Source: Daejeonella sp. H1SJ63
GTDB taxonomy: Bacteria; Bacteroidota; Bacteroidia; Sphingobacteriales; Sphingobacteriaceae
Direction: 5' to 3'
NCBI RefSeq assembly: GCF_029360775.1
Contig: NZ_JARKMZ010000020.1
Span: 62,001-126,000, forward strand
DNA length: 64,000 bases
The notes beneath the pieces are model-generated. The model did not search any database, was not told the origin of the DNA, and saw nothing but the letters and a program-made list of their open reading frames with translations. The translations under genes were made by a program, and so were the position numbers. How positions within the stretch are numbered: the first letter of the stretch is position 1; the number at the start of each line of letters is the position of its first letter. This document shows, one piece after another, positions 1-64,000 of this stretch.

Positions 1-89
1 GGGTTAATATTGGTATCTCCGAAGTCGCTTGGATCACATGCTGTTAACAGCATGACGGATCCTATGATTAAACTAAATATTTTTTTCAT
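1..89 (-). CDS. SusD/RagB-like outer membrane lipoprotein, N-terminal fragment
   Basis: The reading frame starts with ATG at 89 on the minus strand and runs off the left edge. The visible 29 residues begin MKKIFSLIIGSVMLLTACDP, a short lipoprotein signal peptide with a lipobox (LTAC), so the Cys would be lipidated and the protein anchored at the outer membrane. It lies 17 bases downstream of a SusC-like receptor on the same strand, the standard position of the SusD partner that caps the receptor and binds the glycan or peptide substrate. The SusD assignment rests on this context and the lipobox; no SusD domain is in view. Confidence 0.7.
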   Translation of the reverse strand, partial: MKKIFSLIIGSVMLLTACDPSDFGDTNIN

Positions 90-106
90 TTTCTTTTTCT
101 ACTAAA

Positions 107-3100
107 TTAAAATCCAACTCTCAAATTCAAACCAATCGACCTGGTTGAAGCCAACTGGCCACCTTCCTTACCGAAGCCTTCCAGCTCTGATGGATCCAAT
201 CCGAATTCTTTTGCAGGGGCTGAGATCAACCATGCATTATTCACAATTGCCCCTAAAGTAACCCTGCTAACAGGAATATTCCCCAGGTATTTTTTGGGTA
301 TAGTATATCCTAAACGAACTTCACGAAGTTTCATATAAGAAGCACTTAAAAGATAGTTTCTGGTATCACGCTGATTGTTCGTATAGAAATGTCTCCTTGC
401 TGCAATATAGGTATCAAGTGGTGCACCTGCTGAGGTTACACCAGTGATGTGAACACCGCCACCTAAAGAAGGAAATGTACGAACATTATTTCCTTTATCA
501 TTTAATCCAACAGTAGCTTCTGTTAAACCTGTTCCGTCGCCATACATTTTAGTCAGTGAATAAAACTGACCACCTTTCTGGAAATCTAAAGAGAATGAAA
601 GATCTACTCCTTTGTACTTTAAACTGTTGTAAAAACCACCTGTAAAATCAGGCATCATTGAACCCAGGTTATTATTGATCGTATAATCAACAGTACCTGC
701 AGAACTTGTATAAACAGTCTTTCCATTAGCATCCAGCTTATGCATCCGGCCAACCATTTGTCCCCATGGTTTGCCAACCTGGTTTTCTATGCGGAAGTCG
801 TTACGCTGAGTATCATATAAGTAAGTGTTCAGACCTTCAGCAAGTTCTTTAACAATAGATTTAGCTTTTGCAAAATTCAAAGCCGCAGTCCAGGTAAAAT
901 TGTTCTTGGTAACAGGTGTTCCGCTAATACTTAATTCCCAACCTTTACGCTGGATATTACCTGCATTGATTTGGGCTGTTGTAAATCCGGATGCAGGAGC
1001 TACGTTTAGTCCGAGGATCTGATTAGTATTATTATCTAGATAATAAGTCAGATCAAAACCTATTCTGTCTTTTAAGAAACGCATCTCTGTACCTAATTCA
1101 AATGATTTGGTTAAAGATGGCAATACCTTTCCTGTCCTGAATTGGTCACCAATTGAAGCAGATGGGTTACTGCCATAAATTGAACCGTTATTAATCGCAA
1201 CATCAACCTGGTATGGATCTAAATCAGAACCAACCTGGGCAAAACCCCCTCTTATTTTACCGAATGATAAAACATTTGAAATTCCGCCTTTCAGCAGTTC
1301 ACTGAAAACTATGCTTGTTGATACAGATGGGTACAGGTATGAATTATTTGCAGCCGGTAATGCAGAAGACCAGTCGTTTCTTAAGGTAGCATCTAAATAG
1401 AAAAATGCTTTATAACCAAATGAAGCCTTACCATAAATACTTCTTACTTCTTTTGCAGAATATCTAGTAATAGTATTGGGACGTGTAACTGATGCTGCAA
1501 TATCAAAATAGTTAGGGAATGTTAATCCACCGGTAGTTTGATTATCCAGACGATCATTTTTATTGGTACGAATATTTCCCCCAACAAATCCATCAACTGT
1601 GATGTTGCCAAATCCTTTTCTGAAATTCAGATTAGTTTCATAGTTCATTTCATTATTAACCAACTGATAGGTTGAATAGCCCGGCTGCTGCAAACCGCCT
1701 GAAGCAATTCTAAAATTGCCCTTGCCATTGTCATAATCCATACGAACAAAAGAGGTGACATTGAAAATATCATTGATCTTATATTTGAAACCCATGTTAC
1801 CAACAATCCTGTTTCCGATATCAGTTCCATAATTCTCTTTTACAATAAAATATGGGCTGTCCCAATATTGAGGCTGCAGATATAATGTTGGATCACCTGT
1901 TGAGTTAGGATCACCTATATTCCAGGAATTCAGTGTACCATCTGCATTCCTGTAATTTTTCAGGCGCTTCATATCCAATTGCCTTTGAAACCACTGGTTG
2001 AAATTCTGTGTAACGTTCAAGCCATCTAAGGTATAACCTTCTTTAGGCTGTCCTTTGGTATTACGGGTGGTATAGTTAATATCTGTAGAAATGGTTAGTC
2101 TCTTACTGATATCCATAGAAGTATTCAATGCCAACTGATGCTGGTCGCGTTTAGCTCCCGGAATGGTTAAGGCTCTGCTTAAATTATTATAGGACAGTCG
2201 ATATACCATGGCATCAGAACCACCTGAAAAAGCGACACTGCTGTTATAGGTTTTGCCGGTATCATAGAAATCTGTTATATTATTTGGCTGAGGAGTCATA
2301 GGAGACAGTTTTCCAAAGTCTGCGCCCGGATACCAGGAATAATATGGACGATAATCCTGGCCGTTCATAAGCGGCCCCCAGCTTTCATCAGCTCCATAAT
2401 CTATAATCCGCTGATTATTGAAAGCCGACCAACTGGTTGGATGAACTCCCGGCTTATATTTAAATAAATAAAATCCCTCATTATCATATGTTGAACCCGG
2501 AGAAACCGAATTGGATGAATAACCACCGGCATATGAATTTTGATATTTAGGCATTATATACAGATTTTCAAGAGAAGAACTAAGGTTCACATCTACACTG
2601 GGTTTACCTGTACGGCTACCTTTTTTAGATGTGATTACAATCACACCTGCACCGGCTCTGTTTCCATATAGTGCAGTTGCAGCAGGTCCTTTCAGAACAG
2701 AAATAGATTCCACATTATCCATGATCACATTTTCCTGAAGAGTTGGAGTTCCATCAACTACATATAGCGGATTGGCAACACCAAGACCACTGATACCACG
2801 TATAATAACGTTGGCATTATCAAATGTGGAACTTGGTGAGCCCTGAAGCTGCACACCCGCAACCTTACCGGCCAAAGATGAACTGATGTCCATCGATTTT
2901 GCAACAGTCAGGCTTTCCCCTTTTACTTCCTGAACAGAATATCCTAATGATTTCTTTTCACGGCTTTCTCCAAGGGCAGTTACTATTACCTCAGAAATAA
3001 GGGTCGCATCTGTCGCTAAGCTCACATTCAAAACATTGGATGATGGAATTGTACCTTCAGCAGTTTTGAAACCGATATAGGTAAATATCAGAGTTGCAGC

Positions 3101-3301
3101 ATTCGATGGAACTCTTAAACTGAATTTTCCATCGGCACCGGTTGAAGTACCTGCAGTACCTCCTTTTACTTTAATGCTTACCCCCGGCAGAGGCAGGCCA
3201 TCTTCTTTAGCTGTTACTGTCCCAGTAACAGTACGTTCTTGTGCCATCGCCTGAAAGGCAATAAATAGCATCAATAACAAAACTTGTAATTGTTTTTTCA
3301 T
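107..3301 (-). CDS. SusC/RagA-family TonB-linked outer membrane receptor
   Basis: A 1064-residue outer membrane protein that imports a ligand with its SusD partner and TonB energy. Visible parts in order: signal peptide ending in AMAQ (about residue 20), a CarboxypepD_reg-like beta-sandwich (about 22-100), a plug domain with the typical VIVTALGESREKKSLGYSVQ start and an NVIIRG segment, then a long beta-barrel ending in Phe (NLRVGF). The length is normal for the family. The substrate cannot be told: no glycosidase, peptidase or sigma/anti-sigma pair is visible next to it, and the rest of the locus lies to the left of the window. It is transcribed with the SusD-like gene. Confidence 0.93.
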   Translation of the reverse strand: MKKQLQVLLLMLFIAFQAMAQERTVTGTVTAKEDGLPLPGVSIKVKGGTAGTSTGADGKFSLRVPSNAATLIFTYIGFKTAEGTIPSSNVLNVSLATDATLISEVIVTALGESREKKSLGYSVQEVKGESLTVAKSMDISSSLAGKVAGVQLQGSPSSTFDNANVIIRGISGLGVANPLYVVDGTPTLQENVIMDNVESISVLKGPAATALYGNRAGAGVIVITSKKGSRTGKPSVDVNLSSSLENLYIMPKYQNSYAGGYSSNSVSPGSTYDNEGFYLFKYKPGVHPTSWSAFNNQRIIDYGADESWGPLMNGQDYRPYYSWYPGADFGKLSPMTPQPNNITDFYDTGKTYNSSVAFSGGSDAMVYRLSYNNLSRALTIPGAKRDQHQLALNTSMDISKRLTISTDINYTTRNTKGQPKEGYTLDGLNVTQNFNQWFQRQLDMKRLKNYRNADGTLNSWNIGDPNSTGDPTLYLQPQYWDSPYFIVKENYGTDIGNRIVGNMGFKYKINDIFNVTSFVRMDYDNGKGNFRIASGGLQQPGYSTYQLVNNEMNYETNLNFRKGFGNITVDGFVGGNIRTNKNDRLDNQTTGGLTFPNYFDIAASVTRPNTITRYSAKEVRSIYGKASFGYKAFFYLDATLRNDWSSALPAANNSYLYPSVSTSIVFSELLKGGISNVLSFGKIRGGFAQVGSDLDPYQVDVAINNGSIYGSNPSASIGDQFRTGKVLPSLTKSFELGTEMRFLKDRIGFDLTYYLDNNTNQILGLNVAPASGFTTAQINAGNIQRKGWELSISGTPVTKNNFTWTAALNFAKAKSIVKELAEGLNTYLYDTQRNDFRIENQVGKPWGQMVGRMHKLDANGKTVYTSSAGTVDYTINNNLGSMMPDFTGGFYNSLKYKGVDLSFSLDFQKGGQFYSLTKMYGDGTGLTEATVGLNDKGNNVRTFPSLGGGVHITGVTSAGAPLDTYIAARRHFYTNNQRDTRNYLLSASYMKLREVRLGYTIPKKYLGNIPVSRVTLGAIVNNAWLISAPAKEFGLDPSELEGFGKEGGQLASTRSIGLNLRVGF

Positions 3302-3706
3302 TCGGGTTTAATAATTGACTTGTGAAAGATTTGGTTAATTATAGTCTTAGTCAAATATTGTTAACAATTCTGTTACACGGAAATATTTTGTCATGTTTTT
3401 GTAAAATTTATACGCAATTATCTGTTATTCAGCATTTTAATATTTATAATAAATTTTAAAATAATCAGAAAAAACTACTAAAAACCAAACCTTCCAGCCA
3501 CATCTGGATTTATTCAATAATTGATACACTATAAAAATTATAGTGATAATACCTCAAAAGCATGGCCGATAAGTTTTCAAATACAGAAAAATAGTCCAAG
3601 CCATTTTCATTAAAGATTCTTAGAATTGTAACAATTACATATACATTGGCGATGCACCAACTACTATGTATTGCATATTACTAAACAAAACACATATCTT
3701 TGTTAT
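3302..3706. other. 405-bp divergent intergenic region
   Basis: AT-rich spacer between the minus-strand SusC gene and the plus-strand padR gene. It should hold the SusC promoter, for which I see no clear TAnnTTTG match, and the padR promoter at its right end. No gene or strong hairpin was seen. Confidence 0.5.
3695..3702 (+). promoter_or_regulatory. Bacteroidota -7 box (TATCTTTG) of padR
   Basis: Exact TAnnTTTG match that ends four bases before the ATG at 3707, with a TTG about 21 bases upstream as a possible -33 element. Transcription would begin at or almost at the A of the start codon, so the message is probably leaderless. This also argues for ATG 3707 over the in-frame TTG at 3671. Confidence 0.6.
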
Positions 3707-4066
3707 ATGATAGTAGAGAATACCCAAACCCAGATGAGGAAAGGAATACTTGAATACTGTATTCTTTCAATTATTTCCCGAGGGGAGATTTATGCCTCAG
3801 ACATCATTAATGAGCTTACAAAGGCAAAACTGCTGGTAGTGGAAGGAACGCTGTACCCATTATTGACAAGACTTAAAAATAATGGTCTCCTGTCATACAA
3901 CTGGAAGGAATCCACGTCAGGACCACCCAGAAAATATTACGTTCTCTCTCCCGCCGGACTTGAAGTTCTTAGAAGACTCGACAGCACATGGGAGGAACTT
4001 TCTTATGCAGTTAAAGTGTCTCTGGAAGACAGAGTAATTGAAAAGACAAGTCAGAAACAGGAATAA
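3707..4066 (+). CDS. PadR-family transcriptional regulator
   Basis: A 119-residue winged-helix DNA-binding protein. The PadR signature spans most of it: RKGILEYCILSIISRGEIYASDI, then GTLYPLLTRLKNNGLL (recognition helix) and GPPRKYYVLSPAG (wing). PadR proteins are dimeric repressors that often control a neighbouring membrane or transporter gene. Here the next gene, 17 bases downstream on the same strand, encodes a PspC-domain membrane protein, a pairing often seen in Bacteroidota. The start was set at ATG 3707 because the promoter box lies immediately before it. The effector is unknown. Confidence 0.9.
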   Translation: MIVENTQTQMRKGILEYCILSIISRGEIYASDIINELTKAKLLVVEGTLYPLLTRLKNNGLLSYNWKESTSGPPRKYYVLSPAGLEVLRRLDSTWEELSYAVKVSLEDRVIEKTSQKQE

Positions 4067-4083
4067 ATAATAAGCCAGGAAAA

Positions 4084-5649
4084 ATGAATAAAACCATCAT
4101 AATAAACATTAACGGCATTGTCTTTCACATTGAGGAGGATGCCTACGAGGTTCTTAGAACCTATATGACTGAGGTCAAAAGACATTTTGCTTATTCACCA
4201 GACAGTGATGAAATTGTAACGGACATCGAGAACAGGCTTGCTGAGATGTTCAGTGAAAGGCTTAATGCAGATAACAGACAAGTAATTATTACTGCCGATG
4301 TAGAATCAATAACCGAAAGAATGGGTAATGTCAGTGATTTTGATATCGACGATGATGATCAACCTGTCAGGCTTACCGACCCCATTTATAAGGCGGAGAA
4401 GAAACTTTTCAGGGATACTGATGACCGGATAATCAGCGGAGCATGTGCTGGTATTGCACATTATTTGGGTATCGAGCCCCGCTGGATAAGGTTATTGGCG
4501 ATCATATCACTATTCCTTGGTATCGGCATACCCGTTTACCTGATATTATGGCTGGTAATTCCGAAAGCTGTAACAAGGGCAGATAAAATGGCCATGAAAG
4601 GAGAGCCGATAAATATTCAATCCTTCAAAAAGAATTTTGATGAAGAACTTGCGGGTCTGAAACACGGACTAAAGAATGCACATCATGAGGCAAAACCCGC
4701 CATTAACCAGCTGGCCAGATTTATTGGGAATGCAGGTATGCTTGTTATTAAAATTATTGGTGGAATTATTGTTTTCTCAGGAATTATTGCATTGATTGTC
4801 CTTAGCATCGGACTAATCACATTTCTGGGATACTGGAACAGCAACCAGCTGAATGCGTTCCCCTTCAATATGGTGAATCCGGGTTATAAATCGATTTTCA
4901 CAATCAGTGCTTTCATCCTGATCTTTATTCCGCTTGCCGCTCTGGTGGTATTTGCAGTGCGGGTAATCTTTACAAGATTCGCTGTTTCAAAAACTGTATA
5001 CTTTGGAATGCTGATTCTCTGGCTCACCGCGCTGGTTGTGGGAGTATATCATGTATCAAAGGTTGGAGCTGAATTTAATGAAGAAGCAAAATTCAGCATC
5101 ACAGCTGTTTTAAAACCATCATCAGAATATTATCTTAAGCTGAATCCGGTTCGATTTCTGACAAAGGAGGATAGTCTTGAGTATAATATTAATCCAAGTG
5201 ATTTTAAAGGAAGAATTATCATTAACAGCAGAAGGGGGGATTTTAACCTTCCAAGAAACGTGAGTTTAAAGATTCTTAAAGCTGATGTTTCCAAACCGGT
5301 ATTAATACAGGAATTCAGCGCCAAAGGCCCTGATTTTGAAACTGCACTTGCAAATGCCAGAGGAGCCAGATACCGCTTTATTCAAACTGATTCCCTATTA
5401 CTGCTTGATGGAAATACACATGTTAAAAGAGGTGAACTTTGGCGCGATCAGCGTGTTCAACTCACACTGAAACTTCCTGAAAACACCACGCTGCATATAG
5501 AAGGTACCTTAAACCGTTATCTGGAAGATTATAGTCTCTGGGAATGCCAGCCGCAGAACGCAAAAAATGATTTCCTTTCAGAGTGGATTATGACAGCAGA
5601 AGGATTAAAATGCAAGAATGACAGTCTGTTTAACAGAAACAAAGATTAA
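4084..5649 (+). CDS. PspC-domain membrane protein, probable envelope-stress protein
   Basis: 521 residues. Residues about 1-95 are a soluble acidic region; residues about 106-163 match the PspC domain (RIISGACAGIAHYLGIEPRWIRL followed by a long hydrophobic segment). Further membrane segments lie at about 217-250, 268-295 and 303-322, followed by a roughly 200-residue C-terminal domain probably outside the cytoplasmic membrane. In enterobacteria PspC is part of the phage-shock membrane-stress response; the role in Bacteroidota is less defined. It is probably co-transcribed with the PadR regulator, which may repress the pair. A strong terminator follows. Confidence 0.85.
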   Translation: MNKTIIININGIVFHIEEDAYEVLRTYMTEVKRHFAYSPDSDEIVTDIENRLAEMFSERLNADNRQVIITADVESITERMGNVSDFDIDDDDQPVRLTDPIYKAEKKLFRDTDDRIISGACAGIAHYLGIEPRWIRLLAIISLFLGIGIPVYLILWLVIPKAVTRADKMAMKGEPINIQSFKKNFDEELAGLKHGLKNAHHEAKPAINQLARFIGNAGMLVIKIIGGIIVFSGIIALIVLSIGLITFLGYWNSNQLNAFPFNMVNPGYKSIFTISAFILIFIPLAALVVFAVRVIFTRFAVSKTVYFGMLILWLTALVVGVYHVSKVGAEFNEEAKFSITAVLKPSSEYYLKLNPVRFLTKEDSLEYNINPSDFKGRIIINSRRGDFNLPRNVSLKILKADVSKPVLIQEFSAKGPDFETALANARGARYRFIQTDSLLLLDGNTHVKRGELWRDQRVQLTLKLPENTTLHIEGTLNRYLEDYSLWECQPQNAKNDFLSEWIMTAEGLKCKNDSLFNRNKD

Positions 5650-5663
5650 CTGATTCTGCACAA

Positions 5664-5700
5664 TAAAAAAAGCCCTGACACATCAATCAGGGCTTTTTTT
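5664..5700. terminator. Bidirectional intrinsic terminator
   Basis: Stem AAAAAAGCCCTGA / TCAGGGCTTTTTT with an 8-base loop. It has an A-run on one side and a T-run on the other, so it can end both the pspC-like gene (plus) and the convergent M14 peptidase gene (minus). Confidence 0.85.
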
Positions 5701-8224
5701 ATTGCCCTACCATAAATACCGCATTACTGAAGAAAAGCTTCCCGTTTTCCCAGAAACTTCTGAACAGCGGATTATCCGATAAATAAACTACCGATCCGTT
5801 TCCCATTTCCTGAACACCAAAGATGAGTCCGTCAGCTAATTTTTTCTTTACCTGTGCTCCCACAAAGCCGGTAACATAATTATCCTTTTTGATAACACCA
5901 ACATTCCACCCTTTACTGAGATACTGATATATTTTATCATCCAACTTTAGTGTATAGTAAAAATCAGGGAATCCGAAACCAAGAGGGTGGGTATTATCAA
6001 GATTTACCTTATAAATAGCACCGGGAATATTTGTTCGAACACTTTCCCTCTCTCTGTTTTCATACGCTCTGATATCCTCATAAGGATTCCCGGCTTTATC
6101 CTCTTTCTTAACTTCCTCTTTAATTTTAATATCAAATCCCTTGATTTCAGAAAGCCTGGATACAGCACCTTCCATAGCAATCAATTTACCCCCTGCGCGT
6201 ACCCATTGCTGCATTCTATCATTTCCGATATCATTATAATTACCATCTGGTAAAATCATTATATCAAACTCATCCCAATTGATCCGCATAAGATCCTGCG
6301 CCCTGATTACAGTAAGCGGATAATTGATCTGCTGCTCAAAAAAATGCCAGATCTCACCAAAAGCCAGAGATGAAACAGATTCACCTCCAACAAGTAATAT
6401 TTTAGGCTTCTTAATATACCTGATCTTATCTGAACCCAGATCTGCTCCCTTATCAACAAATGCTGATGGTATTGCCTGAAGTGTTATTCCTGATTTTTTG
6501 GCCAGTTCATTCACTTTCTTCTCAAAATCAGCTCCCAGATGGGCATTCCCACTCCTCGCTATAATAAGAGAACCGGCGTTAAACCGTTTCCCCCCGGTTT
6601 CAAACGGTATTTCAGAATATCTGACCCTGATATTACTGTTCAGCAAATCTGCCAGAAATCTGACATCGGAAAGCGAATTCCAGTTAGCAATAAAAGCAAC
6701 GGGGTTTATTATGTTTGAATTCACCGGAACCTGTTCTGATATACCTTTAAATTCAGGCTTTAAAGCATCTTTGGAAGCGTAAGCCTGCAATCCAAAAGCA
6801 TAGGGAAGCGACCATGCCGTAATATCATAGGTTGCTGAGTCTGAAACAAATGTGTTCGGCTCAAAAAGCACTTTCAACAGCACTGATTTAGATTGATAGG
6901 CACTGATTACCATGTCATTCCGCTCAACTTTAAAATTCTCGTTTCGGCCGGTATAATAATTCAGACCCTGACCTCCCTTTGCTGATCCATATCCAAAATC
7001 AATTCCGTTCCGGCGCAGAAGTACAGCCAGCGTCTTTAGCTTCTCTGTATTTTCTCCTCTGATTATGTAGGATTTATATTCTCCCGAAGGACTGGATCGG
7101 CTATTTAAAAAATAGGATTTAAACTCAAAGAGAGCCTTTTCTGAATGATTTGAAGCCGCTTCAACAGTTGAAAGACCCGTTGTAAAATGATGCTCTATTC
7201 TGTCTTTCAGCGTTAAAGTATCGCCCTCGGCATTGATTACTGCAAGCCCGGCTCTCCCTGAGCCTCCCTGCTCGTAAGTCATCCCAACTGAGCCATTGTA
7301 CACCGGATAAGTGTCGCCATAAGAAGGATATAACAAATCAAAACGTTCTCTTGTGAAGTACATCCACCCGTTCTGATCAAAATACTTTGCATTGTTCTTT
7401 CCGATAATTGTTTGAAAATCCCGCTGCCATTTACTGATATCCTGATGATATGGCTCAGCAGCAGGAGCAAAATAATAAGGCGCATCAATGCCCTGCTCAT
7501 GAAAATCGACATGAACCTGAGGCAGCCATTTATTAAAGACTGCAAGCCTCTGCTGCGATTCAACCTGACTTTGCCATGCCCAGTCTCTGTTCAGATCAAA
7601 ATAATAATGGTTTGCTCTGCCCCCCGGCCATGGCTCTACATGCTCGCGTGAAAAAGGATGCGGATCAGGATTAAGATTTTTTACAGAATTGTAAAAATTA
7701 ACATAACGCTCCCTTCCATCCGGATTTAAACAGGGGTCAATAATCACCATAGTATTTTTAAGCCATGTTTTACTGCGCTGCTCCAGGGGATTAAGCAAAG
7801 CATAAGCTGTATGCATGGATGCCTCGGTAGAAACAGATTCATTACCGTGAACATTATAACTTAACCAGACTAATACGGGCTGCGATGCAGGGATATCGGC
7901 ATTTTTATGACCAGATACGCCATCCATTATCCCGGCAAGAGCAAGATTATTTTTTCGGATATCTTCCAGCCTGCCAATATTTTGATCAGAAGCTATAAAA
8001 ACAAGAAAAAGTGGTCTGCCTTCATAAGATTTACCATACTCCTGAATAAGTATGTTTTTTGATGCAGAAGCAAGATATTTATAGTATTCAAGCACCCGGT
8101 AATGCGGAGTAAACTGCTCTCCTGCCCTGTATCCCAGAAACTCTTCAGGCGACTGAATTTTTTGTGCCAGCAGATTCGATATGCTGAAAATAAAAAATAA
8201 GAAAAGCAGCTTTAGTATTTTCAT
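5699..8224 (-). CDS. Secreted M14-family zinc carboxypeptidase
   Basis: 841 residues with a signal peptide (MKILKLLFLFFIFSISNLLA). The M14 zinc site is visible: HGNE (His126, Glu129) and the later zinc His242 in VHVDFHEQG, with the catalytic Glu318 in MTYEQGGSG. The C-terminal half includes a region resembling a glutamine-amidotransferase-like fold (ILPDGNYNDI), as seen in other large Bacteroidota M14 proteins. It should act in the periplasm or outside, cleaving C-terminal amino acids from peptides. An in-frame start 33 bases upstream exists, but the signal peptide begins at the ATG at 8224, which I chose. It is a single gene convergent with the pspC-like gene. Confidence 0.9.
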   Translation of the reverse strand: MKILKLLFLFFIFSISNLLAQKIQSPEEFLGYRAGEQFTPHYRVLEYYKYLASASKNILIQEYGKSYEGRPLFLVFIASDQNIGRLEDIRKNNLALAGIMDGVSGHKNADIPASQPVLVWLSYNVHGNESVSTEASMHTAYALLNPLEQRSKTWLKNTMVIIDPCLNPDGRERYVNFYNSVKNLNPDPHPFSREHVEPWPGGRANHYYFDLNRDWAWQSQVESQQRLAVFNKWLPQVHVDFHEQGIDAPYYFAPAAEPYHQDISKWQRDFQTIIGKNNAKYFDQNGWMYFTRERFDLLYPSYGDTYPVYNGSVGMTYEQGGSGRAGLAVINAEGDTLTLKDRIEHHFTTGLSTVEAASNHSEKALFEFKSYFLNSRSSPSGEYKSYIIRGENTEKLKTLAVLLRRNGIDFGYGSAKGGQGLNYYTGRNENFKVERNDMVISAYQSKSVLLKVLFEPNTFVSDSATYDITAWSLPYAFGLQAYASKDALKPEFKGISEQVPVNSNIINPVAFIANWNSLSDVRFLADLLNSNIRVRYSEIPFETGGKRFNAGSLIIARSGNAHLGADFEKKVNELAKKSGITLQAIPSAFVDKGADLGSDKIRYIKKPKILLVGGESVSSLAFGEIWHFFEQQINYPLTVIRAQDLMRINWDEFDIMILPDGNYNDIGNDRMQQWVRAGGKLIAMEGAVSRLSEIKGFDIKIKEEVKKEDKAGNPYEDIRAYENRERESVRTNIPGAIYKVNLDNTHPLGFGFPDFYYTLKLDDKIYQYLSKGWNVGVIKKDNYVTGFVGAQVKKKLADGLIFGVQEMGNGSVVYLSDNPLFRSFWENGKLFFSNAVFMVGQ

Positions 8225-8359
8225 GTAGAATAAATTATGCTGATTAGTCTGCAGCAAATAACTGTTAGTTTATTACTAATCTACATATCAAATGTCCTAA
8301 TTACCAAATTACTCTATGGTAAGACACAAAAGTCTTAATATTGTATCAATTCAAAAGCG

Positions 8360-9661
8360 ATGAATATTGAACAACTTTATACGATTTATCTCAGGAATCC
8401 GGAAATCTGTACAGATACCAGAAAAATAAGCCCCGCCTGTCTGTTCTTTGCTCTCAAAGGAGATAATTTTGACGGCAATAAATTTGCTATGCAGGCCATT
8501 GAACAGGGTGCAGCATTTGCCATTGTCGATAATCCGGAATTTGCTGAAGATAACCGTTTTATACTGGTTAATGATGTACTTCAGACTTTACAGGATCTGG
8601 CACGTTTTCACAGAAAAAAACTGAATATTCCTGTTATTGGAATCACAGGTACAAACGGTAAAACCACCACCAAAGAATTGATCAGGTCTGTACTTTCAGA
8701 GCAATTCAACACCTTTGCCACTGAAGGAAATCTTAATAATCATATCGGTGTTCCGATCAGCATTCTTTCAATTAAGAACGATTGCGAAATAGCCATTATA
8801 GAAATGGGAGCCAATCATCAGAAAGAGATTGAATTTCTCTGCAGCATTTCTTTACCAACCCATGGACTCATTACCAATGTTGGCAAAGCTCATCTGGAAG
8901 GGTTTGGTGGGGTTGAAGGGGTAAGAAAAGGAAAAGGTGAATTATATGAATTTCTGGCTGCTTCAGGCGGACAGGTATTTATCAATGCAAACAATCAAAC
9001 CCTCCTGGAAATGGCTCGTGAAAGGGGATTGAAAAATATGATAACTTATGGAGAGGCAAAAGAAAACTATATCTCTGCCAGACTGAAAGAAGCCAATCCA
9101 TTTTTAATTGTTGAATGGAATAAAAACGGAGAAGAAAGCCGCTTAGCTGTATCAAATTTACCAGGAACTTATAATCTGGATAATATTTGTGCAGCTATTT
9201 GTACAGGCAGTTTTTTCGGAATAAATCCAATCAGGGTAAATGCAGGAATTAATGCCTATAAACCTCTAAACAATCGCTCCCAGATTGTAAAAACAGCATC
9301 AAATACCATTATTTGCGACTATTATAATGCCAATCCAAGCAGTATGATTGTCGCACTTGACAATCTTGAATCCACAAAAGCTGATAACAAAGTATTGGTT
9401 CTTGGTGATATGTTCGAACTGGGTGAAGAAGCCGGAAAGGAACATCAGCTGATCCTTGAAAAAGCAATGAAAATAAATGCCTCACGCAGAATTCTGATCG
9501 GAAAAGAATTCTTCAAATCAGATGGGGTTTCAGGTGCAGAATTTTATAAGAACACTACAGATGCATCTGATTCAATGAAACAAAATCCCATTAGAAATGC
9601 AACTATACTTTTAAAGGGATCTCGCGGGATGAAGCTTGAAAGTCTGTTAGATTTACTTTAA
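8360..9661 (+). CDS. murF: UDP-N-acetylmuramoyl-tripeptide--D-alanyl-D-alanine ligase MurF
   Basis: 433 residues, cytoplasmic. MurF joins D-Ala-D-Ala to UDP-MurNAc-tripeptide with ATP, the last soluble step in the peptidoglycan stem peptide. Visible signatures: an N-terminal UDP-binding domain with TDTRKISPACLFFALKG, the ATP loop GITGTNGKTTTKE (residues 94-106), LNNHIGVP and EMGANHQKEI in the central domain, and DYYNANPSSM plus LGDMFELGE in the C-terminal domain. Length is typical. It stands alone here, away from the main dcw cluster, as is common in Bacteroidota. Confidence 0.96.
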   Translation: MNIEQLYTIYLRNPEICTDTRKISPACLFFALKGDNFDGNKFAMQAIEQGAAFAIVDNPEFAEDNRFILVNDVLQTLQDLARFHRKKLNIPVIGITGTNGKTTTKELIRSVLSEQFNTFATEGNLNNHIGVPISILSIKNDCEIAIIEMGANHQKEIEFLCSISLPTHGLITNVGKAHLEGFGGVEGVRKGKGELYEFLAASGGQVFINANNQTLLEMARERGLKNMITYGEAKENYISARLKEANPFLIVEWNKNGEESRLAVSNLPGTYNLDNICAAICTGSFFGINPIRVNAGINAYKPLNNRSQIVKTASNTIICDYYNANPSSMIVALDNLESTKADNKVLVLGDMFELGEEAGKEHQLILEKAMKINASRRILIGKEFFKSDGVSGAEFYKNTTDASDSMKQNPIRNATILLKGSRGMKLESLLDLL

Positions 9662-9785
9662 TCCATTATCAGATCTAATAATTAAGGGTTATTTTGCTCC
9701 TGAAATATGATAAAACATATAGGCCCGGAGGAACAATATTGTACAGATTGCATTATTCAGTCGCCGGATATTTAAAAAATAACGG

Positions 9786-11603
9786 ATGAGAAAATTTATA
9801 TCTCTGACATTCTTATTTCTAATTTCATACAGTGTCCTTGCATCCGATATCTATATCCTGGAAGACAAAACCCTCAGGTTAAACCCCACACAGGTTCAGC
9901 AATTATTCAATGATGGTAAATTCAGGATTCTCCCAGAAAATCATTTCAATCCGGGATTTACAAAATCAGCTTTCTGGCTTGCAATCAAAGCAGATACCAA
10001 TAACCTCAACCAGAAACTCCTTATTGGAAATGCCCATATTAACCTGCTCCATTTTTTTATTTCAAATAGTTCGGGCTCTGTTCTCAAGTATACCACAGGT
10101 GATTACTTTCCTTTTAAGCAAAGACCGGCTAATCATCATCTCTTCGTTTTTCCTCTGGATGGAAAAACAGGAGACACCTACCTTCTGAGGGTTGATAAAC
10201 ATGGTGAATCACTTCAGTTATATGCTGAAGTTCTTCCTGATGAGCTTTTCCACCGGAAAGCCATGAATGAAAACCTTATTACCGGATTATTGTGGGGAAT
10301 AATTGCCCTGGTACTTGTTTTTGGATGTTTCCTTTTTATCACGGTCAGAGAAAAACTATATCTCTATTATGTTCTTTACATATTAACCGGAAGTTTATGG
10401 ATCATTGCAGATAAAGGCTATGGTTACCAATACCTCTGGCCTGATCTTCCCTACTTTGCAAGCCGGGCCAGACCGGTTTTCAACACACTGGCAACCATCA
10501 TGCTTTTACAATTTATGCAGGTGTTTATCGGACAGACTAAAGAAAGTCGCTTTTACAAACCAATATGGGTGGTAAAAGCTGTATCCCTGATTTTATCAAT
10601 TATATTCTTCTTACTCCCGGGTAATCTGCAGCCAAAATTTTTTATACTTCTGGAAATGCTGATTATTATAGGCCTCAGCACTCATATACTAATTGCATTG
10701 AGCCTGGCAGAAAAAATCCGTCAGAAAAACCCCCAGGCCTGGTATTATTTATTTTCAATATTTGCTTTGATTATCTTTTCGGTTGCTGAAATATTAGTTC
10801 ATAGCGGAGGCAACGGATCTGTGCTTAAGTATTTATCAAATTACGGAATACAAACAGGTCTGATCATTGAAGTTATCATTCTGAATTTCGGACTTGCAAA
10901 CAGATTTAATAATTACAAAAAGGAAAAGGAAATACTATTACTGGAGGTAAATAGAAAACAAAAAGAGTTAACTGAGCGTATAATAGAAACTCAGGAGCTG
11001 GAAAGAAAAAAAATTGCTGATCAGCTTCATGATGATATCGGTTCGATGCTTTCACTTGCCAGCTTGCAGGTGTCGTCGGTAATAGACAATATCAATAATG
11101 AATTATCTGTTTTTAAATTAAAAAAGGCCGGAGAAGTTCTGGATTCTGTATCTCAGACGGTGAGGAATATCAGCCATACGCTTACGCCTTTAGCTATAGA
11201 AAAATATGGTTTTAAGAATTCAATAACCGATCTGATCAAAGGAATTAATTCAACGGATAAAATAAAAGTTGAATATATAATTATTGGGTTCGATGCTATT
11301 GAAAAATCATTTTCGCCGATGCAAAATGACCTTTACAGAATAATAAAAGAATTACTCAATAACATAATAAAACACTCCGGAGCCAGTCATTGCCTTTTAC
11401 AGCTGGTTGAGGATGAAGATAGAATTTCAATAATAGTGGAAGATAATGGAATTGGAATGCCTGAGGAAGCAGGGATAAAAAATGGCATAGGACTGGCAAA
11501 CATCACTGCTAAAATTAACTATTTTCAGGGCTTTATTGAGATCTCCAAAAAGAAAGAGGGTGGTCTTATGATCATCATAGAAATACCTGTAAAAACTAAA
11601 TAA
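9786..11603 (+). CDS. 7TMR-DISM sensor histidine kinase (HisKA_3/NarX-type)
   Basis: 605 residues. Signal peptide (about 1-20), an extracytoplasmic 7TMR-DISMED2-type beta domain (about 22-155), seven membrane helices (about 165-375), a coiled linker (about 378-405), a HisKA_3 dimerisation box with His415 in ERKKIADQLHDDIGSML, and a HATPase_c domain with NNIIKHSGA, DNGIGMP and GIGLANI. Such sensors probably bind a carbohydrate-like or small ligand outside and autophosphorylate. The response regulator gene follows after two bases, so the two form a two-component system. The signal is not evident from neighbours. Confidence 0.93.
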   Translation: MRKFISLTFLFLISYSVLASDIYILEDKTLRLNPTQVQQLFNDGKFRILPENHFNPGFTKSAFWLAIKADTNNLNQKLLIGNAHINLLHFFISNSSGSVLKYTTGDYFPFKQRPANHHLFVFPLDGKTGDTYLLRVDKHGESLQLYAEVLPDELFHRKAMNENLITGLLWGIIALVLVFGCFLFITVREKLYLYYVLYILTGSLWIIADKGYGYQYLWPDLPYFASRARPVFNTLATIMLLQFMQVFIGQTKESRFYKPIWVVKAVSLILSIIFFLLPGNLQPKFFILLEMLIIIGLSTHILIALSLAEKIRQKNPQAWYYLFSIFALIIFSVAEILVHSGGNGSVLKYLSNYGIQTGLIIEVIILNFGLANRFNNYKKEKEILLLEVNRKQKELTERIIETQELERKKIADQLHDDIGSMLSLASLQVSSVIDNINNELSVFKLKKAGEVLDSVSQTVRNISHTLTPLAIEKYGFKNSITDLIKGINSTDKIKVEYIIIGFDAIEKSFSPMQNDLYRIIKELLNNIIKHSGASHCLLQLVEDEDRISIIVEDNGIGMPEEAGIKNGIGLANITAKINYFQGFIEISKKKEGGLMIIIEIPVKTK

Positions 11604-11605
11604 AA

Positions 11606-12241
11606 ATGCCGAAGCTGATTATTGCCGATGATCATCAATTATTGATTGAGGGTTTAATTTCAATACTATCTGAGCTTAATGATCTGGAAATCCTTGATCC
11701 GGTAAACAATGGTATTCAGTTAATCAACAGTTTGACCTTAACTCCGGCAAACATTGTTTTACTCGACCTGAACATGCCAAAGCTTGACGGCATTAAAACC
11801 CTTGCTGTATTAAGAAGGGATTTCCCGAATCTGAAAGTTGTTATCTTAACAAATTATGATCAGCCGCAGCTGATTGAAGAGATTAAAAAACTTGGAGCTC
11901 ATGGTTACCTGTTAAAAAACAGCCCATCCTACATTTTAAAAGATGCAATTGCCAAAGTACTGAAGGGAGAGCTTTATTTCGATGACAGTGTTCTATCTGA
12001 AAAAGATAACAGCCCATATTTTATCGATGATTTTATGAAAAAATACCAGCTTACCAAGCGTGAGGTGGAAATCATAAAAATGATCGCTAAAGAACTTACG
12101 AGTAAAGAAATTGGTGAAAGCCTGTTTATAAGTGAGTTTACTGTGAGCACTCACAGGAGAAATATCATGAAAAAACTGAACTCGAAAAATGTTGCAGGCC
12201 TCCTTAAATTTGCCCGTCAGCATGGTCTCGCAGATGCCTGA
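11606..12241 (+). CDS. NarL/FixJ-family response regulator with LuxR HTH
   Basis: 211 residues. Receiver domain (1-120) with acidic pocket ADDH, phosphoacceptor Asp54 in VLLDLNMPKLDG and the conserved Lys in YLLKN; C-terminal LuxR-type helix-turn-helix (about 148-205) with LTKREVEIIKMIAKELTSKE and STHRRNIMKKL. It is the cognate partner of the upstream HisKA_3 kinase; the pair are two bases apart. The kinase should phosphorylate Asp54 and trigger DNA binding; targets are unknown. Confidence 0.94.
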   Translation: MPKLIIADDHQLLIEGLISILSELNDLEILDPVNNGIQLINSLTLTPANIVLLDLNMPKLDGIKTLAVLRRDFPNLKVVILTNYDQPQLIEEIKKLGAHGYLLKNSPSYILKDAIAKVLKGELYFDDSVLSEKDNSPYFIDDFMKKYQLTKREVEIIKMIAKELTSKEIGESLFISEFTVSTHRRNIMKKLNSKNVAGLLKFARQHGLADA

Positions 12242-12242
12242 A

Positions 12243-12434
12243 CTATTCAGTCTTTCCTTTCAGGGTTTTCCTGTAACGCTGCAATAAAAACAGAAGCGGA
12301 GCACAAATCATTGAAAAAATGTAGAGCGGATGATCCGGCTTCAGTAATATCACAGAAGAGAGGCAAAAAACAATCAAAAATATCGTCAGCCAGATAAAAT
12401 AGATACTGAGTAGAAATCGCTTAAACACAGTCAT
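12243..12434 (-). CDS. Small two-helix membrane protein of unknown function
   Basis: 63 residues with two hydrophobic stretches (about 6-30 and 37-53) and a basic tail ending RYRKTLKGKTE. I do not recognise a family. Its start codon overlaps the stop of gldH (TAATG), typical of translational coupling, and it ends two bases from the convergent response-regulator gene, so it fills the space exactly. That arrangement is the main reason to call it real. Confidence 0.65.
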   Translation of the reverse strand: MTVFKRFLLSIYFIWLTIFLIVFCLSSVILLKPDHPLYIFSMICAPLLFLLQRYRKTLKGKTE

Positions 12435-12913
12435 TATTTAATGGCTTTTTCGACACGAATTCCGGCATCTGTTACATGATTCAGAGGATTATCACGCATA
12501 TTTTGTTCCAGTTCGATCATGTACTTACCCTTTACCGGGAATTTGTAGTTCTCTTTAATCATCAGCTGATAACTGTACATATTCCCCGAACCACTTCCCA
12601 GCCATTCGCCATCAGGTAAGGCCAGCTTAAACTCCTTACGTTCAGTAGTTTTTTTCCCATTCGGTTCAGTAATATGAATCAGCAGGAAAATATTTGAGTA
12701 CTTATAGTCTGAGGTATGCCGAAGGTTCAGATAAATATTATACGGAATTCCGGCTTCCTCAATATTCAATGGTACACGCACTTTCTCTGTATAACTCCAG
12801 TTACGCTTATCGAGTTCAAAGTTAGAATCAACAAGCGTCACAGAATCTCCGCAGGAAGTAAGAATACCTGCCAGAAATACTATTAACAAAAGGGGCCTTT
12901 TTAAAAGTTCCAT
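12434..12913 (-). CDS. gldH: Gliding motility lipoprotein GldH
   Basis: 159 residues with a lipoprotein signal (LAGILTSC). The rest matches the GldH family: FELDKRNWSY near the N-terminus, a beta-rich middle (IYLNLRHTSDYKYSNIFLLI) and GSGSGNMYSYQLMIKENYKFP followed by YMIELEQNMRDNPL. GldH is an inner-leaflet-facing or periplasmic lipoprotein needed for gliding and type IX secretion in Flavobacterium, but it is also found in non-gliding Bacteroidota. It follows ricT on the same strand with a five-base gap, and holB-ricT-gldH form an operon. Confidence 0.88.
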   Translation of the reverse strand: MELLKRPLLLIVFLAGILTSCGDSVTLVDSNFELDKRNWSYTEKVRVPLNIEEAGIPYNIYLNLRHTSDYKYSNIFLLIHITEPNGKKTTERKEFKLALPDGEWLGSGSGNMYSYQLMIKENYKFPVKGKYMIELEQNMRDNPLNHVTDAGIRVEKAIK

Positions 12914-12918
12914 TTAAA

Positions 12919-14280
12919 CTATTCTGCCGATGGCTTTTCGCGGTTGTTGTTATTACGGTTGTTTTTCTTTCGTCTGTTATTATTGCGGTTAGCCCCGGCC
13001 GGTTTTTCAGAACGCTCAACAGCAGGGGCTCCCGGGTTTACGGCAGGCTTATTTACCGGTGCAGGTTTGGGTCTGTTTTCAGCATTTATCTGAGTATTTC
13101 CACCTGCAGCTGCCTGAGGCCGGGCATTACCCTGTCCCTTTGGTTTATTACGGTTCTTACGATTATTCTTCTTATTCCTTCCCCCTTTATTATCCAGGCG
13201 TGTTAAACTATCCTGGCCTACAACATTCTCATAATCAAATACCTTAGGCGCCACCACCTTATCTGTTTCAGCAACTTCCTCTTTAAGATATTCAGGCTTG
13301 ATACCCTCTTTATTAAGCTTTTGAACCTCTTTTACACGTGCAATATCCACGGCAATCCAGTTCTCATCATTCGGATAGCTGAACCACATTAATTTCTTGA
13401 AAATATCTGTTTTCTGATGCCTTACAGTTCCGGTTGCAGTTTCTAAACGCTCTACATTATCCGGAATGTCCTTCAATGCATCCATATAGGTATCGAGCTC
13501 GTAATTCAGGCAGCATTTTAGTTTACCGCATTGTCCGGCAAGCTTCAGTGTATTCAATGAAAGATTCTGATATCTTGCGGCTGAAGTTGAAACCGTTTTG
13601 AAGTCTGTAAGCCAGGTTGAGCAGCAAAGTTCGCGCCCACAGGAACCAATTCCGCCTAAACGACTGGCTTCCTGACGCATACCAATCTGACGCATTTCGA
13701 TGCGGATACGGAACGTTTCGGCCATTTTTTTGATCAGCTCCCTGAAATCAACGCGCCCTTCTGCAGTATAATAAAAGGTAGCCTTCGTTCTGTCGCCCTG
13801 ATAATCCACATCACTCAGCTTCATAGCCAGCCCCAGTTCTTTGGCAAGAACCCTGGCTTTGTGCATTGTCTCAAATTCAAGCTCTTTGGCAAGCTTCCAT
13901 TTATCAACATCTGCTGGTGTAGCTTTACGATAGATCTTCTTAACAACATCATCGGTTCGTACGTGTCTTTTATTAAGCTGCATACGAACAAGCTCTCCGG
14001 TTAGGGAAACATGACCAATGTCATAGCCTCCGGTAGTGGTTTCAACCGCAACAAGCTCTCCGGCCTCGAGGTAAAGGTTTTCTGTATTGAGAAAGAATTC
14101 CTTTCTGGAACCCTTGAATTTTATTTCAATGATATTAAACGGCTTATAATTGGATGGCATATCCATATGCGACAGCCAATCATACACATCTAACTTGCTG
14201 CAGCCATTGGTAAGGCAAGAACCATTACTTTTGCAGCCGGCAGGCGCACATCCGCCTGTTGAACAACTTCCACAACCCAT
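12919..14280 (-). CDS. ricT: PSP1-domain protein (RicT/YaaT-like)
   Basis: 453 residues. A Cys-rich N-terminus (MGCGSCSTGGCAPAGC, further Cys at about 22 and 26), a PSP1 domain in the middle with KATFYYTAEGRVDFRELIKKMA, GGIGSCGRELCCSTWL and GQCGKLKCCLNYEL, and a low-complexity Asn/Lys/Arg-rich tail from about residue 360. In Bacillus, RicT with RicA and RicF forms an Fe-S complex that supports RNA processing and developmental switches. The Cys clusters fit Fe-S binding. The C-terminal basic tail is longer than in Bacillus and may bind RNA (inference). The gene starts just after holB. Confidence 0.85.
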   Translation of the reverse strand: MGCGSCSTGGCAPAGCKSNGSCLTNGCSKLDVYDWLSHMDMPSNYKPFNIIEIKFKGSRKEFFLNTENLYLEAGELVAVETTTGGYDIGHVSLTGELVRMQLNKRHVRTDDVVKKIYRKATPADVDKWKLAKELEFETMHKARVLAKELGLAMKLSDVDYQGDRTKATFYYTAEGRVDFRELIKKMAETFRIRIEMRQIGMRQEASRLGGIGSCGRELCCSTWLTDFKTVSTSAARYQNLSLNTLKLAGQCGKLKCCLNYELDTYMDALKDIPDNVERLETATGTVRHQKTDIFKKLMWFSYPNDENWIAVDIARVKEVQKLNKEGIKPEYLKEEVAETDKVVAPKVFDYENVVGQDSLTRLDNKGGRNKKNNRKNRNKPKGQGNARPQAAAGGNTQINAENRPKPAPVNKPAVNPGAPAVERSEKPAGANRNNNRRKKNNRNNNNREKPSAE

Positions 14281-14282
14281 AT

Positions 14283-15428
14283 CTAATTCAGTATATATTG
14301 AGTCCCCGCAGGGAGCGTATTAAACTTTAAAATTTTCACGAATTGTAAAGATACATCTAAAAATAAAATTTTAGGGTTCGCATTACGCTCAATATGATAA
14401 TGCGCCTTTTCCAATTCATTTACTATGGCCTCGGCTTTGGCCAGATCCATGTACCGGCTGAAGTTTTTGACAAAATCGAGTTCAGCCGACTGCAAATGTA
14501 CCAGCGACTCCATTCCTGAAAGTACCATAATGCATTCGCGGATAAGGTGAATCCCGTATCTGAGCAGGTTTTTCTGGTTTTCACGACCTAACTTTGAAGC
14601 TTCATCCACAAAAGTTACGATTTGCGCTCCTTTATCAGCAAAAGTCATTCTCATCCATGATGAAAAATGATGAAAATTATCGCTTTGTTCTTCTTTAAGA
14701 AAATTAAGTGCCGTTTGCAGGTTACCTTCACTAAGATAGGCAATTCTGGAAGCCTGAGTTTCAGGAAGATCTTTGGTATTCATCAGATAATCAATAATAT
14801 CCTGATTAGTCAGTGCCGGTATTTTAATCAGCTGAGTTCTTGACAAGATCGTATTCAATATCTGATCCTGATGGTTTGCAACAAGCAAAATCAGTGTCTT
14901 TTCAGCCGGCTCTTCAAGAGTTTTGAGCAATCTGTTCCCTTCATTTTTTAAATATTCAGGAAGCCAGATAATCATCGTTTTATACTCAGACTCAAATGCT
15001 TTTAACGATAATCTATGCAAAATATTCAGGCATTCGGCCTTATTGATATTAGGCTGTTTATTCTGGGCATCCAGGCGCGAACGCCATTCTTCCATATCAA
15101 AATAAGGATTGCTGATCACCAGATCACGCCACTCTTCAAGATCCGGCATAGAATCTTCTTTCTCGCCACCTCTGAAAAAAGGATATGAAAAATGAAGATC
15201 GGGATGAATCAGTTTATTGTATTTTCTGCAGGAGGCACACACACCACAGCTATCTGTTGTTTGGCGGTCAGTGCAGGAGATAAATTGAGCATAAGCAAGG
15301 GCAAGGGCAAAATTTCCGGAGCCTTCCGGACCAAGAAATAATTGTGCATGACTTACCCTGTTCTCAAAAACCGATTGTATCAATTGTTCTTTGATGGCTC
15401 TCTGACCTATAATCTCACGAAACAGCAT
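14283..15428 (-). CDS. holB: DNA polymerase III delta' subunit (clamp loader)
   Basis: 381 residues. AAA+ clamp-loader protein: GQRAIKEQL, FLGPEGSGNFALALAYA (degenerate P-loop, as usual for delta'), a four-Cys zinc site around residues 52-68 (SCTDRQTTDSCGVCASC) and the sensor segment NRLLKTLEEP. It opens the beta clamp together with delta and tau. First gene of the minus-strand operon with ricT and gldH. The start at 15428 is supported by a TTATTTTG box (7 of 8 to TAnnTTTG) ending four bases before the ATG. Confidence 0.92.
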   Translation of the reverse strand: MLFREIIGQRAIKEQLIQSVFENRVSHAQLFLGPEGSGNFALALAYAQFISCTDRQTTDSCGVCASCRKYNKLIHPDLHFSYPFFRGGEKEDSMPDLEEWRDLVISNPYFDMEEWRSRLDAQNKQPNINKAECLNILHRLSLKAFESEYKTMIIWLPEYLKNEGNRLLKTLEEPAEKTLILLVANHQDQILNTILSRTQLIKIPALTNQDIIDYLMNTKDLPETQASRIAYLSEGNLQTALNFLKEEQSDNFHHFSSWMRMTFADKGAQIVTFVDEASKLGRENQKNLLRYGIHLIRECIMVLSGMESLVHLQSAELDFVKNFSRYMDLAKAEAIVNELEKAHYHIERNANPKILFLDVSLQFVKILKFNTLPAGTQYILN

Positions 15429-15432
15429 GGTG

Positions 15433-15440
15433 CAAAATAA
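15433..15440 (-). promoter_or_regulatory. Probable -7 box (TTATTTTG) of holB operon
   Basis: One mismatch to TAnnTTTG, with the same four-base spacing to the start codon seen at several other genes in the window. Confidence 0.4.
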
Positions 15441-15545
15441 GAAAAAAGATGCTTACCCGGAATGTGTAATTATGGAGATGCCCGGAATATCCCGGATGTT
15501 CAGCTGATATAAAGCCGGCTATTGTTATTAAGGTTTAAAAAAACC

Positions 15546-15553
15546 TAATTTTG
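15546..15553 (+). promoter_or_regulatory. -7 box (TAATTTTG) of the PLP decarboxylase gene
   Basis: Exact TAnnTTTG match 22 bases before the TTG start at 15575. It leaves room for a short leader and makes the TTG start plausible. Confidence 0.5.
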
Positions 15554-15574
15554 GGATAACCAATTATATATCCC

Positions 15575-17005
15575 TTGAAATCTCTTATTACGTCACCATT
15601 AAATCTTTCCAAAAAGGAAATGCAGGACTTTGGGTATAAAGTCGTAGATGCAATTGTAGAACATTTTGATAATCAGGACCGAAAGCTTCCGGTATCGAAT
15701 ATTGCCAACCGAAAGGAAATCGATAGCTTGTTCTCAGAAGAAGCCCCCGAAAACCCAATGCCGGCAAATGAAGTTCTGAAATTTGTGCTGGACAATGTCA
15801 TGCCACACAGTAATATCATGAGTCATCCCAAAACCTATGCTTTCGTTCCGGGGCCCAGCAACTATATCAGCGTGATGTCTGATGCACTGGCAACCGGTTT
15901 CAATATTTTTGCCGGGGGCTGGATAGGATCTTCTGCAGCGGCAGGAATTGAGATCAGTACCCTGAACTGGCTGCTGAAACTTTTTGGTTTCCCTGTAAAA
16001 AAGGGAGGCGGAATATTTACCAGTGGTGGCTCTATGGCAAATCTAACTGCCCTGGCTACAGCAAGAAAAGTAAAATGTGGTGAGGATTTTTCCAGATCAG
16101 TGATCTATCTGTCAGATCAGGCACATTCATCAAATATCAAAGCAATCAATATTCTTGGTTTCAGAAAAGAACAGGTAAGAATTATTCCTACCGATATGGA
16201 ATTTAAGCTCTCCATCAATAAACTCAAGAATGCCATCGCCAAAGACAAACTGGAAGGACTGCAGCCCTTTTGTCTGATTGCATCATCAGGCACAACCAAT
16301 ACAGGAACGGTAGATCCTCTGGAAGACCTGGCTGCGATCTGCAAAAAAGAAAATATCTGGCTGCATGTTGACGGTGCGTTCGGCGCTGCTGTAATCTTAT
16401 CCAAACAGGGTAAGAAACTTCTTAAAGGCATTGAAAAAGCAGATTCAATAACAGTTGACCCTCATAAATGGTTATTCCAGCCTTACGAGATCGGCTGTTT
16501 GCTGGTACAAAATCATAAATGGTTAAGCGGAACATTTACCGAAAAACCGGTTTACCTGAGAGATATTGAGGGTAATGAATCAGAGATCAATTTTTATGAC
16601 CACGGAATTGAGCTGACCAGACATTTCAGAGCTTTGAAGTTTTACATGTCTGTAAAGACCTTTGGGCTTCAGGCTTTCAGAAAAGCAATTGATTACAACC
16701 TTGAGCTTGCCGAACAGGTTGAAGCCGAACTCAGAAAAAGTAAAAAATGGGAGGTTATCTCGCCGGCCACATTAGCCATCATAAACTTTAGGTATAATCC
16801 GGTAAACGAAAGTTTTACTGAAAACCAGCTGGATCAGATCAACCAGAAAATATCTGCCAGAATGATGGATTCGAGGGAAGCACTTTTAGTTACTACAATA
16901 CTTCAGGGTCAGGTAGTGCTGAGAATGTGTTTGATAAATCCACGAACTACCCTTGAGGATGTAAAAAGCACTCTGAACCTGTGTGAGAAATTCGCAGCAG
17001 AGTAA
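15575..17005 (+). CDS. PLP-dependent group II amino-acid decarboxylase family protein
   Basis: 476 residues in the aromatic-L-amino-acid decarboxylase/glutamate decarboxylase fold. Visible: N-terminal KKEMQDFGYKVVDAIVEHFDNQ, GGWIGSSAAAGIE, FTSGGSMANLTAL (phosphate-binding region), HVDGAFGAAVIL, and the PLP Schiff-base Lys298 in TVDPHKWLFQPYEIGCLLV. It would decarboxylate an amino acid; the substrate cannot be read from sequence. The frame has no ATG before codon 16, and the segment before it aligns with family members, so the TTG at 15575 is the likely start. Confidence 0.88.
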   Translation: MKSLITSPLNLSKKEMQDFGYKVVDAIVEHFDNQDRKLPVSNIANRKEIDSLFSEEAPENPMPANEVLKFVLDNVMPHSNIMSHPKTYAFVPGPSNYISVMSDALATGFNIFAGGWIGSSAAAGIEISTLNWLLKLFGFPVKKGGGIFTSGGSMANLTALATARKVKCGEDFSRSVIYLSDQAHSSNIKAINILGFRKEQVRIIPTDMEFKLSINKLKNAIAKDKLEGLQPFCLIASSGTTNTGTVDPLEDLAAICKKENIWLHVDGAFGAAVILSKQGKKLLKGIEKADSITVDPHKWLFQPYEIGCLLVQNHKWLSGTFTEKPVYLRDIEGNESEINFYDHGIELTRHFRALKFYMSVKTFGLQAFRKAIDYNLELAEQVEAELRKSKKWEVISPATLAIINFRYNPVNESFTENQLDQINQKISARMMDSREALLVTTILQGQVVLRMCLINPRTTLEDVKSTLNLCEKFAAE

Positions 17006-17060
17006 ATTGCTATGTTGAATTAAGCTTAATCATATATTTGCTGAATTAACCGAACGAAAC

Positions 17061-17480
17061 ATGCGTATTCTTGCTTTTGATTACGGAACGAAACGCATAG
17101 GCATTGCGGTAACCGACCCCCTGCAAATTATTGCAACCGGACTGGATACAATTCATCCCAAAGACATTATTGATTATCTGAAAAAATATCTTTTAAAAGA
17201 GCAGGTTGAACTTTTTGTGGTAGGCGAACCGAAACAAATGGATGGAACTGAGTCTCAGTCTGCTCCGCATATTAAGGGTTTCATCACCACATTAAAAAAG
17301 AACTTCCCTGAAATTCCGGTAGAGAGAATTGATGAGCGCTTTACTTCAAAAATGGCATCAGCGGTTGTAGCTCAAAGCGGTTTAAAAAAATCTGACCGCC
17401 GGGATAAAGCAAGACTGGATACAATCTCTGCCACAATCATTCTTCAGACCTATCTCGAAAAGAAAAGCCTGGGCTTGTAG
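17061..17480 (+). CDS. ruvX: Putative pre-16S rRNA nuclease / Holliday junction resolvase-like RuvX
   Basis: 139 residues, the usual length for the YqgF/RuvX family. RNase H-like fold with the first acidic site in MRILAFDYGTKRIGIAVTD, VGEPKQMDG, and ERIDERFTS followed by KARLDTISATIILQTYL. The E. coli homologue YqgF is linked to 16S rRNA 5'-end maturation. It stands between a decarboxylase and a methyltransferase with no obvious functional link. Confidence 0.94.
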   Translation: MRILAFDYGTKRIGIAVTDPLQIIATGLDTIHPKDIIDYLKKYLLKEQVELFVVGEPKQMDGTESQSAPHIKGFITTLKKNFPEIPVERIDERFTSKMASAVVAQSGLKKSDRRDKARLDTISATIILQTYLEKKSLGL

Positions 17481-17528
17481 TTAATTGAGGATAATACAGA
17501 GAAAAATAATCCAAAAACTCTAAATACC

Positions 17529-17536
17529 TATCTTTG
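17529..17536 (+). promoter_or_regulatory. -7 box (TATCTTTG) of the O-methyltransferase gene
   Basis: Exact TAnnTTTG match, four bases before the ATG at 17541. Predicts a leaderless message. Confidence 0.55.
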
Positions 17537-17540
17537 TTCC

Positions 17541-18179
17541 ATGGACCTACTAAGCCAAGAACTGACAAACTACCTTGAAAATTCCTGTGAACCGGAAAAC
17601 GATCTGCTAAAGCATATCAACCGGGAAACTCACCTGAAGGTTTCTATGCCCCGCATGCTTTCAGGTCATTATCAGGGCAGGGTCCTGAGCATGATCAGTA
17701 AAATGATCGGTCCGGAAAGAATACTCGAGATCGGAACATTTACCGGTTATGCAACACTTTGTCTGGCTGAAGGCCTGAGAGAAAATGGCCTGATTTATAC
17801 TATCGACATTAATGAAGAGCTGGAGGATATGGTCAGGACCTCATTCAGGAAATCAGGAATTGAAGATAAGATCATATACAGCATAGGTGATGCCGGGAAA
17901 ATCATCCCCGGATTGGCCGAAACCTTCGACCTTGTTTTTATAGATGCCGACAAAAAAAACAATGAGACTTATTACAATATGATCATTGATCAGGTAAGGC
18001 CGGGCGGAATTATCCTCGTAGATAATGTATTATGGAGCGGAAAAGTGCTTGATGATCAGAAAACCGATCAAAAAACATCATTTATTAATACATTCAATCA
18101 GTTTGTAAGTGCTGACCAAAGAGTTGAAAAACTAATCCTTCCTGTCAGGGATGGCTTATTTTTAATCAGAAAGAAATAA
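17541..18179 (+). CDS. SAM-dependent O-methyltransferase (COMT-like, class I)
   Basis: 212 residues, typical of the bacterial catechol-O-methyltransferase-like family. SAM site ILEIGTFTGYATLCLAEGL (about 56-74), TIDINEELEDM, GDAGKIIPGL, metal-binding FDLVFIDADKKNN and PGGIILVDNVLWSGKV. It uses a divalent metal and methylates a hydroxyl on a small aromatic or similar acceptor; the substrate is unknown. The downstream glucosaminidase gene begins five bases later, so they are likely co-transcribed. Confidence 0.92.
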   Translation: MDLLSQELTNYLENSCEPENDLLKHINRETHLKVSMPRMLSGHYQGRVLSMISKMIGPERILEIGTFTGYATLCLAEGLRENGLIYTIDINEELEDMVRTSFRKSGIEDKIIYSIGDAGKIIPGLAETFDLVFIDADKKNNETYYNMIIDQVRPGGIILVDNVLWSGKVLDDQKTDQKTSFINTFNQFVSADQRVEKLILPVRDGLFLIRKK

Positions 18180-18184
18180 TTTTA

Positions 18185-19048
18185 ATGAAAAGGAAACCTT
18201 GTCCAGTGAAATATATTCTCCTTTTTGTCACTTTGAGCATTTTTACAAGCTCATGCAGCCTGTTAAAAAAGGAGCGTTCAGCACCGCTTACCCAGACAGC
18301 TCCAAAGTCTCCGGTATCCAAACCTGCTGAAGGAGTAAAAACTGAGAGTGGAACATTGGGCAGTAGTCCGGCAGAAAATTACATTAACCGTTTCAAGAAT
18401 ATTGCCATCAGTGAAATGAACAGCGCCGGGATTCCGGCAAGTATTACACTGGCTCAGGGTATACTTGAATCAGGAAGCGGCAACAGTCGCCTGGCTCTGG
18501 AAGCCAATAATCATTTCGGAATAAAATGTACCCCTGACTGGAAAGGTGAGTCGATCAAACATGACGATGATCAGAAAGATGACTGTTTCAGAGTTTACAA
18601 ATCGCCCGAAGAATCGTTCAGAGACCATTCAGAATTTTTAAAACGCAAACGTTATGCTGCGTTATTTGAACTTGATAAAAATGATTACAAAGGATGGGCA
18701 GCAGGGCTTAAAGAGGCGGGATATGCAACCAATCCGCGTTATGCCGAATTACTGATCAATCTGATAGAGCGATATGGCCTTAACCATTTTGACCGGAAAG
18801 AAAACGAAAGAGAAAAAATCAAACGGGAGGATAAGGTTCTGACCGAAATAGCAGCTAACATTCCTCAGGAACAAAAACAGGAGATTGTAAAAAATCCGGT
18901 AGCTATGAAAATCTATGAAGCCAGATCAGGCGATACTCTGAGTTCGGTATCCAGACAATTCTCAATCAGTATAGATGATCTGAAAAAGATAAACGGACTT
19001 GCAAGCACGAATCTTATGCCCGGACAACTACTGATCGTTTCGAAATAA
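18185..19048 (+). CDS. Lipoprotein glucosaminidase (GH73) with LysM domain
   Basis: 287 residues. Lipoprotein signal (ILLFVTLSIFTSSC), a low-complexity Pro/Ser linker, a glucosaminidase domain (about 60-205) with the catalytic Glu in ITLAQGILESGSGNSRLA and NNHFGIKC, YKSPEESFRDHSEFL and GWAAGLKEAGYATNPRYA, and one C-terminal LysM (about 242-286, YEARSGDTLSSVSRQFSISIDDLKKINGL). It hydrolyses the MurNAc-GlcNAc backbone of peptidoglycan and binds the wall through LysM. It probably sits in an operon with the preceding methyltransferase. Confidence 0.93.
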   Translation: MKRKPCPVKYILLFVTLSIFTSSCSLLKKERSAPLTQTAPKSPVSKPAEGVKTESGTLGSSPAENYINRFKNIAISEMNSAGIPASITLAQGILESGSGNSRLALEANNHFGIKCTPDWKGESIKHDDDQKDDCFRVYKSPEESFRDHSEFLKRKRYAALFELDKNDYKGWAAGLKEAGYATNPRYAELLINLIERYGLNHFDRKENEREKIKREDKVLTEIAANIPQEQKQEIVKNPVAMKIYEARSGDTLSSVSRQFSISIDDLKKINGLASTNLMPGQLLIVSK

Positions 19049-19102
19049 GTTAAAATTGTTAAAATTTATTTTTCTTCTGCGCGAAACGCTTAGTTTTAAG
19101 AA

Positions 19103-19855
19103 TTGAAAAAGATCATTTACATATTTCTCTTTTTAAGCGTTCAGCTGGTCGGACTAATGGCTCAGGATCGTCCGATACAAGGAATTGTTTTCGACAAGGA
19201 TTCCAAACAACGGCTTACCAGAGTTTATATATTTAATACCCGAACGGGCGATGGGTTCTATAACACAACCAAGGGCGAGTTCAAAACAAATGCCCGGGAA
19301 GGAGACATTCTGCTTGCAGCCCTGCAGGGTTACGGGGTTGATACCATAAGCATAAATAAAGAAAATACCATACTCTTTTACCTTCGCAGAAACAGCATAC
19401 AATTACAGGAAGTTATTGTAAAAGATACCCTCAAAACCCCGAATCAGCAGCTTCAGGCTACGAAGCAGGAATACAACACGGCTTACTCAAAGGGTTCTAC
19501 AGGTAATGTACTGACAACCGGAGGCAGCAACGGAGGAGGTGGTGCCGGATTAAGTATCAATGCACTTTACAGTTTACTAAGTAAAGAAGGCAGGAATGCA
19601 CGATTACTGCAAAAAATCATTGAACGCGACTACAGAGATGCAATGATTGAATACCGGTTTACAAAAACGCTGATCAACAGAGTTACCGGATTAAACGGAG
19701 AAAAACTAACAGACTTCAAGCAGCAATATAAACCCGGATATTATTTTATTATTGAAGCAAATGATTATGAGCTGATTGAATACATTCAAAGATCATACAG
19801 AAGTTATCTTGAAAATCCTGATGCATACCGCCTGCAACCTTTGAAAGAAAATTAA
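19103..19855 (+). CDS. Secreted CarboxypepD_reg-like protein
   Basis: 250 residues with a signal peptide (MKKIIYIFLFLSVQLVGLMA) starting at TTG 19103, preceded by TAGTTTTA and a four-base gap. An N-terminal beta-sandwich (IQGIVFDKDSKQRLTRVYIFN.. GEFKTNAREGDILLAALQGYGVD) resembles the CarboxypepD_reg domain of SusC-like proteins but no barrel follows. The middle is Gly-rich (TTGGSNGGGGAGLS) and the end is helical with many aromatic residues. It resembles the protein at 49162-49797 in domain layout. Function unknown; periplasmic or outer-membrane associated by inference. Confidence 0.8.
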   Translation: MKKIIYIFLFLSVQLVGLMAQDRPIQGIVFDKDSKQRLTRVYIFNTRTGDGFYNTTKGEFKTNAREGDILLAALQGYGVDTISINKENTILFYLRRNSIQLQEVIVKDTLKTPNQQLQATKQEYNTAYSKGSTGNVLTTGGSNGGGGAGLSINALYSLLSKEGRNARLLQKIIERDYRDAMIEYRFTKTLINRVTGLNGEKLTDFKQQYKPGYYFIIEANDYELIEYIQRSYRSYLENPDAYRLQPLKEN

Positions 19856-19958
19856 TATCTCAAAACATATACTCAATAATTCCGTATGCCGTTTTATAGC
19901 CGGTAGAAAAGCTAAAAAACATATCAAAAAAGAGTTCATTTTTGTTTTTATTTGTTGA

Positions 19959-20963
19959 ATGATAAATCGGTTTCTGACAGTTATTTTCATTTTGCTTGGA
20001 TGCGCGTATCCATCTTTTTCACAAAACACTGTAAGTCAGTCTGATAGCATTATTCTCCAGAATCTTAAACAATTCCCCCGCAAAAACACACTGCCTGTCA
20101 GAAGACCCGTATTATTTCCTGAAATCGTAAAATTAAGCGATGCTTCTTCACTTGATCTGAAGGTTAACTACTGGAGAAGTCTCACCGCTTTTGGTCTTAA
20201 TGTGAATCAGGCCTCATTCAGTGATAACTGGGGTGCAGGCGGGGTAAACTCTCTTGCTCTTGGCGGACAAATCTCTTACAAAACTGATTACACCAAAGAA
20301 GACAAAAACTTTGTATCCGAATTGATTCTGCAATACGGAAAACTTAAGAATAGAAATCAAATGGCCAGAAAAACAGCTGACCGTATATTCTGGGATAATA
20401 AAGTTGCGTTAAAATTATCTCAAAGCTGGTATTTCTTCGGTTCTGTAAACTTTGAATCACAGTTTGATATGGGTTATTCCTTTTCCAAGGATGCCCAGGG
20501 CAATGAAAAAAGAACTCTTTTATCGAGATTCATGGCACCGGGATACTTAACAGAATCGTTCGGATTTGAGTATAAACCTGTAAAATACTTCTTCCTGCGT
20601 ATCGGTACCGGAACAGCACGTCAGACATTTGTACTGGACAAAGAACTCTACAAAACGAATCCTAAAAATTTCGGGGTAACACACGGAAATACATTCAGAA
20701 ATGAGCTGGCATTTCAGGTGGTAAGCTCTTTTGATAAGGAGATCGCAAAAAACCTGACTCTAAAAAGCCGCTATTCTATGTTTGCGAATTATGAAAAATT
20801 ATCAAGTATTGATAACAGGCTTGATGTGACCCTTAGCGCCAGTGTGAATAAAATGGTCAATGTTTCTTTGTCGGGTATTATTCTTTATGATGATGATACA
20901 GCAAATAAAATACAGGCCAGCCAGGCAATGGCCTTTGGTCTGATCTATAAATTGGCAAAATAA
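19959..20963 (+). CDS. DUF3078 family outer membrane protein
   Basis: 334 residues with a signal peptide (FLTVIFILLGCAYPSFS). Contains the DUF3078 hallmark NVNQASFSDNWGAGGVNSLALGGQISYKTDY and alternating aromatic/polar strands through to the C-terminal AFGLIYKLAK, which suggests a small outer-membrane beta-barrel. Function is not known for this family. It converges with the DUF5916 gene, eight bases between stops. Confidence 0.88.
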   Translation: MINRFLTVIFILLGCAYPSFSQNTVSQSDSIILQNLKQFPRKNTLPVRRPVLFPEIVKLSDASSLDLKVNYWRSLTAFGLNVNQASFSDNWGAGGVNSLALGGQISYKTDYTKEDKNFVSELILQYGKLKNRNQMARKTADRIFWDNKVALKLSQSWYFFGSVNFESQFDMGYSFSKDAQGNEKRTLLSRFMAPGYLTESFGFEYKPVKYFFLRIGTGTARQTFVLDKELYKTNPKNFGVTHGNTFRNELAFQVVSSFDKEIAKNLTLKSRYSMFANYEKLSSIDNRLDVTLSASVNKMVNVSLSGIILYDDDTANKIQASQAMAFGLIYKLAK

Positions 20964-20971
20964 ACTAAGAC

Positions 20972-23404
20972 TTATCTTCTTTTTAACTGCAGATAATCAA
21001 CATAATACAAGATCTTAAGCGATAGATTATTGTTCTGAGGCTGACTCATGATATGATCAAAATTTTGCAAATAACCCATCCTGTTATCGGATTCCATATC
21101 TTCTGAAAGATTCTTATAAGCAAGACTCAGCTCACTTCCCGGAGCAAAGCGCCACGAATAAACCAGATCTATATTGAATACATTATAATTGGTGTGGGTG
21201 CCTTTAAATTCAGCACCATCATGGCTTTGTAGTTCCCCGTCGTCCCTGAGAAAGTAAAAAGCCAGATTATTACGGTTAGACCAGTAATGCCTTCCTCTAG
21301 CCATGATAGCCATATTGCTGTTAAAAGTATAAGTAGCATCAAACATGCTCTCTATCGTATTTCTGTCAAACCGGGAAAAGATAATCTCCTTAGCCTTACT
21401 TATACCCAGCCATGCTGAGTAATCGTACTGTGGCTGAGTGTTGAAATCTACACCCAGCGAAAGCCTGTTCTTTACCCTGAAATTCTGATAAAATCCGGCA
21501 ACATATCCAACTCCGTGAAACTGTTCCCTGAGTCGTGCAGAAAAAAACACGCCGGCATTATATTTTCTGATCGGGTTTGATCGAAGTCTGAAATTAGCAT
21601 AAGTGCTGGCAGGGGTATTATACTCTTTACCTGCAACCCTCGGCTCATAAAAATCCTTACCCATAAACTGCCTGTAAAAATCAAGATTGAGGGTCCAGAA
21701 ATTTTTAAACTCAAAGAATCCTCCCAAGGATGCCCTTGACGACTGATAGGCTCGCGGTTTAAACCTCTGAGTTTGGAAAATTCCCATATAGGTATTAAAA
21801 CGATTAAATACCATGCCGGGAGTATAGCTGTTAAAGCCTAAATTGAGGGAATTGTTAATGAAGTTGTTATTATTGAAATACCCAAGATCGGTAGGGTCAA
21901 ACTTATTGTCTGTCAGCTCAAACCCGTAACCCCAGGTAAAATTACCGCTTTTCTTACCGGCATCAAGCTCATAATTAAACCCGGTATTGCTTGAACTACC
22001 TGGAGTTTCTGCACCCACATAGCTAATTTTTCCTGCTCCTGAGATATAATACCTGTTATTCCGGTCGTTCAGGTTTGTTAAAAATGAACTTACATTTGCA
22101 TCATATGCTGAACCCTGACGTAATACATTGGTATTCAAAAAAGTAACTGAACTGTTATTTTTAAGCGACTGATCAAGCACCAGGATATTATAATTGGTAA
22201 GCGGATGAGTTTCGATAAGCCGTTCTTCCCCCAGACTGTTTTGAACTCTGGAAAAACCTCTTTTGGTAACCGCATTAAAGAAGCCTAAACCCAAACCATT
22301 TTGAGAGCGTCCGGAAATTTTGGTAGCATTGAGCAATTTACTTTGAGACGGATGCTCTTTTACTGTTTCGCCGGGCAGTAGCCGCGAGTTAATGTTTGCA
22401 ATATATGCCGGATTAGAACCGATCCTTCTGGAATAAAACAGATTCCCTTTATTGAATAATTCAGTTCCTTCAGTAAAAAACTGCCTGTTCTCATTAAATC
22501 TAACTTCAAATGGACTAAGGTTAAGCACCCGATTATCAGAACGGATCTGGCCAAAATCAGGAACAAGTGTCATATCCAGCGTGAAACTCTGATTTATGCC
22601 ATATTTGATATCCATTCCCCCGTTAAAACTACTGCTTGTATTTTGCAGCTCGGGCTGGTTATGAGGATAATGATTAACTGTGGAAGAAAGATATGGCGAG
22701 AAAGATAATCTGACCGGTGATTTTATCCCTTTTATTCCCTGTAACTCACCTGACTGATTAATAAATCCGCTGACCTTAGGATCAATGGCATTCCAGCTGC
22801 TTTGACGGTTGCTCATATGACGACGACGTGTCATATTTAAACCCCATTCCTGAATGTCATTTGAACTGAACCTCAGAGCAGAATAAGGAATCTTCAATTC
22901 AGCAGTCCAGCCCAGACTATCAATTTTTACCTGACTATCCCATACTGCATTCCAGTTATTATCTTCACTTCCCGAATTAGAATATTTGGCATCAAACTGG
23001 GTACCGGTTGAGCTTACATAAAAACCAAAAGCATTGATGCGATCAAGGTAAGTATCGAAAACGATCCCGATAAAGTCAGAATTTGCCAGATTATCTCTTG
23101 GCATAACTTCCCGGAAAATGCTGTCTGGCTCATCATACATCCTTGCACCGATGTAAATAGCCGTATTATCATAAACTATTCTTACCTCTGTTCTTTTATC
23201 TTCAGTCTCGACACGACCGGGTACCGGCTTAAATTCAGTAAATCTGCTGGCAGGCATGGTCTCTTTCCAGGCCCTGTCATCTAATTCACCATCAATTTTG
23301 GGAGAGTGTTCTGTTCTTATTGCACTGAATGTCTTACTCTCCTGTGCCTCAGAGAAACAGACAAATACCAGAAAAAAACTAAAAAAGATTAAACTAAACT
23401 TCAT
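20972..23404 (-). CDS. CBM9-like / DUF5916 outer membrane protein
   Basis: 810 residues. Signal peptide (FFSFFLVFVCFSEA), an N-terminal carbohydrate-binding family 9-like domain (about 28-215; KIDGELDDRAWKETMPASRFTEFKP, VRIVYDNTAIYIGARMYD, GWTAELKIPYSALRF), then a long DUF5916 region rich in beta-strands (FTEGTELFNKG, RRIGSNP) that probably forms an outer-membrane barrel. Such proteins are frequent in Bacteroidota; the ligand and role are unknown. The CBM9-like part suggests sugar or polymer contact (inference). Confidence 0.88.
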   Translation of the reverse strand: MKFSLIFFSFFLVFVCFSEAQESKTFSAIRTEHSPKIDGELDDRAWKETMPASRFTEFKPVPGRVETEDKRTEVRIVYDNTAIYIGARMYDEPDSIFREVMPRDNLANSDFIGIVFDTYLDRINAFGFYVSSTGTQFDAKYSNSGSEDNNWNAVWDSQVKIDSLGWTAELKIPYSALRFSSNDIQEWGLNMTRRRHMSNRQSSWNAIDPKVSGFINQSGELQGIKGIKSPVRLSFSPYLSSTVNHYPHNQPELQNTSSSFNGGMDIKYGINQSFTLDMTLVPDFGQIRSDNRVLNLSPFEVRFNENRQFFTEGTELFNKGNLFYSRRIGSNPAYIANINSRLLPGETVKEHPSQSKLLNATKISGRSQNGLGLGFFNAVTKRGFSRVQNSLGEERLIETHPLTNYNILVLDQSLKNNSSVTFLNTNVLRQGSAYDANVSSFLTNLNDRNNRYYISGAGKISYVGAETPGSSSNTGFNYELDAGKKSGNFTWGYGFELTDNKFDPTDLGYFNNNNFINNSLNLGFNSYTPGMVFNRFNTYMGIFQTQRFKPRAYQSSRASLGGFFEFKNFWTLNLDFYRQFMGKDFYEPRVAGKEYNTPASTYANFRLRSNPIRKYNAGVFFSARLREQFHGVGYVAGFYQNFRVKNRLSLGVDFNTQPQYDYSAWLGISKAKEIIFSRFDRNTIESMFDATYTFNSNMAIMARGRHYWSNRNNLAFYFLRDDGELQSHDGAEFKGTHTNYNVFNIDLVYSWRFAPGSELSLAYKNLSEDMESDNRMGYLQNFDHIMSQPQNNNLSLKILYYVDYLQLKRR

Positions 23405-23553
23405 TCAAAAATTTCAACGATGCAAAGGAATTAAAATGTCAGGAACTTTAAGATTAAGCAATGGGAATGTTACTCATTCTTAACATTTTTTTTGCTTTGA
23501 GCCGCATCTTAGCTGATGTAAACAATTATTTTAGTCCTATGGCCGAGAAATCA

Positions 23554-23561
23554 TACCTTTG
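23554..23561 (+). promoter_or_regulatory. -7 box (TACCTTTG) of ffh
   Basis: Exact TAnnTTTG match 25 bases upstream of the ffh ATG at 23587, giving a leader of about 20 bases. This contrasts with the four-base spacing of several other genes here. Confidence 0.5.
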
Positions 23562-23586
23562 CACAAGCTAAAAGCTGATTTATAAC

Positions 23587-24927
23587 ATGTTTGAAAATTT
23601 ACAGGATAAACTCGACAGAGCGTTTAAGGTTCTAAAGGGACAGGGAAGCATAACTGAAATAAACGTGGCTGAAACCATGAAGGAGATACGTAAAGCCCTT
23701 CTGGACGCCGATGTTAACTACAAAACAGCTAAAGCCTTTACTGATGATGTAAAGGAAAAAGCACTTGGACAGAATGTACTGACAGCAATTTCACCCGGAC
23801 AATTGCTGACCAAGCTCATGAATGATGAGCTGGCTGCCTTGATGGGCGGAACAGTTGAGGAGCTGAACATATCGGCTAATCCAACAATAATTCTTATCGC
23901 CGGACTGAACGGTGCGGGTAAAACTACCTTCTCGGGAAAGCTTGCAAACTATCTTGTTACTAAAAAGAATAAAAAGCCATTACTGGTAGCAGGCGACGTT
24001 TATCGTCCTGCAGCGATTGACCAGCTTGAGGTACTTGGCGCACAGGTGGGAGTTCCTGTTTATACAGACCGCGAATCAAAAGACCCGGTTGGAATTGCAA
24101 AAGCGGCTATCGCCGAAGCTAAAAAGAACGGTCAGAATGTAGTGATCATTGATACCGCCGGACGTCTGGCAATTGATGAGGGACTGATGAAGGAGATCGC
24201 CGAGGTTAAAGCAAGTACCAATCCACATGAAATCCTTTTTGTGGTGGATTCCATGACCGGACAGGATGCGGTCAATACGGCCAAAGCATTCAACGATCGT
24301 CTGGATTTTACCGGGGTGGTATTAACCAAATTAGATGGTGATACCCGTGGTGGTGCGGCACTTTCAATCAAATCGGTTGTAAACAAACCCATCAAATTCA
24401 TCGGTACCGGCGAGAAAATGGAGGCGCTGGATGTTTTCTATCCCGACAGGATGGCCAGCCGTATTCTCGGAATGGGTGATGTGGTTTCATTGGTTGAACG
24501 CGCGCAGATGCAGTTCGACGAGAAAGAAGCAGCAGAACTTCAGAAAAAAATCCGTAAGAATAAATTTGATTTCAACGACTTCCTGAGTCAGATTCAGCAA
24601 ATCAAGAAGATGGGTAATATGAAGGATCTGATGGGCATGATACCGGGTGTAGGAAAAGCCATCAAGGATGTTGAGATTGATGACAATGCCTTCACTCCAA
24701 TTGAATCTATCATCCGCTCAATGACTCCTTTCGAGCGTGAAAATCCGGATGCAATTAATCAGAGCAGAAGAACCCGCATCGCAAAGGGTTCTGGTACCAA
24801 TATTACTGAGGTAAATAAGCTGATCAAACAGTTCGAGGATATGCGTAAAGTAATGAAGCAGTTCTCAAACCCTGCCGCAGCTGCCAAAATGATGAAGGGC
24901 ATGCCTAAAATGCCGTTTGGGAAGTAA
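23587..24927 (+). CDS. ffh: Signal recognition particle protein Ffh
   Basis: 446 residues. N domain (1-85), GTPase G domain with GLNGAGKTTFSGKLA (P-loop), DVYRPAAIDQL, IIDTAGRLAIDEGLM, TKLDGDTRGGAALS and GTGEKMEALD, then the Met-rich M domain (about 295-446; MGNMKDLMGMIPGVGKA, RRTRIAKGSG for 4.5S RNA binding) ending with MMKGMPKMPFGK. It binds signal peptides and 4.5S RNA and docks with FtsY for membrane insertion. Normal length. A terminator follows 40 bases downstream. Confidence 0.97.
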   Translation: MFENLQDKLDRAFKVLKGQGSITEINVAETMKEIRKALLDADVNYKTAKAFTDDVKEKALGQNVLTAISPGQLLTKLMNDELAALMGGTVEELNISANPTIILIAGLNGAGKTTFSGKLANYLVTKKNKKPLLVAGDVYRPAAIDQLEVLGAQVGVPVYTDRESKDPVGIAKAAIAEAKKNGQNVVIIDTAGRLAIDEGLMKEIAEVKASTNPHEILFVVDSMTGQDAVNTAKAFNDRLDFTGVVLTKLDGDTRGGAALSIKSVVNKPIKFIGTGEKMEALDVFYPDRMASRILGMGDVVSLVERAQMQFDEKEAAELQKKIRKNKFDFNDFLSQIQQIKKMGNMKDLMGMIPGVGKAIKDVEIDDNAFTPIESIIRSMTPFERENPDAINQSRRTRIAKGSGTNITEVNKLIKQFEDMRKVMKQFSNPAAAAKMMKGMPKMPFGK

Positions 24928-24967
24928 AATATTAAGGTTGGCGTTGCCATCAACCTCAGGGAACATT

Positions 24968-25004
24968 AAAAAGGCTTTTTCCCCGGGGGTAGGAAGCCTT
25001 TTTT
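24968..25004 (+). terminator. Intrinsic terminator after ffh
   Basis: Stem AAAAAGGCTT / AAGCCTTTTTT with a GC-rich loop and T-run, 40 bases after the ffh stop. Confidence 0.8.
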
Positions 25005-25329
25005 CATTCATTCTCTCCGGCTGGTGTTTTTCCATACCGGTATAATTAGAGAAAATTATACCGTTCATTCATTCCTTTGCACCTTTTACTCAGGCAATCA
25101 CATCATCATTGTTTTGGTTATTATCTTTTGTGAGAAGTTAAGCATCAGACATACGGAAAATAAAGCTGTTATGATTTGGACATTAAATCTTTCCCCCAAT
25201 TAAAATAGAGGAAAGGCCCGTTCATATAGGGCAATTAACTGTTGGTACAAGAATTTAAAATCGTGCATTTTTTTCACTCCATTTGAGTAATAATATCTGA
25301 AAACCAATAATCATCTAAACCTTAAAATC
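25005..25329. other. Intergenic region at the left edge of the accessory segment
   Basis: No gene seen. It contains a perfect 10-bp inverted repeat at 25038-25063 (arms CGGTATAATT and AATTATACCG, six-base spacer) and should carry the promoter of the lipoprotein gene at 25330; I could not fix a clear -7 box. Confidence 0.5.
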
Positions 25330-26727
25330 ATGAAAAAAATCAAAAAACAGTTACTGACTGCGTTTGTATTGGGCATTGTGATGGCGATCCTCTTCGTCGG
25401 AGGATGTAAAAAAGAAATTTCATCATCGGGGGCTGTCCCTAAACCCGATATCACTATGAGTACAGAAGGGGCTCCAGGCAAAATTGAAGCGCTTCGCGTA
25501 AGTCCGAGCGGTGATCTTATTCTTACTATGAAAAGCCCATCCGTAAAACGGATATTTCCAGACCTCCAGGCGAAAGAAAAGATAAACGCCGAAGTACGGG
25601 AATCTAAAAAGAAGAAAAAAGCCGAAGGCATGACGACATCTAACGTGTCCTTCACGGCAACCGACCAAGGCACATATTACACCTGTTATGGAGAAGTTCC
25701 TTCGACTGGACTCCCACATGATTGGTATTTGATCGATTGGTATACAAACGTCTATACTTATATTGGTACAACCGGCGATAATACCATTAATTTCAATGTT
25801 CAAAAACCGTCTCTTTACGGGCAATACCGTCTGTGGGCTGAGGGTCCAGGGGGTGCGAGTTTTACTGGCTATCAATATCTAGGGGATCCTTACAGTGGTG
25901 TAACGATTAACAGCGGAATTTTATCGCTTACAGATGTGGCAGCTTATGATGCTTTGAAAACTAGACTCAAAACAGCTTATGATAATCACCAAACTCATTT
26001 GGACTCATATAGTTCCATGTCTAGTGATAATGCCGAAGCACAAGCAATTTCCGATGGATTCGATGAATTCTTGCCATTCAAAAGGTTCGAAGCCCACTTT
26101 GGGTTAAGCTCGCTTCGGGCAAAAATCCGTGGTGAGGTAGAATATTGGCAAACTCAAAGCAATGAATTTGGGACTGGTTACCCGGAAGACAATTACATCC
26201 CATATTCTTACGAACAGCAAACGTTGATGACCATTGCAGGACAGATTGAAGTATTAGGTGTAGGAGAAGGACCACTGACTCTTCCAACAGTTGCAGGAGG
26301 GAAAACTCCAGGCAGCCCAGGCCCCAACACCTGTATGAGTGAAGCAGACATGGCTGAAGGTAGACCTGTGAGCTCTGTGAGAAAGCTAAAAATGTACGTT
26401 TATATTGATCCAGTAACAACCAAGGGGAATACTTCAACAGTATTTGCAGGGAGAACCAGAACAATGAAAAGGCAAGCAGGTTTCCTTTGGAAGGACAAAT
26501 TAGAAAAACAGCAAGTTAAAGTGTCGGGTACCTATTATAATGGATGTACCTATGAAAATACCTTTGATTCGGGATATACAAATCCTTCAAATAATTTTAG
26601 GTATAAGCAATATGTAGAATATCCGGTAGGAGCAGGCAGGACGACTAAATCAGGTGAAATTACGACATCCGCACTCCTTAGTGAACACGCGGGTAGCACG
26701 CCATACACTTTAACTTACACCCATTAA
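25330..26727 (+). CDS. Orphan surface lipoprotein of unknown function
   Basis: 465 residues with a lipoprotein signal (AILFVGGC, lipidated Cys about residue 26) followed by KKEISSSG. A region at about 195-275 (GILSLTDVAAYDALKTRLKTAYDNHQ and later FDEFLPFKRFEAHFGLSSLRAKI) resembles helical segments found in uncharacterised Bacteroidota lipoproteins (DUF4848-like by eye, not certain). The C-terminal part is Thr/Tyr-rich and beta-like. The next gene, ten bases downstream, is a predicted beta-barrel, so the two are probably an operon of exported proteins. No enzyme motif was seen. Confidence 0.75.
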   Translation: MKKIKKQLLTAFVLGIVMAILFVGGCKKEISSSGAVPKPDITMSTEGAPGKIEALRVSPSGDLILTMKSPSVKRIFPDLQAKEKINAEVRESKKKKKAEGMTTSNVSFTATDQGTYYTCYGEVPSTGLPHDWYLIDWYTNVYTYIGTTGDNTINFNVQKPSLYGQYRLWAEGPGGASFTGYQYLGDPYSGVTINSGILSLTDVAAYDALKTRLKTAYDNHQTHLDSYSSMSSDNAEAQAISDGFDEFLPFKRFEAHFGLSSLRAKIRGEVEYWQTQSNEFGTGYPEDNYIPYSYEQQTLMTIAGQIEVLGVGEGPLTLPTVAGGKTPGSPGPNTCMSEADMAEGRPVSSVRKLKMYVYIDPVTTKGNTSTVFAGRTRTMKRQAGFLWKDKLEKQQVKVSGTYYNGCTYENTFDSGYTNPSNNFRYKQYVEYPVGAGRTTKSGEITTSALLSEHAGSTPYTLTYTH

Positions 26728-26752
26728 TTGAGTATACTTGTGTGCGAAAAAC

Positions 26753-28048
26753 ATGCCTAATTTTATTAAATACTTTCTAGCAGTGACATTAACTACCATT
26801 ATGGTGGTTAATGTCACTTTTTTATATGGCCAAGGCACATCCTTCGGCGTTCGTTTTACACCATCTCTGGTCCCAACCGTAGCTGTGGAAAACTCATCCC
26901 CTTCCAATGTTTTTGGTTGGAGCCATTTTAATCTTAATGCTGGCGTCTATGCATTAAAATATTTTAAATCTAGTCGCTGGGGTATAAAAGCTGGATTAGA
27001 TTTTGGTGCTATACCAAACCTCGTTGGGTTCGACGCGCCGAGGAATGCTTTTGGAAAAGGGGGTAATACTGATGAACAGATCAACACATGGTTGCGAACA
27101 AGTAAAGATTCTTATAAGGCTTTGACTGTGACGGCGGCATTCAAAGTTCCGATTAAAGGACGATATTTTGAATTCAATGTGGGCCCGAGCGTAAGATTCT
27201 ATGACTATTATCGTAAAAATGGTTATAGCGAAGTTGGACTCACATTTAACCGCGCCGTACCGTACGACGAGAATGATCCTACGGCGGGCCCACCTGATGT
27301 ACGTGTAAGGATAACAGATCTTGATCTCCCTTATTTGAGTTTCCCGGTCTCCATTGATTATGTGGTGCGCGTTGGAAGGCGAAGCCAAGTGAAGTTCGGG
27401 CTAATGCACAATATATCCAGCCCCCTTCACGGGGAACTTGAAGTACAAATGTATGACAAACTCTACCCAGGATCTTTTCGACCAAGGACCGGTTTTTGGG
27501 GCATTAATATACAATATGAACGCCTTTCAAAAAAAGCATCCACTCATTTCGAGAAGCGATTACGCGCCCAAAAAGATGACAAAAGCTTTAGAAAATCTTT
27601 TTTTGCCGAATCATATACTAAACCGGGTTTTCTGGCTGCGACCTTCGATATGCGTTTGAAAAAAGACAGAAACGATGGTGTTGGCTTTACATTCGGCGCC
27701 GGACTAGGCAATGGCTACTTATCCGAGGTCCCGACCAATAATACTTCACCCTATAAGCAAATGTTAGCCCTGCCTGTAGGTATAAATTATATTATTGGAC
27801 AAAAAATGCATGGACTCGAGGTTGGTACTGGCCTAACTCCGCAAATTCCCCTGGAAAATGTTCGGGATGGACTTCGTAATAGTGGAACTGTGTACACCGG
27901 TCGTATTGGGTACCGTTTTCAACCTGTTAGAGAGGGATTTGTTGGAAGAATTGCATGGGCACCCCTCCTTGAGCATATTCCAATTCAGTCGAATCATGAG
28001 CTGACGCTTGGGAATGTTGCGATATCGGTAGGCTACAGTTTTAAATAG
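26753..28048 (+). CDS. Putative outer membrane beta-barrel protein
   Basis: 431 residues from ATG 26753. The signal peptide is FLAVTLTTIMVVNVTFLYG. Strands of alternating hydrophobic/polar and aromatic residues continue to the C-terminal VAISVGYSFK, typical of porin-like barrels that end in an aromatic residue. Family not recognised. A TATACTTG box lies 13 bases before the ATG, but co-transcription with the lipoprotein gene is also likely. The signal-peptide codons contain a terminator-like hairpin (26782-26823). In-frame TTG at 26738 was rejected as start. Confidence 0.75.
   Translation: MPNFIKYFLAVTLTTIMVVNVTFLYGQGTSFGVRFTPSLVPTVAVENSSPSNVFGWSHFNLNAGVYALKYFKSSRWGIKAGLDFGAIPNLVGFDAPRNAFGKGGNTDEQINTWLRTSKDSYKALTVTAAFKVPIKGRYFEFNVGPSVRFYDYYRKNGYSEVGLTFNRAVPYDENDPTAGPPDVRVRITDLDLPYLSFPVSIDYVVRVGRRSQVKFGLMHNISSPLHGELEVQMYDKLYPGSFRPRTGFWGINIQYERLSKKASTHFEKRLRAQKDDKSFRKSFFAESYTKPGFLAATFDMRLKKDRNDGVGFTFGAGLGNGYLSEVPTNNTSPYKQMLALPVGINYIIGQKMHGLEVGTGLTPQIPLENVRDGLRNSGTVYTGRIGYRFQPVREGFVGRIAWAPLLEHIPIQSNHELTLGNVAISVGYSFK
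26782..26823 (+). promoter_or_regulatory. Terminator-like hairpin inside signal-peptide codons
   Basis: Arms AGTGACATTAACTACC (26782-26797) and GGTGGTTAATGTCACT (26803-26818) pair at 15 of 16 positions around a five-base loop and are followed by five more T. It sits about ten codons after the start of the beta-barrel gene. The structure is as strong as the genuine terminators in this window, so it could attenuate transcription or block translation. Confidence 0.5.
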
Positions 28049-28454
28049 ACTCAACATATCTATTCCAGCGATTCAAGAGCTATACCGGATATATGGCTTG
28101 GCTGAGAATGCTCCAATTTTTGCTAATCTGAGCCAGTAATGTTGCATAGGTTCCACACAATAGTGTTGCAGAAACAGAAACATGATATGAAGTTGTATAG
28201 TCGGGTGAAATACTAACATTTTCAAACTTTAGATTAGAAACCTCAAGGCTGAAGCCATCCTCGGGAAGTGGAAAAGTTGACAAGAGAGTCGGTCTATAAA
28301 TGACCTTAAATGTATTTTGTGTGGTGACAGAGTTACTATCACGACTTGCTTTGGCTTTTCCCCGTTCAGGCAAAATACCGTTCCCTCATTCCATTCCGCC
28401 TTTAACTAAATACTTAATTCCAATCTATCAGGTGCTTCCATAACTTGTATAACC
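28049..28454. other. 406-bp spacer between beta-barrel gene and comM fragment
   Basis: A 97-codon frame is open on the minus strand (28080-28373), but its product is Ser/Thr-rich without signal peptide or recognisable motif and I do not call it. The last 60 bases resemble the region upstream of intact comM in places (ACTAAAT, GGTGCTT near GGCTTT), consistent with a duplicated comM promoter area. Confidence 0.4.
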
Positions 28455-28655
28455 ATGCCTGCAAAAACCTATGGAAGTGCTGTTTTCGGCATTGAAGCCA
28501 TTACCATAACTGTTGAGGTTAATATTACCGGCGGATTAAAATATTTCGTAGTCGGGCTGCCTGATAATGCCGTTAAAGAAAGTATGATGCGTGTTGAAAG
28601 TGCAATCAACAACTCGGGCTATAGGATGAAGCGGCAACGGTCGGAACATCTTTAG
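28455..28655 (+). pseudogene. Truncated duplicate of the comM 5' end
   Basis: Codons 1-61 match the start of intact comM at 30744 almost exactly in protein ([20 protein letters not shown] and onward), with about 14 base changes in 184 by eye, mostly silent. The similarity stops at the MKRQ codons; the frame then ends after RSEHL. It lacks the ATPase region and cannot work as ComM. The silent-biased divergence shows it is not a very recent copy: it may be a remnant of a homologous comM acquired with the flanking DNA, or an old duplication. Confidence 0.85.
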
Positions 28656-28917
28656 TGGTGAGCAAATCTTCTACATATTATCCTTTCAGCACCCGATTAT
28701 CAGCCAGATTAAAAATCATGGTTGTACAGCACTTTGTTGTACAATACTTTATCGTAAATAAAGTTTTTTCAATTTAGGATACAAAGCTATAATATCTATA
28801 TGAACCTCGGTATATTCTATACGAAACTGGATTTTGCCCTTTATTAATACGATTTCTTGATGGTATAGTAATTTGAATTGCACAGTTAGCAACTTACCTT
28901 CGAGCAAGAATAACCCT

Positions 28918-30200
28918 ATGAAATATAAAATTATACCTCTGCTACTTCTTATTTTGGTATGTTTTACTCAGTGCGACAAGGATAAAGTAATCACTCCTGA
29001 TCTTCTTCGAACTGAAGTTAGGGCGGTGCAATTACCTCTATTAAAAGGTCTAATGGCCTGGCATCAAACCACTGTAGAAAAGTACAAAAAAGAGCTGATC
29101 CCCAGTACCTCAGCCACTGGTAAGAAAGCGCGAACCTTGGAACCACAATGGGAAAAAGCCAGGATCTAAAAATTGAATAATGGTGCCACGGCAGCTATTG
29201 TTCCTTCGGGAGAATATGTGCTGAAAAACTCCAAACTTTCAATGTTACGAGAGTTTGTATTCCTTTTAAATCCAGTGGGCACAAAAGTCAAAAATGGTAA
29301 AATCATCGAGATAATTGGTGAGACAAGTTATATTAAGGAAAACAAAGATAAACTAACGCATCTCTACAACTCAGATTTCATTCGAGGGTTCAGCGGAACC
29401 ATTATGACATATGATGTCAACTATCGGTTTTGTGGAGTAAAGCATTTAAAGAAGGCGTTGTTAATGGAATGGCAAAGCTTTCAGTCCAGAATGGGCTAAA
29501 TGCAAACACGAAGTCATTTGGCAGAAACGCAACTGTCTTTGATTATGAAAAAGGGGAAGGAAAAACTCCAATACCTACTGTCAGCCAATGTTATGTAATT
29601 GTGCTTATTTCCACTTATACAGACGGTAGTACGGAAATAGAAGTACTTGGAACCTATTGTAGTCCAGAAGAAGAGAGTGGTGGTGGAAGCACTCCACCAG
29701 GTGGTGGTGGTGGCACAACCATGCCTGGCGATTCCTTTGGAGGATTCCCTAGCTCACCTTACGATGGTCAAGTTTATATTTATAATTATCCGAGCGGTGC
29801 TGTTGGTGTTTTCACCTATAATACCGAATTTAATGCTTGGATGCTGCCAGGTATTCAGGCTATTCTCGATTTGGGAGTTGATATGCAATTTTCTACACCA
29901 CCAAACTTTGACGGTGCAGCACTTTCAACCCTTATTTTGCCTGCCTTGGCTGAACCCACATTTATTGGTGAGGCACTTTTTGCTGGGATAGTTACTGTTA
30001 AAATTACTGTGTTTGCATATGAGTATGCCCAATATCTAACTCATACTTACAATATACCAAATCCTGCTGAGCGCGAAGCATGCATCGAGAAGTGGTACCG
30101 TTGTTTAAATACATCAACACCAAATTGGCAATGTACCGATTGTTTACATGCATGCAGGTCTGCAGGTGAATGGTGGGATACGGTAAATTGTCCATTATAA
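28918..30200 (+). pseudogene. Broken secreted lipoprotein gene (nonsense plus frameshift)
   Basis: Start ATG 28918 gives MKYKIIPLLLLILVCFTQCDK, a lipoprotein signal. The frame stops at TAA 29167-29169, but coding continues in the same frame to about 29430 (NNGATAAIVPSGEYVLKN..), then moves to the next frame at a TTTT run (about 29426-29429). From there it runs intact to 30200. Repaired, the protein would be about 427 residues with a Gly/Pro-rich linker (GGGSTPPGGGGGTT) and a Cys-rich end (CIEKWYRCLNT, CTDCLHACRSAG). Family not recognised; the linker plus distinct C-terminus resembles multi-domain secreted effectors (inference only). A sequencing error could explain the frameshift but would have to coincide with a separate stop codon. 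Confidence 0.7.
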
Positions 30201-30210
30201 AAAAAAGACT

Positions 30211-30555
30211 ATGTTAAATTTAGAAGTTAAATTGAATGGAAGAAATGTTGCGATTGCCGGCATGGAATCGTTGCAGGGAGTAATGAGTGTTATTGTAATG
30301 ACCAATAAAAAACTAGGTCAGGATGAAGAAGTTACGATCGATGTATCGGGTTTAAATACAGAGACACAGTCCAGGCTTGAATGGTTCAGTAGCCATTTAC
30401 AGTTAGGTGATGAAATCGCTATTAAGATCCTTGAGGGCGACAGACTTACTTATGAGGCAAACGTAATTACATTAAAAGATATGGAAAAACGTAATCTGGA
30501 ACATAAGATTATGATGTATAATAAGTTAAAAGAAGAACTAAAAGATGTCTTATAG
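30211..30555 (+). CDS. Small hypothetical protein, possible immunity/partner protein
   Basis: 114 residues, no signal peptide or membrane segment. N-terminal beta region (LEVKLNGRNVAIAGMESLQGVMSVIVM), a middle SGLNTETQSRLEW and GDEIAIKIL, and a charged helical tail (KNLEHKIMMYNKLKEEL-like). It starts 10 bases after the broken secreted lipoprotein gene, on the same strand. A small cytoplasmic protein directly behind a secreted multi-domain protein is the classical place of an immunity gene, but no named immunity family is confirmed. It is intact although its neighbour is broken. Confidence 0.6.
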   Translation: MLNLEVKLNGRNVAIAGMESLQGVMSVIVMTNKKLGQDEEVTIDVSGLNTETQSRLEWFSSHLQLGDEIAIKILEGDRLTYEANVITLKDMEKRNLEHKIMMYNKLKEELKDVL

Positions 30556-30743
30556 TGGAATCTAATCATTTGGGTAACTGATCGCGAGCTACTAATAAAT
30601 CAACTGTCACCAACAAGGGTAAGTGCCTTTACTAAACAAATCCATAAATTCTAAACTCCAAACCGGTTTACCATTCTCTAAATCTTTCATACCGCACACT
30701 AAATTATAATCCGCTAAAAACCTGCAGGCTTTTATAATTGCCT

Positions 30744-32282
30744 ATGCCTGCAAAAACCTATGGAAGTGCCGTTTTCGGCATTGAAGCCATTACCATAACT
30801 GTCGAGGTTAATATTACCGGCGGATTGAAATATTTCGTAGTCGGGCTGCCGGATAATGCCGTAAAAGAAAGTATGTTACGGGTTGAAAGTGCAATCAACA
30901 ACTCGGGGTACAAGATGAAAAGGCAAAAAGTAGTTGTCAATCTGGCTCCTGCAGATATCCGTAAAGAAGGCTCAGCTTATGATCTTCCTATTGCCATCGG
31001 GATCCTTGCCGCTTCGGGGCAACTTTTCAGTACCAGGCTCGATCAATATCTTATTCTGGGAGAACTTTCCCTGGATGGTGGTATACAAGCAGTAAAAGGT
31101 GTTCTTCCTGTGGCAATACAGGGTAAAAGAGATGGCTTCAAAGGTATCATTTTGCCCAATGAGAATGCCAGAGAAGCAGCAATTGTAGATGATTTTGAGG
31201 TTTATGGGGTTGGTAATATTAAGGAAGTGATCGGCTTCTTTGCCAATACATTAGAACTTCAAAGAACCATTGTCAATACTCAGGCGGAATTCAGTTATAA
31301 TATCAATAATTACGAAAGTGATTTCTCGGATGTCAGAGGGCAGGAAAATATCAAACGGGCATTGGAAATCGCTGCAGCAGGTGGTCATAATGTAATCCTG
31401 ATTGGCCCGCCGGGAGCCGGAAAGACCATGCTCGCCAAACGTCTGCCAACAATTCTTCCGCCATTAGATCTTTATGAAGCTCTTGACACCACCAAAATTC
31501 ATTCTGTAGCCGGAAAACTCTCTGCATCTGATTCTCTGATGACCGTCAGGCCATTCCGTTCTCCTCATCATACCATCAGCGATGTGGCTCTGGTTGGCGG
31601 AGGTACCAATCCCCAGCCCGGAGAAATTTCACTTGCCCATAATGGAGTACTTTTTCTGGATGAGCTGCCTGAATTCAAACGAACCGTTCTGGAAGTAATG
31701 AGACAACCTTTGGAAGAGCGCAGGGTAACCATTTCGAGAGCCAAATCAACGGTCAATTATCCGGCAAGTTTTATGCTGGTAGCTTCGATGAACCCCTGCC
31801 CCTGCGGTTTCTATAATCATCCCGAAAAGGAATGTATCTGCGCCCCGGGAGTGGTACAGAAATATCTCAGTAAAATATCCGGTCCGCTGCTTGACCGTAT
31901 TGACCTGCATGTGGAAGTGACGCCGGTAAACTTCAATGAACTTTCTTCAGAGCGGCTCAGCGAAAAAAGCGAAGCCATTCGTGAACGGGTAACGGAAGCC
32001 AGAAATATACAGATCAGCCGCTTCTCTGATAGTCCCGAAGTATTCTGTAACGCACAAATGAGTCCGAACGCCGTAAGAAAAATTTGCAGAATCAACGATA
32101 CCGGGCAAGCATTACTCAAACAGGCTATGGAAAAACTCGGATTATCTGCCAGGGCATACGACCGCATCCTGAAAGTTTCCAGAACCATTGCAGATCTGGC
32201 CGGAAGTGAGGATATACAGCTGGAACACCTTGCTGAAGCGATACATTTCCGCAGCCTGGACAGGGAAGGATGGGCAGGGTGA
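30744..32282 (+). CDS. comM: YifB/ComM-family Mg-chelatase-like AAA+ ATPase
   Basis: 512 residues from ATG 30744. N-terminal ComM domain ([21 protein letters not shown]), AAA+ core with Walker [16 protein letters not shown], Walker [13 protein letters not shown] and [19 protein letters not shown], and the C-terminal helical MgChl domain ([19 protein letters not shown]). In naturally competent bacteria ComM is a hexameric helicase that promotes branch migration during recombination of incoming DNA. Complete and apparently functional. A degraded copy of its first 61 codons lies 2.3 kb upstream. The in-frame TTG six bases earlier was not used. Confidence 0.95.
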
Positions 32283-32343
32283 TTATAAATCAGGGTATCA
32301 AATAGATATATGGCAGCTCCATCTTTAACAAAAGAAATATGAT

Positions 32344-32610
32344 ATGACTAAATCCAACGTCCTGTCCATTCCGGATGAAATATTGATGAGTAAGATCTAT
32401 GTTATTCGTGAACAGAAAGTAATGTTAGACAAAGATCTTGCAGAATTGTATGGAGTTAAGGCTATACGTTTAAGGGAACAGGTAAAACGTAACAAGGAAA
32501 GATTCCCCGAAAATTTCATGATACAATTATCTGAGGAAGAGGTAGAAGTAACGATATCGCAAAATGCGATACCATCTAAACAAGCCTACACTACTCCTAA
32601 AGTCCATTGA
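32344..32610 (+). pseudogene. Truncated ORF6N-domain protein
   Basis: 88 residues matching the ORF6N DNA-binding domain: IYVIREQKVMLDKDLAELYGVKAIRLREQVKRN and RFPENFMIQLSEEEVE, then ISQNAIPSK. Full-length relatives continue well past this point; here it stops after a few unrelated residues (QAYTTPKVH). ORF6N proteins are common in phages and mobile elements. A short functional form cannot be excluded. Confidence 0.65.
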
Positions 32611-32643
32611 CCTACCAGTACCTTATTCACAATTTAAATCACC

Positions 32644-32840
32644 ATGAAAACGAAGGAACTTTATCACACTCAATTCTTTACAGCTACCATCATCAAATGG
32701 AAACACTTGCTCGCAAAAGATGAATTCAGAAATATTATTGTCGAAAGTTTATGCTTTTGTTATCATGCCTAACCTATCACTAACGGGACATCCTTCTGCA
32801 AGAGTCGTAAGTGCATACTTGGGCCAACAACAACAATAAA
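32644..32840 (+). pseudogene. Remnant of a REP-associated (RAYT/Y1) transposase
   Basis: From ATG 32644 the frame reads MKTKELYHTQFFTATIIKWK then HLLAKDEFRNIIVESL, the N-terminal pattern of Bacteroidota REP-associated tyrosine transposases. It then shifts frame, and from 32747 the next frame reads VYAFVIMPN, matching the start of the family HUH-flanking motif (YAFVIMPNH). The HUH histidines and catalytic Tyr are gone. So two pieces of one gene are joined by a deletion and nothing functional remains. Confidence 0.6.
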
Positions 32841-32863
32841 GTGCTTTTAACGAAATTAATATA

Positions 32864-32896
32864 GGAAAGGAGCTTGAGGGAGCCCCTTTCTTTTCT
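32864..32896. terminator. Intrinsic terminator
   Basis: Stem GAAAGGAGCT / AGCCCCTTTC with one mismatch, followed by a T-rich tract. On the plus side it ends the degraded region; it also overlaps the end of the minus-strand small membrane protein gene. Confidence 0.6.
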
Positions 32897-33161
32897 ACTT
32901 TTTCACGTAAAGAAATTTATTTTGCAGGGAAACCGCTCCATAAATTACCAACGATACTATGATACTGACAATGATTATTTCTTTTATGTCGCCGCTAAAT
33001 ATAGCGATACCCAAAAACACTCCGGCACCTAAACAACCAAGCACGATACGTGCTTTTATGCCTAAAGAAGATGTCATTCCCTTCTTCAATGCAGGAATGC
33101 GCATTATTAAATAAATCACTAGTATAATTAATATGGGCAAAATGCCTTTCAATAAATCCAT
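32895..33161 (-). CDS. Small three-helix membrane protein of unknown function
   Basis: 88 residues with hydrophobic segments at about 5-22, 40-58 and 62-80 and a basic tail (QNKFLYVKK). No family recognised. It lies 35 bases downstream of a possible Cys-rich peptide gene on the same strand and could be its membrane partner or immunity protein (inference). Confidence 0.55.
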   Translation of the reverse strand: MDLLKGILPILIILVIYLIMRIPALKKGMTSSLGIKARIVLGCLGAGVFLGIAIFSGDIKEIIIVSIIVSLVIYGAVSLQNKFLYVKK

Positions 33162-33196
33162 AACTTTATTTCAATATACAAAAAATTTCTAATTAT

Positions 33197-33424
33197 TTAT
33201 GTTGTTTGCTCTGTGCAGTACTCCACCACACATAATCCCATACAAAGAGCGAAAGCTGGAGGAAGTTCAATAGTCATTACACACAAACCCCCACAGGCAA
33301 AAAACTTAAGGTTCCAACAATCGGGGGCAGCCTCTGAAACCGTTGCGCCAATATATGCTTTCTTTTTATTTATGTTTTTCTTTATAGTGATTATGTATTT
33401 ACACAAAAACTCGAATACATTCAC
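33197..33424 (-). CDS. Possible Cys-rich small peptide
   Basis: 75 codons from ATG 33424. The first 24 residues are basic (KKNINKKKAYIGATV follows), then six Cys in 36 residues: PDCWNLKFFACGGLCVMTIE and FALCMGLCVVEYC. A GAAGGGG stretch about 13 bases before the ATG could help initiation. No family recognised. The opposite strand is also open over the same span, which weakens the case. The even hydrophobic/Cys pattern looks like a small exported or membrane peptide. Speculative. Confidence 0.35.
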   Translation of the reverse strand: MNVFEFLCKYIITIKKNINKKKAYIGATVSEAAPDCWNLKFFACGGLCVMTIELPPAFALCMGLCVVEYCTEQTT

Positions 33425-33557
33425 AACAATCCCCTTCAGGAAAAATGGAAGTTAGCGACAAATCCTGAGGACTATAAATTCTCCTCAGCGAATTTTTATT
33501 TAAATGGAATCGATGAATTTAATCTTCTTAGTCATTTTGATGAAATTTAGAATTGAC

Positions 33558-33581
33558 TTGTTGGTGTTTTCACCAACAAGG
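33558..33581. repeat. REP-like perfect hairpin
   Basis: Arms CTTGTTGGTG and CACCAACAAG separated by TTTT. Partial matches to the right arm occur at 30607-30618 (CACCAACAAGGG) and 33624-33634 (ACACCAACAAG). They lie around a RAYT transposase remnant, the enzyme family that mobilises REP sequences. Confidence 0.55.
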
Positions 33582-33701
33582 GCTAGAGTATAGAACTCGT
33601 ATTTTACATTAGTTACAGGGGCAACACCAACAAGAGCATGGAAGGTTAAATGAATAAGCATTTAATTTTTTTATCCGGCAGAGTATCTATAATTTAAAAA
33701 T

Positions 33702-33709
33702 TATATTTG
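33702..33709 (+). promoter_or_regulatory. -7 box (TATATTTG) of the acyl-chain cluster
   Basis: Exact TAnnTTTG match 78 bases before the first cluster gene; leader about 75 bases. No convincing -33 element was seen. Confidence 0.4.
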
Positions 33710-33787
33710 AAGTATCTACTTTTACATGGTAACATGGACTAGTAAAATTCCTAATCAGAAGATTATTAATAAAACCAATAGCATAAA

Positions 33788-34510
33788 ATGTCAGAAAAAA
33801 AGATATTGATAACAGGAGCAAGCAGGGGTTTGGGCCTGGCAATATCTAACTTATTATCAAAGGAATACACATTGATATTACATGCGACACGTGAGGAAAG
33901 TTTTACCAATGTTGATCCAAAACATCATTTACTTTGCGCTGACCTTAGTGATCCGGGACAACTCAATGAATTTTGTAAACGTTTGAAAAAAGAGCACGGA
34001 GATACTCTTTACGGGGTAGTCAACAACGCCGGCATCACATTTGACAAACCCCTTATTTATCAGCCTGAAAATGAAATTGACCGCTTGCTGCAAGTAAATC
34101 TGAAAGCTCCAATCATGATCTGTAAGGCTGTTATGAAACAATTTCTTTTGAATAAAAGCGGTGTAATTATCAATGTAAGCTCATGCGTAGGTGAAACCGG
34201 CAATGCTTTTCAGGCGGTTTATTCGGCAACTAAAGCGGGTTTGGCAGCCTTGTCAAAATCTCTGGCCCGCGAAGTTTCAGCATTGAACGAAGAACACTCC
34301 ATAAGGATCTTAAGTATCGCCCCCGGTTTTATTGAAACAGATATGACAGATAAAATACCTGAAAACTATAGACAGGATTATTTAAAAGCCATTCCCGCAA
34401 ACCGTTTTGGCAAGGTGAATGAAGTTGCTGAAGTGGTTGCTTTTCTGTTATCAGACAAGGCATCATATATTAACGGAACTAATATTAATATAAATGGTGG
34501 GATATTATGA
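33788..34510 (+). CDS. 3-oxoacyl-ACP reductase (FabG-like SDR)
   Basis: 240 residues, short-chain dehydrogenase. NADP(H) loop TGASRGLG (9-16... of MSEKKILITGASRGLG), NNAG (79-82), catalytic Ser132, Tyr145 and Lys149 (NVSSCVGETGNAFQAVYSATKA) and the C-terminal GTNININGGIL typical of FabG. It would reduce beta-ketoacyl-ACP to beta-hydroxyacyl-ACP. First gene of an eight-gene block; its last 17 bases overlap the next gene. Confidence 0.88.
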   Translation: MSEKKILITGASRGLGLAISNLLSKEYTLILHATREESFTNVDPKHHLLCADLSDPGQLNEFCKRLKKEHGDTLYGVVNNAGITFDKPLIYQPENEIDRLLQVNLKAPIMICKAVMKQFLLNKSGVIINVSSCVGETGNAFQAVYSATKAGLAALSKSLAREVSALNEEHSIRILSIAPGFIETDMTDKIPENYRQDYLKAIPANRFGKVNEVAEVVAFLLSDKASYINGTNININGGIL

Positions 34511-35087
34511 TAAGGGCAAACTTGTAGAAAGCCTGTGTTCAATACATCCGAGAGAAATACTTATTGCCTACGGTCCTAAAAAGCTGCTTGTTGATAAATA
34601 TCACTGGCACTCGCCCAAAACAGGCGTTGTAGCGAGTTATACTCCTACAGATTATGATGTCGAGGATCATTTTGGCATTTTCAGGGGGGTGGACCAGATC
34701 GAATCCTTTGTGCAGGCTACTGCTGCTTCTTTATCCATGTTTTTGATCTGTCAGAAACATAATTGTGCTCCCGAGGATTTGAGGGACAAATCTGTCCCAA
34801 GCTTCATCAGTGTAGGCAACGTGAACTTTATGTCAGCTCTTGAGAAGGGCGATACTTATGTTATGCTGGGGAAAATAACATTTTATAAATTCAGACAAAT
34901 GGTTTGCGAAGGAAGAATCTACAGATGTCCTCCCGGATTAGACCTTGACGAATATTTTAAAGATTTTAACGAAGAGCGTTTACTCAAATATGATCTCTCA
35001 CCTGATTTCAAACTTATATCTGATCTCTATGATATAACAGGGCGGGAAATTGATATTGAATATTTTAGAGCAATAAACAAAAAGTAA
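34494..35087 (+). CDS. FabZ-like hotdog dehydratase (divergent)
   Basis: 197 residues. The segment YDVEDHFGIFRGVDQIESFVQA aligns with the FabA/FabZ active site: His59 as catalytic His and Glu70 in the IES position. The loop between them is three residues shorter than in FabZ (HFPGNPxxPGVxxxE), and the usual Pro/Gly pattern is lost. Later NFMSALEKGDTYVMLGKI fits the FabZ central strands. It probably dehydrates beta-hydroxyacyl-ACP in this pathway. The C-terminal 60 residues are extra compared with FabZ. It overlaps the ketoreductase gene by 17 bases. Confidence 0.75.
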   Translation: MVGYYDKGKLVESLCSIHPREILIAYGPKKLLVDKYHWHSPKTGVVASYTPTDYDVEDHFGIFRGVDQIESFVQATAASLSMFLICQKHNCAPEDLRDKSVPSFISVGNVNFMSALEKGDTYVMLGKITFYKFRQMVCEGRIYRCPPGLDLDEYFKDFNEERLLKYDLSPDFKLISDLYDITGREIDIEYFRAINKK

Positions 35088-35094
35088 ATTATAA

Positions 35095-35355
35095 ATGGAA
35101 AGACAAGAAATTATTGACGGTTTGATCGAAGTACTTAAAACCGTTAGAATGATAGAGCCTGAAAAATTAGTAGGTGTAACAGAAGAAACAGATTTTTTAG
35201 CCAATCTAAATATACCATCGTCTCAAATGATCGCTATCGTAGCAAAGGTCGAGCAAAAGTTTGACATTGAATTTGAGGACGATGATATTGATGGTTTAGG
35301 CTCAACAGTAAAAGACGTTGTCGATCTCATTTTAAAAGTAAAAGCACGTGATTAA
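35095..35355 (+). CDS. Atypical acyl carrier protein
   Basis: 86 residues, acidic, four-helix ACP pattern (TDFLANLN, VAKVEQKFDIEFEDDDI, STVKDVVDLIL). The phosphopantetheine site that is normally DSL reads Pro41-Ser42-Ser43; Ser42 aligns with the carrier Ser. So the Ser is kept but both neighbours differ. It would carry the growing acyl chain for this cluster and probably be charged by the AcpS-like enzyme encoded three genes downstream. Its 3' end overlaps the ketosynthase by eight bases. Confidence 0.82.
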   Translation: MERQEIIDGLIEVLKTVRMIEPEKLVGVTEETDFLANLNIPSSQMIAIVAKVEQKFDIEFEDDDIDGLGSTVKDVVDLILKVKARD

Positions 35356-36703
35356 AATACCTGGCAGAAAGGTGGCAGTTGTTGGTATGGGAGGAGCTTT
35401 CCCCACCTGCAGGAATCTTTCTGAATTTAGCAGCAAGTTATTTGCTAACAAAAGTCTGATCCGCACATTCGATGATGCCATGGCTTATGAGAAGCAGGTC
35501 AGATCGACAGTTGCGGGTTTTATCACGGAGCCGGAAATGGATCTGGAGGTAATTTGGGACCCTATGGAAGGTCTCTATCCGGAAACCTATGTGGATAAAT
35601 TAAACCGGATCCCGGATGCGAATTTGGCTACTGCAGATGTAGGCAGCATCTGGTCAATGCTGGCAACACAGGATGCCATAAAAATGGCGGGCTGGTCAAC
35701 AGATCTGGTTCAGTCAGAGCAAACCGGTGTGGTGATAGGATCGGGCGGTTCAGCTAATGTGATACTAAGAAACGGATGGCACAATTTTTATGTTTTTGGC
35801 AGAAAAACACGGCATTCCGGTGGTCATACAGTCGACCGGACCATGACCTATCGTGAAGCAGCCAATGTATCGGTCCTGATAAAAAGCAAAGGGGTCTGCG
35901 AAACCATTAGTTCTGCATGCGCAACCGGATTGGGTAATATTGGACACGCTTACAGGTTAATCAAATACGGGCTTCAGGACCGCGCAATAGCCGGCGGAGT
36001 AGAAAGTACATCTCTTGAAACCTTTATCGGTTTTGATGGAATGATGGTTTTAAGTCGGGGTTTTAGCCCTGAAGAAAGCTCACGCCCATTTGATATGAAC
36101 AGAAACGGCTTTGTTTGCTCATTTGGTGCAGGCATTGTAGCCCTTGAAGAGTATGAACAGGCAGTTGCCCGCGGTGCCGATATTTTAGGGGTAATTGACG
36201 AGTATTTTAATAATTCAGACGGTGATGGTGATATGTTCTATCCATCATTTGAAGGACAACAGAGGTTATGGAAAGGAGTACTTGCAGGATCTGACGAAAG
36301 ACCAGATGTTGTTAAAGTGCATGGTACATCTACACCCTCAGGTGATGCTGTTGAACTGTTAAGTGTGGTTGATGCTTTGGGTGAAGAAGGCTATCATGTA
36401 TCAGCCCCAAAATCACAATTTGGACATATGTTGGGAGGTGCTGGTTCGGTAGAATTCATAACTGCATTACTGATGCTTAAAGAACAAAAGGTATTGCCTT
36501 GTTTAAATTCTCAAAACCTCAACCCGGAACTGGAAACGTTCCAGAAAAGTCCGGAATGGACCGGTCCGATGAAGCCTCTGGCTGCTTACCGGCACTTACT
36601 TCCGCAGGAAAGTTTTTCAAAACCAATTAATAGCATTGTTTGCCTTAATTACGGCTTTGGTGGTACCAACAGTGCTTTAAAATTGTCAAAATATGATAAA
36701 TAA
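35348..36703 (+). CDS. Beta-ketoacyl-ACP synthase (KAS I/II-like)
   Basis: 451 residues from GTG 35348. The thiolase-fold triad is complete: Cys191 (ETISSACATGLGNIGHA), His325 (VKVHGTSTPSGDAVE) and His360 with Lys355 (KSQFGHMLGGAGSVEF), plus the C-terminal LNYGFGGTNSALKL. It should perform the decarboxylative Claisen condensation of acyl groups with malonyl-ACP. It is somewhat longer than FabF. No chain-length-factor partner is encoded, so it is likely a homodimer. It overlaps both neighbours (8 and 11 bases). Confidence 0.9.
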   Translation: MIKIPGRKVAVVGMGGAFPTCRNLSEFSSKLFANKSLIRTFDDAMAYEKQVRSTVAGFITEPEMDLEVIWDPMEGLYPETYVDKLNRIPDANLATADVGSIWSMLATQDAIKMAGWSTDLVQSEQTGVVIGSGGSANVILRNGWHNFYVFGRKTRHSGGHTVDRTMTYREAANVSVLIKSKGVCETISSACATGLGNIGHAYRLIKYGLQDRAIAGGVESTSLETFIGFDGMMVLSRGFSPEESSRPFDMNRNGFVCSFGAGIVALEEYEQAVARGADILGVIDEYFNNSDGDGDMFYPSFEGQQRLWKGVLAGSDERPDVVKVHGTSTPSGDAVELLSVVDALGEEGYHVSAPKSQFGHMLGGAGSVEFITALLMLKEQKVLPCLNSQNLNPELETFQKSPEWTGPMKPLAAYRHLLPQESFSKPINSIVCLNYGFGGTNSALKLSKYDK

Positions 36704-37508
36704 TTCGGGTAAGGTTGCGGTAATTTTTGGGGTCAGGAATGAAGAATCCATCGCTTATAATATTGCAGTAAAACTACATCAGTCGGGCTGCAAAATTGCC
36801 TTAAGCTATGTTGAAGATACGCGTGATGAAGTGATATACCTGCTTGAAAAACTGGGCCTTGATACCCAACTTGCCATGCAGGTTGACGTAAGGGATGAAA
36901 CTCAGATCAGCAGCTTTTTAAATGCTGTATACAAAACCCATGGCCCTATCGACTACATTTTACATGGAGTTGCTTATGCGAATACCAGGGTACTTTGTTC
37001 AAACTTCATTGGCAGTACAGAACCCATACCGGCTTACATCGATATTCCTTTCGAGGATCTGATGGATTCATTTAATATCAGTGCCTATTCTCTCTTAAGA
37101 ATAGCCCGGGTGGCTGAAAATCTGTTACAAACAAACGCATCCATACTAACCCTAACCTATAACGCGGCTAACAGAGTTATTCCGCAATATGGAGGAATGG
37201 CTATCAATAAGGCAGCTCTTGAAAATATCATGCTCTACCTGGCAAGCTATTTTCGTAACAAACAGGTACGTGTAAATGCCATTTCTGCCGGACTGGTTAT
37301 GACCACATCCTCCGGCGGCATCAATGGTGTGCGCAAAATGCGTAAATTAGGCAAGTATATGGCACCATTAGGGAATATTGATGCAGGTGATGTTGGCGAT
37401 GCTGCACTGTATTATTTCTCTGATCTTTCAAAAAAGGTAAGCGGCAACATTCATTTTGTTGATGGCGGATTTAACATTATGGCAGTACCTGTTATAGATG
37501 CAGAGTGA
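36693..37508 (+). CDS. Enoyl-ACP reductase (FabI-like)
   Basis: 271 residues, divergent SDR of the FabI class. NAD(H) site GVRNEESIAYNIA, DYILHGVAYA, and the FabI triad Tyr156, Tyr166 and Lys173 in LTYNAANRVIPQYGGMAINK (E. coli Tyr146, Tyr156, Lys163). It reduces trans-2-enoyl-ACP, so the pathway product is a saturated or partly saturated chain rather than a polyene. C-terminal NIHFVDGGFNIMAV. Overlaps the next gene by 11 bases. Confidence 0.88.
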   Translation: MINNSGKVAVIFGVRNEESIAYNIAVKLHQSGCKIALSYVEDTRDEVIYLLEKLGLDTQLAMQVDVRDETQISSFLNAVYKTHGPIDYILHGVAYANTRVLCSNFIGSTEPIPAYIDIPFEDLMDSFNISAYSLLRIARVAENLLQTNASILTLTYNAANRVIPQYGGMAINKAALENIMLYLASYFRNKQVRVNAISAGLVMTTSSGGINGVRKMRKLGKYMAPLGNIDAGDVGDAALYYFSDLSKKVSGNIHFVDGGFNIMAVPVIDAE

Positions 37509-37899
37509 ACTGGAAATATCTGTAAACCAAATAATCGCACAGCGATCATTTGCTGTGGGTAATGATTTGGTGCACATAGAAAACTTCAGACTTTCACTCA
37601 GCGACCTTTTCAAAAACAAGGTTTACACCCCTTCCGAGATAGCTTACTGCGAAAGCTTCGATGATTCTTTGCAGCGCTATGCCTCAACCTGGGCAGCTAA
37701 AGAGGCCGTTTATAAAGCAATTAAACAGCTCGATACCTCGACTCTGGGATGGAAAAAAATAGAAATTAACAGAGCCCAAAAAGCAGGAATGCCGACTGTG
37801 GTATTACCCGCTCATTTCAAAAATTTCGAGGTGAGCCTTACCATATCACATGATGGTGAATATACCTGGGCACTGGCATTAATTAATGCAATAGTTTAA
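37498..37899 (+). CDS. AcpS-like 4'-phosphopantetheinyl transferase
   Basis: 133 residues, the length of AcpS. Metal/CoA sites: VGNDLVHIENF (Asp23) and WAAKEAVYKAIK (Glu69), with ISHDGEYTWALALI at the end. It transfers phosphopantetheine from CoA to the ACP Ser. Its place inside the cluster suggests a dedicated enzyme for the atypical ACP, since the housekeeping acpS is expected elsewhere. Confidence 0.85.
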   Translation: MQSELEISVNQIIAQRSFAVGNDLVHIENFRLSLSDLFKNKVYTPSEIAYCESFDDSLQRYASTWAAKEAVYKAIKQLDTSTLGWKKIEINRAQKAGMPTVVLPAHFKNFEVSLTISHDGEYTWALALINAIV

Positions 37900-37903
37900 T
37901 CAA

Positions 37904-38725
37904 TTGACCTCACATTTTTATAAAACCGACTTTGTTGACCTCCATTATTATAAATATGGAACAGGTGAGGAGCACATGCTTTGTTTTCATGGTTTTGGTA
38001 TGCATGGTAAACAGTTCATTACCTTAGAGCCGAACTTGGGAAACAAATATACATTCTGGGGCTTCGATCTTTTCTTTCATAAAGCAACCAGACTGAAAGA
38101 TCAGACTTTGGATACCATCAAAACCGGATTAACAAAAAAGGTGCTTGCAGATCTGATTATGGAATTTTGTACAGCCCATAACATTCAGCGTTTTTCGGTA
38201 ATAGGCTATTCTATGGGTACTCATTATGCTACAACTATCGTTGAAGAGCTCCCGGAAATGATTAATGAATATATCGTAGCAGCACCATCGTCCATTAAAC
38301 CGGGAAATATTCTCAGGTTTTTTAGCAGGAGTAAATTCGGGAATAAGATCATCGAGAGAGTATCTTTAAGTGAGAGTGCAATGGTTAACATGTTAACCCT
38401 GTTCAGAAAGGCTCGAATCATAGATGCAGAGGGCTATAGAATTCTGCTAAAAGAAATTGAAACCCATGAACTAAGATTTAATCTCTATGCCAATTTAACC
38501 TATCTGCGATTTTTAATAACAGATGAAGCAAAACTTATAGATACATTAAACCGTTATCCTATCAGGAGTGTCTTTATCTTCGGAAAACGTGATAATGCTT
38601 ATCCAATTAAGATTGGTAAACCATTCCTGGCCAAAATTAAAAATGCAGAAATATTTAATTTGGATGAGGGACACGAATTGATCAATAAACGTTTTGCCAA
38701 AGTTTTAGGAGATTTGTTAGTATGA
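37904..38725 (+). CDS. Alpha/beta hydrolase
   Basis: 273 residues, starting at TTG 37904. Oxyanion segment FHGFGMHGKQF, nucleophile elbow VIGYSMGTHYA, an acid in FGKRDNAYP and the His in LDEGHELI form a complete triad. In this block it could act as a thioesterase that releases the chain, or hydrolyse/esterify the final lipid (inference). Its stop overlaps the start of the acyltransferase gene by four bases. Confidence 0.83.
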   Translation: MTSHFYKTDFVDLHYYKYGTGEEHMLCFHGFGMHGKQFITLEPNLGNKYTFWGFDLFFHKATRLKDQTLDTIKTGLTKKVLADLIMEFCTAHNIQRFSVIGYSMGTHYATTIVEELPEMINEYIVAAPSSIKPGNILRFFSRSKFGNKIIERVSLSESAMVNMLTLFRKARIIDAEGYRILLKEIETHELRFNLYANLTYLRFLITDEAKLIDTLNRYPIRSVFIFGKRDNAYPIKIGKPFLAKIKNAEIFNLDEGHELINKRFAKVLGDLLV

Positions 38726-39378
38726 TCATCAAATCAAAACCCTTACCACTGTTCTGGTTAAAAGCAGGAGGTTACTTACTGACAAAATTTTTCAGGATAT
38801 TTCACTTTAATAAACTGATTATCAAGCCTGTTGAGATAAAATCAAATCATTCCTATATTTTATCCTGCAATCATTTCAGCTTTGGTGATGGCTTTTTAGG
38901 TTTTTATCTGGCCTATCAGGTACTGATTAAACAGGGTAAAATGAAAAAACTCTATATCATGTCCCTGAAAAAGCAAATGGAAATGAACTGGTGGCTCAGG
39001 TATCTTGGTTCCTTTTCGGTTGAGCCTGGAAAATTATCAGTAAAAGAAAGTTTAGCTTATGCAGCTGAAATATTGAGTGAACCCGGTAATTTATTGCTCT
39101 TTTATCCGCAGGGAAATCTGGAAAGCTGTCATATCAGGACTATACAATTTCAGGACGGCTTAGCAGAAATAGTACCACAGATAAAGGGCAAATGCCAATT
39201 GTTATGGAGCAGCAATATTGGTGAGTATTTTGAAAGCTTAAGGCCTTCAGTTTATTTTAATATGCTCGATTGCGGCACCTCTGAGGATTTCGATTTTGAG
39301 CGCTTACAGCAACAGGTAAACAGGCATCACAAAGAATCACTCAAACAGAACATAAGATTTACGAAGGAGGAAGATTAA
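38722..39378 (+). CDS. PlsC-like lysophospholipid/1-acylglycerol-3-phosphate acyltransferase family protein
   Basis: 218 residues. LPLAT signature CNHFSFGDGF (the H-x4-D motif) near residue 49 and the FPEG-like block FYPQGNLES near residue 129. The N-terminus has a hydrophobic anchor. It would transfer the acyl chain made by the cluster to an acceptor such as a glycerolipid or an amino-acid lipid; the acceptor is unknown. Last gene of the eight-gene block. Confidence 0.83.
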   Translation: MIIKSKPLPLFWLKAGGYLLTKFFRIFHFNKLIIKPVEIKSNHSYILSCNHFSFGDGFLGFYLAYQVLIKQGKMKKLYIMSLKKQMEMNWWLRYLGSFSVEPGKLSVKESLAYAAEILSEPGNLLLFYPQGNLESCHIRTIQFQDGLAEIVPQIKGKCQLLWSSNIGEYFESLRPSVYFNMLDCGTSEDFDFERLQQQVNRHHKESLKQNIRFTKEED

Positions 39379-39461
39379 AAGGCTGTTATTAAAACCCAAA
39401 TTGTTCCGGAACTGCAAATCTATTCAAGCCATTGTTTCGTACCTTTAGGAAAAGCAATAAA

Positions 39462-40109
39462 ATGAAACGCTATCTGAGTATCATACCCGTACTATCACTT
39501 ATTTTGGTTTTATTTTCATGCGATGCAATATCCCAGAAAAAGACAGACGTCAGAAAAGTGAAACTCACAGCGCCCCAGGGTAAGGCGATCGCTGCTTTTG
39601 CAGAAGGCTGCTTTTGGTGTTCTGAGCATATCTTTGAGGCTGTGGTGGGTGTGGATTCAGCGGTATCGGGATATGCGGGCGGTACGGTCCCTAACCCAAC
39701 TTACGAGCTGGTCAATACCGAAACTACCGGTCACGCTGAAACTGTATTAGTTTATTATAACCCTAAAGTAATTTCCTACGCTGAGCTATGTAAGGTATTT
39801 TTTGCCTCCCACGATCCCACAACACCCAACCAGCAGGGTCCCGACAGAGGTTCATCCTACCGCTCTATCCTCTTTTATACCGGTAATGCAGAAAAGGCAA
39901 TTGCCCAGCAGGCTGTAAAAGATGCTACAGCCTCAGGCAGATTTAAAAAACCAATCGTAACTGAACTAAAACCCCTCACCGGGTTCTACCGTGCTGAAGG
40001 TTACCATCAGGATTATATAGAACATAACCTGAATCAGGGATATGTAAGAGCCGTTTCTATCCCAAGGTTTGAGTTGTTTAAGAAGACTTACAAGGGAAAG
40101 CTGAAGTAA
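39462..40109 (+). CDS. msrA: Peptide methionine sulfoxide reductase MsrA (lipoprotein form)
   Basis: 215 residues from ATG 39462. Lipoprotein-like signal (SLILVLFSC), then the MsrA active site AEGCFWCSEHIFEAVVGV and GYAGGTVPNPTYE, TTGHAETV, FASHDPTTPNQQGPDRGSSYRSIL. It reduces methionine-S-sulfoxide; the signal suggests an envelope location, where it would repair exported proteins. A TACCTTTA box lies 15 bases upstream of the ATG, so it probably has its own promoter. A TTG 30 bases upstream was rejected because the signal peptide begins at the ATG. Confidence 0.93.
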   Translation: MKRYLSIIPVLSLILVLFSCDAISQKKTDVRKVKLTAPQGKAIAAFAEGCFWCSEHIFEAVVGVDSAVSGYAGGTVPNPTYELVNTETTGHAETVLVYYNPKVISYAELCKVFFASHDPTTPNQQGPDRGSSYRSILFYTGNAEKAIAQQAVKDATASGRFKKPIVTELKPLTGFYRAEGYHQDYIEHNLNQGYVRAVSIPRFELFKKTYKGKLK

Positions 40110-40257
40110 TGTGTTAAAGATGGAGTTTAGCTTTTGGGGCTAAAAGGCGAAAACAGAAAGTTAAAAGCTAAAGAAAATTCTGTTCTTCAAACTCAAATTC
40201 CAATTGACAAATAGACAAATCAAACAATTGACAAATTGAGTTGCTCATTGAATTATC

Positions 40258-40265
40258 TACCTTTG
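40258..40265 (+). promoter_or_regulatory. -7 box (TACCTTTG) of the M16 peptidase gene
   Basis: Exact TAnnTTTG match ending four bases before ATG 40270; predicts a leaderless message. Confidence 0.55.
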
Positions 40266-40269
40266 CAGA

Positions 40270-41499
40270 ATGGATTATCAGGTACATCAATTGCAGAACG
40301 GAATACGCGTACTGCATAAACCCAGCCCTTCCAATATTTCACATGCCTGCATCATCATTAATGCAGGATCACGTGATGAAGAGCAGGCTAAAGACGGACT
40401 TGCCCATTTCATTGAACATCTGCTGTTCAAGGAAACCAAAAAAAGAAATACCAGTCAGATTCTGAACAGACTTGAGCTTGTAGGTGCCGACCTGAATGCC
40501 TACACCACCAAAGAATATACCTGCGTTCATGCTTCCTTCCTGAAACCACATCTGGAACGGTCGCTGGACTTATTTGAGGATATCGTATTCCACTCCGTAT
40601 TTCCTGAACAAGAGATGAAAAAAGAAAAGGAGGTTATCCTTGATGAAATTTCATCCTATCAGGATCAGCCTGATGAAGCTATCAATGACGATTTTGAAGA
40701 CCTGCTTTTTGAAGGACATCCACTGGGCCGTAATATTCTGGGAACTGCACAGTCTGTACAAAGTTTTAGGAAAAGCGACATTCAGCATTTCATGAAAGCC
40801 AATTACCGCACTGATGAAATTGTCATAGGCATATTCGGAGACTACGATTTCAAAACTGTCATCCGCATCAGCGAAAAGCTTTTCGGGCACATCCCTTCCA
40901 ATCTTCCGGCAAGAACCCGTCATCAACCAGGCCATTATACTGTACTGAGTAAACGCTTTGCCAAACCAATCAATCAGTCGCACTGCGTAATTGGTACCCG
41001 TTCCTTTTCCATACATCATAAACATAAAACAGGATTCTTACTGTTAAACAACCTCCTGGGCGGAACAGGCATGAGTTCGCGTTTGAACATGGAGATCCGT
41101 GAGAAATATGGCATCGCTTATACGATTGAGTCAAACTACACTCCAATGAGCGATACCGGTATATTCTCGATATACTTCGGAACAGATACTGAAAAGACTG
41201 AGAAAGCTTTAAAGCTGGTTCACAAAGAATTGAAAAAACTGAGAGATCAGAAATTAGGCCCGCTGCAGCTTAAACAGGCAAAAAATAAATTCATCGGACA
41301 GATTGCATTGGGCGAAGAAAACAGAATGGGGCTTATTATTTCGATGAGCAAAAGTCTGCTGGATTACGGCCGTGTAGATTCTCTGGACGAGATTTTTGCA
41401 AAAATCAATGCAGTAACTGATACACAGATGCTCGAAATTGCGAATGAAATGTTTGACCCCAAAACTTTAAGTTCACTGGTATTCTACCCTGCTGAATAA
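40270..41499 (+). CDS. M16-family zinc metallopeptidase
   Basis: 409 residues. Inverted zinc motif HFIEHLLFKET (HxxEH, about residues 46-50) with the downstream Glu in EKEVILDEISSYQDQPDEA, and the C-terminal half with NNLLGGTGMSSRLNMEIREKYGIAYTIES typical of the substrate-closing domain. It degrades small peptides or processes proteins. Single-chain form of about 400 residues, as in many Bacteroidota. No signal peptide, so probably cytoplasmic. Confidence 0.93.
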   Translation: MDYQVHQLQNGIRVLHKPSPSNISHACIIINAGSRDEEQAKDGLAHFIEHLLFKETKKRNTSQILNRLELVGADLNAYTTKEYTCVHASFLKPHLERSLDLFEDIVFHSVFPEQEMKKEKEVILDEISSYQDQPDEAINDDFEDLLFEGHPLGRNILGTAQSVQSFRKSDIQHFMKANYRTDEIVIGIFGDYDFKTVIRISEKLFGHIPSNLPARTRHQPGHYTVLSKRFAKPINQSHCVIGTRSFSIHHKHKTGFLLLNNLLGGTGMSSRLNMEIREKYGIAYTIESNYTPMSDTGIFSIYFGTDTEKTEKALKLVHKELKKLRDQKLGPLQLKQAKNKFIGQIALGEENRMGLIISMSKSLLDYGRVDSLDEIFAKINAVTDTQMLEIANEMFDPKTLSSLVFYPAE

Positions 41500-42045
41500 T
41501 AATTAAGCTTAAACTCAGCCGAAGCACGATTCCAATAAACGTTCATATCATACATGAGGTACTGAAGGACAATTCAATCCCAAGTGCCAGCAAAATCAAA
41601 AAAACAGAGTTAGATTCAATCAAAAAGCAATACCGAGCATTGGGCTTTGGGATCATATGTGGGATGCTTTCATTTGGCAATATCCCCCAAAGACAGCGAT
41701 CACTGTTTTTTGATGTGCGGTTGGTTTGTGGCCAAAGGCACCTAGGGATTGAAAAAGGCTTTTGGTTACTTTTAGCCTATAAAAGTGACGAGCCCTCCCG
41801 GCGATAGAGGGATGAAAGATTAAGAGGGTGGACTTGCCTTTAAAACATGAAATAATGTTCCTGTTTTAAAGACCTAATTGAAGATTTCATGCTGCTTTTG
41901 AAATTAACCAGACAGTAGTGACTTTTATCCGAACATTTCCTGATTAATAAAAATTAATCCTATCTTTTTATCCCCGATCAGAATCATCCTGTAATATTGG
42001 ATAATCGGTGAATTTGTGTTCTGTTTTTAATATTAAGCCATATTC
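41500..42045. other. 546-bp intergenic region upstream of rhamnose operon
   Basis: The left 60% is the first copy of the ~305-bp dispersed repeat. The right part should hold the rhamnose operon promoter; a 7-bp inverted repeat (GATTAAT, four-base gap, ATTAATC; 41942-41959) is followed by TATCTTTT and could be an operator. No gene called. Confidence 0.5.
41515..41819 (+). repeat. ~305-bp dispersed repeat, copy 1
   Basis: Nearly identical (three differences by eye) to the reverse complement of 55281-55585. Both copies hold the same open frame of about 90 codons (ending LLLAYKSDEPSRR here), but in this copy no ATG precedes it. No transposase motifs or terminal inverted repeats were found. Confidence 0.9.
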
Positions 42046-43122
42046 ATGCAAGCAATCTTAGGTGTTATCTTTCATTTAATCGGCGGGGCAGCTTCCGGCA
42101 GTTTTTATCTCCCCTTTAAAAAAGTTAAAGGCTGGTCCTGGGAAAGTTACTGGATCATTGGCGGCTTATTCTCCTGGCTGATTGTTCCGCCCCTGGCAGC
42201 TTATCTTACCATACCTGCATTTACCGAAATCATCGGAAACACCGGTAGCTCCATATTGAGAATCACCTTCATAATGGGATTGCTTTGGGGAATCGGCGGA
42301 CTCACCTACGGACTTGGGGTTCGTTATCTGGGCATGTCGCTGGGAAACTCAGTTGTTCTGGGCTTCTGCTCTGCTTTCGGATCATTATTGCCTCCTGTAT
42401 TTTACGATCTATACCCTCAGGATGGTAAAACAAGTTTCACTTATATGCTCAACAGTGAGGGCGGAAGGATTGTTCTGCTGGGAGTACTGGTGTGTCTGAC
42501 AGGTATTTTTCTGTGTGGAAGAGCCGGTATGATGAAGGAGAATGAGCTGAGTGATGAGGTTAAAAAAGAGAGTGTACAGGAGTTCAATCTGGTCAAGGGG
42601 CTTATCGTAGCCATCATTTCCGGTATTTTAAGTGCCTGCTTTAATTTTGGTATTGAAGCCGGAAAACCTATGGCAGATGCTGCAAATAGCTTATGGAAAA
42701 GTGCTAATCCCTCAGAAACTACAGAATTTCTGTATCAGAATAATGTGACCTATGTCGTACTTTTATGGGGAGGTTTAACCACCAACCTGATCTGGTGCCT
42801 GATCCTGAATGCACGCAATAAAACTTTCGGCGATTATACCAACAGTAAAACACCCCTCTTAAAAAACTATATTTTCTCAGCAATAGCCGGTACCACCTGG
42901 TTTCTTCAGTTCTTTTTCTATGGCATGGGCGAAAGCAAACTTGGCAATGGTGCAAGTTCATGGATCCTTCACATGGCATTCATCATTCTGATTGCCAATA
43001 TGTGGGGACTATTGCTCAAAGAATGGACAGCAGTCAGCAAAAAAACATTTTTAACCTTTGTTTTAGGAATAATTACAATTATCGTGTCAGTACTATTGGT
43101 AGGATACGGTAATTCCATTTAA
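42046..43122 (+). CDS. rhaT: L-rhamnose:H+ symporter RhaT
   Basis: 358 residues with ten hydrophobic segments. Matches RhaT: GASSGSFYLPFKKVKGWSWESYW at the start, YGLGVRYLGMSLGNSVVLGFCSAFGSL and SACFNFGIEAGKPM in the middle, and LGNGASSWILHMAFIIL near the end. It imports L-rhamnose across the inner membrane with protons. First gene of a five-gene rhamnose operon; nine bases separate it from the aldolase/dehydrogenase. Confidence 0.93.
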   Translation: MQAILGVIFHLIGGAASGSFYLPFKKVKGWSWESYWIIGGLFSWLIVPPLAAYLTIPAFTEIIGNTGSSILRITFIMGLLWGIGGLTYGLGVRYLGMSLGNSVVLGFCSAFGSLLPPVFYDLYPQDGKTSFTYMLNSEGGRIVLLGVLVCLTGIFLCGRAGMMKENELSDEVKKESVQEFNLVKGLIVAIISGILSACFNFGIEAGKPMADAANSLWKSANPSETTEFLYQNNVTYVVLLWGGLTTNLIWCLILNARNKTFGDYTNSKTPLLKNYIFSAIAGTTWFLQFFFYGMGESKLGNGASSWILHMAFIILIANMWGLLLKEWTAVSKKTFLTFVLGIITIIVSVLLVGYGNSI

Positions 43123-43131
43123 TATATCAAT

Positions 43132-45246
43132 ATGTCATCATTAAAATTTAAACACGTAAGCTATCTCTGGGATGAAGCCGAAGCTGAAAAGCTTAAACAC
43201 GACGAAGTTGGCCTACTGATCTACAGATCAAACATTCTGGGTGCCGACCTCAGGCTGACTAACTATGGAGGAGGTAATACTTCATGTAAAGCCTTGGCTG
43301 CTGATCCGCTGAGCGGAAAAGAAACTGAAGTGATGTGGATCAAGGGATCGGGAGGGGATATCGGGACATTAAAAAGAAGCGGACTTGCAGCACTTTACAC
43401 AGATCGTCTGCATCAGCTGAAAAATATTTACCGGGGAATAGAGCATGAAGATGAAATGGTTGAGCTCTTCAATCACTGCATTTATGATCTGGATTCAAAA
43501 GCACCATCCATTGACACTCCACTGCATGGATTACTGCCTTTCAAGCATATAGACCACCTGCATCCGGATGCAGCCATTGCTATTGCAGCGGCAAAAGACG
43601 GAAAAAAGATTACTGCAGAACTTTTTAATAACAGTATTGGATGGGTTGACTGGCAAAGACCCGGCTTTGATCTGGGATTAAAGCTTGAAGAATGTCTGAA
43701 AAATAACCCGGGCATCAGGGGTATTATGCTGGGCTCACATGGATTATTTACCTGGGGAGATACTGCCTATGAATGTTATGTAAATACGCTCGAAGTAGTC
43801 GAGAAATGTGCAGAATACATTGAAGAAAATGTCAAAAAGAATGGTGTTGTTTTCGGCGGCGCCAGAATCCAGAGTCCTGATGAAAATACAAGAAGATCAC
43901 AGGCCGCAAAAATTGCTCCTGTTCTGAGAGGTCTTTGTTCATCCGAAAGATCCATGATCGGACATTTTACAGATGATGAACGGGTACTGGACTTTATCAA
44001 CTCCAATGATCTGGACAGGCTTGCCCCGTTGGGAACAAGCTGCCCCGATCATTTTTTACGCACAAAGATCAGTCCTCTGCTCTTAAACCTTGCCCCCGAT
44101 GCTAATCTGGATGATAAAGATGAACTGAAGGCCCTGCTCGAGCCACTTTTTGAAGAGTACAGAAAAATGTATGCTGCATATTATGAAAGCTGCAAACATC
44201 CCAACTCTCCGGCAATGCGCGACCCTAATCCGGTAATCATACTTTATCCGGGTGTGGGTATGTTCTCTTTCTCCAAAGACAAACAAACAGCCCGGGTTGC
44301 CGCCGAGTTCTATACCAATGCCATTAATGTCATGCGCGGTGCTGAAGCCATATCCGAATACACTTCATTACCCAGACAGGAAGCCTTTAATATCGAATAT
44401 TGGTTACTTGAAGAAGCAAAACTTCAGCGTATGCCTAAAGCAAAGCCGCTTTCCGGGAAAATAGCCCTGGTAACAGGAAGTGCCGGAGGCATTGGAAAGG
44501 CAATAGCCAGAAAATTTGCCCTGGAAGGTGCTGTGGTTGTGCTGAATGACCTGGATCAGAGCCGTCTGGCTGATGCAGGTAATCAGTTCCTGAAAGAATT
44601 TGGCAAAGATTCATATACAACAGTTCAGTTGAATGTTACTTTGGATGAAGATATTAAAAATGCCTTCAAACAGGCCTCTCTTGCTTTTGGAGGTGTTGAT
44701 ATCATTGTAAATTGTGCCGGACTTTCGATCTCTAAACCCATCGAGGAACATACTGATAAAGACTGGGATCTGCTCTACGATGTGCTGGTAAAAGGCCAGT
44801 TCAAGGTTACACAGGAAGCAGTGAATATATTAAGGAAACAAAACAGGGGTGGTGACATTCTGAATATCGTAAGTAAAAATGCATTGGTTTCCGGTCCGAA
44901 TAATGCCGGTTACGGTTCTGCAAAAGCCGCTCAATTGCATCTGAGCCGCCTGAATGCTGCAGAACTGGGTGCGGATAAGATCCGCGTCAATGTGGTTAAT
45001 CCCGATGCGGTAATTGCCGACAGTAAAATATGGGAAGGCGCATGGGCTGAGGGCAGGGCAAAAGCCTACGGAATTACAGTAGCTGAACTTCCTGCATTTT
45101 ATGCCAAACGTACTCTCCTGAATGAAACTATTCTGCCCGAAGATATTGCCAATGCATGTTTCGCTTTTGTTGGCGGATTGCTGAACAAATCAACCGGAAA
45201 CGTCCTGAATGTGGATGGTGGTGTGGCTATGGCATTTGTCAGATAA
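43132..45246 (+). CDS. Bifunctional L-rhamnulose-1-phosphate aldolase / lactaldehyde dehydrogenase (RhaEW type)
   Basis: 704 residues. N-terminal class II aldolase domain (about 1-410) with zinc ligands in DTPLHGLLPF, DHLHPDA and GSHGLFTWGD; C-terminal short-chain dehydrogenase (about 436-704) with ALVTGSAGGIGKAIA, NCAG, the active-site YGSAKAA and NVLNVDGGVAM. The fused enzyme splits rhamnulose-1-phosphate into dihydroxyacetone phosphate and lactaldehyde and oxidises lactaldehyde to lactate, as described for Bacillus RhaEW. Second gene of the operon. Confidence 0.93.
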   Translation: MSSLKFKHVSYLWDEAEAEKLKHDEVGLLIYRSNILGADLRLTNYGGGNTSCKALAADPLSGKETEVMWIKGSGGDIGTLKRSGLAALYTDRLHQLKNIYRGIEHEDEMVELFNHCIYDLDSKAPSIDTPLHGLLPFKHIDHLHPDAAIAIAAAKDGKKITAELFNNSIGWVDWQRPGFDLGLKLEECLKNNPGIRGIMLGSHGLFTWGDTAYECYVNTLEVVEKCAEYIEENVKKNGVVFGGARIQSPDENTRRSQAAKIAPVLRGLCSSERSMIGHFTDDERVLDFINSNDLDRLAPLGTSCPDHFLRTKISPLLLNLAPDANLDDKDELKALLEPLFEEYRKMYAAYYESCKHPNSPAMRDPNPVIILYPGVGMFSFSKDKQTARVAAEFYTNAINVMRGAEAISEYTSLPRQEAFNIEYWLLEEAKLQRMPKAKPLSGKIALVTGSAGGIGKAIARKFALEGAVVVLNDLDQSRLADAGNQFLKEFGKDSYTTVQLNVTLDEDIKNAFKQASLAFGGVDIIVNCAGLSISKPIEEHTDKDWDLLYDVLVKGQFKVTQEAVNILRKQNRGGDILNIVSKNALVSGPNNAGYGSAKAAQLHLSRLNAAELGADKIRVNVVNPDAVIADSKIWEGAWAEGRAKAYGITVAELPAFYAKRTLLNETILPEDIANACFAFVGGLLNKSTGNVLNVDGGVAMAFVR

Positions 45247-45264
45247 TTCAATTGAAATAAATAT

Positions 45265-45392
45265 GAAACCATCATGATTTAGCCAAAACCCGCAGGGGTA
45301 TGATTATTAAATCATGATCGCCCTGCCTACCGCAGGCAGGCCTGCCTACCGGCAGGTAGGTTAATCACCATTAAAAAACAATAAATAGACAG
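45265..45392 (+). repeat. Shared leader repeat upstream of rhaI
   Basis: About 125 bases that match 54137-54271 in the same orientation, both ending right at a start codon. Contains an 11-bp inverted repeat (ATCATGATTTA / TAAATCATGAT) and a GC-rich palindromic core of the CCTGCCTACCGGCAGG type. Confidence 0.75.
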
Positions 45393-46667
45393 ATGAAACT
45401 TGAAGAAAGTAAAATAATTGAACATAATCAGGATCTGATCAATCTGCATCAGGCAAAACTGAGTTTTGCAAAAACGATTATTCCAGATCATGAAACGATC
45501 ATATCCAAGCTTATTGATTTTCAGATTGCCATTCCAAGCTGGGCATTAGGCAATGGCGGAACACGCTTTGGACGTTTCCCGGGTGGCGGAGAACCCCGGA
45601 ATCTGGAAGAAAAGATAGAAGATGCAGGACTGATCCATCAGCTCAACCGGTCAGGGAATGCCATTTCATTGCATATTCCATGGGATATTCCGAAAGATTA
45701 TCAGGCAATCAAAAGCCATGCAGAAGCCCATGGCCTGCGTTTCGATGCCATGAATTCCAATACCTTTCAGGATCAGAAAGATCAGAAAGAAAGCTATAAA
45801 TACGGCTCGCTCCAGCATGTTAATCCGGCTGTCAGAAAACAAGCCATTGACCATAATATCGAGGTAATCAGACATGGTATCAAACTGGGTTCAAAATCAC
45901 TGACGGTATGGCTTGCCGATGGTTCCTGCTTCCCCGGACAACTGAATTTCAGACAGGCCTTTCAGAATACCCTGGAAAGCTTAAAGGAAATTTATGCTGC
46001 CTTACCGGATGACTGGAAGATGTTTGTAGAATACAAAGCCTATGAACCCAATTTCTATTCAACTACCGTTGGCGATTGGGGTCAGTCGCTTTTATATGCC
46101 AGCAAATTAGGGCCGAAAGCTTATACACTGGTTGATCTGGGCCATCATCTGCCCAATGCAAATATTGAACAGATCGTTTCCCTGTTGTTAATGGAGGGCA
46201 AACTTGGCGGATTTCATTTCAACGATTCCAAATACGGCGATGATGACCTCACTGCAGGCAGCATCAAACCCTATCAGCTCTTCCTGATCTTCAATGAACT
46301 GATCGATGGCATGGATGAAAGAAAGATGAATCACGCTACCGGCCTGGCATGGATGATTGATGCTTCTCACAATATCAAGGATCCCTTGGAGGACCTCCTT
46401 CAATCGGTGGAAGCAATTATGATCGCCTATGCACAGGCACTGACTGTTGACCGTAAAACATTAAAAGAGGCTCAGCAGAATAATGATGTGGTGAGGGCAC
46501 AGGAAATTCTGCAAAACAGTTTCCGTACAGATATACGCCCCTTAGTTGCCGAAGCACGTTTAAGAGCCGGCGGAGCATTGGATCCGATCGCTTTATTCCG
46601 CAAACTGAATGTTCGTGAAGAGCTGATCAGAGAAAGAGGTCGCGAAACGATCGCATCAGGTTTATAG
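45393..46667 (+). CDS. rhaI: L-rhamnose isomerase (Pseudomonas-type TIM barrel)
   Basis: 424 residues of the sugar isomerase family related to P. stutzeri RhaI rather than E. coli RhaA. Visible: WALGNGGTRFGRFPGGGEPRN, SLHIPWD, FDAMNSNTFQ, metal/substrate residues in KMFVEYKAYEP, LVDLGHHLPNANIEQ and GGFHFNDSKYGDDDL. It converts L-rhamnose to L-rhamnulose. It is separated from the previous operon gene by 146 bases containing the shared leader repeat, so it may have extra regulation. Confidence 0.92.
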   Translation: MKLEESKIIEHNQDLINLHQAKLSFAKTIIPDHETIISKLIDFQIAIPSWALGNGGTRFGRFPGGGEPRNLEEKIEDAGLIHQLNRSGNAISLHIPWDIPKDYQAIKSHAEAHGLRFDAMNSNTFQDQKDQKESYKYGSLQHVNPAVRKQAIDHNIEVIRHGIKLGSKSLTVWLADGSCFPGQLNFRQAFQNTLESLKEIYAALPDDWKMFVEYKAYEPNFYSTTVGDWGQSLLYASKLGPKAYTLVDLGHHLPNANIEQIVSLLLMEGKLGGFHFNDSKYGDDDLTAGSIKPYQLFLIFNELIDGMDERKMNHATGLAWMIDASHNIKDPLEDLLQSVEAIMIAYAQALTVDRKTLKEAQQNNDVVRAQEILQNSFRTDIRPLVAEARLRAGGALDPIALFRKLNVREELIRERGRETIASGL

Positions 46668-46674
46668 TAATCAG

Positions 46675-47991
46675 ATGAAAACACCGGTTACTGCGGTATT
46701 TGACATTGGTAAAACCAACAAAAAACTCCTGCTGTTTGATGAACAGTACCGGGTAGTATTTGAACATACCGAAAACCTTCCGGAAACTGTTGATCAGGAT
46801 GGATTTCCGTGTGAAGATCTGGAAAGACTTCAGGATTTTATGTTTAAATCGCTTGAGCAGGTTCTTGGTAATCCCAATTGGGAGATCAGAACGCTAAATT
46901 TTTCTTCTTATGGGGCAAGTCTGGTTTATCTCGACGAAAATGGGCAGTCCTTAACTCCCCTCTATAATTACCTGAAACCCTATCCCGAAAAACTTTCAGA
47001 ACAGTTTTATTCGGTTTACGGAGGCAGGGAAGCATTCGCAGCAAAGACTGCATCGCCCGTTCTGGGTAGTTTAAATTCAGGTATGCAGCTTTACCGGATA
47101 AAATATGAAAGACCGGAACTTCTGGAGAAGATCAAAACCGTGCTGCATCTTCCTCAATACCTCAGTTATCTCATTACCGGAAAACTTTATTCAGACATTA
47201 CCAGCATCGGATGCCATACCAATTTATGGGATTTCGAAAAAAACGAGTACCATGAATGGCTTGTAAAAGAAAATCTCCAGGACAAACTGGCTCCCTTAGT
47301 TCCCTCCAACAGCATTTTCAAGGCAGAATTTAAGGGTCATCAGTTCGATGCAGGCATTGGTTTACACGATAGTTCAGCAGCTCTGATACCCTATCTGCTC
47401 AGCTTTAAAGAACCTTTTATTCTGATCTCGACCGGCACCTGGTGCATCAGTCTGAACCCCTTCAATTCGAGTCAGCTGACAAGTGATGAGCTGAATTCAG
47501 ATTGTCTTTGTTATCTGCAATACAATGCTAAACCCGTGAAGGCATCAAGACTCTTTGCCGGGCATTACCATGAGCAGCAGCTAAAGAGGATAACGGAATA
47601 TTACGGAACATCGGCATCGAAATATCAGGAAACGGCTTTCGATGAAAGCTATTTGAGTATGCTTAACGAAGAACAACGTTTTTCAGAAACAGATTTGAAT
47701 ACCTGTTCCTCCGACAGAGAGGCCTATCACCGTTTGATGATGGATATCATCAATCAGCAAAAACAATCAACGGAGCTGATTATCAGAGGCTCAGCAATAA
47801 AAAGAATCTTTGTGGATGGTGGCTTCAGCAAAAATCCGGTTTATATGAATCTGCTGTCCCATGTATTTCCTGAAATGGAAGTATTTGCTGCCTCTATGGC
47901 ACAGGCAACAGCTCTTGGATCTGCCCTGGTCATTTCTTCCCTTCCGGTCCCGAATGATCTGATCGAACTCAAATTTTATTCAGCCAAATAA
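46675..47991 (+). CDS. rhaB: Rhamnulokinase (FGGY family)
   Basis: 438 residues. FGGY kinase fold: FDIGKTNKKLLLFDE near the start, TSIGCHTNLWDF, GLHDSSAALIPYL, ISTGTWCISLNP and FVDGGFSKNPVYMNLLSHVFP. It phosphorylates L-rhamnulose at C1 with ATP. Somewhat shorter than E. coli RhaB (489). It begins seven bases after rhaI. Confidence 0.88.
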   Translation: MKTPVTAVFDIGKTNKKLLLFDEQYRVVFEHTENLPETVDQDGFPCEDLERLQDFMFKSLEQVLGNPNWEIRTLNFSSYGASLVYLDENGQSLTPLYNYLKPYPEKLSEQFYSVYGGREAFAAKTASPVLGSLNSGMQLYRIKYERPELLEKIKTVLHLPQYLSYLITGKLYSDITSIGCHTNLWDFEKNEYHEWLVKENLQDKLAPLVPSNSIFKAEFKGHQFDAGIGLHDSSAALIPYLLSFKEPFILISTGTWCISLNPFNSSQLTSDELNSDCLCYLQYNAKPVKASRLFAGHYHEQQLKRITEYYGTSASKYQETAFDESYLSMLNEEQRFSETDLNTCSSDREAYHRLMMDIINQQKQSTELIIRGSAIKRIFVDGGFSKNPVYMNLLSHVFPEMEVFAASMAQATALGSALVISSLPVPNDLIELKFYSAK

Positions 47992-48007
47992 AAACAACAC
48001 ATTTCAA

Positions 48008-48325
48008 ATGGACAAGATTGTATCTTTTAAAATGAAACTGAAGCCGGGTTTTAAAGAAGAGTATAAACGCAGGCATGACCAGATCTGGCCTGAACTGGCA
48101 GCCTTGCTCAAAGAATCCGGAATCAGTAATTATTCCATATTTCTGGATGAAGAAACCGGTATTCTGTTTGCTGTACAAACCCTCTCAGGCAATAACAGTT
48201 CCCAGGATCTGAGTAAAAATGAAATCGTGAAAAAATGGTGGGCTTACATGGCTGATATTATGGATACAAATAAAGACAATTCGCCGGTAAGCAGGCCTTT
48301 GGAGATGGTGTTTCATCTGGATTAA
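48008..48325 (+). CDS. rhaM: L-rhamnose mutarotase RhaM
   Basis: 105 residues, typical length. LKPGFKEEYKRRHDQIWPEL, GISNYSIFLDEETGILFAV and WWAYMADIMDTN match the family; the active-site His and Trp residues are in place. It interconverts alpha and beta L-rhamnose to feed the isomerase. Last gene of the rhamnose operon; no AraC- or GntR-type rhamnose regulator lies in the window. Confidence 0.93.
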   Translation: MDKIVSFKMKLKPGFKEEYKRRHDQIWPELAALLKESGISNYSIFLDEETGILFAVQTLSGNNSSQDLSKNEIVKKWWAYMADIMDTNKDNSPVSRPLEMVFHLD

Positions 48326-48390
48326 GGTTTTTGAAGTGTAATTATCAAACATCCTGAAGCCTGATAATTTGTTAGCAGGGGGAATTTGGC

Positions 48391-48398
48391 TATTTTTG
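48391..48398 (+). promoter_or_regulatory. -7 box (TATTTTTG) of def with -33 TTTG
   Basis: TAnnTTTG match ending four bases before the def ATG, with TTTG at 48368-48371, 19 bases upstream of the box: the best complete Bacteroidota promoter in the window. Confidence 0.65.
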
Positions 48399-48402
48399 CA
48401 TT

Positions 48403-48975
48403 ATGAAATTACCAATCATAGCCTACGGAGACACCGTATTACGTAAAAAAGGAGAAACAATTACCTCTGAATATCCTGAGCTGAAAACACTGATCGATAA
48501 TATGTTCGAAACAATGTATGGGGCCCACGGTGTCGGATTGGCAGCTCCTCAGATTGGTTTGGCCATACGTCTGTTTGTAATTGATGCTACCTCTTTTGCT
48601 GAAGACGAACCGGTATTAAAAGATTTCAAAAAAGTATTTATCAATGCTCAGATACTTGAAGAAGGCGGCAATAAATGGTCGTTTAATGAAGGATGTCTGA
48701 GTATTCCCGATATCCGTGAAGATATCGACAGGCATGAAAGCCTGAAAATTTCTTATTATGATGAAAAGTTCAATCATCATGAAGAAAGCTTCAAGGGACT
48801 GGCGGCCCGCATCATCCAGCATGAATACGACCATATCGAAGGCAAACTCTTCGTCGATAAACTAAGTCCGCTGCGCAAAGCCATGCTTCAGAATAAACTC
48901 AGTTCCATTTCAAAGGGAATGGTGAAAGTGGATTATAAAATGAAGTTCCCTGCGCTGAAAAAAGGAAGAAGGTAG
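48403..48975 (+). CDS. def: Peptide deformylase
   Basis: 190 residues. All three motifs are present: GVGLAAPQIG, EGCLSIP (metal Cys) and QHEYDHIEG (HExxH). It removes the formyl group from nascent N-termini using Fe2+ or another metal. It appears monocistronic and its message probably starts at or one base from the ATG. Confidence 0.97.
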   Translation: MKLPIIAYGDTVLRKKGETITSEYPELKTLIDNMFETMYGAHGVGLAAPQIGLAIRLFVIDATSFAEDEPVLKDFKKVFINAQILEEGGNKWSFNEGCLSIPDIREDIDRHESLKISYYDEKFNHHEESFKGLAARIIQHEYDHIEGKLFVDKLSPLRKAMLQNKLSSISKGMVKVDYKMKFPALKKGRR

Positions 48976-49007
48976 TATTGAGTACAGAGTATTGAGTACA
49001 AAGTATT
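48973..49007. repeat. Short tandem repeat
   Basis: Two and a half units of AGTATTGAGTACA between def and the convergent gene. A related 14-bp unit is duplicated upstream of trmD. Confidence 0.7.
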
Positions 49008-49161
49008 TAGACCAAAACCATTCCGGAATCAGAGTTTCACGATTGACGATAAATTTCCTTCATTCTCAACTCAATCCTCCTTCTTTTAACTTTCGGCCAA
49101 AAAGATAAATTTCGTTTTGAGTAACATTAAGACTTACAACCTATAACTTATTACTTACAAC

Positions 49162-49797
49162 TTATTGCTCCCTGCTTCTGTCACCCTGCATAATCTGCTG
49201 AATCAAAGCACCCCAGGCAAATGGATTCAATAATGGATTAGCTAAACGCTGATTGGTATTCCGGTTAACCAGTCTGTTATGGTTAGCCTGGAAATTATAA
49301 CCCTGCATCTCTGCACCATCTCTCGGCAGGCTGGCAATCATTGCAGCCAGACTTTCGCGTGAAATATTCTTTTTGGCAATTTCCAGATCATCATCCGCAA
49401 ACTTCATTGTCATAAATTCCTTTTTGAACTCATCGGTGCTTGCCCATGGGAATACCCTCACAGCAGGCAGATTGATGATTTCCTGCTGAAGTTTAATCAG
49501 AACGGTATACTTATTATCCGGAAGGTTTATTGGAATAATGATTCCTTCCCTTTTATATCCGACAGCGGTGAAAGCAAGTGTATCGCCCTCATGAGCAACA
49601 AAAGAAAAATAACCCTTGTAGTTCGCAGAATAATACTGGTCTTTACCTGTCTGGTTTGTAATAGTTACATAGGGTACAACCGTATTGCTGTCGCGGTTCA
49701 TAACAATCCCTGAAAACTGCACAAGTTTCCTTTCTCCTGTCTGGGAAAACCCCGAAAGAGCGCTAAACAGAAAAATAAGGAATAACCAGTTTCTCAT
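49162..49797 (-). CDS. Secreted CarboxypepD_reg-like protein
   Basis: 211 residues with signal peptide (LFLIFLFSALSGFS). A beta-sandwich follows (FSGIVMNRDSNTVVPYVTI, YYSANYKGYFSFVAHEGDTLAF, VGYKREGIIIPI), as in SusC N-termini, then a helical C-terminus (EFKKEFMTMKFADDDLEIAKKN) ending in NPFAWGALIQQIMQGD. Same overall plan as the protein at 19103. Function unknown, envelope-located by inference. A TAAATTTG box ends four bases before its ATG. Confidence 0.82.
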   Translation of the reverse strand: MRNWLFLIFLFSALSGFSQTGERKLVQFSGIVMNRDSNTVVPYVTITNQTGKDQYYSANYKGYFSFVAHEGDTLAFTAVGYKREGIIIPINLPDNKYTVLIKLQQEIINLPAVRVFPWASTDEFKKEFMTMKFADDDLEIAKKNISRESLAAMIASLPRDGAEMQGYNFQANHNRLVNRNTNQRLANPLLNPFAWGALIQQIMQGDRSREQ

Positions 49798-49801
49798 GGT
49801 G

Positions 49802-49809
49802 CAAATTTA
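49802..49809 (-). promoter_or_regulatory. -7 box (TAAATTTG) of the CarboxypepD_reg-like gene
   Basis: Exact TAnnTTTG match on the minus strand, four bases before ATG 49797. Confidence 0.55.
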
Positions 49810-49870
49810 GTAAAATCGTAATCGGGCAATGTTAAATTGTGTTAAAAGCATTGCCGGAACGAAACATTTA

Positions 49871-50149
49871 TTACTGAAGCCGCTCAGGAAGAACAGCAGC
49901 AGGATCATCCATATCTGTCAGGTTTATTGCCTCAACACCCTCCACTTCCGGAACTGCGCGCTTGATAGCCTGCTCAATCCCTGCTTTCAGAGTCATAATA
50001 CTCATCGGACATGAGCCGCATGAACCTAATAAACGCAGTTTCACAATGTTCTCAGGAGTGATTTCCTCAATTGACACATTTCCTCCGTCAGCTTCAAGAT
50101 AAGGCCGGATAGTGTCTAATGCATTTTCAACTCTTTGCAACAAATCCAT
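49871..50149 (-). CDS. NifU-like Fe-S scaffold protein (NfuA C-terminal type)
   Basis: 92 residues, a stand-alone NifU C-terminal domain: IRPYLEADGGNVSIEEI and the Fe-S motif GSCGSCPMSIMTLKAGIEQA. It carries or delivers Fe-S clusters. It directly follows the Mrp/ApbC gene (39 bases), a related Fe-S carrier, so they are likely one operon. Confidence 0.93.
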   Translation of the reverse strand: MDLLQRVENALDTIRPYLEADGGNVSIEEITPENIVKLRLLGSCGSCPMSIMTLKAGIEQAIKRAVPEVEGVEAINLTDMDDPAAVLPERLQ

Positions 50150-50188
50150 GGTATATTCTTTTTATAAAGATATGAATTTTTTAAAATG

Positions 50189-51250
50189 TTATTTGCCCGC
50201 ATTCAATATTGCCACCTGCTGTGCCACACGCTCTGCAATCTGTAAAAATGCCAATCCCATCACATTATCCTCATCCAATACTACCGGTTTCCCTCCGTCT
50301 CCTGCATCGCTGATGCTTTTAACCAAAGGTATTTCGCCAAGGAATGGGGCATTAAACTGCTGAGCAAGCGCCTTTCCTCCATCTTTCCCAAAAATATAGT
50401 ACTTGTTGTCCGGTAATTCAGCAGGAGTAAAATAGGACATATTTTCTACCACACCAATCAGCGGAATATTGATACCCTCCATCAGGAACATCCCCACACC
50501 TTTTCTGGCATCGGCCAGAGCCACATTCTGAGGAGTAGTTACAATTACAGCCCCCGTTATCGGGAAGCCCTGCGCCACGGTAATATGAATATCGCCGGTT
50601 CCGGGAGGAAGATCAACTACCATATAATCCAGCTCACCCCAGTCGGCATCATTAAACAATTGCTTCACCGCAGTAGAAACCATCGGTCCGCGCCATGGCA
50701 CCGGCTGATTAGGATCCGTAAAAAAGCCGATAGACAACAGTTTTATACCGTATTTTTCAATAGGCTCAATTCTTGTTTTGCCCTCAGCATTTTGCGAAGC
50801 CTTCGGACGTGCATCCTCAACACCAAACATCAATGGAATAGAAGGCCCGTATATATCTGCATCGATCAATCCAACACTGGCACCTTTTTTTGCCAGACCG
50901 AGAGCCAGATTTACCGCAACGGTAGATTTGCCCACACCACCCTTACCTGAAGCAACCAGAATAATATTTTTAATGCCCTGCAAAGCCTTATCCGGCCGGC
51001 TGGTAACTCTTGAGATCATATTAATCGAAAGTTCAGCATCTTTACTTACGAAATGGAGAATCGCATTTCGGCAGGCATTGTGGAGCATCTCCTTCATCGG
51101 ACATGCAGGTGTAGTTAAAACCACCGAAAAACTTATTTTATTGCCGTCGATCTTAAGATCTTCGATCATGTTTAAAGTAACCAGATCTTTTTTCAGATCC
51201 GGATCCTCAACATGACGCAATGCACTGTAAACCTGTTCCTGTGTTATCAT
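50189..51250 (-). CDS. apbC: Mrp/NBP35-family Fe-S carrier ATPase
   Basis: 353 residues. N-terminal MIP18-like domain (about 1-85; HVEDPDLKKDLVTLNMIEDL, TTPACPMKEML), then the deviant Walker A ASGKGGVGKSTVAVNLA, DADIYGPSIPLMFG, VDLPPGTGDIHITV and VVENMSYF. The usual C-terminal CxxC is reduced or absent: after VVENMSYF the sequence reads FTPAELPDNKYYIFG, so the Cys pair that binds the cluster in Salmonella ApbC is missing, as in some Bacteroidota homologues. It moves Fe-S clusters with ATP. Confidence 0.92.
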   Translation of the reverse strand: MITQEQVYSALRHVEDPDLKKDLVTLNMIEDLKIDGNKISFSVVLTTPACPMKEMLHNACRNAILHFVSKDAELSINMISRVTSRPDKALQGIKNIILVASGKGGVGKSTVAVNLALGLAKKGASVGLIDADIYGPSIPLMFGVEDARPKASQNAEGKTRIEPIEKYGIKLLSIGFFTDPNQPVPWRGPMVSTAVKQLFNDADWGELDYMVVDLPPGTGDIHITVAQGFPITGAVIVTTPQNVALADARKGVGMFLMEGINIPLIGVVENMSYFTPAELPDNKYYIFGKDGGKALAQQFNAPFLGEIPLVKSISDAGDGGKPVVLDEDNVMGLAFLQIAERVAQQVAILNAGK

Positions 51251-51425
51251 TTTTGAATATATGGAGACAATATTTTATACTAACTTTATCGCAAATCTAC
51301 TAAAAGCGAAAGGCTTCTCATTAGACATTTAAGCTTTTTACAGTGACCTGACCTGTAATTTTTACACTGCCCGAAAGATTAGCAATTTAAATGGCTTATC
51401 TTTCTGCTAATTGGATTAATACCCC

Positions 51426-53543
51426 ATGCATATACCTGATAAATATTATAAAATAGCTAAAATAAGCCTCATAAGTCTGCTTTCACTTACACTGATAGCC
51501 GGCGGAATTGCCTATGCCAAAAGAGAGGCACTGCTCAGAGCTGCAATCAAAAAGGCGATCAGCAAAGCCGACAGAGAATACGATCTGGAACTAAAAATTG
51601 AGAGCGCAAAGTTTGTGGGATTGAGCAGTGTGCAATTTAAAAACATCAGTCTGGTACCCCGCGGCAAAGACAGCCTTGCCAAAATAGATAAGTTCAGGGT
51701 AGGCGTTAAACTTTTTCCAATCCTGTTCGGCGACATTAAACTTTCGGAGATTAATCTGGATAAGGGAAAGATTAATCTGATTAAAAAGGACTCTGTCAGT
51801 AATTTTGATTTCCTGTTCCGAAAAAAGAAAACTGAAAATCCGGATGAAAAATCAGAGCTGAATCTTGGAAAATTTGCCAATAGCCTGATCAATCAGATGC
51901 TTTATAAAATACCTGACGACATGGATATCCGCGATTTCAGGATCAGTTTTCAGGATGACAGCAATAGCGTGGACCTCTACACCAGCTCCGCAACTATAGA
52001 TGGTGGTGATGTAAACTCAACGATCATTGTTAACGGGAAAGAATCTGTATGGCATGTGGAAGGAAACGTTGATCCCGGGGATAAGGAGCTGAATCTGATG
52101 TTATTTGCCGATAACAAAAAGGTGGAGCTGCCGTATCTGGAGAAGAAATTCGGACTTAAACTGAACTTTGATACCGTTTTCACTGAAATGCGTGGTGCCA
52201 GGCTTAGCGGAAGTCAGCTGGAAGTTAACGGCTCATGGAAGGTTAAAAATTTGTTAGTCAACCACAAACGAATTGCCGGAAATGATATCATCGTTCCCGA
52301 TGCTTCGATTGATGCCGACATGGTTATTGGCAAAAATTTTGTATCCATCGATAGTACTTCAACCATACATATCAAAAACATCGACCTACATCCGTTTATT
52401 AAATATACCCTGTCTCCATTTAAAATTTATGAGCTGAAACTCCATACAGATCAATTGGATGCCCAAAAGCTTGCAGGATCCTTTCCACAGGGTTTGTTTG
52501 AATCTCTTGAAGGGATACAGGTTTCAGGAAAATTGCAGTATGACCTGAACTTTTATCTCGATTCACAAAGTCCGGATAGTGTTATTTTTAGTTCGAATCT
52601 TAAAAACAATGGTTTTAAGGTATTAAAATGGGGTAAAACTAATCTGCAAAAAATTAACAGCTCATTTGTATACACTCCGTATGAATACGGTAAACCTATG
52701 CGCGATATAATCATCGGACCTGAAAATCCGGATTTTACACCTATTGATCAGATTTCGCCCTATTTAAAAGGAGCATTGCTTACCGCAGAAGATCCTTCAT
52801 TCTACAGCCATAAGGGATTTGTTGAAGAATCGATCAGAAAATCTATTGCTACCAATTTCAAGGAAAAGGCTTTTAAACGGGGTGGAAGTACCATATCCAT
52901 GCAGCTCGTAAAAAACGTTTATCTGAACCGGCAGAAAACACTGGCCAGGAAAGTTGAGGAGATCCTTATTGTATGGATCATGGAAAACGGGCGTCTGTCG
53001 ACTAAAGAACGCATGTTTGAAACCTATCTGAACCTGATTGAATGGGGAAGGAATGTGTATGGGATAGGTGAGGCATCCAGATATTATTTCGGCAAGCATC
53101 CCTCAGAACTTAGTCTGGGAGAAAGTATTTTCCTGACCAGCATTGTACCAAGACCCAAATCAGGACTCTATCGCTTTGAAGGAGATGGCAGTCTGAGGGA
53201 AGGATTATCTTCCTATTTTAACTTTATCGGGGGAATCATGGCACGCCGCGGACTGACCCCTCCCGACAGTAATTATTTTGGATTTTATGGCGTAAGGCTC
53301 AGAGAAAGTTTAAGATCAGGCTTGCCGGTGGTAGATTCGCTTGCAGCCGACAGCCTGCTGATTAACGGAACAGAAGATGATGAGAGCGTTCTTCAGCAGC
53401 TTTTCAGCAAAAGACGTCAGGATACACTTCAGTTAAAAGAAATCAACCGGCCAAAAATCCCTCTAAAAGATACGATACCCGCTAACCGGAGACCTCAGAG
53501 CCCTTCTCCCAGGAACTCCAGAAATAATAAAGCTAATAATTGA
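51426..53543 (+). CDS. AsmA-like protein with C-terminal GT51 peptidoglycan transglycosylase domain
   Basis: 705 residues. An N-terminal membrane anchor (about 10-30), a long beta-rich region resembling AsmA/TamB-type chorein repeats (about 40-420), then a GT51 transglycosylase domain (about 440-600): LLTAEDPSFYSHKGF with the catalytic Glu, KRGGSTISMQLVKNVYL, KVEEILIVWIMEN and GRNVYGIGEASRYYFGK. No transpeptidase domain follows; the tail is Pro/Arg/Asn-rich. It should polymerise glycan strands without crosslinking, from the periplasmic side of the inner membrane. The AsmA-like part is judged by eye. Confidence 0.82.
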   Translation: MHIPDKYYKIAKISLISLLSLTLIAGGIAYAKREALLRAAIKKAISKADREYDLELKIESAKFVGLSSVQFKNISLVPRGKDSLAKIDKFRVGVKLFPILFGDIKLSEINLDKGKINLIKKDSVSNFDFLFRKKKTENPDEKSELNLGKFANSLINQMLYKIPDDMDIRDFRISFQDDSNSVDLYTSSATIDGGDVNSTIIVNGKESVWHVEGNVDPGDKELNLMLFADNKKVELPYLEKKFGLKLNFDTVFTEMRGARLSGSQLEVNGSWKVKNLLVNHKRIAGNDIIVPDASIDADMVIGKNFVSIDSTSTIHIKNIDLHPFIKYTLSPFKIYELKLHTDQLDAQKLAGSFPQGLFESLEGIQVSGKLQYDLNFYLDSQSPDSVIFSSNLKNNGFKVLKWGKTNLQKINSSFVYTPYEYGKPMRDIIIGPENPDFTPIDQISPYLKGALLTAEDPSFYSHKGFVEESIRKSIATNFKEKAFKRGGSTISMQLVKNVYLNRQKTLARKVEEILIVWIMENGRLSTKERMFETYLNLIEWGRNVYGIGEASRYYFGKHPSELSLGESIFLTSIVPRPKSGLYRFEGDGSLREGLSSYFNFIGGIMARRGLTPPDSNYFGFYGVRLRESLRSGLPVVDSLAADSLLINGTEDDESVLQQLFSKRRQDTLQLKEINRPKIPLKDTIPANRRPQSPSPRNSRNNKANN

Positions 53544-53552
53544 TCTAATATC

Positions 53553-53560
53553 TAATTTTG
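53553..53560 (+). promoter_or_regulatory. -7 box (TAATTTTG) of hpt
   Basis: Exact TAnnTTTG match, four bases before ATG 53565. Confidence 0.5.
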
Positions 53561-53564
53561 AATC

Positions 53565-54098
53565 ATGAGGATAGAAATTGACGATAAAACTTTTGATATA
53601 ATGCTCGAATATGAGCAGATCAAAAAAAGGATCAGACTCCTTGCCATTCAGTTAAATGTTGACTACGAAAACCGCATTCCCGTATTTATCGGAGTTCTGA
53701 ACGGTAGTTTTATTTTTCTGGCAGATCTGATAAAAGAAGTTGACATTCCTTCAGAAGTCAGTTTTGTGAAAGTTTCTTCCTATAAGGGCGATAAAAGTAC
53801 CGGAAGAGTCAAAGAAGAAATTGGTTTACAAATGTCGCTTAAAGACCGGGATGTAATTATTGTAGAAGATATTGTAGATAGCGGACATACCATGGAATAC
53901 CTGCTTAACATGATAAAAAAAGAGGATCCGGCTTCGGTAAATGTTTGTACCCTACTGCTAAAACCCAACTCTGTAAAGACTAAATTTGATGAAATAACTT
54001 ACATAGGTTTTGAGATTCCGGATGATTTCGTGGTAGGATACGGATTGGATTACAATGGTCTTGGCCGTAATCTTAAGGATATTTACAAGGCAGTTTAA
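53565..54098 (+). CDS. hpt: Hypoxanthine phosphoribosyltransferase
   Basis: 177 residues. PRPP-binding motif VIIVEDIVDSGHTMEYLL, the early PVFIGVLNGSFIFLADL, and VSSYKGDKSTG. It salvages hypoxanthine (and guanine) to IMP/GMP. Length and motifs are typical. It appears to be monocistronic; the gene downstream is 173 bases away behind a repeat. Confidence 0.95.
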   Translation: MRIEIDDKTFDIMLEYEQIKKRIRLLAIQLNVDYENRIPVFIGVLNGSFIFLADLIKEVDIPSEVSFVKVSSYKGDKSTGRVKEEIGLQMSLKDRDVIIVEDIVDSGHTMEYLLNMIKKEDPASVNVCTLLLKPNSVKTKFDEITYIGFEIPDDFVVGYGLDYNGLGRNLKDIYKAV

Positions 54099-54136
54099 GA
54101 CATAAATTGTACTTTTGTTGGATATTTAAATAGAAA

Positions 54137-54271
54137 CCATCTTGATTTTGCTAAAACCCGCAGGGTATGATTATCAAGTTATGATTGCCCTGCCGGCAGG
54201 CCTACCTGCGGTAGGCAGGCCTGTCTACCGACAGGTAGATTCATCACCTTTAAAAAACAAAAAATAAATAA
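54137..54271 (+). repeat. Shared leader repeat upstream of psd
   Basis: Second copy of the repeat at 45265-45392, about 80% alike by eye, same orientation, again ending at the start codon. The GC-rich core contains overlapping palindromes of the CCTGCCGGCAGG and CCTACCTGCGGTAGG type. Both copies end with TTAAAAAACAA before the ATG. Confidence 0.75.
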
Positions 54272-54943
54272 ATGAAAATGACCATTCACAAGGAAGGCTA
54301 TACCTCGATCGCGTTATGCATTCTCTTTATTTTTGTTCTGAACGCTCTTGTTCATTACTATCTGCCTGATGTAGTTTGGTTCACCTGGATCATCTATATT
54401 TTATCATTTGCATTGTTTGCGATTGTACTTCAGTTTTTCAGAAATCCGGCGATTACTGTCATTAAAAACGAGCAGCATGTGATCTGCCCCGCTGATGGAA
54501 AGGTTGTTGTAATTGAAGAAACCGAGGAAAATGAATATCTGAAAGACAGGAGGATACAGGTATCAGTATTCATGTCGCCGATTAATGTTCACGTCAACAG
54601 AAATCCTGTTTCAGGAATCTTCAAATACTATAAATATCACCCGGGTAAGTTTCTGGTAGCCTGGCATCCAAAATCATCTACAGAAAATGAAAGAACCACG
54701 GTAGTGATAGAGAACAAAGCAGGAGTTTCTGTTCTGTTCAGACAAATTGCAGGCGCACTTGCCAGAAGGATTGTTTGTTATGCACAGGAGGGTAAGCAGG
54801 CAGTTCAGGGGGAAGAATTCGGATTCATCAAGTTTGGATCCAGAGTGGATGTTTTCCTGCCATTAGGTACAGAAATAAAAGTAGGATTGGGTGAAACCGT
54901 AAAAGGTGGAATCACCGTTCTGGCACACCTAAAAAATAAATAA
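54272..54943 (+). CDS. psd: Phosphatidylserine decarboxylase family protein (short, archaeal-type)
   Basis: 223 residues, the short Psd form. Two N-terminal membrane helices (about 8-55), PADGKVVVIEETEE, MSPINVHVNRNPVSGIF, and the processing site FGSRVD near the C-terminus (cleavage at Gly-Ser gives the pyruvoyl group). It makes phosphatidylethanolamine, the main Bacteroidota phospholipid. Preceded by the shared leader repeat; a tiny secreted protein gene follows after 12 bases. Confidence 0.92.
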   Translation: MKMTIHKEGYTSIALCILFIFVLNALVHYYLPDVVWFTWIIYILSFALFAIVLQFFRNPAITVIKNEQHVICPADGKVVVIEETEENEYLKDRRIQVSVFMSPINVHVNRNPVSGIFKYYKYHPGKFLVAWHPKSSTENERTTVVIENKAGVSVLFRQIAGALARRIVCYAQEGKQAVQGEEFGFIKFGSRVDVFLPLGTEIKVGLGETVKGGITVLAHLKNK

Positions 54944-54955
54944 TAAGCAATTATC

Positions 54956-55147
54956 ATGAAAAGATTAACAGCAATTTTAAGCATTGTATTTTTAGCCAGC
55001 AGCCTTTCAGTATCTGCGCAGAATGAGCCTAAGAAAGAAATGAAAAAAGGTGAAAAGATGGAATGTAAAATGGGTAAGGGCTGCAAAATGAGCTGCTGCT
55101 CAGGTAAAGAAAAAAAAGAGGATAGCAGCACTTCAAAAAAGAACTGA
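54956..55147 (+). CDS. Small secreted Lys/Met/Cys-rich protein
   Basis: 63 residues: signal peptide ending SVSAQ (about residue 21), then about 40 residues with 12 or more Lys, several Met, and Cys at MECKMGKGCKMSCCSGKE. The Met/Cys pattern suggests binding of a soft metal such as copper, but no known family was recognised. It lies 12 bases behind psd and before a terminator, so it is probably the last gene of that operon. Periplasmic or surface location is predicted. Confidence 0.7.
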   Translation: MKRLTAILSIVFLASSLSVSAQNEPKKEMKKGEKMECKMGKGCKMSCCSGKEKKEDSSTSKKN

Positions 55148-55154
55148 TTAGTTT

Positions 55155-55196
55155 ATAAAAAAGCCCCGTTATGTTATTCATGTCAGGGTTTTTTAT
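55155..55196 (+). terminator. Intrinsic terminator of the psd operon
   Basis: AAAAAAGCCC pairs with AGGGTTTTTT around a loop containing a secondary short stem; T-run at the end. Confidence 0.65.
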
Positions 55197-55280
55197 ATTT
55201 CTAATTATTTAAGGCAAAATCACCTGCATTCGCTTATATTTCAAAGCAAAATTGAGCCTTTATTAAATCCCCTTCTTAAC

Positions 55281-55585
55281 CTTTCCTCCCTCTATCGCCG
55301 GGAGGGCTTGTCACTTTTATAGGCTAAAAGTAACCAAAAGCCTTTTTCAATCCCTAGGTGCCTTTGGCCACAAACCAACCGCACATCAAAAAACAGTGAT
55401 CGCTGTCTTTGGGGGATATTGCCAAATGAAAGCATCCCACATATGATCCCAAAGCCCAATGCTCGGTATTGCTTTTTGATTGAATCTAACTCTGTTTTTT
55501 TGATTTTGCTGGCACTTGGGATTGAATTGTCCTTCGGTACCTCATGTATGATATGAACGTTTATTGGAATCGTGCTTCGGCTGAC
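55281..55585 (-). repeat. ~305-bp dispersed repeat, copy 2 (inverted)
   Basis: Reverse complement of 41515-41819 with three differences by eye. On the minus strand the contained frame (99 codons, 55292-55591) has an ATG just outside the repeat boundary, and ends LLLAYKSDKPSRR. Coding status is doubtful since the other copy lacks a start. Confidence 0.9.
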
Positions 55586-55809
55586 AACCATTCATCACTT
55601 ACAGGTATTGAATCTTGCAGAGAATGGCCTTCCGGGATTTGGCAGTAAAGGCGCGTTTTATCCTTTCTTCTAACGATCATACCGCACAGGCATCAAGCAA
55701 TCCGGAGAAGTGTTGCAGAAACATTCATACCTCACTTGCATAAACACGTCTTGGAGTGCGCTAACAGGATAAAATGTGGATTTACAACAAATACCGGACA
55801 GCCGCGGCG

Positions 55810-55947
55810 TTACTCAAGTTTTTTATGTCTTTTAATTGCTTTCGTGGACTCGCCGCTAAGGGCAGCTCGGCATTGATTCTTTTCAGCTGAAGGAAAAGAA
55901 TTAGGCCCAGCGGCCATGAGCGAAAGATTTTCATCATGATTAGTCAT
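55810..55947 (-). CDS. Possible 45-residue small protein
   Basis: Frame from ATG 55947: MTNHDENLSLMAAGPNSF, then SAEKNQCRAALSGEST and a basic end KAIKRHKKLE. No family recognised, no signal peptide and no clear promoter. It lies in otherwise non-coding, repeat-rich DNA and may be fortuitous. Confidence 0.25.
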   Translation of the reverse strand: MTNHDENLSLMAAGPNSFPSAEKNQCRAALSGESTKAIKRHKKLE

Positions 55948-56199
55948 TTGCATTTAACCGGAAAACAGTAGATTTTATTCAGAATTAAATTTGATAGCCC
56001 GACGTCGAAAGTATCGTATATGAAAAATATCATAGACATTTGAACCCTTCCGGGTAAATCTACTACCCAAAAATTCCTTAGAATACTTGGATTACGCTAA
56101 AGAGATAAAATGTTCATCTACAATACCGTGACAAAGTCTTGCACGAAATATTGCAACAAGATTCTGAATTATATGAAATACTGAAAATGAGGCAATTTA

Positions 56200-57351
56200 T
56201 TATTCTCCCTTTACCGGCTTCCCATCTGCATACTCATGATAAACAGTTTGTGTCGGGAATGCAAACTCTGCTTTATTTTCTGCAACTATCTGCATAATCT
56301 TATAATTGATATCCTGACGGATGCGCATATAATCGTTATAATCAACAATCTCTATAAAATAAAGCACCTGAATATTCAGGGCTGACTCGCCAAAAGAATC
56401 GAAGGTAACCAGTGTATCATTACTGGTTGAATCATGTTCATTTACATAGGTTTCAATCTGCTTTGATATTTTAAGCATGACATCAGCCGGAGTATCATAT
56501 TTGAGGGAAATATTGAACTTCATTCTGCGAAGATTTCTGAGGCTTAAATTTTCAAGCGGACTATCCACCATTTTCTTATTGGGAATAATCACCAGGGTTT
56601 TATCCAGAGTACGTAAGAGCGTGCTTCTGAAACCCACCTTTTCAATAGTGCCTTCAAATTTATCAATCCGCACCAGATCGCCTACCACAAAGGGCTTATC
56701 AGCAAATATGGTGAATGAGCCCAGAAGGTTTTGCAGCGTATCCTGAGCAGCAAGTGCAACTGCGATACCCCCAATACCCAAACCGGCAATAATTGTAGCT
56801 ACATTCAGATTAAATACAGCCCTGAGAACTACAAAAACTCCAAAAATGATGGTTATGATCTTCGATAATTCCTTGATGAAAGGAACCATCTGATCGTCTG
56901 ATTTAGATTCTGTTAATGAAGCCTTGTAAAGGAAAACATAGGCCATAAAATCGATAATCCGCAGAACAATCCAGAATAAAGCTATAATGAAAAACAGTAA
57001 AAACAGCTTATCAAGTACCTGAATAAGAGTCAGTTCGTAAACCGAAGGAAGCTTATTAACAAGGGTAGTCCGTTTAAATATGACTTCCTGAAGCGGATAA
57101 TCCAACTGATTAATTGAAAGATACAGGACAGAGAAAAGAATAAGCAATTCGACCGGACGCAGCAGAAGATCAACAAAAATTTTAGGATCAGTATCAGGGT
57201 GCAGACGCTTAAACAATCTGAACATCAGACTGCTCAGCAGCCTTGAAAAGATCCGCTTCAGCAAAAGTCCAAAGATCAGGATAGATGCAAAAAGAATATA
57301 GTTATGAAGACTGTTCCCTAAAAATTGTTGTGCAAAAATCTCTGTGTTCAT
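56200..57351 (-). CDS. MscS-family mechanosensitive ion channel
   Basis: 383 residues from ATG 57351. Several membrane helices (about 15-35, 60-80, 105-130, 150-175), the pore-lining helix and MscS beta domain with AGLGIGGIAVALAAQDTLQNLLGSFTIFADKPFVVGDLVRI, and FRSTLLRTLDKTLVIIPNKKMVDSPLENLS. It opens on membrane tension to release solutes in osmotic downshock. An in-frame TTG at 57366 would add five residues; the ATG is preferred. Confidence 0.93.
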   Translation of the reverse strand: MNTEIFAQQFLGNSLHNYILFASILIFGLLLKRIFSRLLSSLMFRLFKRLHPDTDPKIFVDLLLRPVELLILFSVLYLSINQLDYPLQEVIFKRTTLVNKLPSVYELTLIQVLDKLFLLFFIIALFWIVLRIIDFMAYVFLYKASLTESKSDDQMVPFIKELSKIITIIFGVFVVLRAVFNLNVATIIAGLGIGGIAVALAAQDTLQNLLGSFTIFADKPFVVGDLVRIDKFEGTIEKVGFRSTLLRTLDKTLVIIPNKKMVDSPLENLSLRNLRRMKFNISLKYDTPADVMLKISKQIETYVNEHDSTSNDTLVTFDSFGESALNIQVLYFIEIVDYNDYMRIRQDINYKIMQIVAENKAEFAFPTQTVYHEYADGKPVKGE

Positions 57352-57449
57352 AAAAGAAATAAACAAAATTCTGTTTGATAGTTAATAAAGTACTGAATTA
57401 TAATTGAATTCCGCAAAGAGCTGAATCCATACTTTTCAAAAATGAGCGC

Positions 57450-57484
57450 AAAAAAAAAGCCCCCCGGATAGAATCCGGGAGGCT
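57450..57484 (-). terminator. Intrinsic terminator after rplS
   Basis: On the minus strand: AGCCTCCCGGAT / ATCCGGGGGGCT with a three-base loop, followed by a run of T. Confidence 0.85.
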
Positions 57485-57501
57485 GCAATCTTATAAATAA
57501 A

Positions 57502-57849
57502 TTACACTCTTTTAGATTTGATACGAGCAGCTTTACCGGTTAATTCACGCAGGTAGAATAATTTCGCTCTGCGAACCTTTCCGTGATTGTTTACCTCAAT
57601 CTTCTCGATATTTGGAGAGTTTACAGGGAAGATACGCTCTACACCAACTCCGTTTGACATTTTACGAACAGTAAAAGTCTCATTTACACCAACACTATTA
57701 CGCTGGATAACTACACCCTGATAAATCTGGATACGTTCTTTATTTCCTTCGCGAATTTTATAGTGAACACTTACCGTATCACCGGCCTTGAATACAGGAA
57801 CTTGCTTTTTAACTACTGCCTGCTCTTCAACAAATTTTACTAAATCCAT
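57502..57849 (-). CDS. rplS: 50S ribosomal protein L19
   Basis: 115 residues, typical. [46 protein letters not shown] and [15 protein letters not shown] are L19 signatures. It sits at the 30S-50S interface. In many bacteria it is in an operon with trmD; here trmD is 213 bases upstream on the same strand but each seems to have its own leader. A strong terminator follows. Confidence 0.97.
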
Positions 57850-57868
57850 GATTTTAAGCTCTTAAAGT

Positions 57869-57891
57869 CGATTTTTAGCCCGTAAAAATCG
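57869..57891 (-). promoter_or_regulatory. Hairpin in the rplS leader
   Basis: Perfect 9-bp stem CGATTTTTA / TAAAAATCG with a five-base loop, about 20 bases upstream of the rplS start codon. It could be a ribosomal-protein leader for autoregulation or the end of trmD transcripts; it lacks a T-run, so it is not a standard terminator. Confidence 0.35.
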
Positions 57892-58062
57892 GACTGCAAT
57901 ATTAGGAATAATTTTTTACTTAAAAAAGTAAGTTTGAATATTTTAACTGATAAATTTATTTAGAAGGCTCTGTATCCAAAGTAAATAAGGGATTATTACC
58001 TTAATTGAATACGAAATATATTCCATTCTTATAATCTCAGGTCTTACCAACAAAACCTAAAA

Positions 58063-58737
58063 TTATTCCAGCAAATCAGGCCTTCTCTTTCTGGTGCGCT
58101 CCAGCGCCTGCTCATGCCTCCATTCATTAATAGCTGCCTCATGTCCGCTCAACAGAATATCAGGCACCCTGTGACCTTTCCAGTCGGCCGGACGGGTATA
58201 AACCGGTGCATCAAGCAGGTCGCCCTGAAATGAATCTGATAATGCTGAGGTCTCGTCGTTTAGCACCCCCGGCAATAGTCTCACGATACTGTCGACCAGA
58301 ACTGCTGCCGGTAATTCACCTCCAGAAAGCACATAATCACCAATAGAAATTTCCCTGGTCACAAAAATATCCCTGATCCTTTGGTCAATTCCTTTATAAT
58401 GCCCTGCCAGAATAATCACATTCTTCTTATCCGAAAGTTCATTAGCCATTGTCTGGTTCAGGGTTTCGCCATCGGGAGTCATAAAAATCACTTCATCATA
58501 ATCCCGTTCCGATTTCAGTTTTTCTATGCAATTTGCAAAAGGCTCAATTCCCATAACCATTCCACTACCGCCACCATACTGGTAATCGTCAACCGATTTC
58601 TGCTTATTGGTTGAATAATCGCGGAGGTTATGTACATGAATTTCTGCAAGTCCCTTTTTCTGAGCCCTCTGTAAAATAGAATGGGCAAAGGGACTGTCAA
58701 GCAGATCAGGTAATACAGTAATAATATCAAAGCGCAT
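58063..58737 (-). CDS. trmD: tRNA (guanine-N1-)-methyltransferase TrmD
   Basis: 224 residues from ATG 58737. [52 protein letters not shown] (trefoil-knot SAM site), [15 protein letters not shown] and [17 protein letters not shown]. It methylates G37 of tRNAs to prevent frameshifting. An upstream extension of 49 codons is open but begins before the promoter box TATCTTTG, which lies four bases ahead of this ATG, and is not part of the family. Confidence 0.96.
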
Positions 58738-58741
58738 TCTG

Positions 58742-58749
58742 CAAAGATA
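58742..58749 (-). promoter_or_regulatory. -7 box (TATCTTTG) of trmD
   Basis: Exact TAnnTTTG on the minus strand, four bases before ATG 58737; fixes the trmD start. Confidence 0.6.
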
Positions 58750-59102
58750 GAAAGGAGAATTGAGTATTGAGATATGAGTATTGAGATATGTGAACTGAGT
58801 GCAAATACTAAACCGCTTCAATTTCGAGTAATAAAATTTAAGAAATTCTGAAAGAGGAATTGACATAGCGGGATAGATAAGCACGCTTCATTTATGAAAT
58901 AAATGAATGTTGGAATTAGTCTTTGATTTGGCGTCTTGGCGAGCAAAAAAATAAAACAGTGAGTAGAAAATAACATGTCATGGGTAACACGCTACTCAAA
59001 TCTTGCATTATCTGTAAATTAGGTAGCGTTGAGAAATCCAAAACCTATAAGCACTACGCTGCATCCATTCAATGGCCTGGAATCGGTTAGGGCCCCATAG
59101 GT
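58750..59102. other. Intergenic region upstream of trmD
   Basis: Contains two head-to-tail copies of the 14-bp unit TGAGTATTGAGATA (58761-58788) just upstream of the trmD promoter box. No gene or strong hairpin seen in the remainder. Confidence 0.5.
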
Positions 59103-60383
59103 TTAAGGTCTTTTCTTCATCTTGTTGATCCAGATGAGTGTTCCTGTTACGGGCAAACTGGTAGCAATCAGGCAGGCCAGAAAATAAATAATCTTTGATA
59201 ACTTACCGTAAACATCACCAACATGCAAAGCCTTGATGGAAGCGGAAACCCGTTCATTCAATGGTTTTTCTGAAAAAATCTCGCTTTTTATAAGTACTGA
59301 AGTATACTGATCCAGATAAATTTTATCTGATGCAACAGGAGCAAAAAAGCCAGTTTTTGATTTATTCACCAAAACCGCATCAGCAGAGTCGGCAGGAAGG
59401 CTGATCAGCAAATCGCCCTCGTAATCAAGTAACTTATCAGCCGACTGAATATAATCTGCAAGCAATACTGATTTTACACCCTGAATGGAGGCAATATCTG
59501 ATTTCGGCGTTTCTGGTTTCAAAGCATCTTCAGACTGGTAAGTTCCCAGCGACTTCCTCAAACCGTTTCTGTACCATTCGAACGACCATTGCGGTCCGGT
59601 AATACCCATCAGGAAAAGAAAGATACAACTGTAAAATCCAAGACTGTTATGGAGATCATGGTTTATTCTTTTCCAGTTAGCATCCCATTTAATTTTCAAT
59701 CCCTGCTTCCACGACTGTATTCTTCTGGGAAACCAGATCACAATCCCTGTTATTACACCGAGTGTAAACAAAATTGTGGCTGTTCCGGTAATATAACTGC
59801 CCAGTTTCCTGTTGGGCAATTCCCCGATCAGAGGTTCTTCAATCCTGTCGAGCAGAAGCCAGCGATGAAGGCTGAACATGATCTGCATAAAATCAGTAAG
59901 TCCATTTTTATCCTTACCGCTGCCCAGAATTTTTCCGGTATACGGATCTACCATGTACTGAATTCCTCTGGAAGGAGGACCAGCCTTTTCTCCTTTAGCC
60001 TTATCTTTAGCTCCACCACCACCGTCCGGCTTATTCTTATCGTTCATCCCACCAGGCTTACCTTCTTCAGGCATTTTTACGGTTAAAACATAAGGCCGGC
60101 CAGGATCTGCAGGAATTTTAACTGATAATACCTTTCCGCCTGTTTCACGCTTTACAGCATCAATCAGTTTTTCTGCAGAAAGTTTCTCTGCTCCGGCTTT
60201 ATAACTCACATGATATAATTCGGGTGCAGAAAGTTCTTTGATCTCTGTGTTAAATACGTAAACCGTACCGCTTAAACAGATCAGTAATACAACGATACCA
60301 CTTGCTAAACCAAGCCAGAGATGAATGTCATTAAAAAGTTTACGCAGTTTTGGCCAGGCTGAGTGGTTTTGTCTTTGCTTCAT
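59103..60383 (-). CDS. PepSY-associated TM protein (PiuB/iron-uptake reductase-like)
   Basis: 426 residues. N-terminal basic segment then LWLGLASGIVVLLICLSGTVYVFNTEI (first helix), a PepSY domain (about 65-180) with a Lys/Gly-rich insertion around 115-145, further helices at about 205-230, 250-270 and 400-422, and the His-containing segments FSLHRWLL and HDLHNSLGFY. Family members are thought to reduce or release iron from siderophores at the inner membrane. It lies 25 bases downstream of the TonB siderophore receptor, so they are a functional operon. Confidence 0.9.
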   Translation of the reverse strand: MKQRQNHSAWPKLRKLFNDIHLWLGLASGIVVLLICLSGTVYVFNTEIKELSAPELYHVSYKAGAEKLSAEKLIDAVKRETGGKVLSVKIPADPGRPYVLTVKMPEEGKPGGMNDKNKPDGGGGAKDKAKGEKAGPPSRGIQYMVDPYTGKILGSGKDKNGLTDFMQIMFSLHRWLLLDRIEEPLIGELPNRKLGSYITGTATILFTLGVITGIVIWFPRRIQSWKQGLKIKWDANWKRINHDLHNSLGFYSCIFLFLMGITGPQWSFEWYRNGLRKSLGTYQSEDALKPETPKSDIASIQGVKSVLLADYIQSADKLLDYEGDLLISLPADSADAVLVNKSKTGFFAPVASDKIYLDQYTSVLIKSEIFSEKPLNERVSASIKALHVGDVYGKLSKIIYFLACLIATSLPVTGTLIWINKMKKRP

Positions 60384-60408
60384 ATTTAGTTGAAGGAATA
60401 TTTATTGA

Positions 60409-62814
60409 TCAGAATTTATAAGAAAGTGTAGTTAAAAACTGACGGGGAGGTATAGGGTTTACGCTATAATTCTCGTGAACATAATAGTTGAGTTCGTTGG
60501 TAATATTTGAGAGCTTTGTCAATAACGAAAATCTTTTCAGTGAATATCCCATAGAGAAATCAAAAGTGGTGAATCCCGACACCGGGATCAATCGGGTTCC
60601 AATCTGCGTCTGCCCCACGGTATTATTCCATCCTGCATTCCGCTCGCCAATGTAATATGCTGAAGCACCCAGTTTCAGGCCTTTAAGTTTAGAAGAATTG
60701 AAAGTATAGAACACAGTTCCGTTTGCGGTATGCGCCGGATTGCTTACCAAACGCTCTCCTTCAATATAGCTTCCTTTACGTCCGGAAGTTTTGGTATACC
60801 GCATATAATTAAAACTGTAACCGCTCATAAAATACAATCCCGGAACAATGGTTCCTGCCAGATCAAGCTCAGCACCGTCGCTGGTAGTCTGGCCGGTAAG
60901 TTCCCTGATATTGGTATTGGTATTTATGGTTACTCCATCAGCCAGAAACTGTGCCTGCTGAGCCAGATTATTATTGACGATTTTGTAAAGGGAGAAGTTG
61001 GCAGTTAATTTACCCTCCAGAAAATCATTTTTTATCCCCAGTTCAAACTGATCCACAATCGATGGTCTCAAAGCCTGATCATACACGTCAATTCCGGTAT
61101 TCACTGTAAAATTGTTTGAATAACTCGCAAATAAGGCTGTGCTGGCATATGGCTGATAAACAATACCTAATTTAGGCGAAAGAGCCTGATCTGCTTTTGC
61201 GGCAGTAGCACTTTTAGCTTTGGTGCCTTTAATCAGATTATAAACATCAGCAACCATCGCCTTTTGGTATGACCATCTCAGGCCTGCCATCACTTTAAAT
61301 TTTTCTGAAAGGCTGATCAGATCCTGAGCATAGTACCCAAGACGATAAGTAGGAACCTCCGTTCTCAAAGAATCCTTTGCAAAGGGCATATCAACACGTG
61401 CCTGATATTTATTCGGATCAAGCAGGTTTATCTTATCGTATGATGTTTTTAAATTAAAGGTATGACTTGTATTCAGATAACTGTCGGCATCAGTACCAAC
61501 CAGTACCTGATGAGCAATTTTACCGGTATTCAATTTGCCGGTTAAATTTGCCTGAGCAGAATAATAATCTTCTGCCGTGTTTGATCTGGTTAAATTACGG
61601 CTCCAGTCGCCAAGGGCATCCGCCTGAATACGTTCTGTGGAATAATAATCGCGTTTAAAATTCTGAAATGAGCCGATCACATTAAGCTTCCAGTTTTTAT
61701 TGATCTGATGATCCACATTCGCTGAAACAGTACTTTGATTTACCCTGTTAAAAGCCCACGGAGCATTAAAAAAGCTCGAACGGGAAATTGTAGTCGGAAT
61801 CTTTCCGTCTAAAGACCCGATTCCAAAATCAGGGGTTAAACTGTATTTCAGATAATCTGCCTGAAGCAGGATATTGGTCTTCTCTCCAAGCTTATAAAGA
61901 AGAGAAGGATTTACATAATAGCGATCAGACTTCACTCCATTTCTGAAGCTTTCATTATTCTCATAAGTTCCGATCATCCTGAAAGCCAGATTTTTTGTGA
62001 TTCCCCCGTAAATATCCCCAACCGGTTTATACGAATGATAGCTGCCTCCCCTGAGAGAAATCTCTCCTCCAAAATCAAATTCAGGACGTTTGGTTACCAG
62101 ATTAACGATTGCTCCGCCGCTCACGTTTCCATATAGCATGGCAGCACTTCCTTTCAGCACTTCCACCTGTTCCAGTGTGCTTACTTCAGGAAGTGAAGCG
62201 GAGTTAAATCTCGAACCATTTTTAAAATAGTTATTACTTCCAAGACTGTAGCCACGGGCAAAGAAATTTTCTGAAGTTGAACCCCTGCTTGATCCCATGG
62301 CCACACCGCTCACATTCCTGATCACATCACTCAGCTTTGAGGCCTGTTGGTCGCTGATTACCCGGCTGCTGACAATGCTTGTGCTTTGAGGCAAATCCAT
62401 CGGTTTGATTCCTGATTTTCCAATGGCAGGAACCTGCAGGTTATTTCTTCCTGCCGTAATTACAACTTCTGCCAGATGCTGTGAACTCTCTGAAAGAATA
62501 AAGTCGATTTCAGCTGTTTCTCCTTCATTTAAAGTGACAGATTTTTCCAGAGTTTTTAATCCCACAAAAGAAACTTTGATGATATACTTTCCTGCGCGGA
62601 TATCAGGGATAAGATAAGTTCCGTTATCCGCGGAGATTGTACTCTTATTTAAACCCTTTATTCCAACATTCACGTAAGCCGCAGCCTGTCCGTCTGAACT
62701 GATAATCCTGCCCTTCACAGACGAAGAATTAGCTTGTGCCATTAATTTATGAGAGCCAAAATTGCCCATAAGGACCATTAAGGCCAGTAAAAGTATTGTT
62801 CCGGAGAGTTTCAT
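60409..62814 (-). CDS. TonB-dependent siderophore receptor
   Basis: 801 residues. Signal peptide ending KLMAQ, a CarboxypepD_reg domain (about 30-115; VKGRIISSDGQAAAYVNVGIKG), the plug (about 135-245; DLPQSTSIVSSRVISDQQ, NVSGVAMGSSRGSTSENFFARG, VLKGSAAMLYGNVSGGAIVNLVTK), and a 22-strand barrel ending PPRQFLTTLSYKF. The FhuA/FecA-like plug and the paired PepSY membrane protein point to iron-siderophore uptake. The substrate is not determinable. Expression is probably iron-regulated; no clear Fur box was identified. Confidence 0.92.
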   Translation of the reverse strand: MKLSGTILLLALMVLMGNFGSHKLMAQANSSSVKGRIISSDGQAAAYVNVGIKGLNKSTISADNGTYLIPDIRAGKYIIKVSFVGLKTLEKSVTLNEGETAEIDFILSESSQHLAEVVITAGRNNLQVPAIGKSGIKPMDLPQSTSIVSSRVISDQQASKLSDVIRNVSGVAMGSSRGSTSENFFARGYSLGSNNYFKNGSRFNSASLPEVSTLEQVEVLKGSAAMLYGNVSGGAIVNLVTKRPEFDFGGEISLRGGSYHSYKPVGDIYGGITKNLAFRMIGTYENNESFRNGVKSDRYYVNPSLLYKLGEKTNILLQADYLKYSLTPDFGIGSLDGKIPTTISRSSFFNAPWAFNRVNQSTVSANVDHQINKNWKLNVIGSFQNFKRDYYSTERIQADALGDWSRNLTRSNTAEDYYSAQANLTGKLNTGKIAHQVLVGTDADSYLNTSHTFNLKTSYDKINLLDPNKYQARVDMPFAKDSLRTEVPTYRLGYYAQDLISLSEKFKVMAGLRWSYQKAMVADVYNLIKGTKAKSATAAKADQALSPKLGIVYQPYASTALFASYSNNFTVNTGIDVYDQALRPSIVDQFELGIKNDFLEGKLTANFSLYKIVNNNLAQQAQFLADGVTINTNTNIRELTGQTTSDGAELDLAGTIVPGLYFMSGYSFNYMRYTKTSGRKGSYIEGERLVSNPAHTANGTVFYTFNSSKLKGLKLGASAYYIGERNAGWNNTVGQTQIGTRLIPVSGFTTFDFSMGYSLKRFSLLTKLSNITNELNYYVHENYSVNPIPPRQFLTTLSYKF

Positions 62815-63302
62815 TTTTATTATTTTTATTTAGACTGATTTTAAATACTGGACAAATCTATCAATCCAAATTGAAAAACAAAAATTATTTAGAATTATTC
62901 TAATTAAGATCGGAATGATTATCCGGAATGATTACATGTATGATTTTAAATATATAATTATCAGATATTTACGCGTTGGGTTTAACCAAATCAGAAACCC
63001 AAATAATAATTTGAACCGATCCAATACATGTTTCCGCTTGGAATCTGATAGAAAAAGTTAAAGCCTGCATGAAAACCTGCTATTGCACAGGCATTTTAGA
63101 ATAAATTGGACCAGCATGGTGATAGCAATAACCAAAGAGGGACATTCGCTTTGCGTTCAGAGTGGCAAACTGCTGAGCAAAGCAAAAAGGAATGACTTAA
63201 AAAAATAACACAGACTAAGGGTAATACCTTTCAACTAACATAAACACAGAAAAAAAGCATTTAAAGCCTGGCAGCGATAATTGATGCTGCCAGAATAACC
63301 TC
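62815..63302. other. 488-bp intergenic region
   Basis: Holds the promoter region of the siderophore receptor (AT-rich, with a symmetric-looking AATTATTTAGAATTATTCTAATT stretch near 62880 that may be a metal-regulator site, split across imperfect halves) and, at its right end, the terminator-like hairpin of the small peptide gene. No gene seen. Confidence 0.45.
63268..63293 (-). terminator. Hairpin downstream of the peptide gene
   Basis: Perfect 8-bp stem CTGGCAGC / GCTGCCAG with a ten-base loop, then a T-rich run on the minus strand after about ten bases. Likely ends or stabilises the short peptide transcript. Confidence 0.5.
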
Positions 63303-63437
63303 TTAGAAACCGGTTGTTGTAGTAATAGTAGTAGTATCTACCGTACCTCCGCTACATGGAGTAGTTGATACATTCTTCTTAAACATAAAGACCATTTTTG
63401 ATTTGATCAGCTTGGTCGATTTTTTCGTCTTTTTCAT
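63303..63437 (-). CDS. Putative RiPP (class I lanthipeptide-type) precursor peptide
   Basis: 44 residues. A strongly basic leader (MKKTKKSTKLIKSKMVFMFKK) is followed by a core rich in dehydratable residues and one Cys, ending PCSGGTVDTTTITTTTGF: ten Thr, two Ser, one Cys. Short Lys-rich leader plus Thr-rich tail is the form of precursors annotated as class I lanthipeptides in Sphingobacteriaceae. A hairpin terminator follows closely, as for a highly expressed short message. The divergent neighbour is a LytS-type sensor kinase, a common companion of such peptides. No dehydratase or cyclase gene is in the window; they could lie beyond its right edge. Confidence 0.65.
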   Translation of the reverse strand: MKKTKKSTKLIKSKMVFMFKKNVSTTPCSGGTVDTTTITTTTGF

Positions 63438-63541
63438 AATTTACCATTTAGTTTTTCAGAAGTTAGAAAGACCATTTTGAAAAAAGAAATTTATTACACC
63501 AAGGTAGATTAGCTGTAGATGAACTTGTATATTGCAGCTAA

Positions 63542-64000
63542 ATGGATGAAAATTCAGATCTAAATACTGAGAGGTTTTGGTCTAATACTCTAAAACATAT
63601 ATTGGGATGGGCAATTTTTATTACCTATGAGATAACCTATATATATCTTATGACAGGGAGTGCCGACCTTAATAATTACGCACTGAATTATACCTTAAAT
63701 ATCCTCCTCTTTTATTTTAATGCACATGTTCTTTTTAAATACACTACGGGTAAATTTAAGGGGGCGGCATTTATGACTATCTTACTTGTAATGCTTGAGA
63801 TTATTCTCTTCGTCATGATTAAATTCCCCATAAATCAGCTGATCCTGGGTGAGGAGTTCATGCCAAAATCAGCTGATGAATTTAAAAAAGCAGCCTTTAG
63901 TAATGCCATGCGTACCTTCTATATTTTAGGTTTCAGCACTGCATATTGGTTTGCCATGCAAACGATAAAACGAAACCGCAAGATCAGCGAACTTGAAACC
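63542..64000 (+). CDS. LytS/YehU-type sensor histidine kinase, N-terminal part
   Basis: 153 codons from ATG 63542 to the window end, no stop. Four predicted membrane helices (about 20-38, 45-65, 73-93, 123-143) followed by QTIKRNRKISELET, the start of the coiled linker that precedes the His_kinase domain in this family. In Bacteroidota these kinases pair with LytTR response regulators. Its 104-base divergent spacing from the peptide gene suggests a shared control region. The kinase domain itself is out of view. Confidence 0.7.
   Translation, partial: MDENSDLNTERFWSNTLKHILGWAIFITYEITYIYLMTGSADLNNYALNYTLNILLFYFNAHVLFKYTTGKFKGAAFMTILLVMLEIILFVMIKFPINQLILGEEFMPKSADEFKKAAFSNAMRTFYILGFSTAYWFAMQTIKRNRKISELET

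Follow-up and report, generated by a model that had tools for sequence, protein, structure and literature searches.

In the part of the source available, the rhizobial acpXL-lpxXL cluster consists of six genes: acpXL, fabZXL, two ketosynthase (KAS) genes (fabF), a dehydrogenase gene, and lpxXL (PMC11901934). The OlsB/OlsA and GlsB/GlsA systems are presented, in the available part of another source, as two-step aminolipid pathways whose PlsC-family O-acyltransferases make non-phospholipids (PMC11631085). A further point of comparison is the alphaproteobacterial fabA-fabB-fabI operon of Paracoccus ferrooxidans (CP038202), a run of three adjacent genes.

We analyzed a 64,000-nucleotide stretch of Daejeonella sp. 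H1SJ63 DNA (the window), in which eight plus-strand open reading frames (ORFs) at positions 33788 to 39378 encode, in order, FabG, a FabZ-fold dehydratase, an acyl carrier protein (ACP), a FabB-like ketosynthase, FabI, an AcpS-type transferase, an alpha/beta hydrolase, and a PlsC-like acyltransferase. As in the rhizobial cluster, so far as the consulted part of its description goes, co-directional genes for a dedicated ACP, FabZ, KAS, and acyltransferase exist beside a primary synthase, but the rhizobial set is given there without FabG, FabI, or AcpS (PMC11901934). The window cluster has one FabB-like KAS; adds FabG, FabI, AcpS, the hydrolase, and an acyltransferase of family PF01553; lacks such a dehydrogenase; and is not a member of the rhizobial XL type. 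It shares a PlsC-family acyltransferase with the OlsB/OlsA and GlsB/GlsA pathways but has a dedicated synthase, and none is described for those pathways in the portion of the source consulted (PMC11631085). Among the papers listed by a literature search, none described the eight-gene cluster, and no product, transcript, or enzyme assay came to light for any member.

The ORF list bears out the sequence-only reading of eight co-directional genes, most of them overlapping by 4 to 17 bases: with ORF starts assigned mechanically, five of the seven junctions overlap (17, 8, 11, 11, and 4 bases) and at the other two the genes lie 7 and 4 bases apart. Pfam agreed with every gene call except that of the hotdog-fold dehydratase. 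Of 76 related loci, 58 have all eight genes in this order. Against the window's close relatives L022 and L026, every gene gives a dN/dS of 0.035 to 0.146 (comparisons with L030 and L053 suffered from full or partial saturation and were left out). Because of this shared order and these ratios, the cluster is not a chance assembly. Catalytic residues are kept in every row compared, the sole exception being a gap at the hydrolase histidine. Together the genes supply a type II fatty acid synthase with its catalytic residues: KAS, FabG, a FabZ-type dehydratase, an enoyl reductase, and ACP.

The FabG-like 3-oxoacyl-ACP reductase (33788 to 34510, plus strand, 240 amino acids [aa]) is a short-chain dehydrogenase/reductase (SDR) matching PF13561/PF00106; its top NCBIfam model, 3oxo_ACP_reduc, scored under its cutoff, and Asn80, Ser132, Tyr145, and Lys149 are present in 72/72 rows. 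The beta-ketoacyl-ACP synthase (35348 to 36703, plus strand, 451 aa, GTG start; PF00109/PF02801) carries Cys191, His325, Lys355, and His360, with Gly, Ala, or Ser at the acyl gate, in all 75 rows. It had been read from sequence as KAS I/II-like; the assignment now leans slightly toward FabB (227 bits, versus 216 for FabF; 33% identity to Escherichia coli FabB versus 31% to FabF). It does not fall within FabB (KAS I) itself, since the top NCBIfam model, PRK07967 FabB, has a cutoff of 630 bits and since 17 cluster enzymes formed a separate clade outside both FabB and FabF (support 100/98) in a tree of 22 rows with long branches. The FabI-type enoyl-ACP reductase (36693 to 37508, plus strand, 271 aa) had PRK06505 FabI as its top NCBIfam model, below the cutoff, had FabI as its top Protein Data Bank (PDB) match (E, 8e-45), and retains Tyr156, Tyr166, and Lys173 in 73/73 rows.

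The dehydratase (34494 to 35087, plus strand, 197 aa) was called from predicted structure and a profile match. No Pfam model exceeded its cutoff and no NCBIfam model matched; the FabZ sequence family, PF07977, failed to detect the protein both in the Pfam search and in a scan of its own genome. A profile match to FabZ (E, 0.0027) included a three-residue gap, and the loop following the catalytic histidine is three residues shorter than in the aligned FabZ. The predicted structure (pLDDT, 93.6) matched FabZ by Foldseek (E, 5.8e-8) and by VIA (Z, 18.7; 1.9 Å over 134 residues), while His59, Arg64, and Glu70 occur in 74/74 rows. From this modeled fold and the catalytic His and Glu, the protein is a predicted FabZ dehydratase. 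A match to the telomere protein TEN1, below the Pfam cutoff and at an E value of 0.28 against the PDB, was discarded as chance, the model giving the FabZ fold.

The ACP (35095 to 35355, plus strand, 86 aa; PF00550 over cutoff) departs from canonical AcpP, which has D-S-L at the phosphopantetheine serine. In place of D-S-L-D, the site reads P-S-S-Q in the window and P-S-T-E in most relatives; Pro41 and Ser42 are invariant in 77/77 rows, where E. coli has Asp-Ser, and the next residue is Thr in 67, Ser in 9, and Ala in 1. Such a site would explain why the cluster has a dedicated transferase. This AcpS-type 4'-phosphopantetheinyl transferase (PPTase; 37498 to 37899, plus strand, 133 aa) matches PF01648 and, over cutoff, TIGR00556, and has Asp23 and Glu69 in 73/73 rows.

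A search of the same genome located a housekeeping set elsewhere: acpP at C45:22815 and fabF at C45:23082, fabI at C25:8936, a FabZ domain within a 476-aa ORF on contig C37, plsC on C45 with the motif FPEG, and two further PPTases. The cluster is therefore a second synthase, which upholds the proposed separation from primary synthesis; a primary FAS operon was rejected, as the cluster does not have the sole copies of acpP, fabF, and fabI.

The seventh gene (37904 to 38725, plus strand, 273 aa, TTG start; PF00561) encodes an alpha/beta hydrolase with a Ser-Asp-His triad, possibly a thioesterase or ester hydrolase; Ser103 and Asp230 are found in 61/61 rows and His257 in 60/61, with one gap. The last gene (38722 to 39378, plus strand, 218 aa) encodes the PlsC-like acyltransferase, which matched PF01553 at 24.7 bits (cutoff, 23) and no NCBIfam model. 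Its HX4D motif is intact (His51 and Asp56, 62/62 rows), but motif III reads PQ(G)..E where PlsC has PEG; Gln130 and Glu134 occur in 62/62 rows and Gly131 in 58/62. The PEG of PlsC holds the substrate phosphate. With Gln in place of Glu, the acceptor is probably other than lysophosphatidate; this motif, read in the light of what is known of PlsC, is the sole argument for a non-phosphate acceptor, which counts against the favored account given below. A glycine- or ornithine-lipid product was considered and set aside: PF13444, which we take to be the domain of aminolipid N-acyltransferases, is absent from the window's genome in a search whose control was positive in 2 of 14 genomes.

We favor, as fairly probable, a specialized second type II synthase: its carrier would be insulated, its acyl chain distinct, and the acceptor of that chain a non-phosphate compound. 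The AcpS-type enzyme would charge the cluster ACP, whose P-S-T/S site, in place of D-S-L, would mark it off from the housekeeping ACP. On this carrier the FabB-like ketosynthase would add malonyl units, and FabG, the FabZ-fold dehydratase, and FabI would finish every reductive cycle, giving a fully reduced chain kept out of the membrane lipid pool. Transfer of the chain would then fall to the PlsC-like enzyme, with an acceptor that is probably something other than lysophosphatidic acid; trimming or proofreading might be the task of the hydrolase. The product may be an unstudied kind of lipid. The sequence-only reading had proposed a module, separate from primary metabolism, that builds a saturated chain and attaches it to an acceptor; the separation and the full reductive cycle stand, while saturation, attachment, and the proposed borrowing of malonyl transfer and chain start from primary metabolism stay predictions. 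FabB-type enzymes are poor at starting chains, and neither FabD nor FabH is among the eight genes; the lack of a starter enzyme in the cluster counts against the favored account. Four features that bear on the product lay outside the earlier reading's view: the FabA-bearing relatives, their swapped release enzymes, the ACP site, and the PlsC-like motif.

Eight outlying loci keep the core, add FabA, and lack the hydrolase and PlsC-like end genes. In four of them (L084, L087, L090, and L092), the operon is headed by members of one protein family. The L090 protein was modeled (pLDDT, 80.4) and matched LasI (E, 2.3e-8); by VIA its ten best rows all belonged to the LuxI/FeeM group (Z, 16.2 to 14.2), at 9 to 16% identity, with the acyl-homoserine lactone (AHL) synthase EsaI merely 32nd, amid ordinary GNAT enzymes. 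The model points to the AHL synthase/FeeM variant of the GNAT fold, that of the acyl-ACP or acyl-CoA N-acyltransferases (PDB 2g0b, 1ro5, 5w8a, and 6wn0); the other three are sequence relatives of this one modeled member. PF21926 scored 21.7 bits on the L090 protein (cutoff, 27), no NCBIfam model matched the four at an E value of 0.01, and as a profile they found no PDB chain at E values up to 1. A search of 395 phylum genomes for the family returned nothing, though it had no positive control and shows little. The window's cluster has no FeeM/LuxI-type gene. The part that makes the acyl chain is therefore constant and the release enzyme swapped, which suggests that the core serves dedicated acyl transfer.

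The Paracoccus operon shares the gene types FabA, FabB, and FabI with these eight relatives. The window KAS is 35% identical to the operon's enzyme versus 27% to FabF of its own genome, and the window FabI 36% versus 29%. The Paracoccus stretch, at about 35% identity to the window, is without its own ACP, FabG, FabZ, or AcpS. A link between the two is suggestive; against it stand the separate, long-branched KAS clade and the hydrolases, with no detectable relation between that of the Paracoccus operon and that of Zobellia.

A broader reading, which we put forward as doubtful but possible, makes the cluster one branch of a Bacteroidota platform not described before: an insulated synthase that is portable, has a P-S-T carrier code in place of D-S-L, and owes its output to a swappable release enzyme. 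The FabA/LuxI-fold form would be older. In it, FabA and the FabB-like enzyme would provide an unsaturated chain, which a LuxI-fold N-acyltransferase, encoded next to a TPR-LuxR-type regulator, would receive; this might be an acyl signaling system that makes its own acyl groups. Toward the Sphingobacteriaceae, FabA would have been lost and the PlsC-like enzyme would have taken over, the derived form joining a saturated acyl chain to an acceptor other than a phosphate. If the second-synthase account is true, two synthases work in one cell, separated by carrier protein identity, and nature offers a system in which to study how carriers are told apart. It would point to lipids or acyl signals not yet known in the culturable genera Mucilaginibacter, Pedobacter, and Daejeonella, and the four LuxI/FeeM-like relatives provide candidate acyl-amide synthases missed by curated sequence families.

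The end product might instead be a fatty acid, free or secreted, or a signal derived from it, the hydrolase being the thioesterase and the PlsC-like enzyme having some other substrate. The conserved triad, with its single gap, agrees with this, as do flavobacterial loci L085, L089, and L091, where a hydrolase of another branch heads the operon and no PlsC-like gene was detected after it. However, the two hydrolases show little similarity (E, 0.013), the LuxI/FeeM-like family occupies the head position in four of the outliers, and L041, L047, and L054 lack the hydrolase yet keep the PlsC-like gene and the rest, so the hydrolase is not essential to the favored scheme either. We regard this alternative as unlikely.

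A backup or conditional copy of primary synthesis, such as an inhibitor-tolerant FabI with partners, feeding ordinary phospholipids, has in its favor all enzymes of one elongation cycle, a PlsC-family acyltransferase, and the inhibitor-escaping FabI copies known in other bacteria. Such a copy would have no need of a separate AcpS or of a separate ACP whose site is altered, and motif III differs from that of housekeeping PlsC in every row. The patchy spread (the dehydratase occurs in 71 of 399 family genomes) and the coupling to the LuxI/FeeM-like family in four relatives also argue against it, and we consider it quite unlikely.

We give similarly little credence to a modified lipid A acyl chain. 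The gene set follows the logic of acpXL-lpxXL as given in the available part of its description, with its own ACP, FabZ, KAS, and final acyltransferase (PMC11901934), and an LpxR-family lipid A deacylase gene lies two genes on in six loci (Pfam run on L070). Only these 6 of the 76 loci have that gene nearby, where it lies on the opposite strand, and the cluster's acyltransferase, of the PF01553 PlsC family, is no more than a possible enzyme of late lipid A acylation.

Aryl-polyene and flexirubin clusters have no enoyl reductase, pair a KAS with a chain length factor, and carry aromatic starter enzymes. A miscalled aryl-polyene, flexirubin, or dialkylresorcinol cluster, although FabG matches flexirubin FlxB below cutoff (176 of 340 bits), is very improbable, as the sequence-only reading had held, given a full reductive cycle whose catalytically intact FabI would reduce a polyene, and given that the eight genes provide a single KAS and neither a chain length factor partner nor an enzyme for an aromatic starter.

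Promoter-like and terminator-like sites were no more frequent than expected by chance; a Bacteroidota promoter pattern was rarer than chance, with none near the operon. Of the 395 genomes in the phylum sample, 3 carried the dehydratase; the window's own genome is one of them, and all belong to its family. Plasmid records gave no match to the dehydratase or the L090-type acyltransferase, and KAS matches in 1252 records, each below 60% identity. The gene upstream in L079 matched neither Pfam nor NCBIfam. A secreted TPR gene is present at 47 of 78 loci, mostly adjoining the operon, and is not accounted for by the favored account; it does not adjoin the window's copy, and the genome's only match, 40% identical, is on another contig. 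Reduced loci also count against that account: L038 keeps the dehydratase, ACP, KAS, FabI, and AcpS genes, and L034 and L037 are reduced to dehydratase, ACP, and KAS.

On the plus strand, positions 33788 to 39378 of the window hold eight open reading frames that encode a FabG, a hotdog protein (the dehydratase), an acyl carrier protein (ACP), a ketosynthase (KAS), a FabI, an AcpS-type transferase, an alpha/beta hydrolase, and a PlsC-like acyltransferase. With mechanically assigned starts, overlaps of 4 to 17 bases occur at five of the seven gene junctions. A sequence-only reading had described these as eight co-directional, mostly overlapping genes and had inferred a module separate from primary metabolism; both the description and the separateness were borne out. 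Elsewhere the genome (3.65 Mb in 56 contigs, 100% complete) carries acpP and fabF on contig C45 (positions 22815 and 23082), fabI on contig C25 (position 8936) with its catalytic residues kept, two more phosphopantetheinyl transferases (PPTases; open frames of 216 and 227 aa), an additional, third KAS-like gene on contig C1, and, again on C45, a plsC with the FPEG motif, named from its sequence. We conclude that the cluster is not the primary fatty-acid synthase. The flanking genes are ordinary: upstream lies a YifB-type chelatase gene, so named from its sequence, and downstream lie MsrA, an M16 peptidase, RhaT, and an aldolase-dehydrogenase gene. A short ORF6N-domain ORF (32344-32610) separates the chelatase gene from the operon; in Daejeonella-like relatives its place is taken by a secreted TPR gene of roughly 500 aa.

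A single genome scan returned 76 related loci, with KAS identities of 57% to 94%. By title, 60 belong to Sphingobacteriaceae genera or Sphingobacteriales and five to other groups, and 11 are given as Bacteroidetes or Bacteroidia without further specification. All eight genes occur in the same order at 58 of the 76; the remaining 18 are eight FabA-bearing loci, three without the hydrolase only (L041, L047, and L054), three reduced loci (L034, L037, and L038), and four cut by contig ends (L032, L067, L071, and L083). Ratios of dN/dS were 0.047-0.107 between the window and locus L022 and 0.035-0.146 between the window and locus L026; some of the genes exceeded a dS of 1, and two comparisons over greater distances were saturated in whole or in part. 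The cluster is a kept unit. The dehydratase was found in 71 of 399 family genomes (7 of 25 genera), and a phylum sample of 395 genomes had it in 3, each belonging to the window's family; the cluster is thus spread over the family but patchy. The three reduced loci keep the dehydratase, ACP, and KAS, lack FabG, the hydrolase, and the acyltransferase, and have unrelated genes right after KAS; in L038, FabI and AcpS lie farther along.

Alignments comprised the window and those of the 76 loci with a called ORF within a length limit, which removed L083 and L093 from the KAS alignment. The catalytic residues of the condensing and reducing enzymes, previously noted as present in the window, proved invariant in KAS (Cys191, His325, Lys355, and His360; 75/75 rows), FabI (two Tyr and Lys; 73/73), and FabG (Ser132, Tyr145, and Lys149; 72/72). 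The same held for AcpS Asp23 and Glu69 (73/73), dehydratase His59, Arg64, and Glu70 (74/74), acyltransferase His51 and Asp56 (62/62), and hydrolase Ser and Asp (61/61), the hydrolase His being present in 60 of 61 rows with one gap. Judged by these residues, the cluster enzymes look active. The dehydratase matched no Pfam family above the cut-off; a profile of 41 sequences retrieved FabZ (E 0.0027) in an alignment gapped by three residues between the catalytic His and Glu. Foldseek identified the predicted structure (pLDDT 93.6) as FabZ, and VIA aligned it with FabZ over 134 residues at 1.9 A (Z 18.7).

The cluster KAS shares 33% and 35% identity with the FabB proteins of E. coli and Paracoccus, respectively, 31% with E. 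coli FabF, and 27% with the FabF encoded by its own genome. For the cluster FabI, identity is 29% with the genome's other FabI and 36% with the Paracoccus enzyme. At the KAS acyl gate, which is Gly in FabB and Ile in FabF, the 75 rows have Gly (61), Ser (9), or Ala (5). In a 22-row tree with long branches (the window, 16 of the 76 loci, and five reference KAS), cluster KAS formed its own clade (100/98), not inside FabB.

The carrier site reads Pro-Ser in all 77 ACP rows, outlying loci included, followed by Thr (67), Ser (9), or Ala (1) and then Glu (68) or Gln (9); the E. coli counterpart is Asp-Ser-Leu-Asp. Since the motif at the phosphopantetheine site is read by PPTases and partner enzymes, the altered site fits the presence of the cluster's own AcpS, and it suggests a carrier insulated from the housekeeping synthase. 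The acyltransferase is altered too: Gln stands in place of the Glu of housekeeping FPEG in all 62 rows, with a Glu four residues past it in the same number. Because the FPEG motif of PlsC holds the substrate phosphate, the acceptor is probably other than lysophosphatidate.

In eight outlying loci (L079, L084, L085, L087, L089, L090, L091, and L092), from two Zobellia, Aquimarina, Taibaiella, and less specified Bacteroidota, FabG and the dehydratase are separated by an additional, FabA-like gene. PF07977 was found in the three copies scanned, the other copies gave tblastn matches of 43-69%, and all seven that were aligned have the His and Asp typical of FabA; no FabA hit was found in the remaining loci of the 76. 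None of the eight has a window-type hydrolase or PlsC-like gene (L087 ends 0.3 kb past AcpS). L085, L089, and L091 start with a different alpha/beta hydrolase (Pfam run on L085), and L084, L087, L090, and L092 start with mutually related proteins of 225-259 aa that had no NCBIfam match. For the L090 head protein the nearest Pfam family was FeeM, under the cut-off. Its model (pLDDT 80.4, built from four sequences) had the acyl-homoserine-lactone (AHL) synthase LasI as best Foldseek match (E 2.3e-8), and by VIA the ten best rows were all AHL synthases or FeeM (Z 16.2-14.2), other GNAT enzymes scoring 13.3 and below. All four head proteins share an E-x2-R pair that resembles the LuxI signature. 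A related TPR protein adjoins the operon in L079, L087, L090, and L092; the L090 protein ends in a LuxR-type helix-turn-helix. The eight outlying loci point to an exchangeable release step. In the FabI tree they fall outside all others, which suggests a single loss of FabA, the forks being only moderately supported (92/96, 88/88, and 83/75); the KAS tree did not resolve them.

FabG, the dehydratase, ACP, KAS, FabI, and AcpS form the constant part, and the presumed release enzyme is the variable part. In the simplest reading, a dedicated synthase would serve a single transfer reaction by building a single acyl chain on an insulated carrier. The chain in the window should be saturated, because FabI is present and the genome's sole FabA/FabZ-family domain lies inside a 476-aa ORF on contig C37, the length of an LpxC-FabZ fusion.

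The FabA, FabB, and FabI types resemble an alphaproteobacterial operon of Paracoccus (~35% identity). One strand of the 1.46-Mb Paracoccus ferrooxidans plasmid pFER4 (L122) carries a close grouping of fabA, fabB, and genes for an enoyl-ACP reductase and an alpha/beta hydrolase. The nearest described logic, as excerpts of PMC11901934 present it, is that of the rhizobial acpXL-lpxXL cluster, which likewise has its own ACP, FabZ, KAS, and acyltransferase but differs in gene content and in the acyltransferase itself. Aminolipid pathways, according to excerpts of PMC11631085, also employ PlsC-family enzymes, but no PF13444 gene was found in the window's genome. Searches of an open-access library yielded no description of the cluster, and subscription papers may hold an earlier one.

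Several related loci carry further genes. In two Pedobacter relatives, AcpS and the hydrolase are separated by a toxin-antitoxin pair within the operon (L063, 10609-11571; L082, 10615-11576); the L063 pair is an Xre/MbcA/ParS antitoxin with a RES-domain toxin by Pfam, and the pair in L082 looks similar. At L043, L058, L065, and L086, three of them titled Mucilaginibacter, a large NRPS-PKS gene begins one gene past the operon, at about 13.8-14.3 kb, and runs to the locus end (families run on L065). An LpxR lipid A deacylase family gene (PF09982, run on L070) lies two genes past the operon on the opposite strand at six loci (L068, L069, L070, L073, L076, and L077).
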